DNA of 64,000 nt from Phytoactinopolyspora halotolerans. GTDB taxonomy: Bacteria; Actinomycetota; Actinomycetes; Jiangellales; Jiangellaceae. Each line of letters opens with the position of its first letter. Within the stretch, counting starts at the first letter, position 1. The notes under the pieces were generated by a model. The model made no database searches and was not told the origin of the DNA. It saw nothing but the letters and a program-made list of their open reading frames with translations. A program made the position numbers and the translations under genes. Location: the NCBI RefSeq assembly GCF_010550675.1, contig NZ_JAAGOA010000003.1:124001-188000 (forward strand), in the 5' to 3' direction. Below are positions 1 through 64,000 of the stretch, piece after piece.

Positions 1-1170
1 CGCGATGCGCGCCTCGTCCTCGGCCGGGTCTTCCCACTTCGCCGCCGCGACGAACTCGACCAGAGTGTCACGGTGGCAGAACGCGGTCGCGGCGTCGGCG
101 ACGTCCGATATCGCCCCACCGTAGGCCTGCAGGCTGGCGTTCGGCAGCGCCTCCCCGCGCCCGTCCGGCGCCCCACGCATGAGGAACGCGTCGATGGCGG
201 CGTCGGACAGTTCGCGGAGGTAGTGACCCTTCCAATACCGGCGGAAGGTGTGACCTTCGATGTTGTCATCGATCCGTTGCAGGTCCACGTAGTGCAGCTC
301 GTGTGCCTGCTCGGCCATCGGCCGGCCGAGCGAGCGTAGGTCGGCGAGCAGCGACGCGGCGTCGTCGGGGTCGCCCACCCATACGAAACCCACCCCGGCG
401 CATGGTTCGCCCTGCTGGGCGCCCGCCCAGGCGGTCATCGTGGCGGCACGTGGCGCCGTGGCGATGAGATCCCGCCAGCCTCGCATGACGCCGGGAGCGT
501 CATCGAGGCTGAACGTGAGATCGGCCAGGAACGTGCGTCCGGTCACGGGGTGCAGCTGGAACTCGAACTCCGTGACCACCCCGAAGTTCCCGCCGCCGCC
601 GCGCAGGCCCCAATACAGCTCCGGGTTCTGGTCCGCACTGGCTCGCACATTCCGCCCGTCGGCGGTCACGACCGTGAAAGAGACGACGTTGTCACAGGAC
701 AGACCATGTTGCCGGGCGAGCCAGCCCATCCCGCCACCGAGGGTCAGACCGCCGACGCCGGTATGCGAGACGTTGCCGGCGGTGGTCGCCAGCCCGTGCG
801 GCAGACTCGCCCGATCGAGCGCGCCCAGCAGCGCTCCGCCCTCGACGCGTGCCCGTCGCCGTGCCGGATCGACGTGCACCTGGTTCATCGTGGTCAGGTC
901 GATCATCAGCCCGTCTTCGGGGACCGCATGGCCGACCACGCTGTGCCCGCCGCAACGCACTGCGACCTCGAGGCCGGCATCCTGGGCGTAACGGACCGCG
1001 ACGGCCACGTCGTCCGGGCCGGCGCAGCGCACGATGACGCGGGGCTTGCGGTCCACCATTGCGTTCCACACCGCACGAGCGTGGTCATAGCCGTCGTCTC
1101 CCGGCATCAGCACCGCGCCGCCGATCCGGTCTCGCAGAGCTGACAGGCTTGTGCCACTCGCGCTGGTCAT
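1..1170 (-). CDS. FAD-binding oxidoreductase, partial (C-terminus beyond window)
   Basis: The reading frame starts at ATG 1170 behind a GGGAGGA ribosome site and runs open to the window edge (390 codons). Related enzymes of the 6-hydroxy-D-nicotine oxidase/berberine-bridge type are about 450-460 residues, so roughly the last 50-70 are missing. The N-terminal PCMH-type FAD domain shows RCGGHSVVGH, whose His is the usual covalent FAD ligand, and the pyrophosphate loop GVGGLTLGGGMGWL. The residue before HTGVGG is Ser rather than Cys, so only single covalent flavin attachment is expected. The last visible residues, around AAAKWEDPAEDEARIA, match the start of the family's C-terminal tail. The substrate cannot be read from sequence. 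Confidence 0.9.
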   Translation of the reverse strand, partial: MTSASGTSLSALRDRIGGAVLMPGDDGYDHARAVWNAMVDRKPRVIVRCAGPDDVAVAVRYAQDAGLEVAVRCGGHSVVGHAVPEDGLMIDLTTMNQVHVDPARRRARVEGGALLGALDRASLPHGLATTAGNVSHTGVGGLTLGGGMGWLARQHGLSCDNVVSFTVVTADGRNVRASADQNPELYWGLRGGGGNFGVVTEFEFQLHPVTGRTFLADLTFSLDDAPGVMRGWRDLIATAPRAATMTAWAGAQQGEPCAGVGFVWVGDPDDAASLLADLRSLGRPMAEQAHELHYVDLQRIDDNIEGHTFRRYWKGHYLRELSDAAIDAFLMRGAPDGRGEALPNASLQAYGGAISDVADAATAFCHRDTLVEFVAAAKWEDPAEDEARIA

Positions 1171-1316
1171 CGCGGTCCTCCCAGGAGTGAGACGTCGTGC
1201 CACACCATGCGAACGGTAGGGCGGCCATGCGTAGAGACACGATCAGCGGGCCGATGGTTGCGTATAGCATCGCACCGATCGCCGCAGGTGCCTATACACG
1301 ATGGCGAACACTCCTG

Positions 1317-1784
1317 TTAGGCGCCGTTGCCGTACCAGGAAGCCTGCAGCTGCGCCCAGACCTCGCTCTGGTCGTTGCTCAGCCAACGCTCGGGCCGCAT
1401 GCGTACCAGGATCGTCCGACGACTCATCTGGGTGTCGACGTAGTTCTGGGTGTCCCCGGGGTTGAGGTAGCGCCCGGCGACGGCGCGGAGCTGGTCCGGC
1501 GTCGGCGACTCCTCCCAGGTCGCCGGCCCTTCCACGGTGACGTAGCGGTACGGCAGGTCTTCGGTGTGGACGCTGAGGCTGAATCGTCCGGCCTGGCGCA
1601 GGAGCTTGTCCTTCACCGAGCCGGCGTCCATGAACACCTCGACGTCGCCGCCAGGTGTGTATCCGTACCAGACGGGCACGGACAGCGGCGCCCGTTCCCG
1701 GTCCGGCCGGGCGACGGTGAAGATGCCGATGCGAGTCTCGGCGAGGAAACGCTCCCGGGCGTCGGCAGCCATGGCCATACTCAT
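1317..1784 (-). CDS. pyridoxamine 5'-phosphate oxidase-fold (FMN/F420-binding split-barrel) protein
   Basis: 155 residues from ATG 1784, preceded by AGGT at good spacing; the frame extends to 1832 but without a ribosome site. It begins MSMAMAADARERFL and has the split-barrel pattern seen in small PPOX-family proteins: an N-terminal helix, the strand IGIFTVARP, then APLSVPVWYGYTPGGDVEVFMD and a G-rich loop. Such proteins bind FMN, F420 or haem and reduce or sense small molecules; the cofactor is not evident here. The adjacent FAD oxidase is on the same strand 146 bp away, so the two may be co-transcribed. The family call is firm and the function open. Confidence 0.8.
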   Translation of the reverse strand: MSMAMAADARERFLAETRIGIFTVARPDRERAPLSVPVWYGYTPGGDVEVFMDAGSVKDKLLRQAGRFSLSVHTEDLPYRYVTVEGPATWEESPTPDQLRAVAGRYLNPGDTQNYVDTQMSRRTILVRMRPERWLSNDQSEVWAQLQASWYGNGA

Positions 1785-1933
1785 GTGAACACCTGATCTT
1801 TCACTCGTGCTTCGATGACGGTTACCAGTCAAGGCGGTGGACCCGCGTCCCGCGATGGTTCAGCGTCTCGACCCGATGTCCGGGCGTCGAAAAGCGTTCG
1901 CGCCTGGATCCCGGGCCGCGTAACGTCGCAGCT

Positions 1934-2797
1934 ATGGTCGATGTGGAGACGTTCCGGGCGCTGGCGCGGTCGTCGCCGTGGCTGTGGTCGTCAGTCCGTC
2001 TGACGCGGACCATAGTGGGGCGCGACGACGGCGAGCAGGTGCGCGCCTGGATCCGCCGCCCCGGCCGGATGCGGGTGGAATACCTCGAACCATCGAAGCG
2101 GCCGCCGTACGTGGTGGACGAGCGCCGCAGCGCAGGCCGGGGGCGTAGCCTCATGGTCAGCATGCGTAGCGGCCAAGGCGAGGACGAGGGCGGAGTCGAA
2201 GGCGACGGCTACATGCCGCTGGTCTACGCGGATGACGTGCCGGATACGCCGGATGAGGCGCCGCCGGCGGACGTGCACGCGCCGCAGGACCCGGAGGCGC
2301 CACAGCCGGTGTGGCGCGCGGACGGACTGGTGGCTCGTCGTGCCGACGACTTCATGGTGTCCTACGACGATCCGATGCACGTCAACTACTACTGGGTCGC
2401 CATGCTCGACCCGAGGGAGCTGGCCGACGGTGCCGACCCGGACGAGCCGCCGGAGCGCAACGCCGTTCGTCCCGTCGGTGTGGACGTGCTGGACTTGGAG
2501 GAGACGGAGCGGCACGGCCGTCCCACGGTGGTCGCCACGGTACGTCCGGCGCCCACCTATGACCCACGCTGCAGCTGCTGCGCGCTGCTATACAACGACG
2601 TCACGGTCGCCATCCTGCAGGAGGAAGGCGGGCCGGTGCCGGAGCCGATGCCGAGATTCGCTGACGCACATCGGGTGGCCCTGGATCGGCAGACCGGCAT
2701 CTGCGTGAGCATCCGTGACATCGGCGGCGACGCCGACGGCGAGGGCTACGAGGTCGAGGAGGTCGACGCCGCCTACCCGGAGACGCTGTTCCGCTGA
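1934..2797 (+). CDS. hypothetical protein with CxCC motif
   Basis: 287 residues from ATG 1934, not recognised as a named family. The N-terminal stretch (residues 5-55: short helix, then VRLTRTIVG and a basic R-rich strand) recalls the strand pattern of LolA/MucB-like lipid-carrier folds, but there is no signal peptide or membrane segment. The middle is acidic and Pro-rich (DEAPPADVHAPQDPEAPQP). A CSCC motif lies at about residues 212-215 after a YDPR turn and could bind metal or form a disulfide. It converges with the siderophore-interacting protein gene across about 210 bp that hold nothing recognisable. Confidence 0.6.
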   Translation: MVDVETFRALARSSPWLWSSVRLTRTIVGRDDGEQVRAWIRRPGRMRVEYLEPSKRPPYVVDERRSAGRGRSLMVSMRSGQGEDEGGVEGDGYMPLVYADDVPDTPDEAPPADVHAPQDPEAPQPVWRADGLVARRADDFMVSYDDPMHVNYYWVAMLDPRELADGADPDEPPERNAVRPVGVDVLDLEETERHGRPTVVATVRPAPTYDPRCSCCALLYNDVTVAILQEEGGPVPEPMPRFADAHRVALDRQTGICVSIRDIGGDADGEGYEVEEVDAAYPETLFR

Positions 2798-3011
2798 CGA
2801 TCCTCAGCGTCCACGCGCCGGTAGTCGCTGCTGCCGCTGCGAGTCAGCAGGCCGGGAGCAGCCGCACGCGCAGCCGTGCTACACGCTCGTGCGTCGCGGC
2901 GTCCTCTGGGTACCCCACCAGCCGACCGTTCTTACCGAGGCCTGACGTGCCGCAAACTACCGCCCGATCCGCCGACGTGTCGAAGGCTTTTCAACGACGA
3001 CGGTGGTCCGC

Positions 3012-4040
3012 TCAGTCGAGCGAGCGACCTAGTCGCCAGTAACCCATGAAGGTGACCGCGCCCTTGTCGACGCCGCGTTCGCGGACCAGGTGTCGCCGGA
3101 TGGCCTTCACCGCGCCCGCCTCACCGGCGACCCAGACGTAGATGCTGCTGGTGGCGCCTGCGGCAACCTCCCAGAGCACCTCGAGGTCGATGTCGACGGT
3201 GTCGACCGCGGACGCGTCGTCCGATGCCGATCTGGGGGTGCCGAAGTCGGCGGAGGTGACGGCGTCGACCAGGGGCTGCCCGTTGGCCGCGGAGGCGCCG
3301 TCCTCGCGGCGCCGCGGCAGCCAGGTGATCTCGGCATGCGCCGGCGCGCGCAAGTCCAAGGCGTCCGCGGCGTCGGGAACCTCCAGGAAGACCCGGACGC
3401 GCGGACGTCCGGCGGATGGAGTCTCGTCGCTGTGCGGGCTGTCGCACAGGCGCTCCAGGATGCCCGCGATGGCCGGGACCGCGGTCTCGTCGCCGGCGAT
3501 GATGATGTCACGTGCGCTGACCGGCGGGTTCCACTCGTACCCGCCGCTGTCGGCCGGGTAGAGGCGGTTGGGTCCGATCAGGACGAGCTCGTCGCCGACG
3601 CGCGCACCGGCGGCCCAGGACGCCGCCGGGCAGCTGATCTCGCCGTCGTCGGCGGGCCCGGCGTGCGTGCCGTGCACGTCATGCAGGACGAAGTCGACGT
3701 CCAGCTCACGACGGCCGGGACGGACCGCCCGGATGGTGTAGGTGCGGATGAATCCGCGGGTGTCCGGATCGGAGTTGCGGTACTGGGCGTACCAGTCGGT
3801 GAGCGAGAACTCGGGTAGACCTTGTCCGGGGCGTGGAATGTAGAGCTTGATTCGCTGGTCCGGGCCGTCGTGGCCGAACTGATCGAGGTCGTCACCGGTG
3901 AAGGTGATGCGTAAGAACGACGGGCTGAGCGGCTCCAGGCGGGCGACGGCGACCCGGAAGGGACGCCACGGCAGCGTGCTGGTGTCGGTCGTCGCGGCAG
4001 CGTTCAGCGCACCCGGGTCCGCGTCGGCGGTGATCGTCAT
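3012..4040 (-). CDS. siderophore-interacting protein (FAD/NAD(P)H ferric-siderophore reductase)
   Basis: 342 residues from ATG 4040 behind GGGGAA. The N-terminal FAD-binding barrel carries FLRITFTGDDLDQF and later the typical RTYTIRAVRP segment, where R-x-Y-T binds the flavin. A central region, SWAAGARVGDELVLIGP, leads to the NAD(P)H-binding SIP domain, which ends in the family hallmark MGYWRLGRSLD. Enzymes of this family reduce Fe(III)-siderophores in the cytosol and release iron. A DtxR/IdeR-type palindrome sits about 48 bp upstream of the start and predicts iron repression. No siderophore transporter lies next to it. Confidence 0.93.
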   Translation of the reverse strand: MTITADADPGALNAAATTDTSTLPWRPFRVAVARLEPLSPSFLRITFTGDDLDQFGHDGPDQRIKLYIPRPGQGLPEFSLTDWYAQYRNSDPDTRGFIRTYTIRAVRPGRRELDVDFVLHDVHGTHAGPADDGEISCPAASWAAGARVGDELVLIGPNRLYPADSGGYEWNPPVSARDIIIAGDETAVPAIAGILERLCDSPHSDETPSAGRPRVRVFLEVPDAADALDLRAPAHAEITWLPRRREDGASAANGQPLVDAVTSADFGTPRSASDDASAVDTVDIDLEVLWEVAAGATSSIYVWVAGEAGAVKAIRRHLVRERGVDKGAVTFMGYWRLGRSLD

Positions 4041-4087
4041 CGTGTTCCCCGTACGAAGGTCATGTTCTCAGCATAGGCGAAGCTAAC

Positions 4088-4101
4088 TTAGGCGAGCCTA
4101 A
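4088..4101. promoter_or_regulatory. DtxR/IdeR-type iron box
   Basis: TTAGGCGAGCCTAA is a perfect inverted repeat (TTAGGC, 2-bp centre, GCCTAA). It resembles the core of the actinobacterial iron box TTAGGTTAGGCTAACCTAA, with 13 of 19 positions matching by eye. It lies directly upstream of the siderophore-interacting protein gene, which makes iron-dependent repression likely. Confidence 0.72.
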
Positions 4102-4188
4102 ACGTACACGTCGAGTTTCGCAACGGCTGCATGGCGTGCTCTTCCGCGTGGCTTCACCCCCGGCGCTGTTTCTCCCTCCCACACCTCC

Positions 4189-4243
4189 GTGATCATCGGC
4201 GAACGAACGGCGTCACTGTGCGGTCGGCGGTTGATGATTGCGG
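4189..4243. repeat. palindromic element, left-border copy (similar to 24621-24675)
   Basis: Starts GTGATCATCGGC and ends GGTTGATGATTGCGG. It shares its outer arms and part of its interior with the element at 24621-24675, which overlaps the other end of the sulfatase locus. Here it lies between two divergent gene starts (4040 and 4332), so it is not needed as a terminator for either. The rest of 4110-4280 shows nothing recognisable. Confidence 0.5.
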
Positions 4244-4282
4244 AGGTTGAGTCTGGAGGGGGTCGACATGACGTGATTTACT

Positions 4283-4298
4283 ACGTTGTACACAACGT
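4283..4298. promoter_or_regulatory. LacI-family operator ahead of GH2 gene
   Basis: ACGTTGTACACAACGT has perfect 7-bp arms around an AC centre. It lies 33 bp before the GTG start at 4332, a position suited to blocking the promoter. Variants occur at 10375, 21859, 22016 and 23532, each ahead of a unit of the same locus. Confidence 0.75.
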
Positions 4299-4331
4299 TG
4301 AAAATCGGTGGCAAGGAGTTGAGCACGTATC

Positions 4332-6230
4332 GTGACCGAGGAGACACCACACCCGAGGCCCCTTCTCCGGCGTCCGCGATGGACCGACCTGAACGGAACG
4401 TGGCGGTTCGCATTCGACGACACGGATCAGGGCATTGCGCAGCGATGGTTCGACTCGCCGGACGGCGTGTTCGACCGCACCATCGAGGTGCCCTACCCGC
4501 CGGAGTCGAAGCTCTCCGGAGTCGCGGACACGTCCTTCCACCCCGTCCTGTGGTACGAGCGGACGTTCGTCGCCGAGATCCGTGCGGACGAGCGGCTACT
4601 CCTGCACTTCGGCGCCGTCGACTACCGCGCCACGGTGTGGGTCAACGGTCACAAGGCCGGCGAGCACGAGGGCGGGCACACGCCGTTCACGCTCGACATC
4701 ACCGAGGTCGTCGACTTGTCCACCGAGTGGCAGACGCTGGTGGTGCGGGCCGAGGATGAGCCCACCGACACAGGGCAGCCGCGCGGCAAACAGACCTGGA
4801 ACGCCGAGCCGTCGGGCATCTGGTACGACCGGACCAGCGGGATCTGGCAGACGGTCTGGCTGGAGCCCGTGCCGGCCGTCCACATCGATCAGGTCGTCAC
4901 GGGTCTCGCGGCGGCCGACGGCGCCGTCGACGTCGAGATCGTGATCGACGGCGTCCGCGACGCCACCGGCACCGTCGACGTCACGCTGACCCTCGACGGC
5001 GAGCTGCACGCGACCTGCACCGTGCCGGTTCGGAGCAGTCAGGCCCGATGCATCGTCTACGCCCGGCTCTTCCTGCCGTCGCTGCTGAACGATCACCGGC
5101 CGCCGATCCTGTGGACACCGGAGTCGCCGACCCTGTTCGACGTCGACGTCCGGCTCAGCACCGAAGCGGGGACCGACGAGGTCACCAGCTATGCCGGTCT
5201 CCGAGAGGTCTCGATCGCCGACGGTGCCTTCCGGCTGAACGATCGGCCGTACTACCTGCGCATGGTGCTTGAACAAGGATTCTGGCCGGAGTCGCATCTG
5301 GCCGCGCCGAATGACGACGCCCTGCGCCGCGAGGTGGAGCTGATCAAGGAGCTCGGATTCACCGGAGTGCGCATCCATCAGAAGGTCGAAGATCCTCGGT
5401 TCCTCTACTGGTGCGACCGTCTCGGGCTGCTCGTGTGGGGCGAGATGGCCAACGCGCAGATGTTCTCGGGCGAGGCGGCCGACCGGTTCACCCGGGAATG
5501 GCTGGAGGTCGTCGACCGCGACCGCGGGCACCCGTCGGTCGTCACCTGGGTGCCGCTGAACGAGAGCTGGGGCGTCCCGAAGATCGGCACGTCTGCACGG
5601 CAGCAGCACTACGCCCGTGGCCTCTACCACCTGACCAAGGCGATCGACCCGACTCGTCCGGTGATCGCGAACGACGGGTGGGAGCACACCGAGACCGACA
5701 TCCTCGGCATACACGACTACGCCCCGGACGGTGCCGGTCTACGCAGCCGCTTCGGCGACGCCGACGCGGTCCGCCGCACGCTGGCCGGGGTGGGGCCGGC
5801 CGGCAGGAAGCTGATGCTAGATCACACGAATAGCCAAAGCAACAACGGCGCCAACGGCGACGGCTATTCCGACGTCGACGGCCGGCCATTGGTCATCACC
5901 GAATACGGCGGCCTGTCCTACACGCCGACCAGCGGCCAGCGGTGGTACGGGTACCGCGCGGTGGACTCGGCGGAGGAGTTCAAGCGCACCTTCGAGGACC
6001 TGACCGACGCGTTGTTGCAGAGTCCGCAGGTGGCCGGCTTCTGCTACACCCAGCTCACCGACACCATGCAGGAGCGAAACGGCCTGCTGACCGAGGACCG
6101 GGAACCGAAGCTCCCGGTGGAGGTGATCCGCGACATCGTCAGACGGCCGAGCAGCGCGTTCCCGCAAGAGCTGGTCGACGCCCACCGTCGTCGTGCCCGT
6201 GAAGCCGCCGAGGAAGGCGGCCCGGCATGA
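4332..6230 (+). CDS. glycoside hydrolase family 2 (beta-galactosidase/glucuronidase-like), copy A
   Basis: 632 residues from GTG 4332, with AAGGAG 13 nt upstream. Domain order is typical GH2: a sugar-binding jelly roll (about 15-190, with DLNGTWRFAFD, VPYPPESKL and ATVWVNGH), an immunoglobulin-like domain (190-300), then a TIM barrel. In the barrel, GVRIHQKVEDPRFLYWCDR leads to NESWG, whose Glu411 is the expected acid/base, and VITEYGG gives nucleophile Glu524. No signal peptide is present, so it acts in the cytoplasm. The next gene, a sulfatase, overlaps its stop codon (ATGA). Galactose as product is suggested only by the nearby Leloir operon; glucuronide or other activities remain possible. 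Confidence 0.9.
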   Translation: MTEETPHPRPLLRRPRWTDLNGTWRFAFDDTDQGIAQRWFDSPDGVFDRTIEVPYPPESKLSGVADTSFHPVLWYERTFVAEIRADERLLLHFGAVDYRATVWVNGHKAGEHEGGHTPFTLDITEVVDLSTEWQTLVVRAEDEPTDTGQPRGKQTWNAEPSGIWYDRTSGIWQTVWLEPVPAVHIDQVVTGLAAADGAVDVEIVIDGVRDATGTVDVTLTLDGELHATCTVPVRSSQARCIVYARLFLPSLLNDHRPPILWTPESPTLFDVDVRLSTEAGTDEVTSYAGLREVSIADGAFRLNDRPYYLRMVLEQGFWPESHLAAPNDDALRREVELIKELGFTGVRIHQKVEDPRFLYWCDRLGLLVWGEMANAQMFSGEAADRFTREWLEVVDRDRGHPSVVTWVPLNESWGVPKIGTSARQQHYARGLYHLTKAIDPTRPVIANDGWEHTETDILGIHDYAPDGAGLRSRFGDADAVRRTLAGVGPAGRKLMLDHTNSQSNNGANGDGYSDVDGRPLVITEYGGLSYTPTSGQRWYGYRAVDSAEEFKRTFEDLTDALLQSPQVAGFCYTQLTDTMQERNGLLTEDREPKLPVEVIRDIVRRPSSAFPQELVDAHRRRAREAAEEGGPA

Positions 6231-7717
6231 GTGCTCCGTACCTGAATGGTCAGCGAACCGATGCTCCGAACGTCCTCATGGTGATGACCGACCAGCACCG
6301 AGCCGACCTGTCCGCGGCGGAGGGGTATCCGCTGGACACGATGCCGTTCCTGGATGGGCTGGCGGCGTCGGGCACCAGGTTCCGGCGCGGGTACACCACC
6401 GCGCCGGCCTGTGTGCCCGCGCGCACGAGCCTGGTCACCGGGCGGTTCCCGTCCGCTCATCGAGTGCGGCAGAACTCGGCCGTGCCCGAGGTGCTGCGAG
6501 GCGAGGATCTGCTCGACGTCCTCCGCGACGCCGGCTACGGCCTGCACTTCGCCGGAAAGACCCACGTCTACCGCAATGGCGAGGACGATTACGACTCGTT
6601 CTCCGGGCCGTACTGGCATGTGCAGGCGCCCGACCGCACGGACGAGGAGGAGCGGTTCAGCGCATGGCTGCGTTCGATCGACCACGGCCCGACGTCGGAG
6701 CCGACTCCGTTCCCGCTTGAGGTGCAGTATCCCTACCGGATCGTCTCGGACATGATCGCCTCGCTGCGAGGGCGTGACCGCGACAAGCCGTTCTTCTCCT
6801 GGGTCTCACTGCCCGAGCCGCACAACCCCTATCAGGTGCCGGAACCGTACTTCTCGATGTTCGGGGAGCAGGACCTGCCGGATCGCGCGTGTGGCCCGGA
6901 GGCCGCCGAGGCGAAGGGCGGGGCGTGGCGGTGGCTGCGCGAGGTGACCGAGGAGAAGAGGCCCGGATACGACGACGGGTGGCGGCGGTACCGGGCGAGC
7001 TACCTGGGCATGCTCCGGCTGATCGACGACCAGCTCCGGCGCTTGATCGGTTTCCTCGAAGAGGACGGCGTCCTGCGGGAGACCATCATCGTGTTCATCT
7101 CTGACCACGGTGACTACGTGGGTGACTACGGGCTGCAGCGCAAGGGGGCCGGGATGCCGGAGGCGCTGATGCGGATTCCGTTCATGATCACCGGACCCGG
7201 GGTCGCAGCCCGAGACAACCATGACGACTTCGTCTCCCTGGTCGACGTCTTCCCCACGCTGTGCGAGGCGGTCGGCCGGCCGATCCCGTACGGCGTCCAG
7301 GGCCGGAGCCTGTGGCCGATGCTGACGGGCGAGACGTATCCGGCGGCCGAGTTCGACAGCATCTACGCCGAGCGGGGCTACGGCGGCCTGCCCTACGACG
7401 CGGACGAACGCCCCGCGCTGCATTTCTCCTACGACGGTGAGGTGTACGACGAGCTCAACAGCGTCACCCAGAGTGGGACATCGAGGATGCTCCGGCACGA
7501 TCACTGGAAGCTCATCTACCACGTCACCGGCGACGTCGAGCTGTACGACGTCGATGCGGACCCGATGGAGCTGACCAATCTCGAGGCGGATCCGGCGGTC
7601 GCGCATGTCCGTGCCGAATTGATGGAGCGGTTGCTGCGATGGTCGACCCGCGTCGTCGACGATCTACCGGTTGCCGCCTACACGCCGAAGCGCGCGCCGC
7701 ACAACTGGCACGCCTGA
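6227..7717 (+). CDS. arylsulfatase-family sulfatase, copy A
   Basis: 496 residues; the start ATG overlaps the GH2 stop (ATGA), implying translational coupling. It is a type-I sulfatase: N-terminal metal strand VLMVMTDQHRAD, and the activation motif C-V-P-A-R with Cys62 as the formylglycine precursor, followed by TSLVTGR. A later metal site lies in FISDHGDYVGDYG. No signal peptide is present, so desulfation is cytosolic and needs a formylglycine-generating enzyme that is not in this window. It is clearly paralogous to the sulfatase at 14967-16568: both contain the ACVPARTSL motif and end in RAPHNW-[HY]-A. The substrate is inferred to be an imported sulfated oligosaccharide. Confidence 0.94.
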   Translation: MSAPYLNGQRTDAPNVLMVMTDQHRADLSAAEGYPLDTMPFLDGLAASGTRFRRGYTTAPACVPARTSLVTGRFPSAHRVRQNSAVPEVLRGEDLLDVLRDAGYGLHFAGKTHVYRNGEDDYDSFSGPYWHVQAPDRTDEEERFSAWLRSIDHGPTSEPTPFPLEVQYPYRIVSDMIASLRGRDRDKPFFSWVSLPEPHNPYQVPEPYFSMFGEQDLPDRACGPEAAEAKGGAWRWLREVTEEKRPGYDDGWRRYRASYLGMLRLIDDQLRRLIGFLEEDGVLRETIIVFISDHGDYVGDYGLQRKGAGMPEALMRIPFMITGPGVAARDNHDDFVSLVDVFPTLCEAVGRPIPYGVQGRSLWPMLTGETYPAAEFDSIYAERGYGGLPYDADERPALHFSYDGEVYDELNSVTQSGTSRMLRHDHWKLIYHVTGDVELYDVDADPMELTNLEADPAVAHVRAELMERLLRWSTRVVDDLPVAAYTPKRAPHNWHA

Positions 7718-7730
7718 CCCCACCAGCCCA

Positions 7731-7779
7731 TGATCATGAACACTAACCGTGCAATATGAACGGTTAGTGTTCATGATCA
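7731..7779. terminator. bidirectional terminator hairpin
   Basis: Perfect 20-bp arms (7731-7750 and 7760-7779) enclose a 9-nt loop between convergent genes. The right arm contains the stop codon of the lacI-type gene. The outer end is a TGATCATG palindrome that recurs at other gene ends in the window. Confidence 0.88.
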
Positions 7780-8796
7780 ACGGGGCTTGGTGGATTCGCG
7801 TTCGATCAGGGTGAAGTCGGCCACGACTTGGCGGGCCGGACGATCGGAACCGGCGATGCGGTCCGCGAGCATCTCGAGCGCCGTGCGGGCGATGCCGGCC
7901 TTGTCCGGCGCGACCGTCGACAGCGACGGCGAGTTCAGCCGCGCGGCCTCGATGTCGTCGATGCCGATCACGGCGATGTCGTCGGGAATCCTTACCCCGC
8001 GGTTGAGTAGCGCGCGCATCACGCCGAGTGCCACGCGATCGTTGAAGGCGAAGAACGCGTCGACGTCAGTTGTCGTCCTGAACAGGTCGTCGACGGCTCG
8101 TGCGACCGCCTCGGGGGTGTGGTCACCCTCCGGATGGGAGAGCAGGTCCGGGTCGAACGGCACGTCGAAGGCGGCCAGTGCCTCCTCGTAGCCCTTGTGC
8201 CGCCGGCCCGGCTCCTGCGGACGTCTGCCGCCCCGGCCGCGCACCTTGGATCCGATCGCGACGATCCTGCGCCGGCCCATTGTGAGCAGGTGCTCGACGG
8301 CCGCGTACGCCGCCGCACGGCTGTCGATGGCGACGCTGTCGGCGTTCATGACCCGCCGTTCGCCCAGCAACACCAAAGGTGATCTGTCGCCGCGTTCGCG
8401 CAGAGACTGCGCCGAGACCGACCATGGCTGCAGGATCATGCCGTCCAACAGCTGGCTGCGGAACCCGTCGGCCACCAGCTTCTCCCGTTCGAGATCGCCG
8501 TCGGTGGCGTCCACCAGGACGGTGAGGTCACGCGCGCCGGCCTCGCCGACGACAAGCTGTGCGATCTCGGCGAAGTACGGACTGCTGAGGTTCGGCAGGG
8601 CCAGGGCGATGACGCCGGTACGGCCGCGCCGGAGATTGCGCGCGGCGATGTTGGGGCGATAGTCGAGTTCGGCCATCGCCTTTTCGACCTTCGACTTCGT
8701 TGCCTCGGTCAGGTACGGGTACCCGTTGAGGACGTTGGAGACCGTCTTGATCGAGACACCGGCCAGCTTCGCGACGTCCTTGATGGTCGCCCCCAT
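7777..8796 (-). CDS. LacI-family transcriptional regulator 1
   Basis: 339 residues from ATG 8796. The N-terminal helix-turn-helix reads TIKDVAKLAGVSIKTVSNVL, followed by the hinge YRPNIAARNLRRGRTGVIAL and a periplasmic-binding-like effector domain (about 60-335) with the usual GYEEAL and DDIAVIGIDD segments. Its recognition helix (VSIKTVSNV) is the same as in the second LacI regulator of the locus, so both probably read the same operator. It follows the sulfatase gene at 8848 on the same strand after 51 bp and is likely co-transcribed with it. The inducer is presumably a sugar from the sulfated glycan. Confidence 0.93.
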   Translation of the reverse strand: MGATIKDVAKLAGVSIKTVSNVLNGYPYLTEATKSKVEKAMAELDYRPNIAARNLRRGRTGVIALALPNLSSPYFAEIAQLVVGEAGARDLTVLVDATDGDLEREKLVADGFRSQLLDGMILQPWSVSAQSLRERGDRSPLVLLGERRVMNADSVAIDSRAAAYAAVEHLLTMGRRRIVAIGSKVRGRGGRRPQEPGRRHKGYEEALAAFDVPFDPDLLSHPEGDHTPEAVARAVDDLFRTTTDVDAFFAFNDRVALGVMRALLNRGVRIPDDIAVIGIDDIEAARLNSPSLSTVAPDKAGIARTALEMLADRIAGSDRPARQVVADFTLIERESTKPR

Positions 8797-8847
8797 GACA
8801 TCTTCACCCCTCAGCAGGTCCGCGGCTGAAGCACAAACGCTATAACG

Positions 8848-10335
8848 TCATGCGGAACGTTTCAGTGTGTCGGAGACATGCGGGAAGACATCGGCGATCT
8901 CGCCCGCGAGAAGGTGGCGCAGCCGCCGGCGCTCGGCCCGGCGGGATGGTTCCGCTGCGACGTTATGTTGCTCGCCCGGATCGACCGTGTGGTCGTAGAA
9001 CTCGTCGATATCGCGGGAACGGTAGATGTAGCGGACGTCGCCGGTGCGGACGGAGACATTGATCGCGTCCGATCCCGGGTCCCATTCGACGGGGTCCACG
9101 TATTCGCCGTTGGCGTCGGCATCCATGTTGTACAGAACGGTCTCCGCGGTGACGTGTGATCGCGTCGGCGAAGGGCTCGCCGATCCGACCATGTCCGCGA
9201 ACGACAGTCCGTCGTCGGCCTCGTTCCATGGCACGCCCGCCAGGTCGCAGAGGCTGCCCGCGACGTCCACCATCGACACCAGGTTCTCGACGCGGGCCGG
9301 TGACGTCACGGCGTCCGGGTGGCGCACGAGCAGCGGCACCCGCAGCGCCTCCTCGTAGTGGAGCAGATGGCCCTTCTCCATGAGCCGATGTGCTCCCATC
9401 ATGTCGCCGTGATCAGTGGTGAAGACGATGATCGTCCGGTCCAGCTGCCCGGTGGTCCTCAGGTACTCGACGATCGATCCGACCTGGCTGTCGACCAGCG
9501 CACACATGCCCAGGTAGTGGGCGATCATGTCGACCCAGCCCGGCTCGTCGAGATCCGCGTACTTGGTCGCGAACGTCGACTCCGACACCTCCTTCGGCTT
9601 GGTGCCGGTGCCGGTCGCGAAGCTGGCCGGGAGGCTCACCAGATCGCGGTCGATCAGCTGGTCGTAGGGGGCCGGGACGATCATCGGAAAATGCGGCGCG
9701 TTGAACGAGCAGGCGGCGAACCACGGCTTATCGGCGGGGGCGCCGTCCAGTGATCGCAGTAGCTCGCCGGTCTGCCACGTCTCCAGGTAGTCGTCGAGAG
9801 CGATCTGAGACGTGCCGCGGTGAGGTGCGGTCCGGAGGGTGCCGACGTCGGCCGGGGTGAGGTTCTCGACGTGCCCGGCGACGAGCTCGTAGCCCTGCTC
9901 ACCGGCGTATCGGCGGTACGCCTCGATGTAGCGCCCCCGGTCGCGGCCGTTCAGGACGGCGGGGATGGCCGAGCAGTCGGTGAAGCCCATGCGGGCCGGC
10001 GTAGTGCCGGGTACATGCCACTTGCCGTTGTAGATCGTGTGGTAGCCGGCCTCCCGGAACGCGCGGCCCAGCCCGGCTTCGCGTAGCTCGGGGTTGATCG
10101 CGCGCCAGTTGCCCAGGACGTGGTGGTGCCGGGGCATGCGTCCGGTCCAGAGGCTGGCCCGGGAGGGACAGCACAGCGGGAAGGGCGTGTACGCGCCGTC
10201 GAAGACGGTCGCCTCGTCGGCGAGACCATCCAGATGTGGTGTCCGTGCGGCGGGGTTTCCCGCGAAGCCCAGCGTGTCCCAGCGCTGCTCGTCGCTGGCG
10301 ACAAGGAGAACATTGAGTCTGTCGTCGTCCGGCAC
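8848..10335 (-). CDS. sulfatase, divergent copy C
   Basis: 495 residues from ATG 10335 behind GGGAGG. Type-I sulfatase with metal strand NVLLVASDEQRWD, activation motif C-C-P-S-R (Cys55 is the formylglycine precursor) and SLWTGRMPRHHHV. A second metal region reads VFTTDHGDMMGAHRLMEKG. No signal peptide. It is more distant from copies A and B, so a different sulfate position or sugar is likely. It diverges from the sulfatase at 10421 across about 85 bp holding one operator, and is followed by the lacI-type gene. Confidence 0.93.
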   Translation of the reverse strand: MPDDDRLNVLLVASDEQRWDTLGFAGNPAARTPHLDGLADEATVFDGAYTPFPLCCPSRASLWTGRMPRHHHVLGNWRAINPELREAGLGRAFREAGYHTIYNGKWHVPGTTPARMGFTDCSAIPAVLNGRDRGRYIEAYRRYAGEQGYELVAGHVENLTPADVGTLRTAPHRGTSQIALDDYLETWQTGELLRSLDGAPADKPWFAACSFNAPHFPMIVPAPYDQLIDRDLVSLPASFATGTGTKPKEVSESTFATKYADLDEPGWVDMIAHYLGMCALVDSQVGSIVEYLRTTGQLDRTIIVFTTDHGDMMGAHRLMEKGHLLHYEEALRVPLLVRHPDAVTSPARVENLVSMVDVAGSLCDLAGVPWNEADDGLSFADMVGSASPSPTRSHVTAETVLYNMDADANGEYVDPVEWDPGSDAINVSVRTGDVRYIYRSRDIDEFYDHTVDPGEQHNVAAEPSRRAERRRLRHLLAGEIADVFPHVSDTLKRSA

Positions 10336-10374
10336 GTGAACCTCCCGGAGTCACTTGAGTAGCATACTGATACA

Positions 10375-10390
10375 ACGATGTGTACAACGT
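10375..10390. promoter_or_regulatory. LacI-family operator between divergent sulfatases
   Basis: ACGATGTGTACAACGT has 7-bp arms with one mismatch. It sits in the short divergent region between the sulfatase starts at 10335 and 10421, so one repressor could control both directions. A partial extra half-site (AGTACAAC) follows immediately. Confidence 0.68.
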
Positions 10391-10420
10391 AGTACAACCA
10401 TGCCGACCCCGGGGGGACTC

Positions 10421-11866
10421 GTGGCCTCCAGACCCGCCGTCCTACTGATCACCGCCGACCAGCTCCGGCGCGACGCTCTGGGCTGCTACGGAAACGAAGC
10501 CGTGGCGACCCCGAACCTCGACCGCCTTGCCGCCGACGGCACCGTCTTCGACTGCACGTACACCGCCAGCCCGTGGTGTCTGCCCAGCCGTTCTTCCCTG
10601 CTCACCGGCCGATACCCGCACAATCACGGCGCGTACAGCAACTTCCGTGACACCCGGCTGTCCGCCGACGTGCCGAATCTCTATCAAGAGTTCGGCGCGC
10701 GCGGATACTCCGTCGGTCACATCGGGAAGTGCCATTACGCTCCGGTGCCCTACGGCGACACGCGGCCGGACCGGACGCTTCCGTACGAGGCATTCCGCGA
10801 GTACTACATGAGCCTCGGGATCGAGCACCTCGCACTTCAAGACGACAAGCAGGTGTCGGTCTGGTACTACGACGACTACGCCCAGGAGCTGGAGAAGGCC
10901 GGCCACCTCGAGGCCTATCGTGACGCGGTCTGGGACCGCGAGGCCCGCAAGGTGTTCCCGTTCCCCGGCCCGGCCGAGTGGCACCCGGACGCCTGGGTCG
11001 GCCGCAAGACGTGCGAATGGATCAACGGCGATGACGGCGCCCACGACAGCACTCGCGACGACGACCGGCCGAGGTTCATCTGGGCGTCGTTCAGCGGGCC
11101 GCACTTTCCCTTCGACGCGCCCGCCGAGTACCTCTCCCGGGTGGACGAGACGAAGCTGGGTGAGCCACACGTCGTCGCATCCGAGTGGGACGACCCGGCG
11201 CGGTTGCACTATCGAAGCTTCCACGGGCCCTCGCAGGGACACATGGAGGGTGGCGGCTATCACGACCGGGACGCCGACTTCTGGCGGCGGCTGCGGCTGA
11301 ACTATCACGCCAACGTCGCCCTCATCGACGACCAGATCGGTGAGATCATCGCCGCGGCGCAGGCCGCCTTCGGCGACAACCTCGCCGTCGTCTTTACCTG
11401 CGACCACGGCGAGATGCTGGGCAACCACGGCTTCTGGGGCAAGAACCGCTGCTTCTACGACGACGTTCTGCGCGTGCCGCTGATTCTGTGCAGGCCCGGA
11501 CGGGAGGGCGCCGGTACGCGTAGTGACCGGCTCAGCAGTCTGGTGGACGTCTACCCGACGTTGCTCGCCTTCGCCGACGCCGACGGTGCTGCTGCTGGTG
11601 CCGACGACGGTGTCGACGGCCGTCATCTCGACGGAGCCGGTCACACTCACGTGCTGGCCGAGGGCGAGCGGTTCCTCACCGTGACGGACGGGCGGTACAA
11701 GCTGGTCAACGCGCATGTCGGCGACACCGCCTACGCCGAGATGTTCGACCTCGAGGCGGACCCGCACGAGGTCGACAACATGGCCGGCAGCGATGACCAC
11801 GCCGCCGCCGAGCGTGATCTCCAGGCGGCGGCCCTCGGCGCACTCGTCAACGCGGCTCTCCCGTGA
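10421..11866 (+). CDS. sulfatase, copy D
   Basis: 481 residues from GTG 10421, chosen because GGGGGGA lies just upstream; ATG 10400 is in frame but has no ribosome site, and the frame's first codon at 10355 lies before the operator. The protein opens with the metal strand PAVLLITADQLRRDALGCYG. The activation motif is C-L-P-S-R (Cys53 from this start), then SSLLTGRYPHNHG. A second metal segment is TCDHGEMLGNHGFWGKN. No signal peptide. It is transcribed alone, divergently from the 8848 sulfatase, and ends in a strong hairpin. Confidence 0.92.
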   Translation: MASRPAVLLITADQLRRDALGCYGNEAVATPNLDRLAADGTVFDCTYTASPWCLPSRSSLLTGRYPHNHGAYSNFRDTRLSADVPNLYQEFGARGYSVGHIGKCHYAPVPYGDTRPDRTLPYEAFREYYMSLGIEHLALQDDKQVSVWYYDDYAQELEKAGHLEAYRDAVWDREARKVFPFPGPAEWHPDAWVGRKTCEWINGDDGAHDSTRDDDRPRFIWASFSGPHFPFDAPAEYLSRVDETKLGEPHVVASEWDDPARLHYRSFHGPSQGHMEGGGYHDRDADFWRRLRLNYHANVALIDDQIGEIIAAAQAAFGDNLAVVFTCDHGEMLGNHGFWGKNRCFYDDVLRVPLILCRPGREGAGTRSDRLSSLVDVYPTLLAFADADGAAAGADDGVDGRHLDGAGHTHVLAEGERFLTVTDGRYKLVNAHVGDTAYAEMFDLEADPHEVDNMAGSDDHAAAERDLQAAALGALVNAALP

Positions 11867-11874
11867 CCCCCCCT

Positions 11875-11932
11875 CCCATGATCATCGAGTATTCGCGGTG
11901 CTATGACGCCGCCTATCCTCGATGATCATGGG
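11875..11932. terminator. bidirectional terminator hairpin
   Basis: Perfect 15-bp arms (11875-11889 and 11918-11932), each with an ATGATCAT core, separate the convergent sulfatase and substrate-binding-protein genes. The right arm runs into a 20-bp tandem duplication. Confidence 0.82.
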
Positions 11933-11963
11933 CCGTAGTCCTGGATCATGGGACGTAGTCCTG
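11924..11963. repeat. 20-bp tandem duplication spanning a stop codon
   Basis: Two 20-bp copies (11924-11943 and 11944-11963) differ at one base. The second contains the last codons and stop of the adjacent substrate-binding protein; the first lies beyond the stop and forms part of the terminator arm. Confidence 0.8.
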
Positions 11964-13409
11964 CTTCGGCTTCCAGTCGGGGAACGCATAGTCGCTGGCG
12001 TCGACCTTCGCGCCCTTCTTCTTGGCCTCGCCGATGGCGCGATCGCGCTCGGCCATCGCCTTCGCGCTGAGGTCCTTCAGCGCCTGCGCGTAGTCGTCGA
12101 CATCGCCGCTGAACGCGCCGGACACGATGGCGCCGAAGCTGGGCTCGATGGGCTTGCGCTCGGCCTCGACCATGTCGATCTCCGGGTTCTGCACCACCGG
12201 CGTCGGCGCCAGGAAGCTCTGTTCGGCGAACCAGTCCATCTGCTGTGCCCAAGCGGGGTGAACATCGGCGCCTTCGACCGCGGACAGGTCGAGCGGCGGC
12301 TGCGCCATGCCTTCAGCGATGCCGATGTAGTACTCCGTGCTCGTCTGGTGGCCCATCAGCTGGGGTGCGACGTCAGCGTGTCGCGACGCCGCGGACAAGA
12401 AGTAGACGCCGCTCCCCACGCGCCGATAGGTCACCCGGTCGGACGACGCGTCCGGCACGAGGATCGGTGCCGAGCCGAGTCTGTCCAGGAACTCCGGCGC
12501 ATCCGACTGAAGGCTGCCGGCACACCACGGACCGTCGAGGTAGAACCCGGCCGCCCCGGCCGCCCAGCGAACCCGGCCCTCCTTGTCGATCAGTGTCTGC
12601 GAGCCCGGGAACAACAGGCCGTCTTGCTGAAGCGACAGCAAGAACTCGATGACGTTGAGGTAGGCCTCATGGTGGTAGACGATCTCACCGGAGGCGAACT
12701 CGAGACCGTCGAAACCTTCGAACCCCGCGGGCTGGGCCAGGAAATTGACGAGCTCTTGCACCCGTTCGGTCTGGGCGAGGTTGAAGATCCACCCGTATGT
12801 GTTGCCGCCGGCGGTGTCTTGTACCGCCTTGGCCGCCGCCCGGAACTCGTCGTACGTCGACGGCGGCTCGACGTCGGCCGCTTCCAGCATCTCGGTGTTG
12901 TACCAGGTCGTACACCAGTACTGCCGCTGCGCAAAGATCGGGACGGTGTAGATGTCGCCTCCGAACACGTGAACGCCGTCCATCAGCGCACCCTCGGGCA
13001 ACCGTGACAGCGCCGCGTCGTCGAAGCGGACCGGCTGCAGCCAGCCCCCGTTGATCAGCGCCGACACCGGAAGGCCGAGCCCGGCAAGGCTATGTACGTC
13101 CGGAAGCTGGTCACTCTGCTTGGCCAACTGAAGCGCCTCACCGAGCTCCGGCGGTGGGTAGTTCGTGTAGTCGACCGCGATCCCGGAGTCCTTCTCGAAC
13201 TGCTCGAAGAACTGTTCGTTGACCGGAATCAGGTTGAGGTTGTGATCCCACCACGTCAACGCGCCGTCGCCGCCGGAGCCCGACGCGCTGCCGCCCCCGA
13301 CTCCGTCATCGCCCCCACCGCCGGGCGACGTATCGCACGCACCGAGAAGCGTGGCGGCGCCGAGCGCGCCGGCGCCTCGGAAGAGTCCTCTGCGGGAAAG
13401 TTCGCTCAT
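11946..13409 (-). CDS. ABC transporter substrate-binding lipoprotein 1 (carbohydrate type)
   Basis: 487 residues from ATG 13409. The N-terminus has a twin-arginine-like SRRGLF followed by a lipobox, LLGAC, so Cys25 should be lipidated after export. A Gly/Ser linker leads to the mature domain, which opens ALTWWDH. Family-1 sugar-binding features follow: LPDVHSLAG, GDIYTVPIF, YDEFRAAAKAVQ and GAAGFYLDGPW. The end reads YAFPDWKPKQDYVP. It is one of three paralogues in the locus, all with TWWDH near the mature start and a FPDW-x-P-x-x-DY-type end. It is the last gene of a seven-gene minus-strand run that includes the two permeases. Confidence 0.93.
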   Translation of the reverse strand: MSELSRRGLFRGAGALGAATLLGACDTSPGGGGDDGVGGGSASGSGGDGALTWWDHNLNLIPVNEQFFEQFEKDSGIAVDYTNYPPPELGEALQLAKQSDQLPDVHSLAGLGLPVSALINGGWLQPVRFDDAALSRLPEGALMDGVHVFGGDIYTVPIFAQRQYWCTTWYNTEMLEAADVEPPSTYDEFRAAAKAVQDTAGGNTYGWIFNLAQTERVQELVNFLAQPAGFEGFDGLEFASGEIVYHHEAYLNVIEFLLSLQQDGLLFPGSQTLIDKEGRVRWAAGAAGFYLDGPWCAGSLQSDAPEFLDRLGSAPILVPDASSDRVTYRRVGSGVYFLSAASRHADVAPQLMGHQTSTEYYIGIAEGMAQPPLDLSAVEGADVHPAWAQQMDWFAEQSFLAPTPVVQNPEIDMVEAERKPIEPSFGAIVSGAFSGDVDDYAQALKDLSAKAMAERDRAIGEAKKKGAKVDASDYAFPDWKPKQDYVP

Positions 13410-13489
13410 ATTCGTCTCCTCGTTGAGATGCGGTCACGCGAGTGCTGGGTCTGCCGCGCGAGCACCGGACCGGCCACGCGAGCGCGGGA

Positions 13490-14953
13490 TCAGGACTTGG
13501 CGGCGGTCACGTAGTCGGAACCTGGCTGCCAGTCGGGGAACGCCCAGTCGTCCACGCTCACCTCACCGCCGCCTGCCTCGGAGATCGCCGCCTCGCGGAC
13601 CTTCTCCGATTCGTCGCTGAGCTTCCGCAGAGCGGCTTGAAGATCGTCGACCTGTCCGGTGAAGGCCCCCTGCACGATCGCGCCGAGACCGGGTTCCACC
13701 GGCGTGGTCGCAGCCTGCACCTCGGAGACCTTGGCGTTGCGGACCTGCGGTGACGGCCCCAGGAAGACCTGGTCGGTGAAGAGCTGCACCGCCCGCTTGT
13801 AGGTCTCATGCGCTTCGGAGTCCGCGACGGCCGCGAGGTCCAGGGGCGGCTGGTCCATTGCGGCGGCCAGGCCCTTCTGATAGTCCTCTGCGACGAACAG
13901 CTCCAGGAGCGCGGACGCGTCCTCGACGTTGCTCGTCTGCCCCGAGACCCAGAACGCCCCGCCGGTAGGCGCGCGGGTGATCACGGGTGTGCTGCCGTCC
14001 GGAGTGGGGATCGGCCCCACATCGAGCTGTTCAAGGACGTCGGCGAATTCGCCCACCACCACGCCCGCGTTCCAAGGCCCGTCGAAGAAGTAGCCCGCGG
14101 CGCCACTGGCCCAGCGTGCCCTGCCCTCCCGCGCGTCCAGCGAGCTGCTTCCCGGGAACAGAGTCTCGTCCTGTTGAAAGGACAGCAGGAACTCGATCGC
14201 CTGGACGATCGCCTCGTGGTGGAAGGCGTACTCGCCGGTGGTGAGGTCGATGCCGTCGCTACCACCGAGCTGCGATCCCGGGAATCCGGCGGTCTGAGCG
14301 AGTTCGAGGACGAACGTCTGCAGCCGCTCGGGGAACCCGACCGGCAGGAGGATGCCCGCGGCGCCGCTGTCCTGCACCGCAGCGGCGGCGGCGCGGAGGT
14401 CGTCCCACGACGCCGGCGGGCTGTCCGGGTCGAGGCCCGCGTTCTCCGCGACGTCGCGGTGGAACCAGTTCAGGGTCCCGTACTGCCGGAACGTGAAGAT
14501 CGGGAACGAGTACAGCTCGCCGCCGAAGGAATGAAGCCCAGGCGCTAGCGCCCCCTCGGGCAGCGCGGCCCGAATCGCCTCGGCGTTCGGCAGCGGCGAG
14601 AACCAGCCCTGCTTGACCAGCACGGACGGGGGCACCGCCACGCCGGCCATGGTGAACACGTCCGGGAGCTGCTCGCTACCGAACGCGATCTGCAGGGCCT
14701 CTCCCTGCTCGGCCGGGTTGTACACGGTGTACTCGACCGCGTGGCCGCCGTCCGCGGCGAATTGCTCGAAGACCGAGGTATGGAGGTTCTCCAGCGGTAG
14801 GAAATGATCCCACCATGTCAGCCGGCCGCCACTGGCTCCGGCGCCGCTGGGCTCGTCGTCCGATGCATCGTCTCCGCAGGCGCCCAGCGTGACGGCAGCG
14901 CCGGCGAGGGCCGCCGAACTGAGAAATGTGCGGCGAGTGAGGTGCTGGGGCAT
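13490..14953 (-). CDS. ABC transporter substrate-binding lipoprotein 2 (carbohydrate type)
   Basis: 487 residues from ATG 14953, chosen because GAGAGGAG precedes it; the frame continues far upstream without a start signal. The signal reads LTRRTFLSSAALAG and the lipobox LGAC (Cys26). The mature protein begins RLTWWDHFLP and ends FPDWQPGSDYVTAAKS. It has the same length and architecture as its neighbour at 11946, so the pair looks like a tandem duplication that has diverged. It lies between the sulfatase copy B gene and lipoprotein 1 in the permease operon. Different oligosaccharide lengths or sulfation patterns may explain retention of several binding proteins. Confidence 0.93.
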   Translation of the reverse strand: MPQHLTRRTFLSSAALAGAAVTLGACGDDASDDEPSGAGASGGRLTWWDHFLPLENLHTSVFEQFAADGGHAVEYTVYNPAEQGEALQIAFGSEQLPDVFTMAGVAVPPSVLVKQGWFSPLPNAEAIRAALPEGALAPGLHSFGGELYSFPIFTFRQYGTLNWFHRDVAENAGLDPDSPPASWDDLRAAAAAVQDSGAAGILLPVGFPERLQTFVLELAQTAGFPGSQLGGSDGIDLTTGEYAFHHEAIVQAIEFLLSFQQDETLFPGSSSLDAREGRARWASGAAGYFFDGPWNAGVVVGEFADVLEQLDVGPIPTPDGSTPVITRAPTGGAFWVSGQTSNVEDASALLELFVAEDYQKGLAAAMDQPPLDLAAVADSEAHETYKRAVQLFTDQVFLGPSPQVRNAKVSEVQAATTPVEPGLGAIVQGAFTGQVDDLQAALRKLSDESEKVREAAISEAGGGEVSVDDWAFPDWQPGSDYVTAAKS

Positions 14954-14966
14954 GGTGGTGCTCCTC

Positions 14967-16568
14967 TCAGACAGACACGTCGCTGTGACCTCTGTGGTGA
15001 CGTTCACCTCTGTGGTGGAACGGGGCATACCAGTTGTGTGGAGCTCGACGAGGTTCGTAGTTCGCATCGGGCAGGTCATCGGTGAGCCGGGTCGACCACC
15101 ACAGAAGGCGTTCGACCAGGTCGGTCCGGACATCCCGCAGGCCGGGGTCGTCCCACAGGTCGTCCAGCTCGAGAGGATCGGACGCGAGGTCGTACAGCTC
15201 GCCCCGTCCGACGTTGTCATAGGTGAGTTTCCAGTCACCGTGGCGCAGCATCCGGGTCGAACCGCTCTGCGTCACACTGTTGAGGCCGTCGAACGTGGTC
15301 CCCTCATACGGGAAGTGCAGCGGCGGCCGCGCGTCGTGGGCGTAGGGAATGCCGCCGTAGCCATGCTCGGCATAGACGCTGTCGAATTCCTCCCGCGGAT
15401 AGTCGTCACCGGTGAGCAGCGGCCAGAGGCTGCGGCCCTGGACACCCAGCGGCACGTCCTGGCCGACCGCCTCGCAGACGGTCGGAAAGAGATCGGCGAG
15501 CGAGACGAAGTCCACGGCATTGTCATGGTCGACGATGCCCGGGCCGACGGCGTGAAACGGAATACGCATCAGGGGTTCCGGAACGCCGGCCCCTTTCCGC
15601 TGCAGGCCGTAGTCGGCGAAGTAGTCGCCGTGATCGGCGACGAACATGATGATCGTGTTGGCGAGCAGGCCTCGGCCGTCCAGGTGCTCGACGAGCCTCC
15701 GGATCTGATCGTCCAGCAGCCGAAGCATCCCGCAGTAGTTCGCCCGGTACCGACGCCAGAACTCGTCGTAGCCGGGCCGCTTCTCCTCGATCAGCTCACG
15801 CAGCCACTCGAACATGCCGCCCTTCGCGTATGCCGCCTCCGGCCCGCCGCCGCGCTCGGGGATCTGCTCCTCACCGAAGAGCGAGAAGTACGGCTCCGGC
15901 ACCTGGAACGGGTTGTGCGGCTCGGGAAACGACACCCAGCTGAAGAACGGCTTGTCGGTGTCGCGGCCGTCCAGCGCGGAGATGGCGTCCGAGACGATCC
16001 GGTACGGAAACTGCACCTCCAGCGGGAACGGGGTCGGCTCGGTGGCCGGGCCATGGTCGATCGACGTCAGCCAGCCAGCGAACGCCCGTTGCTCGTCGGT
16101 GGTGTCCGGTCCGCGTTCGTGGCCGTACGGGCCGGCGAAGGAGTCGAAGTCCTGCTTGCCCCGGTACATGTGCGGCTTGCCGTTGAAGTGCACCTCGTAG
16201 CCCGCTCGTCTGAGCACGTCCAGCAGGTCGTCGCCGCGGATGACCTCATGCGTAGCGGAGTTCTGCCGTACCCGGTGCGTCGACGGCCAACGTCCCGTCA
16301 GCAGGCTGGTACGGGCGGGGACACATGCGGGGGCGGTCGTATAGGCGCGCTGGAACCGTGTGCCGGAGGCGAACAGTGAGTCCGTGAACGGCATCGTGTC
16401 CAGCGTGAACCCGTCGGCGGCTGTCAGACCGGCCCGGTGCTGGTCCGTCATCAGGAGCAGGATGTTCGGGTGCGTCACGCCTGACTGCTTCGGCTCCGAT
16501 CGCGTCACGCCTGACTGCTTCGGCTCCGATCGCGTCACGCCTGACTGCTTCGGCTCCGATCGCGTCAC
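14967..16568 (-). CDS. sulfatase, copy B, with tandem-repeat N-terminus
   Basis: 533 residues from GTG 16568, supported by AAGGAG at ideal spacing and by overlap with the upstream GH2 stop (GTGA). The first 30 residues are three exact copies of [M/V]TRSEPKQSG, then VTHPNILLLMTDQHRA begins the sulfatase domain. The activation motif is C-V-P-A-R with Cys82, and the second metal segment FVADHGDYFADYG. No signal peptide. It is the close paralogue of the 6227 sulfatase (both end RAPHNW-[HY]-A), and like it follows a GH2 gene with a one-base-step overlap. The repeat is absent from copy A and looks recently expanded. Confidence 0.92.
   Translation of the reverse strand: MTRSEPKQSGVTRSEPKQSGVTRSEPKQSGVTHPNILLLMTDQHRAGLTAADGFTLDTMPFTDSLFASGTRFQRAYTTAPACVPARTSLLTGRWPSTHRVRQNSATHEVIRGDDLLDVLRRAGYEVHFNGKPHMYRGKQDFDSFAGPYGHERGPDTTDEQRAFAGWLTSIDHGPATEPTPFPLEVQFPYRIVSDAISALDGRDTDKPFFSWVSFPEPHNPFQVPEPYFSLFGEEQIPERGGGPEAAYAKGGMFEWLRELIEEKRPGYDEFWRRYRANYCGMLRLLDDQIRRLVEHLDGRGLLANTIIMFVADHGDYFADYGLQRKGAGVPEPLMRIPFHAVGPGIVDHDNAVDFVSLADLFPTVCEAVGQDVPLGVQGRSLWPLLTGDDYPREEFDSVYAEHGYGGIPYAHDARPPLHFPYEGTTFDGLNSVTQSGSTRMLRHGDWKLTYDNVGRGELYDLASDPLELDDLWDDPGLRDVRTDLVERLLWWSTRLTDDLPDANYEPRRAPHNWYAPFHHRGERHHRGHSDVSV
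16478..16568. repeat. 30-bp tandem repeat x3 inside sulfatase 5' end
   Basis: Three 30-bp copies occupy the first 90 coding bases of the sulfatase and read GTCACGCCTGACTGCTTCGG-type units on the plus strand. Each copy adds ten residues in frame and carries its own GTG codon, so copy-number change would not break the frame. Confidence 0.9.
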
Positions 16569-18436
16569 GGCTGTCTCCTTCGGGTCTGACAGCGATAGGC
16601 GTCCACCTCTTCGGACGGGACCGCGCGCGACGGCTTGCAGACGATCTCGCGGACGACGTCGGGCGCGATCTTCGCCACCCTGTCCTCGGTCAGCAGGCCG
16701 TTCTTCTCCTGCTGGGTGTCGGTGAGCTGGGTGTAACAGAAGCCGGCCAGCTCAGGTGAGTCGACGATGGCGGTCACGAGCTCATCGAACCGCTCGGTGA
16801 GCTGATCGATCGTCTCGACGGTGCTGTATCCCGCCCAGGTGCCGTCCAGCTCATGGGTGAAGGCGAGCCCGCCGAATTCGGTGATCATGACCGGCTGGCC
16901 GGCGCGTTCGTCGCCCAGCAACATGACCGACCGCCGCCCCGGACCGACGCCGTGCAGGGTGCGATCCAGGGCCTGCGGGGTGTGATAGCGCCGCCGTATG
17001 CTCTCGCCGCTAGGCGTGTAGTCATGGACGCTCCAGATGTCGCTGACGGTGTGTTCCCAGCCGTCGTTGGAGATGACCGGCCGGGTGGGGTCCAGCGCCT
17101 TCGTGACGTGATAGAGCGAGGTGGCGAAGTCACGCTGCTGCCGCGACGTCGCGATCGTGGGGACGCCCCAGCTCTCGTTGAGCGGGACCCATGCGACGAC
17201 GCACGGATGGCTGCGGTCGCGCTCCACCGCCTCCATCCATTCGTCGATCGTCCTGGTCACCGCCTTCGGCGAGAACCCGAACGCGGCCGGGAACTCTCCC
17301 CACACGACGAGACCGAGCCGGTCGCACCAGTAGAGAAACCTCGGGTCCTCGATCTTCTGGTGGATCCGCGCCCCGTTGAAGCCCAGCTCCTTGATCAGTT
17401 CGACCTCGCGCCGCAGCGCTTCGGCACTCGGCGCGGCGAGGTGCGACTCCGGCCAGAACCCCTGCTCGAGGACCATGCGCAGGTAGTACGGCTGACCGTT
17501 GAGCAGGAAGATGCCGTCGCGGTAGCCGGCGCTACGCAACCCGAAGTAGCTGTCCACGCGATCCAGCCGATCGCCGTCCGGCGGGTCGCTGCCCTCGATG
17601 GTGATCTCGGCGTCGAACAGCGTCGGCGACTCGGGGGACCATCGCACCCCGGCCCCGCCGAGCGCGTCGGTCGACAGCGTCACCCGCACCTGGGCTCCGG
17701 CCGCCTGGACCGCGTGCGTGACGACGTCCGCGCCGTCGCGGCTCACCCGCACGCACACGGACCACGTCGTCGCCGGGGCTTCGGAGAGCTCGAGGTCGAG
17801 ATGCACCTGCCCGGCCTCGAGGTCGGTCGTCCAATGCATGCCCCGGATGTGCGTCTCGGCCACCGTCTCCATCCATACCGGCTGCCAGATGCCGGTCGTG
17901 CGGTCGTAGAAGATCCCGCGTGGCTCTTCGGCCGTCACCTGCTTGCCGCGCGGCTGGTGGACGTCGGTCGGCTGGTCCTCCGCTCGCACGACGACGAGCT
18001 GCGATCCCTGGTCGGTCCGCAACGCCGGCGTGATGTCGACGCTGAACGGCGTGTGCCCGCCGGTGTGCTCGGCGAGGCGCTCCCCATTGACCCACACCGT
18101 CGCCTGGTAGTCGACCGCCCCGAAGTGCAGCAAGGTGCGTTGTCCCGACGTGACCGGCGGAACCGGAACGTCGCGGGCGTACCACACCACTGGGTGGAAA
18201 GTGGTGTCGTTGATCTCCGAAAGCTTGGACTCCGGCGGGTACGGCACCTGGATGGAGGCGTTGAACTGGCCCTTGTCGAACCACCTCTGCTCGACGCCGA
18301 GGTCGTCGTCGTCGAAGGCGAACCGCCACGTCCCGCACAGATCGTGCCACTGATCGCGCCGGAACTGGGGGCGTGGATGCTCGGCCGCTGTAGCTGTGGT
18401 GGCTCGGCGCATTGACTCGGGTTGGTCTGTACTCAC
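16565..18436 (-). CDS. glycoside hydrolase family 2, copy B
   Basis: 623 residues from GTG 18436, which overlaps the stop of the upstream sulfatase (GTGA) and has GAGAGG before it; the frame extends further up but only inside that sulfatase. Domains match copy A: jelly roll with GTWRFAFDD and YPPESKL, immunoglobulin-like domain, TIM barrel with ARIHQKIEDPRFLYWCDR. Catalytic Glu residues lie in NESWG (about 421) and MITEFGG (about 520). No signal peptide, so cytosolic. It shares long blocks with the 4332 enzyme and likewise precedes a CVPAR sulfatase, showing that a GH2-sulfatase module has been duplicated. Confidence 0.9.
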   Translation of the reverse strand: MSTDQPESMRRATTATAAEHPRPQFRRDQWHDLCGTWRFAFDDDDLGVEQRWFDKGQFNASIQVPYPPESKLSEINDTTFHPVVWYARDVPVPPVTSGQRTLLHFGAVDYQATVWVNGERLAEHTGGHTPFSVDITPALRTDQGSQLVVVRAEDQPTDVHQPRGKQVTAEEPRGIFYDRTTGIWQPVWMETVAETHIRGMHWTTDLEAGQVHLDLELSEAPATTWSVCVRVSRDGADVVTHAVQAAGAQVRVTLSTDALGGAGVRWSPESPTLFDAEITIEGSDPPDGDRLDRVDSYFGLRSAGYRDGIFLLNGQPYYLRMVLEQGFWPESHLAAPSAEALRREVELIKELGFNGARIHQKIEDPRFLYWCDRLGLVVWGEFPAAFGFSPKAVTRTIDEWMEAVERDRSHPCVVAWVPLNESWGVPTIATSRQQRDFATSLYHVTKALDPTRPVISNDGWEHTVSDIWSVHDYTPSGESIRRRYHTPQALDRTLHGVGPGRRSVMLLGDERAGQPVMITEFGGLAFTHELDGTWAGYSTVETIDQLTERFDELVTAIVDSPELAGFCYTQLTDTQQEKNGLLTEDRVAKIAPDVVREIVCKPSRAVPSEEVDAYRCQTRRRQP

Positions 18437-19911
18437 CAATCGGCCTCTCGTTCTTGACTGCGGTCTTCCGTTGCGACCAGGACGTCTAGCAGGCGTTCCT
18501 GCAGTGATGTCCGGGTGGCGGCATGGGCGGGGTGATCCCACAGGTTCCTCAGCTCGTGGGGGTCAGCGGACAGGTCGTACAGTTCGCCCGTCCGGCGCCG
18601 GCTCGTCGCCGGGTCGCCGTGATGGACGACGATCTTCCAGCGGTCGTGCCGGAGCATGGTGGTATGGACCGGTGGGTCATAGGGGTGGCTGCTGTTCCGG
18701 TGCTCGCATAGCGCCCAGTCGCGTTGCCAACCGCCGGTGCCGGTGGCCACGGGGAGCAGGCTGTCGCCCTGGTGCGCGCGGCTTGTGGCCAGGCCGGCCG
18801 CCTCGAACAGGGTCGGCGCGATGTCGATCCACTGCACCAGGTCCGCGCACCGCCGGCCGGCGGGGATCGTGCCCGGCCAGCGGATGAGCAGCGGTACCCG
18901 AACGGCCTCCTCGTACATCATCGGGCCCTTGAGCATGAGCTGGTGATCGCCGAGCATCTCTCCGTGGTCACTGGTGAAGATGACGACGGTGTCGTCGGTC
19001 AGACCCTCGTCGTCCAGGGCCTGGAGAATGCGCCCGACCTCGTCGTCGACCAGACTGACCATCGCGTAGTAGGCGGCCTTCGTCTGCTGGAGCTCGTCCG
19101 CGCTGTACTCGGTGAACCCCTTGGCGTGGCCGGCGTAGGACTTCTCCGACGCCTCGGTGTAGATCTCCGGTTTACCGTTCAGCTCTCCGGGGGTGGTGAC
19201 GGGACGGCTGAGAGCGTCGGGGTCGTACCGGTCGAGGTACTCCTTGGGTGCACCGAACCCATGGTGAGGATCGAAGAAGTTCGCGATGAAACAGAACGGT
19301 GCGTCCTTGTCGCGTCCAGATCTCAGATAGTCGATGGTCTCGTTCCCTATCCACCGGCTGTAGTGCGCCTCGGTGGGCATGGCGTCGAAGGTGACCGGCG
19401 AGTCCGGGTCGAGCGCCGCCTGGTAGAGGTCGGGGCGGCTCGCCTTCAGCCAGCGGTGGTAGGCGTTCTCAGACGATCCCTTGTAGGGGTCGTGCGCCCA
19501 GCGGAAGACCCTGAATCCGTCGTCGAGCCGCTGTTCGGTCCGGCCGCTGTGGCATGCCGCAAGGTGCAGCTTGCCGACCAGCCCGCAGTCGTAACCGGCG
19601 TCGGCGAGTTCCCTGGTGAACAGCCGCTCGTGCGCCGGGAGCGCGACGCCGTTGGCCCACTCACCATGGGCGTGGACGTAGCGGCCGGTCATCAGGCTGG
19701 CCCTGGATGGTCCGCAGACCGGGTTCTGGACGTAGCAGTTCTCGAACAGCACGCCGTCGCCGGCCAGGCGGTCCAGGTGGGGTGTATGGATCTCGGGGTT
19801 GTCGTAGGCCGCGAGCGCGCTGAACCGCTGCTGGTCGGTGCAGATCAGCAGAATGTTGGGCCGCGTCGTGCGTGCCGTCGTCGCCGGATCGGTTCCTGCT
19901 GTATCGGTCAT
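18433..19911 (-). CDS. sulfatase, copy E
   Basis: 492 residues from ATG 19911, which overlaps the permease stop (ATGA); the frame is open much further upstream but that part lies inside the permease. Metal strand NILLICTDQQRFSAL, activation motif C-G-P-S-R (Cys66), then ASLMTGRYVHAHGEW. Second metal segment IFTSDHGEMLGDHQLMLKG. No signal peptide. Sequence near the motif separates it from copies A and B, suggesting a distinct sulfate position. Its place between the permeases and GH2 copy B ties import directly to desulfation. Confidence 0.93.
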   Translation of the reverse strand: MTDTAGTDPATTARTTRPNILLICTDQQRFSALAAYDNPEIHTPHLDRLAGDGVLFENCYVQNPVCGPSRASLMTGRYVHAHGEWANGVALPAHERLFTRELADAGYDCGLVGKLHLAACHSGRTEQRLDDGFRVFRWAHDPYKGSSENAYHRWLKASRPDLYQAALDPDSPVTFDAMPTEAHYSRWIGNETIDYLRSGRDKDAPFCFIANFFDPHHGFGAPKEYLDRYDPDALSRPVTTPGELNGKPEIYTEASEKSYAGHAKGFTEYSADELQQTKAAYYAMVSLVDDEVGRILQALDDEGLTDDTVVIFTSDHGEMLGDHQLMLKGPMMYEEAVRVPLLIRWPGTIPAGRRCADLVQWIDIAPTLFEAAGLATSRAHQGDSLLPVATGTGGWQRDWALCEHRNSSHPYDPPVHTTMLRHDRWKIVVHHGDPATSRRRTGELYDLSADPHELRNLWDHPAHAATRTSLQERLLDVLVATEDRSQEREADW

Positions 19912-20840
19912 TGCTTGATCGCCCCCGCGAATCCCTTGACGAAGTGACGCTGGAGTAGAACGAAGAGGATGATCAGCGGAATCAGCGAGATCGTGGCCGC
20001 CGCCGCCATGCCGCCCCAGTCGGTGGTGTTCTCCGAGACGAACGCCCGCATTCCGACGCTCAGCGTCCGCAGTTCCGGTCGCGACAGCGAGAACACCAGC
20101 GGAATGAAGAAGTTGTTCCACGTCGCCAGGAACGTCATCAACGTGACGGTCGCCGTGATCGGCATGGCCAGTGGCAGCATGATGCGGAAGAAGATCGTGA
20201 AGAACCCGGCGCCGTCGACGACGGCGGACTCTTCGAGCTCCTTCGGAATCCCGCGGAAGTAGCCGGCGTAGAGCAGGATGGCGGCGACGTTCCCACCGCC
20301 GGACATGGCGATGATCATGCCGGTGAGCGAGTTGAGCAGGCCGAGCTGCTGGGAGATCTCGACGACGGGAATGATCGTGTACCCGGTCGGGACGAAGAAC
20401 GTCGCGATCAGGATGACCATGACCAGTTTCTTTCCGGCGAACCCATACCTGCCGATCACGTAGCCGGCCATCGCGCATCTCGCCACGACCAGCAGGACGG
20501 TGACCGATGTGACGATGATCGTGTTCCACGTGTAGGTGGAGAAGTTCGCCTCGTTCCAGGCTCGGGAGTAGTTCTCCCATTCGGCGGCCTCGGGGATCAG
20601 TGACAACCCCGCCCCGAAGATCTCCAGCTGGTTCTTCAGCGAGGCGGAGACCATCCAGAGGAATGGGTAGATCCACAGGAACGCTCCGCCGAGCAACAGT
20701 GCCGCCGCGAACCACCATGGCAGCCTTCGTGCGAACCAGCCGCCCGAGTACTTGTTGCTCTCCGCTCGTCGCGGACGGCGAGCGCGAGGCGCGTCGGCAT
20801 CCGGCTCCGACGCGACGTCCGGCGTCGTGGGGATGGTCAT
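19908..20840 (-). CDS. sugar ABC transporter permease, MalG type
   Basis: 310 residues from ATG 20840, overlapping the stop of the preceding permease (ATGA). After a charged N-terminal tail rich in RRPRR it has six predicted membrane segments, beginning FAAALLLGGAFLWIYPFLW. The binding-protein-dependent permease signature EESAVVDGAGFFTIFFRIML contains the EAA loop that docks the ATPase. The C-terminus, HFVKGFAGAIKQ, is typical of MalG/carbohydrate permeases (the ...GLT/AGAVKG ending). No ATPase gene is present in the locus. Confidence 0.94.
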   Translation of the reverse strand: MTIPTTPDVASEPDADAPRARRPRRAESNKYSGGWFARRLPWWFAAALLLGGAFLWIYPFLWMVSASLKNQLEIFGAGLSLIPEAAEWENYSRAWNEANFSTYTWNTIIVTSVTVLLVVARCAMAGYVIGRYGFAGKKLVMVILIATFFVPTGYTIIPVVEISQQLGLLNSLTGMIIAMSGGGNVAAILLYAGYFRGIPKELEESAVVDGAGFFTIFFRIMLPLAMPITATVTLMTFLATWNNFFIPLVFSLSRPELRTLSVGMRAFVSENTTDWGGMAAAATISLIPLIILFVLLQRHFVKGFAGAIKQ

Positions 20841-21802
20841 TGCGCAGCCCTCGCTTTCTGGACGGCTCGTACGCCATACAGCTGGAACAGCCCCACGATG
20901 CAGACGAACAGGCCGAAGATCACGGCCGCGGCCGAGGCGTAGCCGAGCTGCGGGATGGTCGCGGAGAACGCCCAGCGGTAGATGTAGATCTCGACGACCT
21001 CGGTGGCGTAGTACGGGCCGCCATTCGTGAGTGTCAGCATGAGATCGAACACCTTGAGCGCCGCTTCGAATGACAGCAGCGTGATGATGATCATGAAAGG
21101 CTTCAGCAGCGGGATCGTGATCCGCCGGAGCAGATGCCAGGCACCGGCGCCGTCGATCCTCGCGGCCTCGTAGACCTCGTCGGGAATCGTCTGCAGCGCG
21201 GCGAGCCAGTAGATCATCGTGATGCCGAACCACTTCCAGACGTAGATCCCGGCCGCGGTCCAGAGGGCGGTCGATGAGTCACCGAGGAAGTTGATGCCGC
21301 CGTCGGACAGCCCGAGGGTGACGAGCAGCTGGTTGATCGGGCCACTGGCGGGATCGAAGACGAACTGCATCACGACGCCGATGATCGCCGCCGTCGTCAC
21401 GACCGGCAGGAAGTAGACCGTGCGGAAGAACGTCGAGAACGGCAGCTTCGGCGAGTTCAGTAACAGGGCGAGCAGCAGCGTCAGGATGACCTTCAGCGGA
21501 ACCACGACCAGCATGAACAAGATCGTGATCTTGAAGGAGTTCCAGAATAGATCGTCCGCCAGCACGTCCTTGTAGTTCTGGACGCCTACCCAGGTCTTCT
21601 CGGCCTCGAACCCGTTCCATTCGACGAACGAGTACCAGTAACTGGCGATGATCGGATAGACGGTGTAGGCGCCGTACAGCAGCACCGTCGGCGTCAATAA
21701 GAGCCAGATCCACAGCTGCTGCCGACCGAAGCGCTGCTTGCGATTGCGCTTGGTCACATCCGGCGGACGCGCCTCCTGACGACCTCCCAGAGTGAGAGCC
21801 AT
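20837..21802 (-). CDS. sugar ABC transporter permease, MalF type
   Basis: 321 residues from ATG 21802, placed 10 nt after GGAGG; the upstream TTG at 21811 would sit directly on that site. Six membrane segments are predicted, starting LWIWLLLTPTVLLYGAYTVY. The EAA-type loop reads VYEAARIDGAGAWHLLRRIT, followed by IPLLKPFMIII. It forms the translocation channel with the MalG-type partner and is the first gene of the seven-gene minus-strand operon. A palindromic operator sits about 57 bp upstream. Confidence 0.94.
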   Translation of the reverse strand: MALTLGGRQEARPPDVTKRNRKQRFGRQQLWIWLLLTPTVLLYGAYTVYPIIASYWYSFVEWNGFEAEKTWVGVQNYKDVLADDLFWNSFKITILFMLVVVPLKVILTLLLALLLNSPKLPFSTFFRTVYFLPVVTTAAIIGVVMQFVFDPASGPINQLLVTLGLSDGGINFLGDSSTALWTAAGIYVWKWFGITMIYWLAALQTIPDEVYEAARIDGAGAWHLLRRITIPLLKPFMIIITLLSFEAALKVFDLMLTLTNGGPYYATEVVEIYIYRWAFSATIPQLGYASAAAVIFGLFVCIVGLFQLYGVRAVQKARAAQ

Positions 21803-21858
21803 CGGGCGCAAACCTCCAATCTCGGGTCAACCCCGTCGTTGGCCTGCCTCGTAGTATT

Positions 21859-21882
21859 ACGTTGTACACAGCGTTGTACAAC
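21859..21882. promoter_or_regulatory. LacI-family operator(s) ahead of permease operon
   Basis: ACGTTGTACACAGCGT (21859-21874) has 7-bp arms with one mismatch, and the perfect 10-bp palindrome GTTGTACAAC (21873-21882) overlaps its end. It lies 57-80 bp upstream of the permease operon start. Confidence 0.72.
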
Positions 21883-22013
21883 CCTCAGGAGGCGAGAACT
21901 TCCGCCGCCCCAGGTCACCTCCATGCCACGGCGTGACCCGATCTCGATCGGTCATGATCACGCGCATCGTCCCCTTGACGGGCTGGGTGGTGGCCCTTAA
22001 CGTTAAGCCAATT

Positions 22014-22043
22014 CAACGTTGTATTCAACGTTGAACAACGACG
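22014..22043. promoter_or_regulatory. LacI-family operator cluster ahead of binding protein 3
   Basis: The self-complementary 8-mer CAACGTTG occurs at 22014 and 22026, with a partial third copy at 22036. The first two form the operator-like ACGTTGTATTCAACGT (22016-22031). It lies 31-60 bp before the ATG at 22074. A separate TTAACGTTAA palindrome lies just upstream. Confidence 0.7.
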
Positions 22044-22073
22044 TAATCAAACGGTCTACCAACGGAGGCAGCT

Positions 22074-23516
22074 ATGGGCGGCACACTGAGTCGTCGTAGG
22101 TTCCTGGGGGTGTCCGGAGCGCTGGCGCTCGGTGCTGGCCTGGGCGGATGTGGCGGAGGTGATGAAGGTAGCAGCGGCGGAGGCGGCGGTGCGCTGACAT
22201 GGTGGGACCATCAGGTCCAGCTCGAGTCGGCGAAGAAGCGCATCTTCGAAGAGTTCGCCGCGGACCCCGGCGGCATGAAAGTCGACTATCTGTTGGCCAA
22301 TCCGGAGAAGATGGGCCAGCAGCTACAGATCGCGAAGCAGACCGGCGACCTGCCCGACATCCATTCCAACGCCGGCCTGGGGCCGATCCCGCCGCCACAG
22401 CTGATCAGTGAAGGGTGGATCGCCCCGCTCGACCTGAGCGACGAGGCTAAGACGTACCTCGAGGGCAAGGTCATCGACGGACTCCACGTGTTCGACGGGA
22501 AGATCTATTCGTTCCCGATATTCAACTTCCGTGTGTATCCGACGGTGAACTGGTTCAACCGGACGCTCGTCGAGCAGGCGGGCCTTGATCCCGACGCTCC
22601 GCCGACGTCGTACGACGAGTTCCGTGCCGCCGCCAAGGCGGTTCAGGACAACACCGACGCTGCAGGGTGGACATGGAACGTCGGCATGCCGATTCGGACC
22701 AGCGACCAGATCCATTATCTCGCCCAGGCGGCGGGGTTCGAAGGATTCAACGGCCGGCTCTTCCGTACCGGCGAAGTCGCATTCGACTCCGAGCCGTACC
22801 TGAATGCCATCGAGTTCTTGCTCTCGCTCAAGCAGGACGGCCTGATGTCACCTGGTGCGGAGTCGTGGGTGGACACCGACGCACGGGGCCGTTGGGCGTC
22901 CGGGGCCGCCGGATACTACTTCGACGGGCCGTGGTGCCCCGGAGTGATACTCCCGCAGAGCCCGGAGTTCGGCGAGTCACTTGGGGCCGGTCCCATTCTG
23001 ACCCCGGAACCGGACATGCCGGTGCGTACGTACCACAACCCGCAGCCCGGAGAGTATTGGCTGACACCGGATATCCAGTATGCCGCCGAAGCGAACCAGC
23101 TCCTCAGCGACTACTTCGCCACCCCGGACTATTCACTCGACGTCGCGAACACGATGTCGCAGCCGCCCATCGTCCTCGATGCGGTCGCAGAGTCCGACGC
23201 ACACCCGGAGTACAAGAAGCTCATCGAGATGTACGCCGAGCAGGTGTTCCTCGCGCCCTACCCGATCGCGCGGAACCTCGAGATCACGAAGGTCCAGCAA
23301 GAGGAGAAGCAGGTCAATCCGGACATCGGCACAATCATCCAAGGTGCCTTCACCGGTGACGTCGACGACCTGGCGGGCGCCCTCAAGAAGCTGTCGGATG
23401 ACACGATGGCCGAGTGGGAGCGTTCGGTCAAGGCGGCCCAAGACAAGGGCGCCGAAGTCGATCTCGACGACTGGGCGTTTCCGGACTGGCGGCCGGGTGC
23501 GGACTATGGAGTCTAG
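22074..23516 (+). CDS. ABC transporter substrate-binding lipoprotein 3 (carbohydrate type)
   Basis: 480 residues from ATG 22074 behind GGAGG. Signal SRRRFLGVSGALALG is followed by the lipobox LGGC (Cys26). The mature protein begins ALTWWDHQVQLE and ends AFPDWRPGADYGV, as in the two other binding proteins. Internal landmarks include LPDIHSNAGLG, IYSFPIFNF, YDEFRAAAKAVQ and GAAGYYFDGPW. It is transcribed alone, divergently from the permease operon, with its own operator cluster. It may be the main high-expression receptor, the other two being variants, but this is inference from layout only. Confidence 0.93.
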   Translation: MGGTLSRRRFLGVSGALALGAGLGGCGGGDEGSSGGGGGALTWWDHQVQLESAKKRIFEEFAADPGGMKVDYLLANPEKMGQQLQIAKQTGDLPDIHSNAGLGPIPPPQLISEGWIAPLDLSDEAKTYLEGKVIDGLHVFDGKIYSFPIFNFRVYPTVNWFNRTLVEQAGLDPDAPPTSYDEFRAAAKAVQDNTDAAGWTWNVGMPIRTSDQIHYLAQAAGFEGFNGRLFRTGEVAFDSEPYLNAIEFLLSLKQDGLMSPGAESWVDTDARGRWASGAAGYYFDGPWCPGVILPQSPEFGESLGAGPILTPEPDMPVRTYHNPQPGEYWLTPDIQYAAEANQLLSDYFATPDYSLDVANTMSQPPIVLDAVAESDAHPEYKKLIEMYAEQVFLAPYPIARNLEITKVQQEEKQVNPDIGTIIQGAFTGDVDDLAGALKKLSDDTMAEWERSVKAAQDKGAEVDLDDWAFPDWRPGADYGV

Positions 23517-23531
23517 CCACGCCACGGATCG

Positions 23532-23547
23532 ACGTTGAGTACAACGC
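23532..23547. promoter_or_regulatory. LacI-family operator ahead of second regulator
   Basis: ACGTTGAGTACAACGC resembles the operators elsewhere in the locus with arm mismatches. It lies 51 bp before the lacI-type start at 23599, consistent with autoregulation. Confidence 0.6.
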
Positions 23548-23598
23548 TGTGAGACGCCTGTGGTCACGTAAGATACGCAGGTATCGCTGGGAGGGGCT

Positions 23599-24624
23599 GT
23601 GACAGTCAGGCTCAAGGACGTGGCCGAGCAGGCGGGTGTGTCGATCAAGACCGTCTCGAACGTGGTGCATGGCCACATCCACGTCACCGATGAGACTCGG
23701 CTGAAGGTTCAGAAGGCGATCGACGAGCTCGGCTACCGTCCCAACCTGTCGGCCCGCAGCCTGCGGACGGGGCGGACCAACATCATCGCCCTGGCGGTCC
23801 CGCGGCTCAGCGAGCCCTATTTCGCCGAGCTCGCCGACCAAGTGGTGCATGCCGCCGACCGGCACGGGTACACCGTGCTGGTCGACCACACCGAGGGGCA
23901 ACGCGACCGCGAGAGCGCCGTCGTCTCCGGCATCCAGCCGCAGTTCATCGACGGGATACTTTTCAGCCCGCTTGCGCTGGAAACGGCCGATCTCGAGGCG
24001 GCGCCGGCGGAGGTGCCGTTCGTCCTGCTGGGTGAGCATGTCGCCGCGACAGGTCGCGCCGACCACGTGTCGATCGACAACGTAGCGGCCGCCCGTGCGG
24101 CGACGGACCACCTCATCGCGCTGGGACGTCGTCGGATCGCGGTGATCGGGGCGCGGCGCGCACGACGGGCGCGCACGGTGGCTCCCCGGGTGAAAGGGTT
24201 CCGGCAGGCGCACCGCGAGGCGGGTCTCACGGTCGATTCTCGCCTGCTGATCCCCACGGAGCGGCTCGACCGGCCCAACGGGGCCCAGGCGATGGGCCAC
24301 CTTCTCGACCTGGATGAGCCACCGGATGCGGTCTTCTGCGTCACCGACATGCTTGCGGTCGGAGCGCTGCGGACACTGGCCGATCGTGGTGTGGCGGTGC
24401 CGGACGACGTCGCGGTCGTCGGCTTCGACGGCATCGCCGACGGTCTGTACTGCGTGCCCCGGCTGACGACGATCGCACCCGACAAGGAGCAGCTGGCGAC
24501 CACCGCGATCGACGCCCTGATGCAGCGCATCACGACAAGACGCGACGAGGCACCACGGGAGTTGCACGTCGACTTCGATCTGATGGTCCGGGAGAGCACC
24601 GCGGGTCGCGCCGCCGCGTCGTGA
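23599..24624 (+). CDS. LacI-family transcriptional regulator 2
   Basis: 341 residues from GTG 23599 behind GGGAGGGG. Helix-turn-helix RLKDVAEQAGVSIKTVSNVV, hinge YRPNLSARSLRTGRTNIIAL, then the sugar-binding effector domain with DDVAVVGFDGIADGL near residue 275. The recognition helix is the same as in the 7777 regulator; the effector domains differ, so the two may respond to different sugars while sharing operators. An operator lies just upstream. It follows binding protein 3 after 82 bp. The stop codon lies within a hairpin shared with the convergent galK. Confidence 0.93.
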   Translation: MTVRLKDVAEQAGVSIKTVSNVVHGHIHVTDETRLKVQKAIDELGYRPNLSARSLRTGRTNIIALAVPRLSEPYFAELADQVVHAADRHGYTVLVDHTEGQRDRESAVVSGIQPQFIDGILFSPLALETADLEAAPAEVPFVLLGEHVAATGRADHVSIDNVAAARAATDHLIALGRRRIAVIGARRARRARTVAPRVKGFRQAHREAGLTVDSRLLIPTERLDRPNGAQAMGHLLDLDEPPDAVFCVTDMLAVGALRTLADRGVAVPDDVAVVGFDGIADGLYCVPRLTTIAPDKEQLATTAIDALMQRITTRRDEAPRELHVDFDLMVRESTAGRAAAS

Positions 24625-24675
24625 TCATCGGCCGCCGATCCTGCTGTGCGCCGGCCGACGGTTGATGATCACGGA
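24621..24675. terminator. bidirectional terminator hairpin / right-border palindrome
   Basis: GTGATCATC (24621-24629) pairs with GATGATCAC (24664-24672), with inner GGCCG/CGGCC pairing. It contains the stop codons of both convergent genes (lacI-type and galK). Its sequence resembles the element at 4189-4243. Confidence 0.75.
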
Positions 24676-25829
24676 ACACGTGACGACGACGCGACGCTCG
24701 CACCCGCCGAGGGGACGGCGACGAACGTGTCCGGCGCGGTGAATCCGTGCCCGGTGAAGGCGTCCCGCACCGCGTCGGCGACCGCGGCGGCGCGCCCGTC
24801 GTCTACCAGCGCGATGATCGAACCGCCGAATCCACCGCCGGTCATCCGGGCGCCCAGCGCACCGGCCCGCACCGCGGCGTCGACGGCGACGTCGAGCTCG
24901 CGGACCGTCACCTCGTAGTCGTCGCGGAGCGAGGCGTGTGACGCCGTCAGCAGCGGCCCGATCTCGCGCAGCCGACCGGAGCGCAGCAGCTGCACGGTCT
25001 GCATCACTCGCTCGTTCTCCGACAGCACGTGCCGCACGCGTCGCCGCATGACGTCGTCGCCGGTCCCACCGGTACCTGCGCCCGCGCCCGCGGACGCGTC
25101 CAGGCGGGCCAGCACCTGCTCGACGGGTTCGTCCTGGACATCGCGGAGCGATTCCACGCCGAGCAGTTGCGCCGCGTCCTCACAGGTACGACGGCGCTCG
25201 CCGTACTCGCCGTCCGCGTGCCGGTGGTGCACCCGGGTGTCGACGATCAACAGCGACAACCCGGCGGCGGCGAGATCGCACGGGATGGGTTCGGCCGTGA
25301 TCGCCGCGGCGTCGAACAGCACCACATGACCGGCCCGGCCGTGCATCGAGGCCATCTGGTCCATCAGGCCGGTCGGCGCGCCGACGTAGTGGTTCTCCGC
25401 CTGCTGCGCCAGCACTGCCGTCGTCGTCGGGTCCAGGCCGAGCCCGGCCAGTGCGTCCAGCGCCGTCAGCACCGAGCACTCCAGCGCCGCCGACGAAGAC
25501 AGGCCGGCACCGCTCGGCACATCGCTGTCGATCTGGACGTCCACCCCGGGGAGCTCATGTCCGGCCTCGCGCAGCGCCCAGAAGACGCCGGCGACATAGG
25601 CGGCCCACCCTGCCACGTCTCCGGGTTTCGTCTCCACCGTGAACTCGACCGGTTCGACCTCGCGGGAGCTGGACAGCGCGGTGACCGTCCGGTCTGAGCG
25701 CCGTCGAAGCGTGGCCGTCGTGCGGTGCGGCAGCGCCAGTGGCAGCGCGAAACCGCCGTTGTAGTCGGTGTGCTCGCCGATCAGGTTCACCCGGCCCGGT
25801 GCGGATCCGGTGATCTCGGTGATGGTCAC
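24669..25829 (-). CDS. galK: galactokinase
   Basis: 386 residues from GTG 25829, immediately after the galE stop. It phosphorylates galactose to galactose 1-phosphate. GHMP-kinase signatures are all present: GRVNLIGEHTDYNGGF (about 13-28, galactose-binding), the ATP loop PSGAGLSSSAALE (about 106-118), and GARMTGGGFGGSIIAL near the C-terminus. Length matches the family. An Ala/Gly-rich stretch (SAGAGAGTGGTG, about 250) is a small insertion between helices. It is the third gene of a galT-galE-galK operon led by a DeoR regulator, in the typical Leloir arrangement. Confidence 0.97.
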   Translation of the reverse strand: MTITEITGSAPGRVNLIGEHTDYNGGFALPLALPHRTTATLRRRSDRTVTALSSSREVEPVEFTVETKPGDVAGWAAYVAGVFWALREAGHELPGVDVQIDSDVPSGAGLSSSAALECSVLTALDALAGLGLDPTTTAVLAQQAENHYVGAPTGLMDQMASMHGRAGHVVLFDAAAITAEPIPCDLAAAGLSLLIVDTRVHHRHADGEYGERRRTCEDAAQLLGVESLRDVQDEPVEQVLARLDASAGAGAGTGGTGDDVMRRRVRHVLSENERVMQTVQLLRSGRLREIGPLLTASHASLRDDYEVTVRELDVAVDAAVRAGALGARMTGGGFGGSIIALVDDGRAAAVADAVRDAFTGHGFTAPDTFVAVPSAGASVASSSRVP

Positions 25830-26825
25830 TTACTGTTCTCCTCGCTGCATGAAGGTCCAGGCGTCGGCGACGATGCGGTCCAGGTCGTGTTCGGCGCGCC
25901 ACCCCAGGTCGGCGCCGATACGCTCGGCCGAGGCGACCAGCGCGGGCGGGTCTCCGGCGCGGCGGTCCCGGTCGACGGCCGGCACCGGATGCCCGGTCAC
26001 GCGGCGCACCGCGTCGATCACCTCGCGGACGGTGAAGCCGGTTCCGGTGCCGAGGTTGTAGATGCGGTGCTCGCCGCCGCCGCCGCCGGCGCCGTCGACG
26101 GCGCTCGCGCTCGCCGCACCGGTCCAGTCGAGTGCCAGCAGGTGTGCCCGTCCCAGGTCCTCGACGTGCAGGTAATCCCGCACCGCGGTTCCGTCGCGGG
26201 TGGGATAGTCGGTGCCGAAGACATCGACCGACTCGCGCCGCCCCGCCGGAACGGCCAGCACGTTCGGGATCAGGTGCGTCTCCGGATCGTGCCGTTCGCC
26301 GTGCCGCCCGAGCGCGCCGCCGACGTTGAAGTACCGCAGGCTCACCGCGGCCAGGCCGTGCGCCGCCGCCTCGCCGGAGAGGGCGTGGTCGATGGCGAGT
26401 TTGCTCTGCCCGTACGGGTTGATCGGCATGGCCGGCGCGTCTTCCCGGATCGGCGTCGTCTCCGGCTCGCCGTAGGCGGCTGCGGTGGAGGAGAAGACCA
26501 TGCGCCGCACCCCGTGCTCGCGCATCGCGTCCAGCAGGCGCAGCGTGCCGACCGCGTTGTTCCACCAGTACAGTTCGGGCCTCGCCACGGACTCGGCGAC
26601 CAGCGACTTGGCGGCGAAGTGCAGGACGGCGTCGAACGACGGGTCCAGGACCTTGGCGGCGTCGTCGATGTCGCCCTCGACGAAGCCGGCACCGTCCGGA
26701 ACTCCGTCCTCGTGGCCGGTGGAGAGGTTGTCCAGCACCACGACGTCGTGTCCGGCCGCCACCAGCTGGGCGCCGACGACGCCCCCGATGTAACCGGCGC
26801 CGCCGGTGACCAGCAGCTTGCTCAT
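25830..26825 (-). CDS. galE: UDP-glucose 4-epimerase
   Basis: 331 residues from ATG 26825, overlapping the galT stop (ATGA); longer frames upstream lie inside galT. It interconverts UDP-galactose and UDP-glucose. The NAD-binding Rossmann motif is VTGGAGYIGG at the N-terminus. The catalytic set is S112/S113-T114 in FSSTAAAYGE and Tyr138-x3-Lys142 in PYGQSK. RDYLHVEDLG and YNLGTGTGFTVREV are the usual C-terminal landmarks. A short Gly-rich insert lies near residue 245. Confidence 0.96.
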   Translation of the reverse strand: MSKLLVTGGAGYIGGVVGAQLVAAGHDVVVLDNLSTGHEDGVPDGAGFVEGDIDDAAKVLDPSFDAVLHFAAKSLVAESVARPELYWWNNAVGTLRLLDAMREHGVRRMVFSSTAAAYGEPETTPIREDAPAMPINPYGQSKLAIDHALSGEAAAHGLAAVSLRYFNVGGALGRHGERHDPETHLIPNVLAVPAGRRESVDVFGTDYPTRDGTAVRDYLHVEDLGRAHLLALDWTGAASASAVDGAGGGGGEHRIYNLGTGTGFTVREVIDAVRRVTGHPVPAVDRDRRAGDPPALVASAERIGADLGWRAEHDLDRIVADAWTFMQRGEQ

Positions 26826-27910
26826 GCCACGCTCCTCAATCGCTCGGCGACGTCCTCGGGGAGGACATCGGTGATGAATGCGCCCATCGCGGACTCGGAG
26901 CCGGCGAGATACTTCAGCTTGTCCGCCGCCCGCTTGATCGAGAACAGCTGCAGGTGCAGGTACGCCACGTCTCGGTCGGCGTGGACGGGGGCCTGCTGCC
27001 AGGCCGCGATGTACGGCAGCGGCGCGTCGTACAAAGCGTCGAACCTGCGCAGAACGTCGAGGTAGACGGTGACGAAGTCGTCGCGTTCGTCGTCGGTCAG
27101 GGAGGCGATGTCCGGCACCTGGCGATGCGGGAAGAGCTGTACCTCCACCGGCCAACGGGCCGCGGCCGGCACGAACGCGGTCCAGTGCGTGGAGGCGACC
27201 ACAACCCGCTCGGCGGATCGCTCCGCGGCCAGCACGTCAGCGAACAGGTTGGCACCATCGTGTTCGTCGCGGTATCGGCGCGCCGTTCGCAGCATCTGGG
27301 CTGTGCGCGGGGTGACATACGGGTAGGCGTAGATCTGCCCGTGCGGGTGGGAGAGGGTGACGCCGATCTCCTCTCCGCGATTCTCGAAGCAGAACACCTG
27401 CGCCACGCCGGGTAGCGCGGAGAGCTCGGCGGTGCGGTCGGCCCACGCGTCGACGACGAGCCGGGCACGTTCCGGGGCGAGCGTGCGGAACGATGCTTGG
27501 TGTTCGCTGCTGAAGCAGACCACCTCGCACCGGCCGAGACCGGCCCTGCTGACGCCGACCGGCGTGCCGGGTACGTGGGCGGCTCCTCCGGGGTCGACGG
27601 CGCCCATGGACAGGCTGGGGAAGCGGTTCTCGAAGACGACGACGTCGTAATCCGCGGACGGCACCTCGGTCTGTTTGCCGTCGCGGGAGGGGCACAACGG
27701 GCACAGGTCCGCGGGCGGCAGGAAGGTCCGGGTCTGCCGGTGCGACGCCATGGCGACCCACTCGTCGAGCAGCGGATCGTGCCTGATCTGCGACGCCGTG
27801 CTGACCGGTGGCAGCTCGCGTGGATCGTCGAGGCGGCGGACGGCGTCGTCATCGAGATCGAAGTAGATGATCTCGCGGCCGTCCGCGAGCCGGGCGGAGG
27901 TGCGTTTCAC
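26822..27910 (-). CDS. galT: galactose-1-phosphate uridylyltransferase
   Basis: 362 residues from GTG 27910 with AAGGAG close upstream. It transfers UMP from UDP-glucose to galactose 1-phosphate. The active site is S-H-P-H-G-Q with His190 as the nucleophile; a CPLC pair (Cys70, Cys73) matches the structural metal site, and FENRFPSLS is the conserved N-terminal stretch. Length is normal. It follows the DeoR regulator by 12 bp and overlaps galE, so the three enzymes are translationally linked. Confidence 0.97.
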   Translation of the reverse strand: MKRTSARLADGREIIYFDLDDDAVRRLDDPRELPPVSTASQIRHDPLLDEWVAMASHRQTRTFLPPADLCPLCPSRDGKQTEVPSADYDVVVFENRFPSLSMGAVDPGGAAHVPGTPVGVSRAGLGRCEVVCFSSEHQASFRTLAPERARLVVDAWADRTAELSALPGVAQVFCFENRGEEIGVTLSHPHGQIYAYPYVTPRTAQMLRTARRYRDEHDGANLFADVLAAERSAERVVVASTHWTAFVPAAARWPVEVQLFPHRQVPDIASLTDDERDDFVTVYLDVLRRFDALYDAPLPYIAAWQQAPVHADRDVAYLHLQLFSIKRAADKLKYLAGSESAMGAFITDVLPEDVAERLRSVA

Positions 27911-27922
27911 GGCGCTCCTTCT

Positions 27923-28699
27923 TCAGGACGATGCGGTGGCGATGACCAGGTCTCCGACCTGTTCACCCAGCGTGTCGAGGGCGTCGGCGGGGAGTGCGTC
28001 GTCGCTGATCAGCACATCCGCCTGGTCGAGACGGGCGATCGTGCTCAGACCGACGGTCCGCCATTTGGTGTGGTCGGCGAGGACGATCAGCCGGCGGGCG
28101 GCGGAGATCATGGCCCGGTCGGTTTCCGCTTCGAGGATGTTCGGGGTGGTGAAACCGGCATCGGGGTCGATCCCGTGCACGCCGAGGAAGACGAGGTCGA
28201 CGTGGAGCTGACTGAGCGCGGCGACGGCGACCGGTCCGACCAGCGCGTCCGACGGGGTGCGTACCCCGCCGGTCAGCACCACGGACGTGTTCGGGGCGGG
28301 TGCGGCGTGGAAGACGTCGGCGATCTGGATGGAGTTCGTCACCACCGTGAGATCCGGAATCCCGGTCAGCTGGCGGGCGAGGGTCCACGTGGTGGTCCCG
28401 GCGGAGATGCCGATGGACGATCCGGGAGTGATGAGCTCGACGGCGGCGCGGGCGATGGCGTCCTTCTCGGCTTGTTGCCGCGCTGACTTGGCGGCGAAGC
28501 CGGGTTCCTCGGTGCGGGACGCGCGGCTGGTGGCGCCGCCGTGCACCTTGTCCAGCGCGCCGCGTTCCGCCAGCGCATCCAGGTCGCGCCGGATGGTCAT
28601 CTCGGACACCTTGAAGAGTTCGGCCAGGTCGGCCACCCGGGCCGCGCCGTACTCGCTGACCCGGCGGAGAATCCGCACCCGTCGCTCTTCGGCTAGCAC
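27923..28699 (-). CDS. DeoR-family transcriptional regulator of the gal operon
   Basis: 258 residues from GTG 28699, nine bases after GGAGG. The N-terminal winged helix-turn-helix reads RVADLAELFKVSEMTIRRDL (about 20-40), followed by the DeoR landmark VHGGATS. The C-terminal sugar-phosphate sensor domain contains ISAGTTTWTLA and LADHTKW, both family hallmarks. Proteins of this type usually bind a phosphorylated sugar such as galactose 1-phosphate or tagatose phosphate. As first gene of the galT-galE-galK operon it probably controls it and itself. The upstream DNA is repeat-rich and no operator was recognised. Confidence 0.93.
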   Translation of the reverse strand: MLAEERRVRILRRVSEYGAARVADLAELFKVSEMTIRRDLDALAERGALDKVHGGATSRASRTEEPGFAAKSARQQAEKDAIARAAVELITPGSSIGISAGTTTWTLARQLTGIPDLTVVTNSIQIADVFHAAPAPNTSVVLTGGVRTPSDALVGPVAVAALSQLHVDLVFLGVHGIDPDAGFTTPNILEAETDRAMISAARRLIVLADHTKWRTVGLSTIARLDQADVLISDDALPADALDTLGEQVGDLVIATASS

Positions 28700-28862
28700 T
28701 GAACATTACCTCCCAAAATCAAACACTACCGCACACGTGTGGTGCGATGCTAGGCGGGCGGGCGCCGTGGTGCTGGCGCGTGTGCACGTCCATGCTGCGG
28801 TGCGTCCCAGGTATCCGTGTCATCGGGTCGTCACGGTGGGGTGGCTTGTTCGATGTCGGTGT

Positions 28863-29023
28863 GATCGGTCGCGACGCCGAAAGGCATGGTCGCCGTGATC
28901 GGTGGCGACGGCGCGGTGGCTCTGGTGTCGGGGATCGGTGGCGACGGCGGGGTTGCATGCCTGGTGTCGCCGTGATCGGTCGCGACGGCGGGGTTGCATG
29001 CCTGGTGTCGCCGTGATCGGTCG
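28863..29023. repeat. tandem repeat array, units of 34-41 bp
   Basis: Units begin GATCGGT at 28863, 28897, 28933, 28974 and 29015; the third and fourth are 41 bp and nearly identical (GCATGCCTGGTGTCGCCGT in both). It lies in the otherwise empty region 28700-29502. No spacers of unique sequence separate the units, so it is not a CRISPR array. Confidence 0.8.
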
Positions 29024-29172
29024 GCGCGAGATCTGCAGCCCATGCCCGGGGGGTGTGGCGTGTGATCTGTCGTGTTGATTCCGGCCGCTATGAAGAGTCG
29101 AGTGCTCAGTCGTGGTAAGTATGACCGCTTGGGGCGGCAGTTCCTTGCACGACCGTGAACACGGTACGAGAA

Positions 29173-29424
29173 GGCCGGCGATTAGCCGCTAGAACTCACA
29201 CGACACGTGTCACGAGCACGCCTCATCGGCTGAAAGTCACACGAGTGCCTACACAACGGCGGCGTGGGTGGTTGCTTCTCACACGGCTGCCTGCACGAGG
29301 GCGGCGTGGGCGGTTGCTTGTCACACGGCTGCTAACACGACAGCGGCGTGGGCGGCTGGTCGTCACACGGCTGCCTGCACGAGGGCGGCGTGGGCGGTTG
29401 CCCGTCACACGACTGTTCGCACGA
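29173..29424. repeat. 42-bp tandem repeat array (4 good units plus 2 degenerate)
   Basis: Four 42-bp units (29257, 29299, 29341, 29383) share GGCGTGGG and TCACACG cores. Two decayed units precede them. Because 42 is a multiple of three, a spurious open frame runs through it. With the neighbouring array it fills the gap between the gal operon promoter and the pgm 3' end; nothing else was recognised in 28700-29502. Confidence 0.82.
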
Positions 29425-29502
29425 CGCTGGCGCGCGGCGGGACCCGCCCAATCTGCCGGCACACTCGGCGGACTCGGTGGCCGCTGCCGCAGAACCGCTA
29501 CC

Positions 29503-32533
<3,031 letters not shown>

Positions 32534-32537
32534 GACG

Positions 32538-33185
32538 GTGTCGCCCCACGGAGATGGCCATAGTCGCACCATCGGCGTAGCAGTGCCGGTCCCGGAACCG
32601 TATGGCAGCGAGTTGCAGGACTGGCGCCGGTCGTTCGGGGATCCGCTTGCCGACGCCATACCGTCACATATCACCCTGATCCCGCCGACCGAGGTCAAGG
32701 ACGGCGAGGACGGCCAGTACGCTCAGGTGCGCGAACACCTGGAGAGCGTCGCCGCCCAGTTCCCTCCGTTCCGGGTGCACCTGCGCGGCACGGCGACGTT
32801 CATGCCGGTGTCTCCGGTGGTCTTCGTCGCGCTGTCCGAGGGGATCTCGGCCTGCGAGCGGCTGTCGATGGCGATCCGCACCGGGCCGCTTTCACTTGAG
32901 CTGTCCTTCCCGTACCACCCGCACGTGACAGTGGCGCACTACCTGTCCGATGAGGCGATGAAGACCGCGTTCAAGACCCTCGCCGGTTATGAGGCCGTCT
33001 TCGATGTGCATGCGTTCAGCCTCTACGAGCACGGTGACGACGGCTTCTGGCGGCGAGAGCGCGACTTCAAGCTGACGGCCGAAGGCGAGTTCATGACGGC
33101 ACGGCCCGGCGGCGAGGCACGGCTGAAAGCGGCGCAGCGCCTGGCAGGTGGTGACGCGCCGCCTCCGAACGGGCCGTCGCGTTGA
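32538..33185 (+). CDS. 2'-5' RNA ligase/cyclic phosphodiesterase family (2H) protein
   Basis: 215 residues from GTG 32538, four bases after the trpS stop. The two active-site HxT motifs of the 2H superfamily are visible: H-I-T-L at about residue 44 and H-V-T-V at about residue 128, separated by the usual duplicated fold. Members cleave or join 2',5' linkages or cyclic phosphates in RNA or nucleotides; the actual substrate in actinobacteria is unknown. Its stop overlaps the next start (TGATG), so it is co-translated with the YihY protein. Confidence 0.87.
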   Translation: MSPHGDGHSRTIGVAVPVPEPYGSELQDWRRSFGDPLADAIPSHITLIPPTEVKDGEDGQYAQVREHLESVAAQFPPFRVHLRGTATFMPVSPVVFVALSEGISACERLSMAIRTGPLSLELSFPYHPHVTVAHYLSDEAMKTAFKTLAGYEAVFDVHAFSLYEHGDDGFWRRERDFKLTAEGEFMTARPGGEARLKAAQRLAGGDAPPPNGPSR

Positions 33186-34504
33186 TGGCCTTCTTCCGGG
33201 CCGTCGTCGCACGTGTCAAGGAGCTCGTTTCTCGTGCGCAGGCGGTGTGGAGACGGCTGCAGCCGACGCTTCCGGTGCGCGCCTGGAACCGGTACGGGGA
33301 CCTGCGTGGAGACCGGTTGGCGGGGGCGGCGAGCTTCTACGGGTTCAGCTCGCTCTTTCCGCTGCTGGCCCTGTCTGCGGCGATCGCGAGCACGGTGGCC
33401 GGAGATTCGGGCGTTGAGACCGTGCAGAACCTCGTCGACGACAACTTCCCCGAGATGGGCCTGGACGTTTCGGCTTTCCGTCGCAGAGCAGGGGCCGTCG
33501 GTGCGGTGGGCGCGCTGCTGCTGATGTACTCCGGCCTGCGGTGGGTGGACGCGATGCGGGCGGCGGTCCGGTCTATGTGGGGGATGGACGACCAGCCCGG
33601 GAACGTGGTGGTGCGCAAGCTGCTCGATGCGGCCTCGCTGGCGGGCCTCGGGGTGCTACTGGCGATCTCCTGGGGAGCGAGCGTCGTCGTGCGGCGGTTC
33701 ACGCGTGACCTGCTGGACTGGCTCGGCGTCGAAGGGCTGGGCGCGCAGGGCACCCTGGAGGCGCTCAGCTGGGTGCTGTCGATCGCGGTCAACGCGATGA
33801 TCTTCGCCTACCTGCTGGCCGGCCTGCCCAGGATTCTGGTGCCGGCGCGGCTCCAGGCGATGACCGCGCTGGTGGGTGCGGTGATCTTCGAGATCCTGAA
33901 GACCTTCCTGGTGGAGTACGTGGCGGGCCCGGGAAGCCAGTCGTATGGCGCGTTCGCGACGCCGCTGATCGTGATCGGCTGGATCTACATCGTCACCCGG
34001 CTGCTGATGGTGCTGGCGGCGGTGACGGCGGAGAGCGCCATCGACCACCTGGAGGAGGCGGAACGCGCGCAGGTTCTGGCGGAGCATGAACAGATGACCA
34101 AGCAGGGAAGTGCCACCGTCGGGCCGCGGGAGCGGGAACGAGTGGCGGCCGCCTATGCCCGGCGCCCGGGTCCGCAGGAGCGTGTCGCCGCCGGCGAGGC
34201 CGTCACAGAGCCACCTCGCCAAACGGGCGCGGAACGTGCCGAGACGGGCGCGCACGCCAGAGATGTTGCCGCTGCTCGTGGTCGGCGGGATGACGGCCGG
34301 CCGTCCGCGCCCGGACCGTCGGTAGTGGTGACCCCGTCGGCGCGGCAGGCGCGCAGGGTGGGCCTGGCTGCCGGCGCCGTCTTGGGCGCGGCAGGAACCG
34401 GCCTGGCGATCCTCACCGGACGGGCGGTGCGAACCTTGCGGTCGGCGATCGGGAGCGGGCGAAGCGGCGGTGCGACGAGGTCGCCCGACGACGACGCGAA
34501 CTGA
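33185..34504 (+). CDS. YihY/BrkB-family inner membrane protein
   Basis: 439 residues from ATG 33185, overlapping the preceding stop (TGATG). The N-terminal 290 residues hold the family core: GDRLAGAASFYGFSSLFPLL, a second segment near GALLLMYSGLRWVDAMR, and later FGTPL-like and VIGWIYIVTRLL helices, six membrane segments in all. The C-terminal 150 residues are basic and disordered-looking, then a Gly/Ala-rich hydrophobic stretch near 385-405 (AGAVLGAAGTGLAILTG) may be a seventh helix. Function in the family is unsettled. A small CTGAGC/GCTCAG hairpin spans its stop codon. Confidence 0.87.
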   Translation: MAFFRAVVARVKELVSRAQAVWRRLQPTLPVRAWNRYGDLRGDRLAGAASFYGFSSLFPLLALSAAIASTVAGDSGVETVQNLVDDNFPEMGLDVSAFRRRAGAVGAVGALLLMYSGLRWVDAMRAAVRSMWGMDDQPGNVVVRKLLDAASLAGLGVLLAISWGASVVVRRFTRDLLDWLGVEGLGAQGTLEALSWVLSIAVNAMIFAYLLAGLPRILVPARLQAMTALVGAVIFEILKTFLVEYVAGPGSQSYGAFATPLIVIGWIYIVTRLLMVLAAVTAESAIDHLEEAERAQVLAEHEQMTKQGSATVGPRERERVAAAYARRPGPQERVAAGEAVTEPPRQTGAERAETGAHARDVAAARGRRDDGRPSAPGPSVVVTPSARQARRVGLAAGAVLGAAGTGLAILTGRAVRTLRSAIGSGRSGGATRSPDDDAN

Positions 34505-34710
34505 GCAACGCTCAGGGTCTTCTTGGGGAGGCCGGGCCGAAAAGGCATGTGGGATGCCGGCGTGGCGGCAGGTGCGTGCCGGCACTGACCCGGTGCGCGC
34601 ACTGTGGAGGCTCGGTGTCGCTGCGGGGGCTACGTGGAGGCTTGGTGAGTCACCCGCGAGGGGCCGACCGGCGTGAGAGGGCGTGAGGGGGGGGCGGCAG
34701 GCCTGTGTCG

Positions 34711-35211
34711 TCAGTCGTCGACGTCGTCGAACGGCAGCACGAGAGTGCGCAGCAGACGGGCCAGGCTTCGCCGGTCGGCGTCGCCGATGTCGGCGAGGAT
34801 CTGGCGCTCGTGAGCAAGGAGGCTCTCCAGCGCGGCGTCGACCGCGGCTCGTCCGTCGTCGGTGAGTGCGACCTGGACGGCGCGCCGGTCCTGTTCGTCG
34901 CGCCGCCGTGTGACCAGTCCGCGGGCGGTGAGCTTGTCCACCCGCGTCGTCATGGTGCCGCTCGTCACCAGTGTCTGCGCCAGCAACGTGCCGGGTGAGA
35001 GTTCGTACGGCGGGCCGGAACGGCGCAACGCGGCGAGCACGTCGAACTCCCAGGGCTCCAGTCCGTGTGCGGCGAACGCGGAACGACGCGCGCGGTCCAG
35101 GTGACGGGCCAGCCGACTGACCCGGGACAGCACCTCCATCGGTGCGACGTCCAGGTCAGGGCGCTCGCGGCGCCATGCCTGGACGAGCCGGTCGACCTCG
35201 TCTGTGGACAC
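34711..35211 (-). CDS. MarR-family transcriptional regulator
   Basis: 166 residues from GTG 35211; this start fits the family opening (VDRLVQAWRRERPDLDVAPME) and lies about 7 bp after a TACAGT -10 with TTGATG 17 bp before it, implying a leaderless message. Upstream TTG or ATG starts are possible but fall within the operator. The winged helix region reads GTLLAQTLVTSGTMTTRVDKL, then GLVTRRRDEQDRRAVQVALT. Three overlapping palindromes between it and the divergent methyltransferase gene suggest that it represses both. The ligand is unknown; tam-linked MarR proteins of actinobacteria such as TamR sense citrate or aconitate, which would fit. Confidence 0.9.
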   Translation of the reverse strand: MSTDEVDRLVQAWRRERPDLDVAPMEVLSRVSRLARHLDRARRSAFAAHGLEPWEFDVLAALRRSGPPYELSPGTLLAQTLVTSGTMTTRVDKLTARGLVTRRRDEQDRRAVQVALTDDGRAAVDAALESLLAHERQILADIGDADRRSLARLLRTLVLPFDDVDD

Positions 35212-35227
35212 ACTATGGACTGTACGG

Positions 35228-35285
35228 GTCAAGAATCTTGACATCAAGGAAGTTCGCGTCAAGAATGTATCTTGACGTCAAGATA
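35228..35285. promoter_or_regulatory. triple palindromic MarR operator
   Basis: Three linked palindromes built on TCAAGA/TCTTGA: GTCAAGAATCTTGAC (35228-35242), a 19-bp copy with a 5-bp centre (35258-35276), and the perfect 18-mer TATCTTGACGTCAAGATA (35268-35285). They lie between the marR start and the divergent tam gene. Confidence 0.85.
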
Positions 35286-35380
35286 AACGCGCGTGTCGGT
35301 GGATGCGAAGTCCGGCGATGCGCAGGCGTGGCGGAAATTCTGTCGTGCCTGAGGCCGCGCAGGGAAGGTAGGAATGCTCC

Positions 35381-36145
35381 ATGTGGGATCCGCAGCAATA
35401 CCTCGTCTACGCCGACCAGCGCGCTCGTCCGTTCCACGACCTCGTCGACCGGGTCGACGCGCAGGACCCGCAGGTGGTGGTGGACCTCGGTTGCGGACCA
35501 GGTGGATTGACGGCCGGGCTCGCCGACCGCTGGCGGCAGGCGCGCGTGGTCGGCGTCGACTCGTCGGCGGAGATGATCGAGCGGGCGCGGCAGTACGAGC
35601 GCGATCGAGTCGAGTTCGTCCAGGCCGATCTGCGCCTCTGGACGCCGGCCGAGCCGGTCGACGTGCTGCTCAGCAACGCCACACTGCAGTGGGTGCCCGG
35701 GCACCTGGAGCTGCTGGCGAGGCTGGCGCCGTACGTGGCGCCGGGCGGCTGGTTCGCCTTCCAGATCCCCGGGAACTTCGCCGAGCCGACGCACGTCGAG
35801 CTGCGCGACCTGGCCGCCTCGTCACCGTGGGCCGAGCGGCTGGACGTGACGTGGCCGTACGCGCACGATCCGCGCGACTATGCCGAAGCGCTACTGGACG
35901 CCGGCCTTGCCGTGGACGTGTGGGAGACGACGTATCACCACCTGCTGGCCGGCCCGGACGACGTGCTGGAATGGCTGCGCGGGAGCGCGCTGCGGCCGAT
36001 CGTGAACCAGCTCGGCGAGGCGGACTCGGCGGCGTTCGTGGAGCAGTTCCGGGAGCGGCTGCACCGTGCCTACCCCGCGGGCCGGCACGGCAGCATCATG
36101 CCCTACCGCCGCATCTTCGCCGTGGCTCAACGCCCGCGTCCATGA
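35381..36145 (+). CDS. tam: trans-aconitate 2-methyltransferase
   Basis: 254 residues from ATG 35381. The class-I methyltransferase fold is plain: SAM motif VVDLGCGPGG at residues 33-42, acidic loop VVGVDSSAEMIERAR, and LLSNATLQWVPGH as motif IV. The opening MWDPQQYLVYADQRARPFHDL and the end MPYRRIFAVA match Tam proteins, which methylate and detoxify trans-aconitate formed from cis-aconitate. The divergent MarR regulator with palindromes between supports a TamR-like control circuit. Length is normal. Confidence 0.93.
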   Translation: MWDPQQYLVYADQRARPFHDLVDRVDAQDPQVVVDLGCGPGGLTAGLADRWRQARVVGVDSSAEMIERARQYERDRVEFVQADLRLWTPAEPVDVLLSNATLQWVPGHLELLARLAPYVAPGGWFAFQIPGNFAEPTHVELRDLAASSPWAERLDVTWPYAHDPRDYAEALLDAGLAVDVWETTYHHLLAGPDDVLEWLRGSALRPIVNQLGEADSAAFVEQFRERLHRAYPAGRHGSIMPYRRIFAVAQRPRP

Positions 36146-36191
36146 CGCCCATCAACGACGGTCAGCCGGCCATGACGCGGCCGGCGCTTGA
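36127..36191. terminator. imperfect convergent hairpin with TTGATGATCATGG arm
   Basis: CCATGA...CATCAA on the left pairs imperfectly with TTGATGATCATGG on the right around a GCCGGCC core, between convergent tam and tetR-type genes. It belongs to the ATGATCAT-ended palindromes seen at 7731, 11875 and 24621. Confidence 0.5.
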
Positions 36192-36194
36192 TGA

Positions 36195-36872
36195 TCATGG
36201 GTGCGAGGGGTCGGTGGAGCCGTTGAGGGCGGGTGTGTGCTCGAGCCCGGCCAGCCCGTTCCAGGCCAGATTGACCAGGTGCGCGGCGACCTCGGTCTTG
36301 TCCGGCTGCCGTACGTCGAGCCACCACTGGCCGGTCAGGGCCACCATGCCGACCAGCATCTGCGAGTACATCGGCGCGTGCGCGGCGTCGAAGCCGCGGG
36401 ACGTGAACTCGGCGGCCAGCAGGTACTCCACCTGGCTCGCGGCGTCCGAGATCAAGCTGGCGAATCCGCCGGTCGATTGGGCGACCGGCGAGTCCCGCAC
36501 CAGGATGCGGAAACCGTCCGTCGAAGTCTCGATGTAGTCGAGCAGCGCGAGCGCGGCACGTTCCAGCAACGCTCGGGGGTGACTGTCCGAACCCAGCGCC
36601 GTCGTGATGCTGTGCAGCAGCCGCTCCATCTCGCGGTCCACGACGACGGCGTAGAGCCCTTCCTTGCCGCCGAAATGCTCGTAGACGACGGGTTTGGACA
36701 CCCGTGCGCGGGTGGCGATCTCCTCGATGGACGTGCCGTCGAACCCCCGTTCGGCGAAGAGTGCGCGCCCGATATCGAGCAACTGCTCGCGCCGCTGTTT
36801 GCCGGTCATCCGGACCCGGCTGCTGGTCGTCCGTTCTCCCGCCACGCCATCGCTGTCCACGCCCCCCATCAT
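36195..36872 (-). CDS. TetR-family transcriptional regulator
   Basis: 225 residues from ATG 36872; starts at 36869 and at the internal ATG of MTGKQRREQLL are also possible, none with a clear ribosome site. The helix-turn-helix region reads GTSIEEIATRARVSKPVVYEHFGGKEGLY, shown here only in part as its core VSKPVVYEHFGGK. The C-terminal ligand domain contains LLDYIETSTDGFRILVRDSP, typical of actinobacterial TetR proteins near lipid or efflux genes. It converges on tam and is not clearly linked to a target; the M-box and mgtE lie on the other side. Confidence 0.88.
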   Translation of the reverse strand: MMGGVDSDGVAGERTTSSRVRMTGKQRREQLLDIGRALFAERGFDGTSIEEIATRARVSKPVVYEHFGGKEGLYAVVVDREMERLLHSITTALGSDSHPRALLERAALALLDYIETSTDGFRILVRDSPVAQSTGGFASLISDAASQVEYLLAAEFTSRGFDAAHAPMYSQMLVGMVALTGQWWLDVRQPDKTEVAAHLVNLAWNGLAGLEHTPALNGSTDPSHP

Positions 36873-36983
36873 GCCCGATGTCCAGGAACATCGCCGGGCC
36901 GCAGAACCGGGCGCACCCTGGGCGAGACTTTGACCACACCGCTGTCGCACGGGTAACCTTGTGAAGGTTTTGCTGCTGACGGG

Positions 36984-37147
36984 TGTCCCGTTAGGTGAGG
37001 CGTCTGACGTGTATGCGTCTGCTGCCCAGAAAAATCGAGAGATTCCAATGGGTTGAACAGGCCGCGACCGAATCAAGGTCCGGCTTAATGCAGACCGGTG
37101 GCCCTCGGGTCGCCTAGACGTGCAGTGCTGAAGCTCTGACGTAGGGA
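36984..37147 (+). ncRNA. M-box (ykoK) magnesium riboswitch
   Basis: The conserved M-box blocks are all visible in order: GTTAGGTGAGGC (36990), GCTGCTGCCCAGAAAAAT (near 37017), GAGAGATTCCAATGGGTTGAA (in part), AATGCAG (37087) and GTGCAGTGCTGAAGCTCTGACG-like closing sequence near 37120-37141. The flanks can pair (TCCC with GGGA). M-boxes sense Mg2+ and control mgtE-type or other Mg transporters; mgtE follows on the same strand. No obvious intrinsic terminator follows it, so control by translation or Rho is possible. Confidence 0.88.
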
Positions 37148-37245
37148 TGCGCTGGCCGGTGTGCCGCGTGCCCGGTCATGGCTTCTCGCCTCTCCGCATG
37201 GAACGTCCGCAGGGAACGATGCGTGCTGCGAAGGAGGTGGGGCGG

Positions 37246-37389
37246 ATGCGACATCGATCATCTATGACCGATGCGGAGCCATGTCATAGTTGCCGGCTCC
37301 CTCGACGTATCGAGGCTGTCCTCATCTCATCCTCACCCGCGCGCGTCGTCGTGGACACTGATCGTTCACGCCAGGGGTACATACTCTAA
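37246..37389 (+). CDS. small leader ORF 1 between M-box and mgtE
   Basis: 47 codons from ATG 37246, behind the near-perfect ribosome site AAGGAGG at 8-nt spacing. It opens MRHRSSMTDAEPCHSCRLPR and ends in RQGYIL. It has a CHSC pair and is basic. No homologue is recognised. Its position just after the riboswitch makes it a possible regulatory leader peptide or a small membrane-transport accessory; it has no membrane segment. It overlaps the putative second promoter at its 3' end. Confidence 0.45.
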   Translation: MRHRSSMTDAEPCHSCRLPRRIEAVLISSSPARVVVDTDRSRQGYIL

Positions 37390-37392
37390 AAT
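37365..37392 (+). promoter_or_regulatory. mgtE: putative promoter downstream of M-box
   Basis: TTCACG (37365) and TAAAAT (37387) are separated by 16 bp. A start near 37399 would give mgtE and leader ORF 2 a transcript that lacks the riboswitch. Judged by eye only. Confidence 0.4.
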
Positions 37393-37436
37393 CGCGTCGG
37401 GTGTGCGGTGTGACTCGAACCTGAAGGAGCGCACCC

Positions 37437-37580
37437 ATGCGCGTTGGTACGGATTTCTTGGTCGCGCGTCATGCGCCTGACACAGCGATGCCTGTGGTGA
37501 CACTGTGGTCGGCGGTGTGGTGGCCGGCGGTGTGCCCGCACATCTCGGTGGATCGTAGGGCGGTGACTCGTGGGCAGTGA
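37437..37580 (+). CDS. small leader ORF 2 overlapping mgtE start
   Basis: 47 codons from ATG 37437, behind GAAGGAG at 7-nt spacing, a stronger ribosome site than that of mgtE. It opens MRVGTDFLVARHAPDTAMPV and has a Trp-rich middle (TLWSAVWWPAV). Its stop (TGA 37578-37580) lies 11 bp inside mgtE in another frame, an arrangement suited to translational coupling. No homologue is recognised. Comparable leader peptides exist for Mg transporters in enterobacteria (mgtL), but similarity here is positional only. Confidence 0.45.
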   Translation: MRVGTDFLVARHAPDTAMPVVTLWSAVWWPAVCPHISVDRRAVTRGQ

Positions 37581-38901
37581 AGAATTCCTGGAGTTCGTGA
37601 AGGAGCAGGACCTTCCGTTCTTGAAGGACTGGCTCAGCACACAGCCTCCGCACGCGATCGCCGCGGAGCTGGTGCGTGTCGACGCGGCGGGCATGGCGCT
37701 GGTCTTCCGGTTGCTGGACAAGGGCAAGGCGCTGGCTGTCTTCGAGGAGCTTGATCCGTCCGATCAGCAGGCGATCCTGGAGGGTCTCCGCGATCGCGCG
37801 TTCCGCGAGCTCGTGGAGGAGATGGATCCGGACGACCGCGCCCGGCTCATCGGCGAGGTCCCGGCCAAGGTGGCGCGCCGCGTGCTGGCGGGCCTGAGCC
37901 CGTACGAGCGGCAGATGACCGCCGCCCTGCTGGGCTACCCCGAGGGATCGGTGGGGCGGATCATGACCCCCGAGGTCGTGGTGATCCACCGGAACCTGAC
38001 CGCGGCGGACGCCATCGACGTGATCCGGACCAAGGGCGGAAGCGCGGAGACGGTCTACACGCTGCCGGTGGTCGACGACGGCCGGAAGCTGGTGGGCGTC
38101 GCGTCGCTGCGGGATCTGGTGACCGCGGACCGGGACGAGCTGGTGGACGCACTGGCCGAGAAGGACTACGTCTCGGTGCGCGCCACGGACGAGGCCGAGT
38201 ACGCCGCGCGGCTGATGCGCGAGGCGAACCTGCTCGACCTCCCGATCGTCGACAGCGAGGATCGGGTGCTCGGCTTCCTGACCATTGACGACGCGATGGA
38301 GGTCGTCGAGGCCGCGGACACCGAAGACGTCTACCGGCAGTCCGGTTCGGAGCCGCTCGCCGGTGCCTACCTGCTGGCGGGGATCCGGACGCTCGCATCG
38401 CGCCGCGCGCCGTGGCTGCTGCTGCTGTTCGTGGCGGCGATCCTCACGATCAACGTACTCGACGTCTTCGAGGAGAATCTCGCCGAGGTGACGGCGCTCG
38501 CGCTGTTCATCCCGATGATCACCGGGGCCGGTGGGAACACCGGCGCCCAGTCCTCGACGGCCGTGGTGCGTGCCTTGGCGCTGAGCGATGTCCGGCCGCG
38601 CGACCTGCCGCGCGTGCTATGGCGGGAAGCGCGGGTGGGCGCCTTTCTCGGCTTGACGCTCGCGATGGCCGGCATCGGGGTGGGCATGATGTTCGCCGAC
38701 TTCGACCTGGCTCTCGTCGTCGCCATTGCGCTACTGGCCGTGTGCACGTGGGCCGCGATCGTCGGCGGGAGCATGCCGCTGCTGGCGAAGAAGCTGGGCA
38801 TCGACCCGGCGGTCGTGTCGGCACCGATGGTGACGACGCTTGTCGACGCGACGGGGCTGGTCATCTACTTCACGACCGCCCGCATCGTGCTGGGCATCTG
38901 A
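37570..38901 (+). CDS. mgtE: magnesium transporter MgtE
   Basis: 443 residues from GTG 37570 behind AGGGCGG. Domains in order: N-terminal helical MgtE_N superhelix (about 20-125; Mg sensor), two CBS domains (about 130-255), a connecting helix, then five membrane segments (about 275-443). The membrane part carries the family signature PMITGAGGNTGAQSSTAVVR lining the pore. Acidic residues between the N and CBS domains form the Mg-sensing interface in the Thermus homologue. The M-box upstream shows Mg-dependent control of expression in addition to channel gating by the protein itself. Confidence 0.95.
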   Translation: MGSEEFLEFVKEQDLPFLKDWLSTQPPHAIAAELVRVDAAGMALVFRLLDKGKALAVFEELDPSDQQAILEGLRDRAFRELVEEMDPDDRARLIGEVPAKVARRVLAGLSPYERQMTAALLGYPEGSVGRIMTPEVVVIHRNLTAADAIDVIRTKGGSAETVYTLPVVDDGRKLVGVASLRDLVTADRDELVDALAEKDYVSVRATDEAEYAARLMREANLLDLPIVDSEDRVLGFLTIDDAMEVVEAADTEDVYRQSGSEPLAGAYLLAGIRTLASRRAPWLLLLFVAAILTINVLDVFEENLAEVTALALFIPMITGAGGNTGAQSSTAVVRALALSDVRPRDLPRVLWREARVGAFLGLTLAMAGIGVGMMFADFDLALVVAIALLAVCTWAAIVGGSMPLLAKKLGIDPAVVSAPMVTTLVDATGLVIYFTTARIVLGI

Positions 38902-38904
38902 CAC

Positions 38905-38934
38905 GCCACGACCGCGACCTCAGTGCGGTGTGGC
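38905..38934. terminator. convergent terminator hairpin
   Basis: GCCACGACCGC and GCGGTGTGGC pair over about ten bases with one bulge around a 9-nt loop, between the mgtE stop and the convergent desaturase stop. Confidence 0.5.
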
Positions 38935-38941
38935 CAGCAGG

Positions 38942-39967
38942 TCACGGAGCGATGAGCGTCTTCTCGCCGCCGTAGTCGTCGACCCGCTTGCCCTCGATGC
39001 GCTCCGGGCTCGGCCAGCGGACGTCGCGGGCCCAGCCGAGCTTCTCGAAGATCCAGATGATGCGGGCGCTGGAGTCGATCTGCCCCTTCAGCACGCCGTG
39101 CCGGGCGCTCGTGGGGTCGGCGTGGTGCAGGTTGTGCCAGGACTCGCCCATGGACAGGAACGCCAGCCACCAGACGTTGCCGGACTTGTCGCGGCTGTTG
39201 AACGGCCGGTCGCCGACGGCGTGGCAGATCGAGTTGATCGACCAGGTGACGTGGTGCAACAGGCCGATGCGGACCAGCGTGGCCCAGAAGAAGGCGGTCA
39301 ACGCGCCGTGCCAGGACCAGGTGACCAGGCCGCCTACCAGCGGCGGGAAGAGCAGTGAGAAGGCCACCAAGGCGGGGAACGCCTTGCTGATGCGGGTGAT
39401 GTCCTTGTCTTTGAGCAGGTCTGGAACGTACTTGCTCTGGTCGGTCCGCTCGACGTCGAACATCCACCCCATGTGGGCGAAGAACATGCCCTTGATGAGC
39501 GCGGGGACGGAATGGCCGTAGCGCCACGGCGAGTGCGGGTCACCCTCCCGGTCCGAGTACTTGTGATGCCGGCGGTGGTCGGCTACCCAGCGGTTGACCG
39601 GCATCTCGATGGCGAGGCTGCCCGCGATCGCCATGGCGATCTTCAAGCCCCGGTTCGCCTTGAACGCCCGGTGCGTGAAATGCCGATGGAAGCCGACGGT
39701 GATGCCGTGGCCGGCGATGGCATACATCACGACGGCGAGGACGATGTCCAGCCAGCCGAGCCACCCGCCCATCCAGGCCAGCGGGATCGCGACGATCAGT
39801 GCCACGAAGGGCACGAAGATGAACGCGGCGAGCGTGATGCGGCGCCCGGTGGAGGGGGTGTCACCCTCGAAGACTCCGAACGCATTGGGTTGTGGCTCGG
39901 TGATGGTGGAAGCGTCAGGCTCGGACGACGAAGTCTGCCTGCTTTCGGCGGTGTCGGTGGGAGCCAT
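38942..39967 (-). CDS. acyl-CoA/acyl-lipid delta-9 fatty acid desaturase
   Basis: 341 residues from ATG 39967 behind GGAGGA. It introduces a double bond into acyl chains at a di-iron centre in the membrane. The three histidine boxes are present: H-R-H-F-T-H (94-99), H-R-R-H-H (131-135) and N-L-H-H-A-D (near 280). Four membrane helices are predicted, the first at about 45-65. The N-terminal 35 residues are polar and variable. An inverted repeat upstream probably controls it by membrane state. Confidence 0.94.
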   Translation of the reverse strand: MAPTDTAESRQTSSSEPDASTITEPQPNAFGVFEGDTPSTGRRITLAAFIFVPFVALIVAIPLAWMGGWLGWLDIVLAVVMYAIAGHGITVGFHRHFTHRAFKANRGLKIAMAIAGSLAIEMPVNRWVADHRRHHKYSDREGDPHSPWRYGHSVPALIKGMFFAHMGWMFDVERTDQSKYVPDLLKDKDITRISKAFPALVAFSLLFPPLVGGLVTWSWHGALTAFFWATLVRIGLLHHVTWSINSICHAVGDRPFNSRDKSGNVWWLAFLSMGESWHNLHHADPTSARHGVLKGQIDSSARIIWIFEKLGWARDVRWPSPERIEGKRVDDYGGEKTLIAP

Positions 39968-40012
39968 GGCGGTTCCTCCGGATCTTAGGGATACCTTTCC
40001 TACGCCACCGTA

Positions 40013-40030
40013 ACCTACGACGCCGTAGGT
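40013..40030. promoter_or_regulatory. inverted repeat upstream of desaturase
   Basis: ACCTACG and CGTAGGT (perfect 7-bp arms, 4-bp centre) lie 46 bp upstream of the desaturase start, a typical site for a TetR-type fatty-acid regulator. The rest of the gap 39968-40271 holds the leaderless-type promoter of the next gene (TAGTAT at 40260) and nothing else recognised. Confidence 0.6.
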
Positions 40031-40271
40031 ATCGAAATCAGTCCGAATTGTGGTGTTCTCTGCTCCGGCGCGAGGTCGGCGTTGGCGATCTATACCCCGA
40101 GGCGCGCGAGTCATTCTGGGCGAGGGTGTACGCAGTTTCATTGGCACCTGTTTGAGGCTTATGTCGCCGCAGAGGTGGGCTTGGTCTGTACCAACTTCAG
40201 CTCACCGCTGAACATGATTCTGAATCGAACAAAGGTATGCTTTTGAGTCTGTTAGCTCGTAGTATTGAGTC

Positions 40272-41126
40272 ATGAAAACAACACGCTTAGTCGATGATGA
40301 CGAACTTGTTGCCACGGTTCGCGCGATGCGCGAATCTGGGGCCACCTATGCCCAGATCAAAGCTGAACTGGGCATAGGGGCCACGACCATCAGCCGCATC
40401 CTCGGTGTCTACGGCAAGGGTCGTAGGCGGCCGCGAATCTCGGACGATGTCCGCGGGCGCGCACGCGCGCTGCGCGTAGGCGGGTATTCCATCCCGGAGA
40501 TCGCCGAGGAGCTGGGCATTGCTAAGAGCACGGTGTGGCTGATCACCAAGGACATCTCCTGGGAGCCGACGCCCGACCGCGTAGAGCGGGGGAAGCGCGC
40601 CGCCCGCATGCGCTGGGATCGATACAACGAACGACGTGCCGCGGAGCGCGAGCAGCTCATCAAGGAGATGGCCGCTGAGGTCGGTGACCTGAGCGACCGT
40701 GAGCTCATGCTCATAGGTGCTGTCATGTACTGGGCTGAGGGCCAGAAAATGAAGCCCTGGAACAGGACTGAGACGCTACGGTTCATTAACAGTGATCCGG
40801 ACGTGATCCTCTTGCACCTTGTATGGCTGGCGCATCTCGGTGTCGCTCCGGACAGACTGACGTTCAGGGTGCATATTCACGAGAGTGCCGATGTGGCCGC
40901 CGCGGAGCGTTACTGGGCGGGCGTCGTGGGGGTTCCGGTTGACAGCTTCGGCCGAACGACGCTGAAGAAGCACAATCCGAAGACCGTCCGCAAGAACGTG
41001 GGTGACAGTTATAAGGGTTGCCTCATCGTTGGCGTTCGGAGAAGCTCTCGCGATTACCGGGCGATGAATGCTGTGTGGCGTGGGATATGTCAGGCAATCG
41101 AGCGGCGTGCAGCAGTTCTGCGGTGA
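40272..41126 (+). CDS. HTH protein with LAGLIDADG-like C-terminal domain (function unknown)
   Basis: 284 residues from ATG 40272; there is no ribosome site but a TAGTAT -10 ends 7 bp upstream, so the message is probably leaderless. The N-terminal 100 residues hold two helix-turn-helix units (ATYAQIKAELGIGATTISRI and YSIPEIAEELGIAKSTVWLI). The C-terminal 150 residues contain LIGAVMYWAEGQK, FINSDPDVILL, RVHIHESADV and KKHNPKTVRKN. I read this as a degenerate LAGLIDADG endonuclease-like fold on the basis of the LIGA-x-MYWAEG segment; that is inference. It sits just before tRNA-Gln, and such genes recur in actinobacteria. Confidence 0.6.
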   Translation: MKTTRLVDDDELVATVRAMRESGATYAQIKAELGIGATTISRILGVYGKGRRRPRISDDVRGRARALRVGGYSIPEIAEELGIAKSTVWLITKDISWEPTPDRVERGKRAARMRWDRYNERRAAEREQLIKEMAAEVGDLSDRELMLIGAVMYWAEGQKMKPWNRTETLRFINSDPDVILLHLVWLAHLGVAPDRLTFRVHIHESADVAAAERYWAGVVGVPVDSFGRTTLKKHNPKTVRKNVGDSYKGCLIVGVRRSSRDYRAMNAVWRGICQAIERRAAVLR

Positions 41127-41266
41127 TGCTCGGGACGGAGGTGCTGTGGCGCGGGTGGTGGCCCGCAGGGCTGGCCGCCACCCGTAGCATGATGCCGGAG
41201 ACGTTATGCTTGCTATGGATTGGTCGAGTGCTGTTGTTGGAGTCGGAGAATCGACTTGACAATCAG

Positions 41267-41341
41267 TCCGCTGTGGTGTAATAGGCAACACGCAACACTT
41301 TGGATGTTGAGTTTCAGGTTCGAGCCCTGGCAGCGGAGCCA
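41267..41341 (+). tRNA. tRNA-Gln (anticodon TTG)
   Basis: A 75-nt cloverleaf with encoded CCA: acceptor TCCGCTG/CAGCGGA, D stem GTGT/ACAC, anticodon stem CAACA/TGTTG with loop CTTTGGA (TTG reads CAA), and T arm with TTCGAGC. Discriminator base G. A tRNA-Gln beside glmU is a recurrent actinobacterial arrangement. Confidence 0.93.
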
Positions 41342-41509
41342 TATTCGTACATGCGTTCGGCCTAGGCCTCACTAGATTCTGTTAGTGATCGCGCGCCACC
41401 GTAGACCTGTCTAGTCGACTGGTCGCCTTTGCGGCGGGTTCGTGTGGGGCGCGGCGGGGGAGTATCGTCAGGAGCGTTCCCGCCCATCGATGCTCAGGAG
41501 CGAGCCCGC

Positions 41510-42973
41510 GTGACTCAGCGTCCCGCAGCCGTCGTCGTCCTCGCCGCGGGCGAGGGCACTCGCATGAAATCGTCCACCCCGAAGGTCTTACACGAACTCG
41601 CTGGCAGGACGCTTGTCGGCCATGCCGTCGCCGCGGCGCAGTCGTTAGAGCCCGATCACCTCACCGTCGTCGTCGGGCACGGGCGCGATCAGGTCGCCGC
41701 ACACATCGCCGACGTGGCGCCCACGGTCACCACCGCCGTGCAGGAGGAGCAGCTCGGCACCGGCCATGCGGTGCAATGTGCGCTGGAGACGCTGCCCGAG
41801 TTGACGGGCGTCGTCGTCGTCACATACGGCGACGTGCCGCTGCTGTCCACCGACACCCTCCGCGCGCTGATCGAACAGCACCTTGCGGACGGCAACGGAG
41901 CGACGGTGCTGACTGCGGAGCTCGACGATCCGTCCGGATACGGTCGCATCGTCCGCGGCGACGACGGAGCGGTGCACGGCATCGTCGAGCACAAGGACGC
42001 CGACGACGCGACGCTGCGGATCAACGAGATCAACTCGGGTATCTACGCCTTCGACGCGGAGGTCCTCCGTGCCGGCCTGAGCAGGCTGACAACCGACAAC
42101 GCCCAAGGCGAGCTGTACCTCACCGACGTGCTCGGTTTCGCGCGCGGTGACGGCAGGCGCGTCGGCGCGCTGGTGACCGACGACGTGTGGCAGACCGAGG
42201 GTGTCAACGACCGCGTCCAGCTGGCGGCCCTGCATCGTGAGCTCAACCGTCGCATCACCACCCGTTGGATGCGCGCCGGGGTGACCATCGTCGACCCGGC
42301 GACCACCTGGATCGACGTCACTGTCACCCTCGGCCGGGACGTGACCGTCCGGCCCGGGGTGCAACTGCACGGCGCCACCAGCATCGGCGAGGGGGCACAG
42401 ATCGGTCCGGACAGCACGTTGCGGGACACCACCGTGGGTCCGGGCGCCGAGGTGGTCCGCACGCATGCGATCGGTGCCGAGATCGGCGCCCGTGCCACCG
42501 TCGGGCCGTTCTCGTACCTGCGCGCAGGCACGAGGTTGGGCGAGAAGGGCAAGATCGGTGGCTTCGTCGAGACCAAGAAGGCGGAGATCGGCGAGGGTTC
42601 CAAGGTGCCGCACCTGTCCTATGTCGGCGACGCCACCATCGGCGACGGCGTCAACATCGGCGCCGGCACGATCGTCGCGAACTACGACGGCGTGGATAAG
42701 CACCAGACCACCATCGGCGACCACACCTTCGTCGGGAGCGATTCGGTGCTCGTGGCGCCGGTCGAGCTCGCCGACGGAAGCTACGTGGCGGCCGGGTCCA
42801 CTGTGACATCCCGCACGGAGCCGGGCGAACTTGCCGTCGCCCGCGCACGTCAGCGCAACATCCCCGGATGGGTCGAGCGGAAACGCCCGGGCACGGCCAC
42901 GGACGAGGCTGCACGACGCGCGAACGCAAGGCAGACTAAAGATGACGCCCGTGTGGAGGGGAGCGACCAGTGA
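41510..42973 (+). CDS. glmU: bifunctional UDP-GlcNAc pyrophosphorylase / glucosamine-1-phosphate acetyltransferase
   Basis: 487 residues from GTG 41510, behind AGGAG; the frame extends to 41429 without support. The N-terminal uridylyltransferase domain has LAAGEGTRMKS (11-21), VQEEQLGTGHAVQ and the GDVPLL metal motif. From about residue 255 a left-handed beta-helix of hexapeptide repeats carries acetyltransferase activity (VTVTLGRDVTVRPGVQL, IGDGVNIGAGTIVANYDG). It makes UDP-GlcNAc for peptidoglycan. The polar C-terminal tail is longer than in E. coli. The stop overlaps prs (GTGA). Confidence 0.97.
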   Translation: MTQRPAAVVVLAAGEGTRMKSSTPKVLHELAGRTLVGHAVAAAQSLEPDHLTVVVGHGRDQVAAHIADVAPTVTTAVQEEQLGTGHAVQCALETLPELTGVVVVTYGDVPLLSTDTLRALIEQHLADGNGATVLTAELDDPSGYGRIVRGDDGAVHGIVEHKDADDATLRINEINSGIYAFDAEVLRAGLSRLTTDNAQGELYLTDVLGFARGDGRRVGALVTDDVWQTEGVNDRVQLAALHRELNRRITTRWMRAGVTIVDPATTWIDVTVTLGRDVTVRPGVQLHGATSIGEGAQIGPDSTLRDTTVGPGAEVVRTHAIGAEIGARATVGPFSYLRAGTRLGEKGKIGGFVETKKAEIGEGSKVPHLSYVGDATIGDGVNIGAGTIVANYDGVDKHQTTIGDHTFVGSDSVLVAPVELADGSYVAAGSTVTSRTEPGELAVARARQRNIPGWVERKRPGTATDEAARRANARQTKDDARVEGSDQ

Positions 42974-43947
42974 ACGGCCTGCGAGCAAGCGGCACCAAGA
43001 CCCTGATGCTTTTCGGGGGCAGGTCGCATCCGGAGCTGAACGACGAGGTCGCCGAGCGGCTCGGCGTCGACCTGGTCCCGATGAAGGCGCACGAGTTCGC
43101 CAACGGTGAGATCTACGTCCGATTCGACGAGAGTGTGCGCGGATGTGACGCGTTCGTCCTCCAGAGCCACACCGATCCGATCAACGACTGGGTCATGGAG
43201 CAGTTGATCATGGTTGACGCGCTCAAGCGGGCGTCGGCCAAGCGGATCACCGTGGTGGCCCCGTTCTACGGCTACGCCCGGCAGGACAAAAAGCATCAGG
43301 GCCGCGAGCCCATCTCTGCGCGGCTGATCGCGGACATGTTCAAGACCGCAGGCGCACACCGCCTGATGGCGGTCGACCTGCACACCGCGCAGATTCAGGG
43401 CTTCTTCGACGGCCCGGTCGACCACTTGTGGGCGCTTCCGCTCCTGGCCGGCTACATCAACGAGCACTACGACTCGGCGAACATGACCGTCGTCTCGCCG
43501 GACGCCGGCCGGGTCCGGGTGGCCGACGTCTGGGCGGACCGTCTCGGCACCCCGCTGGCGATCATCCACAAGCGACGCGACCCGAACGTGGCCAACCAGG
43601 TCAAGGTGCACGAGGTGGTCGGGGACGTCGCCGGGCGTACCTGCCTGCTGGTCGACGACATGATCGACACCGCCGGCACCATCACCCAGGCGGCCGGGGC
43701 GCTGATCGCGAAGGGCGCGGCGAACGTCGTCGTCGCGGCGACGCACGCGGTGTTGTCCGGACCGGCGGTGGATCGGCTGAAGAACTCCGGCATCCGCGAG
43801 TTGGTGGTGACCAACACGCTGCCCATCCCGGAGGAGCGGCGGTTCGACACCCTCACCGTGCTGTCGATCGCACCCTTGCTGGCGCGGGCGATCCGTGAGG
43901 TCTTCGAGGACGGCTCCGTCACCAGCCTCTTCAACGGCAACGTCTAG
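42970..43947 (+). CDS. prs: ribose-phosphate pyrophosphokinase
   Basis: 325 residues from GTG 42970, overlapping the glmU stop. It makes PRPP from ribose 5-phosphate and ATP. Class-I Prs features: ATP-loop residues in FYGYARQDKKHQGREPISAR (about 99-118), DLHTAQIQGFFD (136-147), and the PRPP-binding loop LVDDMIDTAGT (227-237). Length is normal. The glmU-prs pair followed by rplY and pth is the standard actinobacterial order. A long hairpin follows its stop. Confidence 0.97.
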   Translation: MNGLRASGTKTLMLFGGRSHPELNDEVAERLGVDLVPMKAHEFANGEIYVRFDESVRGCDAFVLQSHTDPINDWVMEQLIMVDALKRASAKRITVVAPFYGYARQDKKHQGREPISARLIADMFKTAGAHRLMAVDLHTAQIQGFFDGPVDHLWALPLLAGYINEHYDSANMTVVSPDAGRVRVADVWADRLGTPLAIIHKRRDPNVANQVKVHEVVGDVAGRTCLLVDDMIDTAGTITQAAGALIAKGAANVVVAATHAVLSGPAVDRLKNSGIRELVVTNTLPIPEERRFDTLTVLSIAPLLARAIREVFEDGSVTSLFNGNV

Positions 43948-44000
43948 GCTGCGTTGGTGTATAGCGGCTCGTAAGACGCCGTGCGTCAACCATCCGAGCG

Positions 44001-44105
44001 GCTGGGTGAGCGGATTATTCGACCAGGGTGGGCCGGGCATCGGAGGTGTGAGGAGCCCTGCGACGATCTCGCCGCGGGCGAGGGCGAATAATCCGCTCAC
44101 GCAGC
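44001..44105. other. long inverted repeat after prs
   Basis: 21-bp arms (44001-44021 and 44085-44105) match except for one pair, with GTGAGCGGATTATTCG in the left arm. They enclose 63 bp that can fold further (GATCTCGCC.. / GGGCGAGGG). It is unusually large for an intrinsic terminator and lacks a T-run. The gap 43948-44281 otherwise holds only the rplY leader region. Confidence 0.7.
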
Positions 44106-44281
44106 CGAGGGCCCCGGTTCGCATGTAGGTGTCTAGGGCGAGTAGAATCGCGTGGTTGCCTCGGCGAGGGCGCCCATTCGATTGGGCACCGTGATCGACG
44201 CGGTGCGCTATCGGCGCGCGCTCGTCGCCGGACGCCACCTTGACGCTTTACGATCGCATTTCGCCCTGGAGGAGTTTCACC

Positions 44282-44920
44282 GTGTCCGATGTCAAGATTG
44301 CCGCCGAGCTTCGCACCGAGTTCGGTAAGGGTGCCGCGCGGCGGTTGCGTCGTGCCGACAAGGTGCCTGCGGTCCTCTACGGCCACGGCACCGATCCGAT
44401 CCACCTGGCGCTTCCGGGGCATGACACCATGCTCGCCCTGAAGAACCCCAACGCCCTGGTGACGCTCGACATCGCCGGCGGCGGCAACGAGATGGCGCTG
44501 CCCAAGCACATCCAGCGTGACCCGCTGAAGGGTTTCATCGAGCACGTCGACTTCCTCCTGGTGAGGCGCGGCGAGAAGGTCGTCGTCGACATTCCGGTGG
44601 TGCTCGAGGGTGACCCGATCTCCGGTTCCATGGTGAGCCTGGACCAGCCGACCATCTCCATCGAGGCTGAGGCGACGCACCTGCCGGAGAGCATCCACGT
44701 CTCCATCGAAGGCATGGACATCGGCACCCAGATCCATGCCAAGGATCTGCAGCTGCCGAAGGGTTCCACGCTCGCCGCCGACGAGGAGCTCCTCGTCGTC
44801 AACATCACGGCCGAGACGGCTGCCGAGCCTGCGCCGGAAGAGGCCGAGGAAGAAGCCGGCGAGGGCGCCGAGACCGCCGAGGCCCAAGCGGCCGAGAGCG
44901 GCGAGTCCGACTCCGAGTAA
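44282..44920 (+). CDS. rplY: 50S ribosomal protein L25 / general stress protein Ctc
   Basis: 212 residues from GTG 44282 behind GGAGGAG; upstream frame to 44240 is not supported. It binds 5S rRNA in the large subunit. The N-terminal L25 domain begins KIAAELRTEFGKGAARRLRR and includes VPAVLYGHG; the C-terminal TL5/CTC domain (about 95-180) contains HVDFLLV and LPESIHVSIEGMDIG. The tail is a long acidic Ala/Glu stretch typical of high-GC actinobacteria. Pth follows after 84 bp. Confidence 0.96.
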   Translation: MSDVKIAAELRTEFGKGAARRLRRADKVPAVLYGHGTDPIHLALPGHDTMLALKNPNALVTLDIAGGGNEMALPKHIQRDPLKGFIEHVDFLLVRRGEKVVVDIPVVLEGDPISGSMVSLDQPTISIEAEATHLPESIHVSIEGMDIGTQIHAKDLQLPKGSTLAADEELLVVNITAETAAEPAPEEAEEEAGEGAETAEAQAAESGESDSE

Positions 44921-45004
44921 CGCACCGGTCCGAGCCGCCGACCGCGCGTCGAAATTCCAGAGTCCGGATTGTTCCTCGGCAGGAAGCGTGACCGGGAGAC
45001 AGAG

Positions 45005-45592
45005 GTGACATCGAGCGACGCCTGGCTCGTCGTCGGACTGCGTAACCCGGGTCCGAAGTACGCCGACACCCGGCACAACGTCGGTGGCATGGTGGTCGAA
45101 ACGCTCGCCGCCCGCGTCGGAGCGCCGCTGAAGGCGAACCGGCGCCGGCGGGCCGACGTGGCGGAGGCCCGGCTGGGTGACCAGCCGGGCGTGCGCACCA
45201 TCCTGGCGCTCCCGCATTCGTACATGAACGAGTCCGGTGGTCCAGTGGCCGGCCTGTGTGCGTTCTACAAGGTGCCCCCGGAGCGCTTGGTCGTCGTTCA
45301 CGACGAGATCGACCTGCCGCTCGGCAGCGTGCGCGTGAAGTTCGGCGGCGGCGACAACGGACACAACGGCCTGCGCTCGGTCCGTGCCTCGCTCGGTACC
45401 GGCGACTATCTCCGGGTCCGGTTCGGCGTGGGGCGCCCGCCCGGCCGGATGGACCCGGCTGCCTACGTGTTGAAGTCGCTGTCTGCCGCGGAGCGCCGCG
45501 ACGTCGACGTCGAGGTGGAGCGGGTGGCGGACGCAGTGGAGGCGCTCGTCGTCGACGGCCTGACCTACGCGCAGAACACCTACAACAGCTAG
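45005..45592 (+). CDS. pth: peptidyl-tRNA hydrolase
   Basis: 195 residues from GTG 45005 behind GGGAG. It releases tRNA from stalled peptidyl-tRNA. The catalytic residues are in place: Asn14 in RNPGPKY, His24 in TRHNVGG, Asn75 in YMNESGG and Asp100 in HDEIDLP. GGGDNGHNGLRS is the second substrate-binding signature. Length is normal. It closes the glmU-prs-rplY-pth block. Confidence 0.97.
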   Translation: MTSSDAWLVVGLRNPGPKYADTRHNVGGMVVETLAARVGAPLKANRRRRADVAEARLGDQPGVRTILALPHSYMNESGGPVAGLCAFYKVPPERLVVVHDEIDLPLGSVRVKFGGGDNGHNGLRSVRASLGTGDYLRVRFGVGRPPGRMDPAAYVLKSLSAAERRDVDVEVERVADAVEALVVDGLTYAQNTYNS

Positions 45593-45754
45593 CGGGCCAG
45601 ACATACGTCCGGTTACGCGGGGGTTACGTCGATCTACGTCCGGGCGCATTCCACCCTGTGGACTAGCGCCGCATTGGTACAGCGCGTATAGTCGCGAATC
45701 AGCTACATCGGTTCGTGATAGGGGGGCCGGTGGCTGTTAAGCCTTGGGGGGGCC

Positions 45755-47134
45755 ATGGCTACGGTCGGCATATCGCCGACCGGTGCGCGCACGAGTGCGC
45801 ACCGGCGTGTAAAGACAAGGCACAGAAGAGGGAAGTCCGGTCACGGTGATGACGGGCGGGCGCGGCCGATTCCGCTGACGCGGCATGTGGCCGTGGTCAG
45901 CGGCTCGATCGCCAGACTGGTCGCTATCGGAACGGTGTGGGGCCTGGGCCTGCAGCTTCTGATCGACCTGCTGGTCCGTCCGGGCGGCGATCCGATGCGG
46001 TACGCATGGTTCGTCGCCGCGTCCGTGAGCATCCTCACAACGACGCTGATCGTACGTCGGGTGGCGTGGCGTCGGCTCCGCGTGATGAGGCAGCACGGCC
46101 TGGCCGTGTGTCGCACTCTGGCGGTGGGTTCGGGTGCGCAGATCAACGCCGTGATGGACCGGTTCGCGGCGGACACCGAGCACCCGTACGTGGTGGTTGG
46201 GGCGTGCGTCGAAGGCGAGAACGGCCTGGTCGAGGACGTGCCGCAGGTGGAGCGGTTGCCCCTGGCGGCGGGCAGCGACAAGCAGGCCGGGGATGACCTC
46301 GTCGTGGGCCGGGTGCTGGCCGCTGTGGAGCAGGTAGGTGCGACCGCCGTCTGCATCGCGCCCGGGTCCCAGTTCACCGGGGATCGGCTGCGCGCGCTGA
46401 GCTGGGCGCTGAACGAGCGGGGCGTCGCGCTGGTCACGGATCTTGGCACGAACGACGTCTCCCCGCACCGGCTCTGGCTCCGCCGGGCCGGCGCGTCGAC
46501 GCTGCTGCATCTGCGGCCGGTGCCGTTCCGCGGCCCGCGGCGCGCGCTGAAGTCGGCGTTCGACCGGGTGGCCGCGGCGCTGCTGGTGGTCTTGCTGGCG
46601 CCGGTGATGCTGACGCTCGCGGCCGCGGTCAAGGGTTCCAGCCCGGGGCCGGCCATCTACCGGCAAACCAGGATCGGGCGCGGCGGTAAGCCGTTCACCA
46701 TGCTGAAGTTCCGCAGCATGCACGTCGACGCTGACGTGCGCCGTGAGGCGCTGCTGGACTCGGTCCAGGTCGACGGGCCGATGTTCAAGATGTACGACGA
46801 TCCGCGCATCACCCGGATCGGACGCATGCTGCGCCGGTACTCACTCGACGAGCTGCCGCAGCTGTTCAACGTCATCCGTGGCGACATGTCGCTGGTGGGC
46901 CCGCGGCCGCCACTGCCGGAAGAGGTCGCCAGCTACAGCCAGGTGGAGTCTCACCGGCTGCTGGTGACGCCGGGCATGACCGGGTTGTGGCAGGTCAGCG
47001 GCCGCTCGAATCTGACCTGGGAAGAGACCGTCCGGCTGGACCTGAGCTACGTCGATAACTGGACGCTCGGCGGCGACATGCGGCTGCTGGGTCGCACGGC
47101 GGGCGCGGTGATCCGTAGCACCGGAGCGTACTGA
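45755..47134 (+). CDS. exopolysaccharide polyprenyl-phosphate sugar-1-phosphate transferase
   Basis: 459 residues from ATG 45755 behind a G-rich ribosome site. A basic N-terminal tail (about 1-45) leads to two membrane segments (near 50-70 and 83-100), fewer than the four or five of typical CpsE/WbaP proteins. A soluble CoA-binding-like domain follows, then a third segment (AALLVVLLAPVMLTLAA). The bacterial sugar-transferase domain has KFRSMHVDAD, RYSLDELPQLFNVIRGDMS, LVGPRPPLPEE and the C-terminal TGLWQVSGRS. It loads the first sugar of an exopolysaccharide repeat onto the lipid carrier. It is monocistronic and ends in a strong hairpin. TATAGT at 45687 may be its -10. Confidence 0.92.
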   Translation: MATVGISPTGARTSAHRRVKTRHRRGKSGHGDDGRARPIPLTRHVAVVSGSIARLVAIGTVWGLGLQLLIDLLVRPGGDPMRYAWFVAASVSILTTTLIVRRVAWRRLRVMRQHGLAVCRTLAVGSGAQINAVMDRFAADTEHPYVVVGACVEGENGLVEDVPQVERLPLAAGSDKQAGDDLVVGRVLAAVEQVGATAVCIAPGSQFTGDRLRALSWALNERGVALVTDLGTNDVSPHRLWLRRAGASTLLHLRPVPFRGPRRALKSAFDRVAAALLVVLLAPVMLTLAAAVKGSSPGPAIYRQTRIGRGGKPFTMLKFRSMHVDADVRREALLDSVQVDGPMFKMYDDPRITRIGRMLRRYSLDELPQLFNVIRGDMSLVGPRPPLPEEVASYSQVESHRLLVTPGMTGLWQVSGRSNLTWEETVRLDLSYVDNWTLGGDMRLLGRTAGAVIRSTGAY

Positions 47135-47143
47135 AGCTGCGAC

Positions 47144-47185
47144 CTCTTGGCATCGTCTAGGCCATGGCCTGGACGATGTCAAGAG
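47144..47185 (+). terminator. terminator hairpin after sugar transferase
   Basis: 20-bp arms (47144-47163 and 47166-47185) with two G-U-type pairs and an AT turn, starting 10 bp after the stop. The remaining gap to 47496 holds presumably the cysQ promoter; nothing else was recognised. Confidence 0.85.
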
Positions 47186-47496
47186 AGTGGCGCGCAGATT
47201 CATGAAGACGTGCGGCTCGTCGTCCTGCGAGGGCTCTGCTACGGTCGGTCCGGGCGATTATCGTGGTAATACGGTCGGATTGGTGGGGAATCGTCGCCGG
47301 GGCGTGTTTGAGACCGGTTCGGTGCGCGTATCCTTCCAACCATCAGCCGTAGCGTGGCGCGTACGTGTGCAATCTGGCGCGTAACCTTGCTCAGAATGTG
47401 GACACTAATCTCGTATTTTGAGCGGATGGTTATCGATACGTGATTCACGCCTAGGCTGGATCGCTGGTGTACCCGATCCCACGAGCTGGGGGACCT

Positions 47497-48342
47497 GTGA
47501 CAGTGACCGACGCGGCACTCGCCACCCGCCTCGCCCGCGAGGCGGGCGCGTTGCTGCTTGAGCTGCGGGGTCGGCATCAGGCATCGGAACCCGTTGACCA
47601 GCGAGAACTGCGGGCGGCGGGGGACCGCGGCGCGCAGGAATACCTGGCGAAGGCCCTGGCCGCCGAGCGCCCCGATGACATGGTCCTGAGTGAAGAGGCC
47701 GACGACGACGAGCGCCGCCTCGATGCCGACCGCGTGTGGATCATCGATCCGCTGGACGGTACCCGGGAGTACGCGGAGGGACGTTCTGACTGGGCCGTGC
47801 ACGTCGCGCTCTGGCAACGGGCCGACGCCGACACAGCACGGGCGTCCGCCGGCGGGGCACCGGCCGGTCGTCTGGTGGCGGGCGCGGTCGCGCTGCCCGG
47901 GCGTGCCACGACGCTGTCCACCGACACCGTCCAGCCACCTGTGCCCCCATCTCCGTTGCCGGGTACGCCAGGGGCCGACCGTCGGTGGCGGATCGCGGTG
48001 AGCCGCAGCCGCGCTCCGGAAGTCGCCGAACGGGCCGCCGCGGCCTTGGACGCCGAGCTGGTGCCGATGGGCTCCGCCGGGTACAAGGTCGCATCCGTGG
48101 TGTTGGGAGAGGTCGACGCGTACGTCCACGCCGGCGGCCAATACCAGTGGGACTCGGCCGCGCCGGTGGCCGTCGCGCACGCCGCCGGTCTGCACGCTAC
48201 CCGGTTGGACGGGTCCCCGTTACGCTATAACGACGTTGACAGATACCTGCCCGATCTGCTGGTCGCTCGCCCGGAGCTCGCCGACGCACTCCTGGCGGCC
48301 TGCTCCGACGCGGCAGCTGCCGTCCCGAGGTCACACACATGA
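47497..48342 (+). CDS. cysQ: 3'(2'),5'-bisphosphate nucleotidase (CysQ, inositol-monophosphatase fold)
   Basis: 281 residues from GTG 47497 behind GGGGGA. It hydrolyses PAP/PAPS 3'-phosphate and so clears the by-product of sulfate activation. The metal motifs of the IMPase superfamily are clear: the Glu pair in LSEEADDDE, DPLDGTREY (D-P-L-D-G-T) and WDSAAPVAVA near residue 220. A Pro/Gly-rich insert (PPVPPSPLPGTPG, about 147-160) separates the two lobes. The stop overlaps cysD (ATGA), so it is coupled to the ATP sulfurylase genes. Confidence 0.92.
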   Translation: MTVTDAALATRLAREAGALLLELRGRHQASEPVDQRELRAAGDRGAQEYLAKALAAERPDDMVLSEEADDDERRLDADRVWIIDPLDGTREYAEGRSDWAVHVALWQRADADTARASAGGAPAGRLVAGAVALPGRATTLSTDTVQPPVPPSPLPGTPGADRRWRIAVSRSRAPEVAERAAAALDAELVPMGSAGYKVASVVLGEVDAYVHAGGQYQWDSAAPVAVAHAAGLHATRLDGSPLRYNDVDRYLPDLLVARPELADALLAACSDAAAAVPRSHT

Positions 48343-49247
48343 CGTTCCATGACTACCAACTGACCCAGATCGACATCCTCGAAGCCGAGTCGATCCACAT
48401 CATCCGCGAGGTCACGGCCGAGCTGGAGCGGCCCGCGCTGCTGTTCTCCGGCGGCAAGGACTCCATCGTCATGCTCCGGCTGGCGGAGAAGGCGTTCTGG
48501 CCCGCTCCGATCCCGTTCCCGGTGATGCACGTGGACACCGGGCACAATTTCCCGGAGGTGCTGGACTTCCGGGACCGGCGGGTGGAAGAGCTCGGCGTCA
48601 ACCTGGTGGTGGCGTCGGTGCAGGACGCGATCGATCGTGGGCTGGTGCGCGAGGAGCCCAACGGTTCGCGCAACCGGATCCAGACCCCGGTGTTGCTGGA
48701 GGCGGTGGAGAAGAACCGCTTCACGGCGCTGTTCGGTGGTGCGCGCCGGGATGAGGAGAAGGCCAGGGCCAAGGAGCGGGTGTTCTCGTTCCGGGACGAG
48801 TTCGGGCAGTGGGACCCGAAGGATCAGCGCCCGGAGCTGTGGAACCTGTACAACGGGCGGATCCACCTGGGTGAGAGCATCCGGATCTTCCCGCTGTCCA
48901 ACTGGACCGAGCTGGACGTGTGGCAGTACATCGCCCGGGAGCAGATCGAGGTGCCCTCGATCTACTACGCGCACGAGCGTGAGGTCTTCGAACGCGACGG
49001 GATGTACTTTGCCAGCAACGAGTTCTGCCGCCCGCGTGACGGCGAGGCGACGTTCACCAAGAAGGTCCGCTACCGCACCGTGGGCGATGCCACGCTGACC
49101 GCCGCGGTGGCCTCCGATGCCGACACGATCGAGAAGATCATCGAGGAGATCGCGGCGACGCGCCTGACCGAGCGCGGCGCCACCCGTGGTGATGACCGGG
49201 TGAGCGAAGCGGCGATGGAGGACCGGAAGAAAGAGGGGTACTTCTAG
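48339..49247 (+). CDS. cysD: sulfate adenylyltransferase subunit 2
   Basis: 302 residues; ATG overlaps the cysQ stop. It is the adenylating subunit of ATP sulfurylase, making APS from ATP and sulfate. The PP-loop S-G-G-K-D-S is at 37-42, with HVDTGHNFPEVLDFRD, the LFGGARRDEEKARAKER block and FPLSNWTELDVWQYI as conserved stretches. The C-terminus ends KKEGYF, the usual CysD ending. One base separates it from cysN. Confidence 0.97.
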   Translation: MTFHDYQLTQIDILEAESIHIIREVTAELERPALLFSGGKDSIVMLRLAEKAFWPAPIPFPVMHVDTGHNFPEVLDFRDRRVEELGVNLVVASVQDAIDRGLVREEPNGSRNRIQTPVLLEAVEKNRFTALFGGARRDEEKARAKERVFSFRDEFGQWDPKDQRPELWNLYNGRIHLGESIRIFPLSNWTELDVWQYIAREQIEVPSIYYAHEREVFERDGMYFASNEFCRPRDGEATFTKKVRYRTVGDATLTAAVASDADTIEKIIEEIAATRLTERGATRGDDRVSEAAMEDRKKEGYF

Positions 49248-50546
49248 ATGACGACGGCAACGCGAGAGACGACGCTGGTGGAGCCGTCGGCCAACATGGA
49301 TCTGCTGCGCTTCGCCACGGCCGGCTCGGTCGACGACGGCAAGAGCACGCTGATCGGGCGGCTGCTGTTCGACTCCAAGTCGATCTTCACCGACCAGCTG
49401 GAGAGCGTGGAGCGCACCAGCCAGGAGCGTGGTGACGAGTACACGAACCTGGCGCTGCTGACCGACGGCCTGCGGGCCGAGCGGGAGCAAGGCATCACCA
49501 TCGACGTGGCGTACCGCTACTTCGCCACCCCGAGGCGGAAGTTCATCATCGCCGACACCCCGGGGCACATCCAGTACACCCGGAACATGGTGACCGGTGC
49601 GTCCACGGCCGACCTGGCGATCGTGCTGGTCGACGCCCGCAAGGGCCTGGTCGAGCAGAGCCGCCGGCACGCGTTCATCGTCTCGCTGCTGCGAGTGCCG
49701 CACCTGGTGCTGGCGGTGAACAAGATGGACCTGGTGGACTGGTCGGAAGAGGTCTTCGACGAGATTCAGCGCGACTTCACGAACTTCGCGACCAAGCTCG
49801 ACATCCCCGACCTGACGGCGGTCCCGATCTCCGCGCTGCTCGGTGACAACATCGTCACCCGGTCGGAGAACATGCCTTGGTACGACGGGTCGTCATTGCT
49901 GCACCATCTGGAGCACGTGCATCACGCCAGCGACCGCAATCTGGTGGATGTCCGGTTCCCGGTGCAGTACGTGATCCGGCCGCAGTCGCTGCAGTACGCC
50001 GACTACCGCGGCTACGCCGGACAGGTCGCCGGCGGCGTGCTGAAGAAAGGCGACGAGGTCATGGTGTTGCCGAGTGGCCTCACCACACGCATCGCCGAGA
50101 TCGAGACGGCCGACGGGCCGGTGGCCGAGGCCTACGCGCCGATGTCGGTCACCATCCGGCTGGAGGACGAACTGGATGTGTCCCGCGGCGACATGATCTG
50201 CCGCCCGCACAACCAGCCCTGCGTGGCGCAGGACATCGACGCGATGGTCTGCTGGATGACGGACGCGCCGCTGGTGCCAGGTCAGAAGCTGGCCATCAAG
50301 CACACCACCCGCTCCGCGCGGACCGTGATCAAGGACGTGCAGTACCGGCTGGACGTGAACACCCTGCACCGGGACGAGAGCGCCGGTCAGCTGGGCCTCA
50401 ACGACGTCGGCCGGGTCCGGCTGCGCACGACGGCGCCGCTCCTCGCCGACGAGTACCGGCGCAACCGCATCACCGGTGGGTTCATCCTGGTCGACGAGTC
50501 GACCAACCGCACCGTCGGCGCCGGCATGATCACCGGAGCCAACTGA
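49248..50546 (+). CDS. cysN: sulfate adenylyltransferase subunit 1 (GTPase)
   Basis: 432 residues from ATG 49248, directly after cysD. It is the GTPase that drives APS synthesis. G1 is GSVDDGKST (26-34), G3 is DTPGH (103-107) and G4 is NKMD (158-161). Two beta-barrel domains follow. Length shows no fused APS kinase (CysC), and no cysC or cysH lies nearby, so APS use is encoded elsewhere. Sulfate freed by the cytoplasmic sulfatases could feed this step, though the loci are 25 kb apart. Confidence 0.97.
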   Translation: MTTATRETTLVEPSANMDLLRFATAGSVDDGKSTLIGRLLFDSKSIFTDQLESVERTSQERGDEYTNLALLTDGLRAEREQGITIDVAYRYFATPRRKFIIADTPGHIQYTRNMVTGASTADLAIVLVDARKGLVEQSRRHAFIVSLLRVPHLVLAVNKMDLVDWSEEVFDEIQRDFTNFATKLDIPDLTAVPISALLGDNIVTRSENMPWYDGSSLLHHLEHVHHASDRNLVDVRFPVQYVIRPQSLQYADYRGYAGQVAGGVLKKGDEVMVLPSGLTTRIAEIETADGPVAEAYAPMSVTIRLEDELDVSRGDMICRPHNQPCVAQDIDAMVCWMTDAPLVPGQKLAIKHTTRSARTVIKDVQYRLDVNTLHRDESAGQLGLNDVGRVRLRTTAPLLADEYRRNRITGGFILVDESTNRTVGAGMITGAN

Positions 50547-50558
50547 CCTTCCGCACAA

Positions 50559-50610
50559 CGCAGCGTCCTGCAACGCGTGGCCGATGGCGCACCCGCTGCA
50601 GGACGCTGCG
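50559..50610 (+). terminator. terminator hairpin after cysN
   Basis: Perfect 14-bp arms (50559-50572 and 50597-50610), CGCAGCGTCCTGCA and its complement, start 12 bp after the cysN stop and lie before the convergent VOC gene. Confidence 0.85.
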
Positions 50611-50623
50611 GCGGTGAGATTCC

Positions 50624-51103
50624 CTAGCGGCCGGCGTAGGCGGCGTCGAGGGTGGGGACGTCGATCTTCACCATCTTCAGCATCGCCTCCATGACCCGCT
50701 GCGCCTTCTCTTGGTCCGGGTCGTTCATGTAACGACGCAACGCCTCGGGGATCACCTGCCAGGAGACGCCGAACTTGTCCTTGAGCCAGCCGCACTGGGT
50801 GGGCTGACCGCCGCCGGCGAGCAGCGCGTCCCAGTAGCGGTCGACCTCCTCCTGCGTCTCGCATTCGATGTAGAACGAGACGGCGTCGTTGAACGCGTCG
50901 TGCGGGCCGCCGTTGAGCACCATGAACTGCTGCCCGGCGAGTTCGAGCGTGCCCATGAGCAGGGTGCCTGCGGTGAACGGGCCGCCCTCACCATAGCGGC
51001 TGACCGACGTCACGCGTGCGTCGTCGAAGATGGACGTGTAGAACTCCAGGGCCTCCTCGGCGTTGTCCTCGAACCAGAGGCACGGGGTGATCTTCTGGGA
51101 CAT
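50624..51103 (-). CDS. VOC/PhnB-like superfamily protein
   Basis: 159 residues from ATG 51103. It has the PhnB/3-demethylubiquinone-methyltransferase-like signature: ITPCLWFEDNAEEALEFYTS at the start, then GGPHDAFNDAVSFYIECE and GWLKDKFGVSWQVIPEAL, and KAQRVMEAMLKMVKIDV at the end. These dimeric glyoxalase-fold proteins are widespread in actinobacteria; no specific reaction is established. It is probably monocistronic and converges on cysN. Confidence 0.9.
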   Translation of the reverse strand: MSQKITPCLWFEDNAEEALEFYTSIFDDARVTSVSRYGEGGPFTAGTLLMGTLELAGQQFMVLNGGPHDAFNDAVSFYIECETQEEVDRYWDALLAGGGQPTQCGWLKDKFGVSWQVIPEALRRYMNDPDQEKAQRVMEAMLKMVKIDVPTLDAAYAGR

Positions 51104-51307
51104 GGCGGTTCCTTTCTGTTGCCGGTGCGCACAGGTTCCGGGAGCCTTGCTGCTCCCATCGGGCGCTTTCACTGAGACATCGGAGCCGTCCATCGGTTCT
51201 CGACGTCCGCACCGACACTTCTGCCAAGATTTTCCGTCGACCCGATTGCGTGGACAACCGGCGCAAGGGGTACTGACATCAGCTCTTGATCGCTAGGCTT
51301 TGGTGGC

Positions 51308-52096
51308 GTGGGCTTACACGTGGCAGAAGAAGGACCGGCGAACGCGGATCCCGTGGTCTTCTTGCACAGTGTCGCTACCACCGGCTGGATGTGGCGGCGC
51401 CAGGTCCGCGATCTGCGTGGCGCGATGCGTTGCATCACCATCGACCTGCCTGGGCACGGCGAAAGCGCCGGCATGGCGTGGGAGTCGCTGGACGAGACCG
51501 TCAAGCACGTAGCCGAGCTCATCGAGAATCGGGCCGGCGGCCGTGCCGGCGTGGTGGGGATGTCGCTCGGCGGTTGCGTCGCGGCACGGCTTGCCGCGGC
51601 CCGGCCCGAACTGGTCACCGCGGCGATCGTCTCCGGCGTCAGCGTCATTCCGGCGTCGATGTCGAAGCGGATGTGGCGGCGGAGCCAGCTTCTCATGCAA
51701 TACACCACCGTCGGTCCGGCGGTGCGGGCAAGCGCTGAAGCGTACGGCGTGCCGGAGGAGGACATCGCCGGCTTCCGTCAGTCGCACAGGTTCGCCTCCC
51801 GCCAGACGTTGATCCGGATGGGAACGGAAATCCTCAACTTCACCGTTCCGGACGGGGCGGCCGACGCCGAATGTCCGGTGCTGGTCGTGGCCGGTGAGCG
51901 TGAGAGCGAGCTGGTGATGCGGTCGTTGCCGGTGTTGGCGCGGGCTTTCGGCCGGGGAGAGGCGCGGTACGCACCGAACGCGGGGGCCAGATGGAACGGT
52001 GAGGCACCCGAGCTGTTCAGCGTCATGGTACAGAGCTGGATCACCGAACAGCGCCTTCCTCCGCGGCTCCGGGATCCGGAGGGCTGGGTTCGATGA
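51308..52096 (+). CDS. alpha/beta hydrolase-fold protein lacking the catalytic His
   Basis: 262 residues from GTG 51308, with no ribosome site but TAGGCT about 10 bp upstream, suggesting a leaderless message. The fold is clear: VVFLHSVATTGWMW (oxyanion region), DLPGHGES, nucleophile elbow G-M-S-L-G-G (Ser near 95) and VLVVAGERE. In related proteins the last motif reads GAGHGWNGE-like with the catalytic His; here it is NAGARWNGEAPELF, so His is replaced by Ala. Either another residue serves or the protein is no longer a hydrolase. Confidence 0.82.
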   Translation: MGLHVAEEGPANADPVVFLHSVATTGWMWRRQVRDLRGAMRCITIDLPGHGESAGMAWESLDETVKHVAELIENRAGGRAGVVGMSLGGCVAARLAAARPELVTAAIVSGVSVIPASMSKRMWRRSQLLMQYTTVGPAVRASAEAYGVPEEDIAGFRQSHRFASRQTLIRMGTEILNFTVPDGAADAECPVLVVAGERESELVMRSLPVLARAFGRGEARYAPNAGARWNGEAPELFSVMVQSWITEQRLPPRLRDPEGWVR

Positions 52097-52154
52097 ACGA
52101 CCATCAGGCTGCACGGAGGCGCATCCCAGATAGAACTCACGCCCATGCCAGGTC

Positions 52155-53231
52155 TCAGCGCACTTGTTCGCCCGTGACCAGTTCGGCGTTCTCGGCGAGG
52201 AACGCGTTCATCTCGTCCTCGGCCAGCGCGGTCCACAACTCGGTGGCGAGTGCGTCATCGTAGTTGACGATACTCTGCTGGCCCGCCCTGCCAGTGCCGC
52301 GAGTGGGGACAGTAAGAAACGTGACGTCGCCGGCGCGCAGGTCACGCATCGACCATGCCATCCGAGCCATGTCCAGCGCCGACAGGTTTTCGTCCACCCG
52401 CACCGCGTCACCGACGGCGTCGGCGATGTCGGTGACCCGCCCGAAGCTCGAAATGCGGCCATTCGCGATGACCTCGTTCATGAGCGACCGGAGGAAATTC
52501 TGCTGCCGTTTGACGCGGTCGAAGTCGCCGTTCGGCAGCGACTTGCGCACACGAACGTACTCGAGTGCCTGCTCGCCATCGAGGACGTGGCGACCAGGCG
52601 GCAGCTCACTTCCGTCGTTGAGGATGGTCGTCTCGCTGAATTCCATCGGCACTCCGCCGACGGCGTCGGTGAGTCCAGTGAATCCGGTCCAGTCGATCAG
52701 CATGAGATGATCCATCCTCAGATCGGTGAGTTGCTCGACGGTCTGTACGAACAGTGCGGGACCACCGAAAGAGTACGCCGCATTGATCTTGTTCGGTCCG
52801 TGCCCGGGAATATCGATATAGGTGTCCCTGGGAATCGACACCACGTAACCGCGGTCTCTCCCTTCTGGGAAATGCACCATCATGATCGTATCGGTACGGG
52901 CGGCGCCGGGCTGATCGTCGTCGACGACGGTGCCCCCGTCGAGGCCGCCGAGCAAGATCGTGAGGCTGTCCTTAGTGGTCTCCGACGGTCGATCCGTTTC
53001 TGGGATATCGAAGGCATTCGGAATCCGTTCGATGTTCCCGGCTCCGAGGTAACGGTTGACGAGCCACAGACCGCCGCCCGCGACGGCCACCACGATGCCG
53101 AGCAGCATAGCGAGGACGGTGAGCAGGATGATCCGGTTACGGCGCCGCCGGCGTTTCTCTTTGGTAGTGCTGTCGCGCCCGGAGCCGTCGTTATCGCCTG
53201 ACCCCATGAGGTCATCGATCGGCATCGTCAT
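52155..53231 (-). CDS. LytR-CpsA-Psr (LCP) family glycopolymer transferase
   Basis: 358 residues from ATG 53231. A charged cytosolic tail (RRRRRNR) is followed by one membrane helix (about 34-58), then the extracellular LCP domain. Conserved catalytic stretches are RTDTIMMVHF, VVSIPRDTYIDIPGHG, NKINAAYSFGG and YVRVRKSL...DFDRVKRQQ. LCP proteins attach teichoic-acid, arabinogalactan or capsule chains to peptidoglycan. It belongs with the polymer genes on either side of the lasso cluster and is transcribed away from it. Confidence 0.93.
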   Translation of the reverse strand: MTMPIDDLMGSGDNDGSGRDSTTKEKRRRRRNRIILLTVLAMLLGIVVAVAGGGLWLVNRYLGAGNIERIPNAFDIPETDRPSETTKDSLTILLGGLDGGTVVDDDQPGAARTDTIMMVHFPEGRDRGYVVSIPRDTYIDIPGHGPNKINAAYSFGGPALFVQTVEQLTDLRMDHLMLIDWTGFTGLTDAVGGVPMEFSETTILNDGSELPPGRHVLDGEQALEYVRVRKSLPNGDFDRVKRQQNFLRSLMNEVIANGRISSFGRVTDIADAVGDAVRVDENLSALDMARMAWSMRDLRAGDVTFLTVPTRGTGRAGQQSIVNYDDALATELWTALAEDEMNAFLAENAELVTGEQVR

Positions 53232-53452
53232 ATAGGTGGAGGGTACAGCGGATCAATGTCGGCTACTGGCAAAAGGGCAAATTTATGACGCGTCGGCCAT
53301 AGCGCACGTATGTGACTCTGATCAGGGTCGCCGCCACCAGCGTGTGACAGCCACGCGAAGCCCAGTAGGTGTACGCTGACGGACACGGTCGCTGCGGAGG
53401 CGGCCGGCTCCGTTTCCGGTGGGAGGAAACGGCGACGTTGTTAGGGGGGAAG

Positions 53453-53713
53453 ATGAAGCTTCGGACGGAGAGCGTCAGCTGGCGGGAGATCGACGGCGAG
53501 ATGGTCATTCTTGACCTGGAGTCGTCGACGTACATGAAGACCAACGAGTCCGGATCGACGTTGATACGCATGCTGGTCGAGGAGCGTTCGATGGACGAGT
53601 TGGTACAGAGCCTTGTGGACGCCTATGACGTTCCGGCCGAGGAGGCCAGTGAGGACGCTGGGGCATTCGTGGCGATGCTACGAGAGCGGAACCTGCTGGA
53701 AACCACCGCGTGA
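53453..53713 (+). CDS. lasso peptide leader-binding protein (PqqD/RRE family, B1)
   Basis: 86 residues from ATG 53453 behind AGGGGGGA. It is a stand-alone RiPP recognition element: SVSWREIDGEMVILDLESS, then TYMKTNESGSTLIRML, a helix region ELVQSLVDAYDVP, and the C-terminal helix AFVAMLRERNLL. In lasso pathways B1 binds the YxxPxL part of the leader and delivers the precursor to the peptidase and cyclase. It is the first plus-strand gene of the cluster, directly before the two precursors. Confidence 0.93.
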   Translation: MKLRTESVSWREIDGEMVILDLESSTYMKTNESGSTLIRMLVEERSMDELVQSLVDAYDVPAEEASEDAGAFVAMLRERNLLETTA

Positions 53714-53837
53714 ACACTTCGGCGGACGGATAGCCTGCGCCCGATGCGCCCGTTATGCTGCCCTTCGGTGGGAAATGACAGGACGCTACGGCCGTCGTGC
53801 GTGCCCGCCATCACAAGGGGAAAGGGGGGTCGGTCTC

Positions 53838-53969
53838 GTGACGTATGAGCCGCCCGTGTTGGAAGAGGTCGGGACTGTCCGCGATCTCACTCTCGCACAG
53901 TCCGGACGCGGAGACTCGGACCACATTGCATGGTTCAGGTACACGCCACCCAATACCGGTTTATCGTGA
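53838..53969 (+). CDS. lasso peptide precursor 1
   Basis: 43 residues from GTG 53838, behind an AAAGGGGGG ribosome site. The leader opens MTYEPPVLEEVGTVRDLTL and has the Y3-x-x-P6-x-L8 recognition motif, Gly12 and a Thr at 18. If Thr18 is the conserved penultimate leader residue, the core starts at Ala20 and the ring would be AQSGRGDSD closed on Asp28 (nine residues). The tail contains HIAWFRY and ends TGLS. The C-terminal Ser fits phosphorylation by the cluster's kinase. Leader and length match precursor 2. Confidence 0.9.
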   Translation: MTYEPPVLEEVGTVRDLTLAQSGRGDSDHIAWFRYTPPNTGLS

Positions 53970-54134
53970 CGAACCGGTCGGATCGCGTATGCGGTGCGAC
54001 CGGAAGTCACGGAGTATGATCATTACAGTTCAGGGCTGCGGAGAAGTTTTTGCTCTTGAAACCTTCCGCCAGTGGGCGATCCGGCGGTACGCTTCGGTTC
54101 ACGCGGTGACAGGGCACCGCAGATGTCCTGCGCC

Positions 54135-54157
54135 GTGCGCCCTCGGGTAGGGCGCAC
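54135..54157 (+). promoter_or_regulatory. hairpin just before precursor 2
   Basis: Perfect 9-bp arms GTGCGCCCT and AGGGCGCAC around CGGGT, ending 20 bp before the precursor 2 start. It may protect or attenuate the precursor transcript. Confidence 0.55.
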
Positions 54158-54177
54158 AGGGGAAGGGGGGTGCGGCT

Positions 54178-54309
54178 ATGACTTACCAGCCGCCAGTACT
54201 GGAGGAAGTCGGTTCTGTTCGGGAGCTGACGCTCACCGGAAAGAGCTACGGTCATTCGGATTACTACGTCTGGCGCCGGAAGGATGACGGCGGCGGCGGA
54301 ATGTCCTGA
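54178..54309 (+). CDS. lasso peptide precursor 2
   Basis: 43 residues from ATG 54178 behind GGAAGGGGGG. The leader opens MTYQPPVLEEVGSVRELTL, nearly the same as in precursor 1. By the penultimate-Thr rule the core starts at Thr20 with ring TGKSYGHSD closed on Asp28; if cleavage is one residue later, Gly21 and Asp28 give an eight-residue ring. The tail carries YYVWRRKDD and a Gly run, ending GMS. Gly25, Ser27, Asp28, Trp32, Arg34 and the terminal Ser are shared with precursor 1 while the rest of the core differs, as expected for paired products. Confidence 0.9.
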   Translation: MTYQPPVLEEVGSVRELTLTGKSYGHSDYYVWRRKDDGGGGMS

Positions 54310-54354
54310 TCCACCATTGCAGCTCTTTCTCACTCGAGGAAAAGAGTCGGGCAT

Positions 54355-54384
54355 CGCGGGCCGGCCGTACCGAGCCGGCCCGCG
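54355..54384 (+). terminator. terminator hairpin between precursors and enzymes
   Basis: Perfect 11-bp GC-rich arms CGCGGGCCGGC (54355) and its complement (54374-54384) with an 8-nt loop, 46 bp after precursor 2. A partial terminator here would keep precursor transcripts in excess over the enzymes. Confidence 0.82.
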
Positions 54385-54476
54385 TTAGCCCGTATGTGCC
54401 GGAGCCGACTATTCAGCGCGTGCGGTTCGTGTTCGTGTGCGATAGTCACGGCTGAGTTATTGATGTCGGTGAGAGT

Positions 54477-55709
54477 GTGTGCGCAGTGGAGCCTATTCTG
54501 GAAAACAATTCCGGATTTCATCATCCATCCGCGTTCGAGGTCGCGACGTCATGGGTGCACGGAACGCTCGCTTTCTCACCCATACCTCGAGTAGCGGTGA
54601 CGCCTCGCGATGCGTTTGAACGAGCTATCATGCCGGCGCTGCACAAGCCGCCGTGCTTCGTCGCGTTCTCCGGCGGGCGAGATTCCTCCGCTGTGCTCGC
54701 GGCGGCGACATCGCTGGCGCGGCAGAAAGGGCTGCCCGAGCCGGTGCCTGTCACCGAGATCTACCCGGACGTTGCCGAGGCCGACGAGGAAGCGTGGCAG
54801 CGGCTGGTGATCGAGCACCTCGGCCTGGCCGAGTGGATCCGGATTCGTATCGACGGCGAGAACGACCTCCTCGGCGACGACGCGCGCTCCGGATTGCTCC
54901 GGCATGGTCTTGTCTGGCCGGCGGCGTTCCAGGTGAAGCACCGGATGATGAGCAACGTCTCCGGAGGCTCGTTGCTGACCGGTGAAGGCGGCGACGAGTC
55001 CCTGTCGCCGCGGCGCATCACGCCCCTGATGCTGCTGCTGCGCAAGCGTCGTCGGCGGTCGCGGAAGCTGCTCACGGCATGCGCGTGGTCCATGGCCCCG
55101 GCGCCGGTACGCCGGGCGCGTACCCGGACGGCCGTCGTGCGCGAAGACGACCGGCCATGGCTGACGCCGTCGGCGCGCCGCGACCACGTGCGACGGATCG
55201 CCGACGACGACGCCGCAGAGCCGTTGCGCTGGGACCGTGCAACCTGGTGGGTCGGGCACCAGCGAGCCTCGTCGGTGCTGTTCGACAACTACGCGGCGTT
55301 GGCTGCTGAGTACGACGTGTCGGTGCACCATCCGCTTGCCGATGCGACGTTTCTGGCGTCGCTGGCGCGAACGGGCGGATACTGGGGCTACCCCGGAAGG
55401 ACCGCACTGATGCGTATGCTCTTCTCCGATCTGCTGCCGGACGAGATCCTGCGTCGTACCAGCAAGGCCGGCTTCGACCGTGCGTTCATGGGTGAGACGA
55501 CCCGCGAATTCGCGCGGGTGTGGGACGGTTCGGGTGTGAACGCGGCGCTGGTGGATCCGGACGCGCTCCGTGCATCCTGGCTGTCCGAACGCCCGTCGAC
55601 CATGAGCGGCCTGTTGCTGCAGTCCGCATGGCTGCACGGGCAACGTCTCGGCCCTGCGGCGCCGGACGGCGGCCGGGTAATCGGCGAAGAGGCCGGTGAT
55701 CGGCTATGA
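54477..55709 (+). CDS. lasso cyclase (asparagine-synthetase-like, C protein), N-terminally short
   Basis: 410 residues from GTG 54477 (GTG 54486 also possible). The ATP-binding loop S-G-G-R-D-S is at 65-70, the second loop TGEGGDESLSP near 165-175, and LPDEILRRTSKAGFDRAFMG near the C-terminus. These define the ATP-pyrophosphatase domain that adenylates the ring acid and forms the isopeptide bond. Most lasso cyclases are about 550-620 residues with a glutaminase-like N-terminal domain; here only about 64 residues precede the loop, so that domain is missing. No upstream frame continues it. Stop overlaps the peptidase start. Confidence 0.9.
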   Translation: MCAVEPILENNSGFHHPSAFEVATSWVHGTLAFSPIPRVAVTPRDAFERAIMPALHKPPCFVAFSGGRDSSAVLAAATSLARQKGLPEPVPVTEIYPDVAEADEEAWQRLVIEHLGLAEWIRIRIDGENDLLGDDARSGLLRHGLVWPAAFQVKHRMMSNVSGGSLLTGEGGDESLSPRRITPLMLLLRKRRRRSRKLLTACAWSMAPAPVRRARTRTAVVREDDRPWLTPSARRDHVRRIADDDAAEPLRWDRATWWVGHQRASSVLFDNYAALAAEYDVSVHHPLADATFLASLARTGGYWGYPGRTALMRMLFSDLLPDEILRRTSKAGFDRAFMGETTREFARVWDGSGVNAALVDPDALRASWLSERPSTMSGLLLQSAWLHGQRLGPAAPDGGRVIGEEAGDRL

Positions 55710-56197
55710 GGTCGCCGCTGAGCCTGGCTCGACGGGTACCGGTCCGGGAGATACCTGCCGTGTTGGCCGCCGCGGGTGCGGCGGTCTTCGTCGAGGTGGG
55801 CCTGCGCGTGACGACACTCCCGCGCCTGGCACGTCTGGTCGGCACGCCGCTCCGGCTGGACACTGACGCCGCGATCGCGGAACCGGCGAGCGCGACGGCG
55901 GCGGGACTTCGACTCCCGCCGGCGGCCATCCGACGGCTGCGGGCGGTGCGCCGGGTGATGCGGCACTGGCCGTTCGGTGATACCTGCTTGCGGCGGGCGC
56001 TCGTCTCCGGCCAGCTGTTGCGGGGCTCGCACCCCGAGCTCCGGGTGGGGGTGGCGAAGATCGACGGGAAGATACAGGCGCACGCATGGTTGGAGATCGG
56101 CGGTACCAGCCTCGATCCCGGGGGAGCGGCGGCACATCTGCCGTTGGAGTCGGTTCCCAGGCCCGCCGGCGACGGCCCTTCGGGAGGAGAGCGATGA
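55706..56197 (+). CDS. lasso peptide leader peptidase (transglutaminase-like, B2)
   Basis: 163 residues; ATG overlaps the cyclase stop. The B2 family Cys-His-Asp triad is visible: Cys in GDTCLRRALVSGQLL (about 93), His in QAHAWLEIGG (about 118) and Asp in TSLDPGG (about 128). The N-terminal 85 residues include a hydrophobic stretch (IPAVLAAAGAAVFVEVGL). It removes the leader once B1 presents the precursor. The stop overlaps the kinase start (ATGA). Confidence 0.92.
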   Translation: MRSPLSLARRVPVREIPAVLAAAGAAVFVEVGLRVTTLPRLARLVGTPLRLDTDAAIAEPASATAAGLRLPPAAIRRLRAVRRVMRHWPFGDTCLRRALVSGQLLRGSHPELRVGVAKIDGKIQAHAWLEIGGTSLDPGGAAAHLPLESVPRPAGDGPSGGER

Positions 56198-57165
56198 GCC
56201 CGGACGGCACAGGGAGGCAGGGCACTCAGCTGCTCTACGGGTTGCGCGTCGCGTCGGAGATTCCGCTCTACCAGGACCGGTCCGCCGCCGACGACGGTGA
56301 GCCGGACGTCACCATGCGCATGGGCGAACCGATTCCAGAGCAGCAGGCCCGGCCGCCCGGCCGGGAGCTTGCGCACATGGAGACCGACCGCCCGTACTAC
56401 ACCTTCACGGTCACCGACACCGGGGACTATGCCCTGCGGTTCTACCGGACCTGCGACTTCGTCGTCGACTCAGCGCTGCGGACGGTGACGATGCACGTGG
56501 TGGAAGGCGCGGATCCGGGCGTTGCTGGGGTGCTGGCAGCCGGCGCGGCGCTTTCCTTCGTGCTGACCATGCGTCGGCACACGGTGCTGCATGCCAGCGC
56601 GGTGCAGATCGGCGACGCGGCGCTGGCTTTCGTCGGATACTCCGGCATGGGCAAGTCCACCATGGCGGCGTTGATGTGCGCCGACGGCGCCCGGCTGATC
56701 ACCGATGACGTGCTCCGGGTGGATCCGGACGGAGACGCGATGCGGTGCCGTCTGGGCGCGACCGAGCTGCGGCTGCGCAAGGCCGCCTCCGAGCTGGCGG
56801 AACGGTTCTCCGATCGGCCGCCTGGCCGGGTGACCAGCGACGACCGCGACGCTCTGCGGATGGTGGAGTCCACCGAGGACCGACTGCCCCTGGCCGCCAT
56901 CGTCGTCCCATGGCCGGATCGGGACCGTACCTGGACCGAGCTCGAGCGGCTGTCCACGATGGACGCGCTGGTGACGTTGCTGCGGTTTCCGCGGCTGCTC
57001 GGCTGGACGGATTCGGCGGTGCTGGACCGGCAGTTCAGCGACGTGGGCGACGTCGTCGAACGGGTGCCCGTGTATCGGGCGCAGGTGCCGTGGGGGCCGC
57101 CGTTCGGCGAGGACATCGCGGAGACTGTGGCCGCTGTCGTCGGGTTGAGCCAGGATCTGATCTAG
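56194..57165 (+). CDS. HPr-kinase-like lasso peptide kinase
   Basis: 323 residues from ATG 56194, behind GGGAGGAG and overlapping the peptidase stop. The C-terminal HPrK-like domain has LHASAVQIGDAALAFVG, Walker A GYSGMGKST (148-156) and the Asp pair ITDDVLRVD (171-172). The N-terminal 125 residues are family-specific. In Firmicutes such kinases (paeninodin PadeK, ThcoK) phosphorylate the C-terminal Ser of the lasso precursor. Both precursors here end in Ser. It closes the plus-strand operon. Substrate assignment is inference from context. Confidence 0.85.
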   Translation: MSPDGTGRQGTQLLYGLRVASEIPLYQDRSAADDGEPDVTMRMGEPIPEQQARPPGRELAHMETDRPYYTFTVTDTGDYALRFYRTCDFVVDSALRTVTMHVVEGADPGVAGVLAAGAALSFVLTMRRHTVLHASAVQIGDAALAFVGYSGMGKSTMAALMCADGARLITDDVLRVDPDGDAMRCRLGATELRLRKAASELAERFSDRPPGRVTSDDRDALRMVESTEDRLPLAAIVVPWPDRDRTWTELERLSTMDALVTLLRFPRLLGWTDSAVLDRQFSDVGDVVERVPVYRAQVPWGPPFGEDIAETVAAVVGLSQDLI

Positions 57166-57335
57166 CGAGCGCGATCGTAGGCCACGTTCGCTCGGGCTGG
57201 GCGGTTTACGTTGGCAACTCTCGAGAGCGCACTCGCCAAGCGTTACCCTTCGGTCAACGTTGAGGCGTTGATCTGAATCCTCCCGGGTCGCTTCGAGCCG
57301 GACGACGTCTCCGGCCGAGGGCGCCGATCGGCCGC

Positions 57336-57935
57336 TCAGCGGGTTCGGTCATAGACGAGTGCCAACTCGCCGTACTCGCCGACCGCCTCGCTGACCAGCG
57401 TCCACTGCCCGGTCGGTAGGCCGTCGTCGAACAGGCGCGGCCCGCCCCCGAGGAAGACCGGGAAGATCATGATCGCCAGCCGGTCGACCTGGTCGGCCGC
57501 AAGCAGTGCCTTGATCACGCTAGCGCTGGAGAGCACGAGGATGTCGCCGCCCTCGGTTGCCTTGAGGTCCGCGACCAATTCTGCGGTCGGCTTGTCGACT
57601 ATCGTGGCCCGTTCCCACGGCGCCCGATCGAGAGTGGAGGAGAGCACCACCTTCTCGGTGTCGACGAGCCACTTCGCAAAGCTTTCGTCGCGCGGGTCGG
57701 CACCCTCCATGCCGATGACGGTGGGCCAGAAGCCGAGGAATCCTTCGGCGTTGATACGCCCCAGCAGGGCCGTCGTGGCCGGTTCCCAGAGTCTGGTCAG
57801 GTGGTCCCGGGCGACGTCGCTGACGGCGTACGGCATCACCCAGCTCATGTCCGTCGGGTCGGTCGCGGCGTAGTGGCCGTCGAGCGAAAGGCTCATGTTG
57901 GTGACCACTCTGCGGCCGGCGGTTGGCTTTGTCAT
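57336..57935 (-). CDS. dihydrofolate reductase/RibD C-terminal family protein
   Basis: 199 residues from ATG 57935, overlapping the stop of the preceding regulator gene. It opens RRVVTNMSLSLDGHYA, has LLGRINAEGFLGFWP and the NADP-binding LVLSSASVIKALLAADQVDRL, ending FPVFLGGGPRLF. These proteins are NADPH-dependent reductases of unknown substrate, common in actinobacteria. It forms a two-gene unit with the ArsR-SRPBCC gene and has no evident part in lasso biosynthesis, though it lies inside the cluster. Confidence 0.9.
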   Translation of the reverse strand: MTKPTAGRRVVTNMSLSLDGHYAATDPTDMSWVMPYAVSDVARDHLTRLWEPATTALLGRINAEGFLGFWPTVIGMEGADPRDESFAKWLVDTEKVVLSSTLDRAPWERATIVDKPTAELVADLKATEGGDILVLSSASVIKALLAADQVDRLAIMIFPVFLGGGPRLFDDGLPTGQWTLVSEAVGEYGELALVYDRTR

Positions 57936-58801
57936 GGTGTGCTCCTTGGGTCGGTGTCGTGCTCGGTGTCGGCGGTGCTGGAGGATTCCGCGACGAGGAT
58001 GGCTGCGAGCGTGTCGAGACTCTGGCCGAAGCCGATCTCGATGCCTGCGATGAAGTCCGCGGAGTCGATTGTGCTGTCGGCGATCCGGTAGTGGACGTCG
58101 AGATCCGTCCGGCCGTCGTCGGTGGGTCGGAGGCCGACGTCGACGTGCGCCGTAAAGGCGAGGGTGCCGTCGGGTAGTCGTGGGGAGAGCCGGTAGGCAA
58201 GGTGTTCACCGGGGCGCACCTCGTCGACCACACCCTCCGCGCGCCCGGCGACCGGCTCAGCGTGTTGATCATCCTCGGCGTCGCGGTACTCCAGGACCAC
58301 CCGCCCACCCGGTCGAGCCTCGAATACGAGCTCGGAGACGCGGAGGTCATTGGGTGTCCACCACCGGGCGAGCAACTCGGCGTCAGTGAGGTGGTGCCAG
58401 ACCGGCCCTGGAGGCCCCGCCAGGCGCCGGACGAACTTGAAGGACCGGCCGTCGGCCCACCCAGCCTTCTCCGCGGCGAGCTGCTCTGCCTGAAGGCTTA
58501 GCCCGTAGCGGTCATAGGTCTCCCGTGGGCCGCCCGCCTGGTCCGCGGTATCCGCGAGCCGGGTGAGCGCAGCTGCCAGATCCCGTAAAGGAGCGGACCG
58601 CAGCGCGTAGATGCGGCGCTGGCCAGTGCGTTGGGATGTGACGACGCCTGCGTGCTCGAGTGTCTGCAGGTGCTTAGTCGTCTGTGGCTGGCGCGCCTCG
58701 GCGAGCTGGGCGAGGACGCCGACCGAGCGGGGTCGTTCGGCTAGCAGGCACACGAGCCGCCAGCGGGCCGGGTCGGCCAGCGCGGTGAGGAGTGCGTCCA
58801 T
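57932..58801 (-). CDS. fused ArsR-type regulator and SRPBCC (AHSA1-like) domain protein
   Basis: 289 residues from ATG 58801; the frame reaches a TTG at 58822 without support. Residues 1-95 form a winged helix-turn-helix of ArsR type (DALLTALADPARWRLVCLLA, then QPQTTKHLQTLEHAGVV). Residues 120-275 form an SRPBCC domain (FKFVRRLAGPPGPVWHHLTD, ARWWTPNDL, DVHYRIADSTID). Usually these are two adjacent genes; the fusion suggests a ligand-controlled regulator. The 12-bp palindrome just upstream is a likely autoregulatory site. It is coupled to the reductase gene by ATGA. Confidence 0.9.
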   Translation of the reverse strand: MDALLTALADPARWRLVCLLAERPRSVGVLAQLAEARQPQTTKHLQTLEHAGVVTSQRTGQRRIYALRSAPLRDLAAALTRLADTADQAGGPRETYDRYGLSLQAEQLAAEKAGWADGRSFKFVRRLAGPPGPVWHHLTDAELLARWWTPNDLRVSELVFEARPGGRVVLEYRDAEDDQHAEPVAGRAEGVVDEVRPGEHLAYRLSPRLPDGTLAFTAHVDVGLRPTDDGRTDLDVHYRIADSTIDSADFIAGIEIGFGQSLDTLAAILVAESSSTADTEHDTDPRSTP

Positions 58802-58821
58802 GAGAAGAAGCATTCCCCACA

Positions 58822-58833
58822 ACGAATATTCGT
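58822..58833. promoter_or_regulatory. palindromic operator of the ArsR-SRPBCC unit
   Basis: ACGAATATTCGT is a perfect 12-bp palindrome 20 bp before the regulator start, matching the A/T-centred sites bound by ArsR-type repressors. Confidence 0.65.
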
Positions 58834-58885
58834 GTCAAGGAATATCTTACGAACGGAGGTGGTACAACGCGGCCCAGGCGCACGT

Positions 58886-60775
58886 TCAGGAGTCTGCGGG
58901 CGACAGGTATGCGGCGGCCTGCAGGCGGAACAGCTCGGCGTAGTGCCCGTCCAGATCCATCAGCTGGTCATGGCTGCCGTGTTCGATCACCTCGCCACCG
59001 TGCAGAACATAGATCCGGTCCGCGGTTCGCACGGTGGAGAACCGGTGCGAGATGAACAGTACGGTGCGCCCACCCAGCAGGTCTCGCAGCGACTGGAAGA
59101 GCTCGTGCTCGGCGCGCGCGTCGAGAGACGCCGATGGCTCGTCGAGGATCACGAACGGGGCGTTGCGGAAGAACGCGCGCGCCAGTGCGATCCGCTGCCA
59201 TTGTCCGCCGGACAGGTCCCTGCCACCCTTGAACATCTTGGTCAAAGGCGTGTCCAGTCCGGCGGGTAAGGCAGCGATGGCGTCGTCGATGCCGGCTCTG
59301 CGGGCCGCGGCCAGGATCGCCGCCTCGTCGTCGAGCCGTTCGGCGCGACCCAGGCCGATGTTCTCCCGGGCAGACAGGAAGTAGCGGACGAAGTCCTGGA
59401 AGACGACGGCGATCGACGAGCGCACGCTGGCCCGCGAGTAGGACGCGACGTCGGTGCCGTCCCACCGGATGTTTCCGCCGTCTGGTTCGTAGAGCGCGGC
59501 GAGCAGCTTGGCCAGCGTCGTCTTGCCGGACCCGTTCTCGCCGACCAGCGCGACGACCTCGCCCGCGTTGACGTTGATGGACACGTCGCGCAGGACCGGC
59601 GCCGTGCTGCCTGGATAGGTGAACGTCAGCCCGTCGGCGGTGAGCGAACCGAAGGATGCCGGAGCCGGGCCGCCCGCTTCCGCCTTCTCAGCGGCGGGCT
59701 GCATCGCGACGAAGTCGTCGAGATCGTTCAGGAACAACCCGGATTCGAAGATCTGCTGCGCGCTCTTGAACAGCATGTTCACCTGTTGCGCGAGAATCCG
59801 GATAGCGACGATCGCGGCGCCGGCCTCCGCCAGGCCGACCCGGCCACGGCTGACCAGCCAGACCAGTGCGAGCAACGTGAGCGCCAGGAACGCGGCCGAC
59901 GCGGCGTTCCCGGCGACGGCGAGTTTGGTGCGTCGGCGCAGGTGTACCCGGAGATCATCGACGAACGCGTCGTAGACACGGTCGAACCGCTCGCGCAGGG
60001 CACCGGCCAACCCGTAGGCGCGGACCTCCTTGGCCTCGTCTCGTCCGGTCTGCACTGTGCCGAGGTACTCCCGCATGCGCAGCCGGGGAGCCTGAGTGAC
60101 GGCGAACTCGAACTCCAGCCGGCTGCCCCGGCGCGTGGTGAAGTACAGCGGTACCCCCGCCAGTAGTAACAGCGGGAGCAGCACCGGCTCCAGGCTGATG
60201 ATCGCGGCGGACAGCCCGATGCAGCCCGCCGCGCCGCCGATCAGCCCGATCAGCCCCTGGGTGAGCTGGAACGGGCGGGTGAGCGCATTGGTTTCTACTC
60301 GTTGTAGCCGGTTGTAGAAGTCCGGCGATTCGAACGCGCGGAGGCCGACGGCGCCGGCGACGTCCAGCATGCGCTGCCACGTCGTCCGCATCACCAGCTC
60401 GGACAGCAGACGCTGCTGGTTGGCCTGGACCGCCGCGGATACGGCGACCAGCGCCGTGACCGCGGCCAGCAGCATTACCGGGACGAGCACCCGGCCGACG
60501 TCGGCGTCGTTGTCGGTGACGTCCAGGATCGCCTCGAGGACGGCCTTGACGATCAGGACCTGGGCAGCGATGATCAACGCGCCGAGCAGCTGCAGAACGG
60601 TCGTGATGACAAAGGCGCGCCGGTCGGCGGACCAGGAGAGCTTGACGCTGTCCCGGATCAGTGATCGCAGGCGCCGCACCGACTTGGGTTGCCGCCGCGC
60701 TGAGGCGGCGAGCTCGACATAGTCGTGGTTGGCGGGTGCTTCCACCTCGCCAGCATCGGGCCTCTTCGCCGTCAC
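58886..60775 (-). CDS. ABC exporter (fused permease-ATPase), likely lasso peptide exporter D
   Basis: 629 residues from GTG 60775, which overlaps the nucleotidyltransferase stop (GTGA); the frame stays open far upstream but without support. The N-terminal membrane domain (about 50-335) has six helices, including AFVITTVLQLLGALIIAAQV. The nucleotide-binding domain has Walker A GENGSGKTTLAKLL, signature LSGGQWQRIALARA and Walker B FVILDEPSASLD, with the switch His in ISHRFST. Single-chain exporters of this type secrete lasso peptides and give self-immunity. It is not next to the other lasso genes but the nearest candidate. Confidence 0.85.
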   Translation of the reverse strand: MTAKRPDAGEVEAPANHDYVELAASARRQPKSVRRLRSLIRDSVKLSWSADRRAFVITTVLQLLGALIIAAQVLIVKAVLEAILDVTDNDADVGRVLVPVMLLAAVTALVAVSAAVQANQQRLLSELVMRTTWQRMLDVAGAVGLRAFESPDFYNRLQRVETNALTRPFQLTQGLIGLIGGAAGCIGLSAAIISLEPVLLPLLLLAGVPLYFTTRRGSRLEFEFAVTQAPRLRMREYLGTVQTGRDEAKEVRAYGLAGALRERFDRVYDAFVDDLRVHLRRRTKLAVAGNAASAAFLALTLLALVWLVSRGRVGLAEAGAAIVAIRILAQQVNMLFKSAQQIFESGLFLNDLDDFVAMQPAAEKAEAGGPAPASFGSLTADGLTFTYPGSTAPVLRDVSINVNAGEVVALVGENGSGKTTLAKLLAALYEPDGGNIRWDGTDVASYSRASVRSSIAVVFQDFVRYFLSARENIGLGRAERLDDEAAILAAARRAGIDDAIAALPAGLDTPLTKMFKGGRDLSGGQWQRIALARAFFRNAPFVILDEPSASLDARAEHELFQSLRDLLGGRTVLFISHRFSTVRTADRIYVLHGGEVIEHGSHDQLMDLDGHYAELFRLQAAAYLSPADS

Positions 60776-61941
60776 CGTGTCACGCCCGCGTGAGTCTCTA
60801 CCGCTCGGAGGTACGCCTCGAGCGCCGCGGTGTCCGCGGGCTCGCGGTGAAGGTGGGTAGGCTGGCGGCGGGACGTTGCCAGCCTGTGCGCGACGCCCTG
60901 AATGCCCCGGGTGCCAACGGCGGTCAGAGTTCCACCGCTGCCAGGACGTGAGGATCGGGCCACCAGCCGTGCTAACGATGCTTCTCGCCGCAAGGCAGGG
61001 ACTGGTGCGATCCGGTCTACGGCATTGGTGACCATGCGGAGCCCGGTGGAGATGCCCAGCGCTCCGTCCAGGTTTTCGGGCACAGGCGTGTTCAGTAGGG
61101 CCGACGAGCGGGCCAGCACGATGGCGAGCGCCGTTTGCGCGCCCCAATGGTGGGCGCGGGCGACGACGCTGTCCCAGTCCGCAGTCTGACGCGCGAGCTG
61201 GTCCGCGTCGAGTATGAGAAGCATCCGGTGTGCGCCGGTGAGCGCTGCATGGAGGCATACGTGTGTGAGAGCGTCGGTGTGATCGAGTGCCCACGTCGAC
61301 GAGAGGCCAAGCGGGACAGTGACTCGCCGTTCGAGGATCTCGTATGTCGATACCGAAAACTGTCGGCGGGTAGACGCCATATTGATCATGGACCAGTGCA
61401 GGTCGATCAGAGTTCCGGACGGACTGATGAAATGCATCTCGCCAGGAGTGTCGACGTTGCGGAGCATGTCGCGGAAGTCGGCCACCGTCCATCCGGCGTC
61501 CAGTAGCCGAGTCGCTGCCTGGCGAAGCTCGTGTGGGGATACGAGGATGTCGATGTCGTGGTAGATGCGTAAACCAGGGACGGGGTGTGCATGCTCAGAG
61601 AGGACCGGACCTTTGAACGTGGCCCAGGCGAGCCCGTCGAGAATCTGCCCTATGGCGTCGAGGGTGATCGAGGTGCTGACGTGGTTGGCTATTGCGGTGT
61701 CCCGGTCAATCTTGAACTCGGTGGCGAGGTCCGGCTCCAACTCTCTGAGCAGGACATGCGCCAGCGGCCCGACGCGGTGATGGCGGGCCGTCTCGACGAA
61801 CAGAGCACGGGTGGCCTCATGCGCTGGAAGATCTGGCACGGTGTTCCGGCATACGTCGACAATTGCCGCGGGCACGGCGCGACGCGGCCGGGTCTCCCGT
61901 ATGCCATGTCCTTTGGCCGAACCACCCCTGGAACCGACCAT
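60772..61941 (-). CDS. nucleotidyltransferase-fold protein associated with lasso cluster
   Basis: 389 residues from ATG 61941 with GGGGGA just before. It belongs to the large uncharacterised NTase family often found in RiPP clusters: WATFKGPVLSEHAHPVPGLR, then the metal motif D-I-D (129-131) in HDIDILVSPHEL, and later LIDLHWSMIN. The C-terminal half is helical and Arg-rich. Genes of this type accompany kinase-containing lasso clusters in Firmicutes, which supports a tailoring or resistance role. Stop overlaps the exporter start; the polymerase gene lies 49 bp upstream. Confidence 0.8.
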   Translation of the reverse strand: MVGSRGGSAKGHGIRETRPRRAVPAAIVDVCRNTVPDLPAHEATRALFVETARHHRVGPLAHVLLRELEPDLATEFKIDRDTAIANHVSTSITLDAIGQILDGLAWATFKGPVLSEHAHPVPGLRIYHDIDILVSPHELRQAATRLLDAGWTVADFRDMLRNVDTPGEMHFISPSGTLIDLHWSMINMASTRRQFSVSTYEILERRVTVPLGLSSTWALDHTDALTHVCLHAALTGAHRMLLILDADQLARQTADWDSVVARAHHWGAQTALAIVLARSSALLNTPVPENLDGALGISTGLRMVTNAVDRIAPVPALRREASLARLVARSSRPGSGGTLTAVGTRGIQGVAHRLATSRRQPTHLHREPADTAALEAYLRAVETHAGVTR

Positions 61942-61990
61942 CTTTCCCCCAGATGTTTACAGCCGAAACCCCCATCATCGGCCGAATGCC

Positions 61991-63556
61991 TCATCCTAGA
62001 CCGTGTTTGCATCCCGTGGACAGTGACTCGCTCTTGGACCGTCTGCCTGCGCCGCTCCAGTTCGCCATCCAAGGTGTGGCGACAAGGCGGTCTCCAAGTG
62101 CCGCAACCTGTAACGGCCGTCGCCCGCCACCGCCTCCGTCGATGCGCCACAGCGCCCCGATGGCGCCGATGACTACAAAGAGCACCCCGACGAACGTCGC
62201 GAAAGAGAAGGAGTCGAATGTGCCGCTCGCAAGTAAGCTGACCGGCAAGACGACGGCGAGTGCCTGAGCAAGGTGACGAGTCTCCTGATCCGCTCCCCGC
62301 AATCGAAGGCTTCGCGCGACGAAATACGGCGCCAGGAAGAAGACGACAAGGGCGGCCAGACCGACCGCACCACCTTCGAGCAGTGTCATATAGAGCTGGT
62401 TATCCAGAAGAATGTAACGTTCGGGCATGAACGTGCCGGCGCCCCTGCCGATCCACGGGCGCTCGGCCCAGAGCTCAAACACGTAATCGGTCCGTGCGAT
62501 CCGATCTTGGACGCTTGGATCGTTCTCGACGTTGGCGAAGAGGGACTTGATGGTTCCTAACACTCCCCGCTGGACGACGTGGAACATTGCGATGGCGCAA
62601 GCTGCGATGACGAGCGCGTTGTACCGCTGCCGCCATGGCCACACACTGAGCATCAGCACCAGCGCCAACCCCACCGCGAGCGTCGCGGAACGGGAGATGG
62701 AGAAGGGAATGCCGACCGCGATGACGGCGACGGCCAGCCAGCGCCACACTCGCTGTCGCCGGACCGTGGCGAACAGCGCGTAGTGCAAGGCGAGCGGCAG
62801 CACCATTGCTAGGACTACGCCGAACTCGATGTAGTGCGTTGCTGTCGAGGCGACCCGCGGGAATCCAGGTCCTCCGCGCTCAGCCACACCGATGAGCGCC
62901 GCGTTGAGCCGGAGCCCAGGAATTCTCACATACTGGGTGATGTCCACCACCTGGGTGAACTGCAGTCCGCCGATCACCCCCATGACGGCCGCGAAGCCGA
63001 CCAACGCTCTGAGTAAGCGGTCCAGCTCGTGGCGTGTGCGCATCCCGTCGGCGGTGGCTAGGGCGACGCCAGCCATCGCAAACGTGAAGATGATCCACCG
63101 ATCGGCGCTGCTCGCCTCAATCTCTGGTAGTCCTCGATCGATTCCGACGGCATAGCCGAACAGCTGGAACGCTACGTATCCGCCGATGATCCAGCGGACA
63201 GGCTGTGCGCCGTCCGGGAGTCCTCGTCGAGTCAGGAATGCGAGCGTCCAGAGGAAGAAGAGAAGCAACCCGATCGCGACAGATGGCCGTCCGATGGCGC
63301 CCATACCACCGATGACGAGGCGCGCAGGGATGAGGAACTGCAGTGCCAGAAATATGACCAGCAAAATGAGGGCGGTCAGCGGACGTGATCCGATGATCAT
63401 GGGCTGCCAGTTATCGGAGCGCGTGGTCTTCGCCTTAGGCAACGATCGAAGGAGACTTGGCTGCCAGGCCGAGTAGCGGCCTTCGATCACGTGCGTGGTT
63501 GTATACCGTCCCCGATCGATTGTTTTGGCCAACAGGCTCGACCGCAACCCCATCAT
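61991..63556 (-). CDS. O-antigen ligase/polymerase-family membrane protein
   Basis: 521 residues from ATG 63556, overlapping the stop of the previous gene (ATGA). After a soluble N-terminal 55 residues it has about 11-12 membrane segments, starting LTALILLVIFLALQFLIP. The Wzy_C core lies at about 255-400, with FSISRSATLAVGLALVLML and the loop RTDYVFELWAERPWIGRGAG, whose GxGxG-like turn is typical. It probably polymerises or ligates exopolysaccharide repeat units. Together with the preceding chain-length-like gene it marks the start of an exopolysaccharide operon running in from the right. Confidence 0.9.
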   Translation of the reverse strand: MMGLRSSLLAKTIDRGRYTTTHVIEGRYSAWQPSLLRSLPKAKTTRSDNWQPMIIGSRPLTALILLVIFLALQFLIPARLVIGGMGAIGRPSVAIGLLLFFLWTLAFLTRRGLPDGAQPVRWIIGGYVAFQLFGYAVGIDRGLPEIEASSADRWIIFTFAMAGVALATADGMRTRHELDRLLRALVGFAAVMGVIGGLQFTQVVDITQYVRIPGLRLNAALIGVAERGGPGFPRVASTATHYIEFGVVLAMVLPLALHYALFATVRRQRVWRWLAVAVIAVGIPFSISRSATLAVGLALVLMLSVWPWRQRYNALVIAACAIAMFHVVQRGVLGTIKSLFANVENDPSVQDRIARTDYVFELWAERPWIGRGAGTFMPERYILLDNQLYMTLLEGGAVGLAALVVFFLAPYFVARSLRLRGADQETRHLAQALAVVLPVSLLASGTFDSFSFATFVGVLFVVIGAIGALWRIDGGGGGRRPLQVAALGDRLVATPWMANWSGAGRRSKSESLSTGCKHGLG

Positions 63557-64000
63557 GACGGCTTGTTCAATCCCGGCTGTGAGGATTCGCCATGTTTCCG
63601 GGCTGCCGCCGGCTCCCAGTCTGCGTTCAGCTCAGATTCGGAGGCGTCGCTCGATGGCTCCTCCTCGACGGCCGCCGGGTGCTCCTCGTCGGACGGCTTC
63701 GAAGGACCTGTGTGGAAGTTCGCCTCGGCATATGCCTCCGCCAACAGCGAGGAGTGCGAACGGCTGGGGCTCAGCCGTGCGGGCCGGGCGATATGCGCAG
63801 GCGTCGTTGCGCCATTGTCCGTGGAGTGGGTGTTCCGAGGTTTCTCTGTGGCGTCGGAGTCGGGCTTGACTAGTTCCAGTTCGACTACCGGAATGTCGTC
63901 GAGGGTGAGCTGGTCTGGATTCTCCTCAGGGGTCTCGGTGAGCTTTCTGCTCGCTCGTCTGCGTCGCTTTGCGCGCGATCTGCGGTACAACCCGATGATG
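63553..64000 (-). CDS. C-terminal part of a probable polysaccharide chain-length/Wzz-like protein
   Basis: The open frame enters from the window's right edge and ends at 63553, giving 149 residues. The first visible residues (IIGLYRRSRAKRRRRASRKL) look like the end of a membrane helix and its positive cytosolic flank, the usual C-terminus of chain-length regulators. The rest is an acidic, low-complexity tail (EEHPAAVEEEPSSDASESEL). The internal TTG at 63990 is not a likely start. Family assignment rests on the helix end and on its coupling to the polymerase gene. Confidence 0.55.
   Translation of the reverse strand, partial: IIGLYRRSRAKRRRRASRKLTETPEENPDQLTLDDIPVVELELVKPDSDATEKPRNTHSTDNGATTPAHIARPARLSPSRSHSSLLAEAYAEANFHTGPSKPSDEEHPAAVEEEPSSDASESELNADWEPAAARKHGESSQPGLNKPS

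Follow-up and report, generated by a model that had tools for sequence, protein, structure and literature searches.

The window, by which we mean the entire stretch of 64,000 nucleotides analysed here, belongs to an actinomycete of the genus Phytoactinopolyspora (Jiangellales). On its plus strand, positions 53453-57165 hold genes for a PqqD-like protein (B1), two precursors with a YxxPxL leader (A1 and A2), a cyclase (C), a peptidase (B2) and an HprK-like kinase (K), and the minus strand carries an ABC exporter (D) and a PF14907 nucleotidyltransferase (N) at 58886-61941, as the initial annotation had described (Table 1). Coordinates and reading frames were verified for every gene listed, and the family searches agree with them. 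Where the initial annotation saw a tightly coupled plus-strand run, all the genes are indeed present and the coupling holds for C-B2-K, in which neighbouring genes overlap by 4 nt (as do the exporter and nucleotidyltransferase genes), but B1, A1, A2 and C are set apart by spacers of 124, 208 and 167 nt. A promoter scan found none. Both the kinase and the order B1-A(-A)-C-B2-K are kept in 12 of the 22 genomes of Jiangellales, and since the order recurs in 12 genomes the grouping is not due to chance. Between the kinase and the exporter lie a RibD-like and an ArsR/AHSA1-like gene, which the initial annotation did not mention; neither was found in 11 related loci by tblastn at 1e-4.

Table 1 Genes of the cluster and the two genes lying between its halves
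Feature	Coordinates	Strand	Description	Evidence
B1	53453..53713	+	PqqD-like leader-binding protein (RRE), 86 aa	Pfam PqqD 1.2e-16
A1	53838..53969	+	precursor, 43 aa; predicted core AQSGRGDSDHIAWFRYTPPNTGLS, T(-2), predicted ring A1-D9, C-terminal Ser	lasso_leader_L3 3e-8, alignment
A2	54178..54309	+	precursor, 43 aa; predicted core TGKSYGHSDYYVWRRKDDGGGGMS, T(-2), predicted ring T1-D9, C-terminal Ser	lasso_leader_L3 6.3e-8, alignment
C	54477..55709	+	compact lasso-type cyclase, 410 aa, SGGRDSS from residue 65, without N-terminal glutaminase-like region	Asn_synthase only
B2	55706..56197	+	leader peptidase (transglutaminase-like fold), 163 aa	lasso_biosyn_B2, Pfam Transglut_core3
K	56194..57165	+	HprK-like precursor kinase, 323 aa; H133, G148, G151, G153, K154, S155, D171, D172	residues, fold, tree
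RibD-like gene	57336-57935	-		position between kinase and exporter
ArsR/AHSA1-like gene	57932-58822	-		position between kinase and exporter
D	58886..60775	-	ABC exporter, 629 aa	ABC_tran 8.3e-34
N	60772..61941	-	PF14907 nucleotidyltransferase-fold protein, 389 aa, D129-x-D131	PF14907 5.9e-34

The leader-processing pair typical of a lasso cluster is in place: B2 scores 57.2 bits against NCBIfam lasso_biosyn_B2 (cut-off 33), and B1 is a clear match to Pfam PqqD, scoring 52.3 bits, under the cut-off of 70, against lasso_PqqD_Strm and not reaching the stricter lasso PqqD models. Both precursors exceed the cut-off of 19 for lasso_leader_L3 (33.3 bits for A1, 32.2 for A2) and combine the YxxPxL leader with T(-2), next to a cleavage site predicted from the sequence, and an acidic residue within core positions 7-9. 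In an alignment of the 19 distinct precursors of the order, T(-2) is invariant, and within the core only G6, D9 and the C-terminal Ser are; Trp occupies core position 13 in 18 of them, giving an aromatic tail. The statement that both precursors end in Ser proved correct (Ser43 in each), and the same holds for 22/22 precursors found in the order and for 28/28 (25 distinct) beside the same kinase clade outside it.

Our control is a class-wide sample taken from outside the family: of the 40 best-scoring places, 39 were used and one was skipped because its leader match fell inside a 1396-residue frame. None of the 36 leader-bearing precursors without a nearby kinase ends in Ser, compared to all three with one (Fisher p 1.1e-4, where two of the three kinase-positives come from one genome and all three also count among the 28). 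Contig ends limit six of the 39 stretches to just 4.4-6.2 kb; five of these six are kinase-less, and there it is less certain that a kinase is truly lacking. In loci L049-L073, we set aside 11 open reading frames fitting a loose precursor pattern, which lie within or across other genes or do not have the G-to-T leader spacing; 10 of the 11 are without a C-terminal Ser. L070, with no precursor in the first listing, has its own, ending in Ser, on the same contig (L225). A further locus on the contig of the cluster (L246) pairs a full-length cyclase-like gene with a leader-like frame ending in Ser and this kinase not nearby; that frame matches the leader model weakly (E 0.02), the locus falls outside the 36-precursor sample, and no B1 or B2 was seen among the six proteins of the locus that were scanned.

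K is only distantly related to HprK. Its scores fall under the curated cut-offs (24.6 bits, 2.1e-5, against 33.3 for Pfam Hpr_kinase_C, PF07475; 20.8 against 240 for TIGR00679), and we thus rejected its assignment as an HPr kinase/phosphorylase proper. The catalytic His, the Walker A motif and the DD pair are nevertheless intact in 32/32 aligned kinases, with the spacing published for BsfK (PMC10368454), and the AlphaFold model (pLDDT 93.8) has PEPCK as its closest fold and HprK as the second. The initial annotation had named closeness of K to unrelated HPrK homologues as evidence against its reading; in a tree of 70 of the 79 matches (short ones and a duplicate dropped), K instead clusters with the other kinases of lasso loci, in a sample outside which PadeK, ThcoK, SyanK and classical HPrK lie.

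The cyclase is the most unusual component. Its synthetase core is complete, with SGGxDS (the PP-loop) and GGDE intact, a match to Pfam Asn_synthase (PF00733) above the cut-off (1.9e-12) and an AlphaFold model (pLDDT 92.2) whose fold matches asparagine and beta-lactam synthetases, as expected of a macrolactam synthetase of this type. The roughly 200 residues that precede the PP-loop in canonical lasso cyclases are missing, a feature overlooked in the initial annotation. Because Pfam GATase_7 matched in just 4 of 19 full-length cyclases, we took the length before the PP-loop as the marker: it is 56-80 residues in 29 compact cyclases, none of which gave a GATase match, versus 224-362 in 16 control cyclases, the latter range assuming the first start codon, with a motif-bearing cyclase frame unrecognised in 20 of the 36 kinase-less loci. 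The 29 were drawn from 40 after removal of 7 near copies, of 3 whose starts are doubtful and of 1 (L220) that is divided between two frames; the 40 themselves do not count a broken copy found in L176 or two compact cyclases of L146. The compact enzymes form a separate clade outside the full-length cyclases with support 100/100. Neither a mis-called start nor a local truncation can account for the short C, given the 167-nt gap behind A2 and lengths of 391-410 residues (about 390-410, with starts picked by hand) across the 12 kinase-bearing genomes of the order. The compact form travels with this kinase clade; we rejected it as a general trait of kinase clusters, as three non-actinobacterial kinase loci have full-length cyclases (Sulfitobacter 650, Halopiger 646 and Tistrella 630 residues). 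A plasmid search with the cyclase as query gave no match at 1e-3. Around the B2 matches of the whole phylum, motifs for precursors and cyclases were also sought, but the patterns proved too strict and the search came back mostly empty.

The nucleotidyltransferase is present in 12/12 kinase-bearing genomes of the order compared to 1/10 kinase-less ones, and its DxD is kept in 24/24 matches, from 38 loci tested. At 7 of the 12 kinase loci (L032, on a short contig, and L034-L039) it lies outside the extracted stretch, some 18-37 kb off or on another contig. As it accompanies the kinase in all 12 genomes, a phosphoglycosylated product is possible, and indeed plausible from the sequence, and a form 80 Da heavier may therefore be just an intermediate.

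We propose, with a probability of roughly 0.78, that this is a kinase-type lasso cluster of actinobacterial lineage, in which K would phosphorylate Ser43 of A1 and A2 and the compact cyclase would close the ring, giving two lasso peptides. The chemical steps, their order, the threaded ring and the final product we infer as follows. B1 would bind the YxxPxL leader of A1 and A2 and present both to the kinase, which would phosphorylate the C-terminal Ser43 at its hydroxyl while the precursor is still linear. Next, B2 would cleave behind T(-2)-L(-1), and Asp9 would be adenylated by the compact cyclase and linked to the N-terminal Ala1 or Thr1, yielding two peptides of 24 residues, each with a ring of nine. 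The nucleotidyltransferase-fold protein probably modifies the phosphate further, with a hexose by analogy with PsmN of pseudomycoidin, and the ABC protein would export the product. The calculated monoisotopic masses for core 1 are 2614.23 as the lactam, 2694.20 once phosphorylated and 2856.25 if a hexose is added to the phosphate; the corresponding values for core 2 are 2660.18, 2740.15 and 2902.20.

The target of the kinase could in principle be a Ser of the ring, as for BsfK, which phosphorylates Ser3 of its precursor (PMC10368454). Beyond this precedent, both window cores have Ser/Thr besides the C-terminal Ser, including ring Ser, 16 of the 19 distinct precursors have Ser at core position 8, and kinases outside the main group adjoin precursor-like frames without a C-terminal Ser (L136, L075, L135, L161 and the second cluster of L146, in which locus a second compact cyclase adjoins a distant kinase and a precursor ending in Gly). 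We nonetheless consider a ring target very unlikely, as no ring Ser or Thr is invariant among the 19 while the C-terminal Ser is, 6 of the 28 precursors outside the order have the C-terminal Ser as the sole Ser/Thr of the predicted core, and BsfA itself, as described in that report, ends in Asp. That K might instead be a regulatory kinase of the HPr type with some other protein as its substrate, its place in the cluster being incidental, we find hardly credible: its distant kinship with HprK and a second PqqD-HprK pair, next to a glycosyltransferase about 34 kb off on this contig, could be read this way, but K overlaps B2 by 4 nt, covaries with the C-terminal Ser of the precursor and, in 25 loci outside the order reached via the kinase, is accompanied by C and B2 in 25 and by B1 in 24. 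Because Ser ends every precursor collected beside this kinase clade and none of the 36 sampled without a kinase nearby, phosphorylation of the C-terminal Ser is well supported at the sequence level. This aspect of the initial annotation is thus strengthened by the invariant Ser, the control, the six cores and the BsfK-like spacing, its expected mass shift of 80 Da being the part that may apply only to an intermediate.

Closure of the ring without threading, which would give an unthreaded macrolactam, or a product that is linear and phosphorylated, appears unlikely to us. The absent N-terminal region and the long stem of the compact clade (1.31 changes per column) point in this direction, and because ordinary lasso cyclases have that region, threading can be expected with less confidence here than in a standard cluster. 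Against it stand the conserved T(-2), D9 and aromatic tail, a B2 and leader above the lasso-model cut-offs, and the intact, confidently modelled synthetase core.

The proposed phosphorylated lasso peptides have precedents in part. Reviews describe PadeK, ThcoK, SyanK and PsmK as targeting a C-terminal Ser, and PsmN as attaching hexose. The paeninodin-type clusters (PadeK, ThcoK and the proteobacterial SyanK) share the split B1/B2, the HprK-like kinase in the operon, the Ser-ending precursor and the ABC exporter, but are reported with the orders C-A-K-B1-B2-D in Firmicutes and A-B1-B2-C-K-D in Proteobacteria (PMC5067487), whereas ours is B1-A1-A2-C-B2-K with a compact cyclase in an actinomycete, a distinction drawn from their published descriptions. 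The pseudomycoidin cluster (PsmK, PsmN), likened here by description only, also couples a kinase to a nucleotidyltransferase-fold gene, and for our products a phosphate, perhaps bearing hexose, is likewise predicted; it belongs to another phylum, and in our case the nucleotidyltransferase and exporter are on the opposite strand, and many kb away in several relatives. The BsfK cluster of Bradymonas sediminis has, as published, a B1 partner alongside the shared catalytic spacing, but Ile at position -2 where Thr is found here. Standard actinobacterial clusters (A-C-B1-B2-D) have the leader motif, B1, B2 and ABC exporter in common with ours, and differ by the absence of the kinase (36 of the 39 control loci), of the C-terminal Ser in those 36 and of the short cyclase in the 16 of them with a recognised cyclase.

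The initial annotation knew of kinase-bearing lasso clusters mainly from Firmicutes and Proteobacteria, a view that needs correcting: among named actinobacterial genera, at least 14 have clusters of this type. If our reading is correct, the range of phosphorylated lasso peptides would take in a phylum in which the literature searched gave no report of kinase-type clusters, and 44 distinct precursor sequences would be on hand for work on the kinase. The strict link between kinase clade and C-terminal Ser could serve as a sequence rule for predicting both the presence and the site of phosphorylation in lasso peptides. The compact cyclase would offer a natural test of whether lasso cyclases need their N-terminal region and, for engineering, an enzyme of smaller size.

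One review (PMC9266682) describes the role of such modified peptides as yet to be unraveled, and surface-polysaccharide genes near some of the loci may provide a lead. One could speculate, and we do so tentatively, that these clusters form a distinct lasso branch, in which a minimal cyclase, by nature devoid of the N-terminal domain, would ring a precursor already phosphorylated at its C-terminus, the nucleotidyltransferase would turn this phosphate into a phosphodiester-linked sugar, and the product would act not as a diffusible antibiotic but at the cell surface, in concert with the polysaccharide locus. The Pfam tally of flanking genes covers 11 of 18 loci and is skewed toward this association, because the seven omitted loci had no polysaccharide match in a second, fairer count; the control tally covers 88 of 150 listed proteins. 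The window's own cluster is among those that sit within surface-polysaccharide genes, being flanked by an LCP-type gene and a Wzy_C/O-antigen-ligase gene.

Family searches confirmed the cluster that the initial annotation had described, with B1, two precursors, the cyclase, B2 and the kinase on the plus strand, and the exporter and nucleotidyltransferase (NTase) opposite. The tight coupling ascribed to the whole plus-strand run holds for the cyclase, B2 and kinase genes, which are joined by 4-nt overlaps (as are the exporter and NTase genes), but not for B1, A1, A2 and the cyclase gene, which are separated by gaps of 124, 208 and 167 nt. The RibD-like and ArsR/AHSA1-like genes gave no tblastn match in 11 related loci, and the pair therefore looks like a local insertion that is probably unrelated to the pathway. 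Elsewhere in the window, an M-box (magnesium) riboswitch lies at 36980-37153 (96.9 bits).

Features of the cluster and its flanks in window coordinates, with one haloarchaeal ORF used for comparison
Feature	Position	Strand	Basis or placement
LytR-CpsA-Psr (LCP) gene	52155-53231		one flank of cluster
B1	53453-53713	+	family searches
Precursor A1	53838-53969	+	family searches
Precursor A2	54178-54309	+	family searches
Cyclase C	54477-55709	+	family searches
B2	55706-56197	+	family searches
Kinase K	56194-57165	+	family searches
RibD-like and ArsR/AHSA1-like gene pair	57336-58822	-	between kinase and exporter
ABC exporter	58886-60775	-	family searches
PF14907 nucleotidyltransferase	60772-61941	-	family searches
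Wzy_C O-antigen-ligase gene	61991-63556		other flank of cluster
L247 precursor-like ORF	L247:6602-6763	-	ends in Thr

The host genus Phytoactinopolyspora belongs to the order Jiangellales, in which 12 of 22 genomes (the window's included) carry the lasso kinase at 63-100% identity, always in the gene order B1-A(-A)-C-B2-K. These 12 genomes hold 22 precursors (19 distinct), all with a C-terminal Ser; one precursor of locus L030 has a TTG start codon. Aligning the 19 distinct sequences, we found Y3, P6, G12 and T18, among others, kept in the leader, while the core has no invariant residues other than G6, D9 and the C-terminal Ser, and Trp occupies core position 13 in 18 of 19. Because the core start and the ring are fixed by the penultimate leader residue, T(-2), and by D9, the core likely starts with Ala, once with Thr and once with Ser (the usual Gly was not seen), and likely forms a nine-residue ring.

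In the kinase itself, H133, G148, G151, G153, K154, S155, D171 and D172 are invariant across 32 of 32 aligned sequences, with spacing exactly equal to that of the BsfK motif, H148-G163-G166-G168-K169-S170-D186-D187, in the accessible part of PMC10368454. An AlphaFold model (pLDDT 93.8) found its best PDB match in PEP carboxykinase (1.1e-8, TM ~0.5) and the next in HPr kinase (7.3e-6, TM ~0.3), which is consistent with membership of the HprK/PEPCK superfamily. A tree of 70 kinases united 38 of the 39 lasso-locus kinases (support 89/86). All 39 fall in the smallest set with strong support (100/95), which also includes four others, those of L146, a compact-cyclase locus, and of L135, L080 and L161, whose precursor-like ORFs are candidates. 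In this tree, which was built without PadeK, ThcoK, SyanK and classical HPrK, the window's kinase thus groups with lasso-locus kinases rather than with HPrK homologues outside RiPP clusters.

The initial annotation had also proposed that both products are phosphorylated at the C-terminal Ser, and comparison across loci gives this reading strong support. Outside Jiangellales, all 28 precursors (25 distinct) beside the lasso-kinase clade end in Ser, and six of them (L056, L059, L060, L061, L064, L068) have no other Ser or Thr in the predicted core. As a control, we searched 345 genomes of the class with a lasso leader model and kept 39 of the 40 top-ranking places outside the family. Three of these 39 loci carry the kinase (L220, L222 and L225, whose precursors are also counted among the 28), and there all precursors end in Ser and all cyclases are compact, whereas at control loci without a kinase 0 of 36 precursors end in Ser (kinase vs none, Fisher p 1.1e-4). 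A counter-case is L246, outside the 39-locus control but on the window's own contig, where a leader-like ORF with a weak leader match (E 0.02) ends in Ser and this kinase is not nearby. At this locus (G000:C23 ~237.6-239.6 kb), a cyclase-like protein of full length (639 aa, GATase_7 and Asn_synthase) is divergent from the ORF, which ends GGFS; ABC-2 transporter and histidine kinase genes are also present, and six proteins scanned included no B1 or B2.

Beside kinases outside the main group, the adjoining precursor-like ORFs end in Gly (the second L146 cluster), Pro (L136), Ala (L075), Val (L135, L161), Ser (L080) or Thr (the Halopiger locus L247), and these few, uncertain cases suggest that the choice of target residue follows the kinase clade. 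Within 16 kb, L146 (G139:C1) holds two compact cyclases and two kinases, with a Ser-ending precursor beside the kinase near the main group and a Gly-ending one beside the distant kinase, pairings that hint at the same rule. On a Sulfitobacter plasmid, a locus that includes a kinase-like gene also has a precursor-like ORF ending in Ser. L247 is a haloarchaeal lasso-type locus on Halopiger xanaduensis plasmid pHALXA01, annotated with PqqD, B2, a full-length asparagine synthase and a nucleotidyltransferase, and its HprK-like match falls in an adjoining hypothetical protein.

A kinase-alignment scan of one genome per species (84,980 species), built on two short peptide patterns and thus a search for close relatives only and no census, returned 35 kinase loci, 32 of them in Actinomycetota, with 14 named genera among these, and the other three, with weaker matches, in Terriglobus, in Pseudomonas and in an Acidobacteriaceae MAG. 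Genome mining tied the kinase to lasso clusters: among the 25 loci outside the order (L049-L073), C and B2 are present in every one and B1 in 24. In an even sample of 396 genomes of the phylum, the kinase matched at 1e-10 in 14 and B2 at 1e-3 in 51, and many weaker kinase matches were placed in other clades of the kinase tree. At L135 and L153, from other actinobacterial groups, PqqD-like, B2 and kinase genes adjoin large, apparently secreted proteins, and no cyclase was recognised. The earlier view that such clusters belong mainly to Firmicutes and Proteobacteria agrees with the accessible parts of two reviews, which name both for phosphorylated lasso peptides (PMC8498205, PMC9266682), but not with the kinase loci of the 14 actinobacterial genera; PMC10368454, as far as accessible, adds Bradymonadales for kinase-bearing lasso clusters and, in silico, Acidobacteriaceae and Sphingomonadales. 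We found no report of a kinase-bearing lasso cluster in Actinomycetota in the literature searched, and since most subscription papers, the primary paeninodin paper included, were outside its reach, we make no priority claim.

The greatest novelty lies in the clade of compact cyclases that accompanies the lasso kinase, and next in a possible surface-polysaccharide tie. The cyclase has 410 residues in the window and 391-405 in the other 11 kinase-bearing Jiangellales genomes. All 29 compact-cyclase relatives scanned with Pfam have Asn_synthase and no GATase domain, and 56-80 residues precede their PP-loop SGGRDSS, compared with 224-362 before the PP-loop SGG[LMW]DS at the 16 kinase-less control loci with a recognised cyclase. 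In an AlphaFold model (pLDDT 92.2) the synthetase domain is complete, and its nearest PDB structures are TsnB9, asparagine synthetases and beta-lactam synthetase. Compact cyclases form one side of a branch with a long stem (support 100/100, 100% of 200 bootstrap trees). Their pairing with the lasso-kinase group is not strict. The second compact cyclase in L146 adjoins a distant kinase, and in L176 (G175:C16) a stop codon interrupts the cyclase gene, leaving a broken copy in a genome where the B2 search of the 396-genome sample gave no match. A short cyclase as a general trait of kinase clusters was ruled out, because the Sulfitobacter, Halopiger and Tistrella loci that also carry a kinase encode cyclases of 650, 646 and 630 residues. 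McjC, at ~513 residues, is still longer than the compact cyclases. A caution is that it likewise lacks the glutamine-hydrolysing N-terminal domain according to the accessible part of a 2016 review (PMC4979651), beyond which our literature search found nothing on truncated or domain-less lasso cyclases.

The cluster is flanked by LCP and Wzy_C genes, and beyond the latter lie pyruvyltransferase, glycosyltransferase and flippase genes. As a rule this exact neighbourhood is not conserved: among 36 other kinase loci, the Wzy gene was found in 4 (L029, L030, L051, L063) and the LCP gene in none. Counted with small profiles derived largely from the window's own region, GT2, flippase or Wzy genes occur in 17 of 39 kinase loci (16/38 without a duplicate contig) vs 0 of 36 control loci, and over comparable 10-kb stretches in 6/20 vs 0/36 (p 1e-3); 7 of the 11 other Jiangellales kinase loci have none of the three. 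A Pfam tally agrees, with Glycos_transf_2 in 12 of 89 flanking proteins of kinase loci and outside the 25 commonest families in 88 control proteins, but it is biased towards association, since it covers 11 of 18 loci and the seven left out had no polysaccharide match. In a rumen survey, as far as accessible (PMC7533575), the listed neighbours of kinase-bearing lasso genes from Butyrivibrio include glycosyltransferase 2 and EpsH. Given stretches of unequal length and some closely related loci, we regard this tie as a lead, not proof.

An NTase homologue is found in 13 of 22 Jiangellales genomes, namely 12/12 with the kinase and 1/10 without (Fisher p 2e-5). In the window and four relatives it is no more than ~9 kb from the kinase, whereas in the remaining seven kinase-bearing genomes it is ~18-37 kb away or on a different contig. 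In 24 of 38 kinase loci the retrieved stretch includes a homologue. Some of these are distant (27-33% identity), and the DxD motif is conserved in every one. By analogy with PsmN, as described in the accessible parts of reviews, the NTase may add a hexose to the phosphate.

A second PqqD and HprK-C pair at G000:C23 ~213-216 kb (L041:7008-9796), ~34 kb from the lasso kinase in a sugar-modification region, lies with genes for a GT2 glycosyltransferase and for a small exported protein that weakly matches an LPXTG anchor, and is possibly a separate phosphorylating system. The PqqD neighbour was looked at in the window's genome only; the weak kinase match itself occurs in 12 of 22 Jiangellales genomes, 11 of these with the lasso kinase, so the NTase could serve this second system as well.
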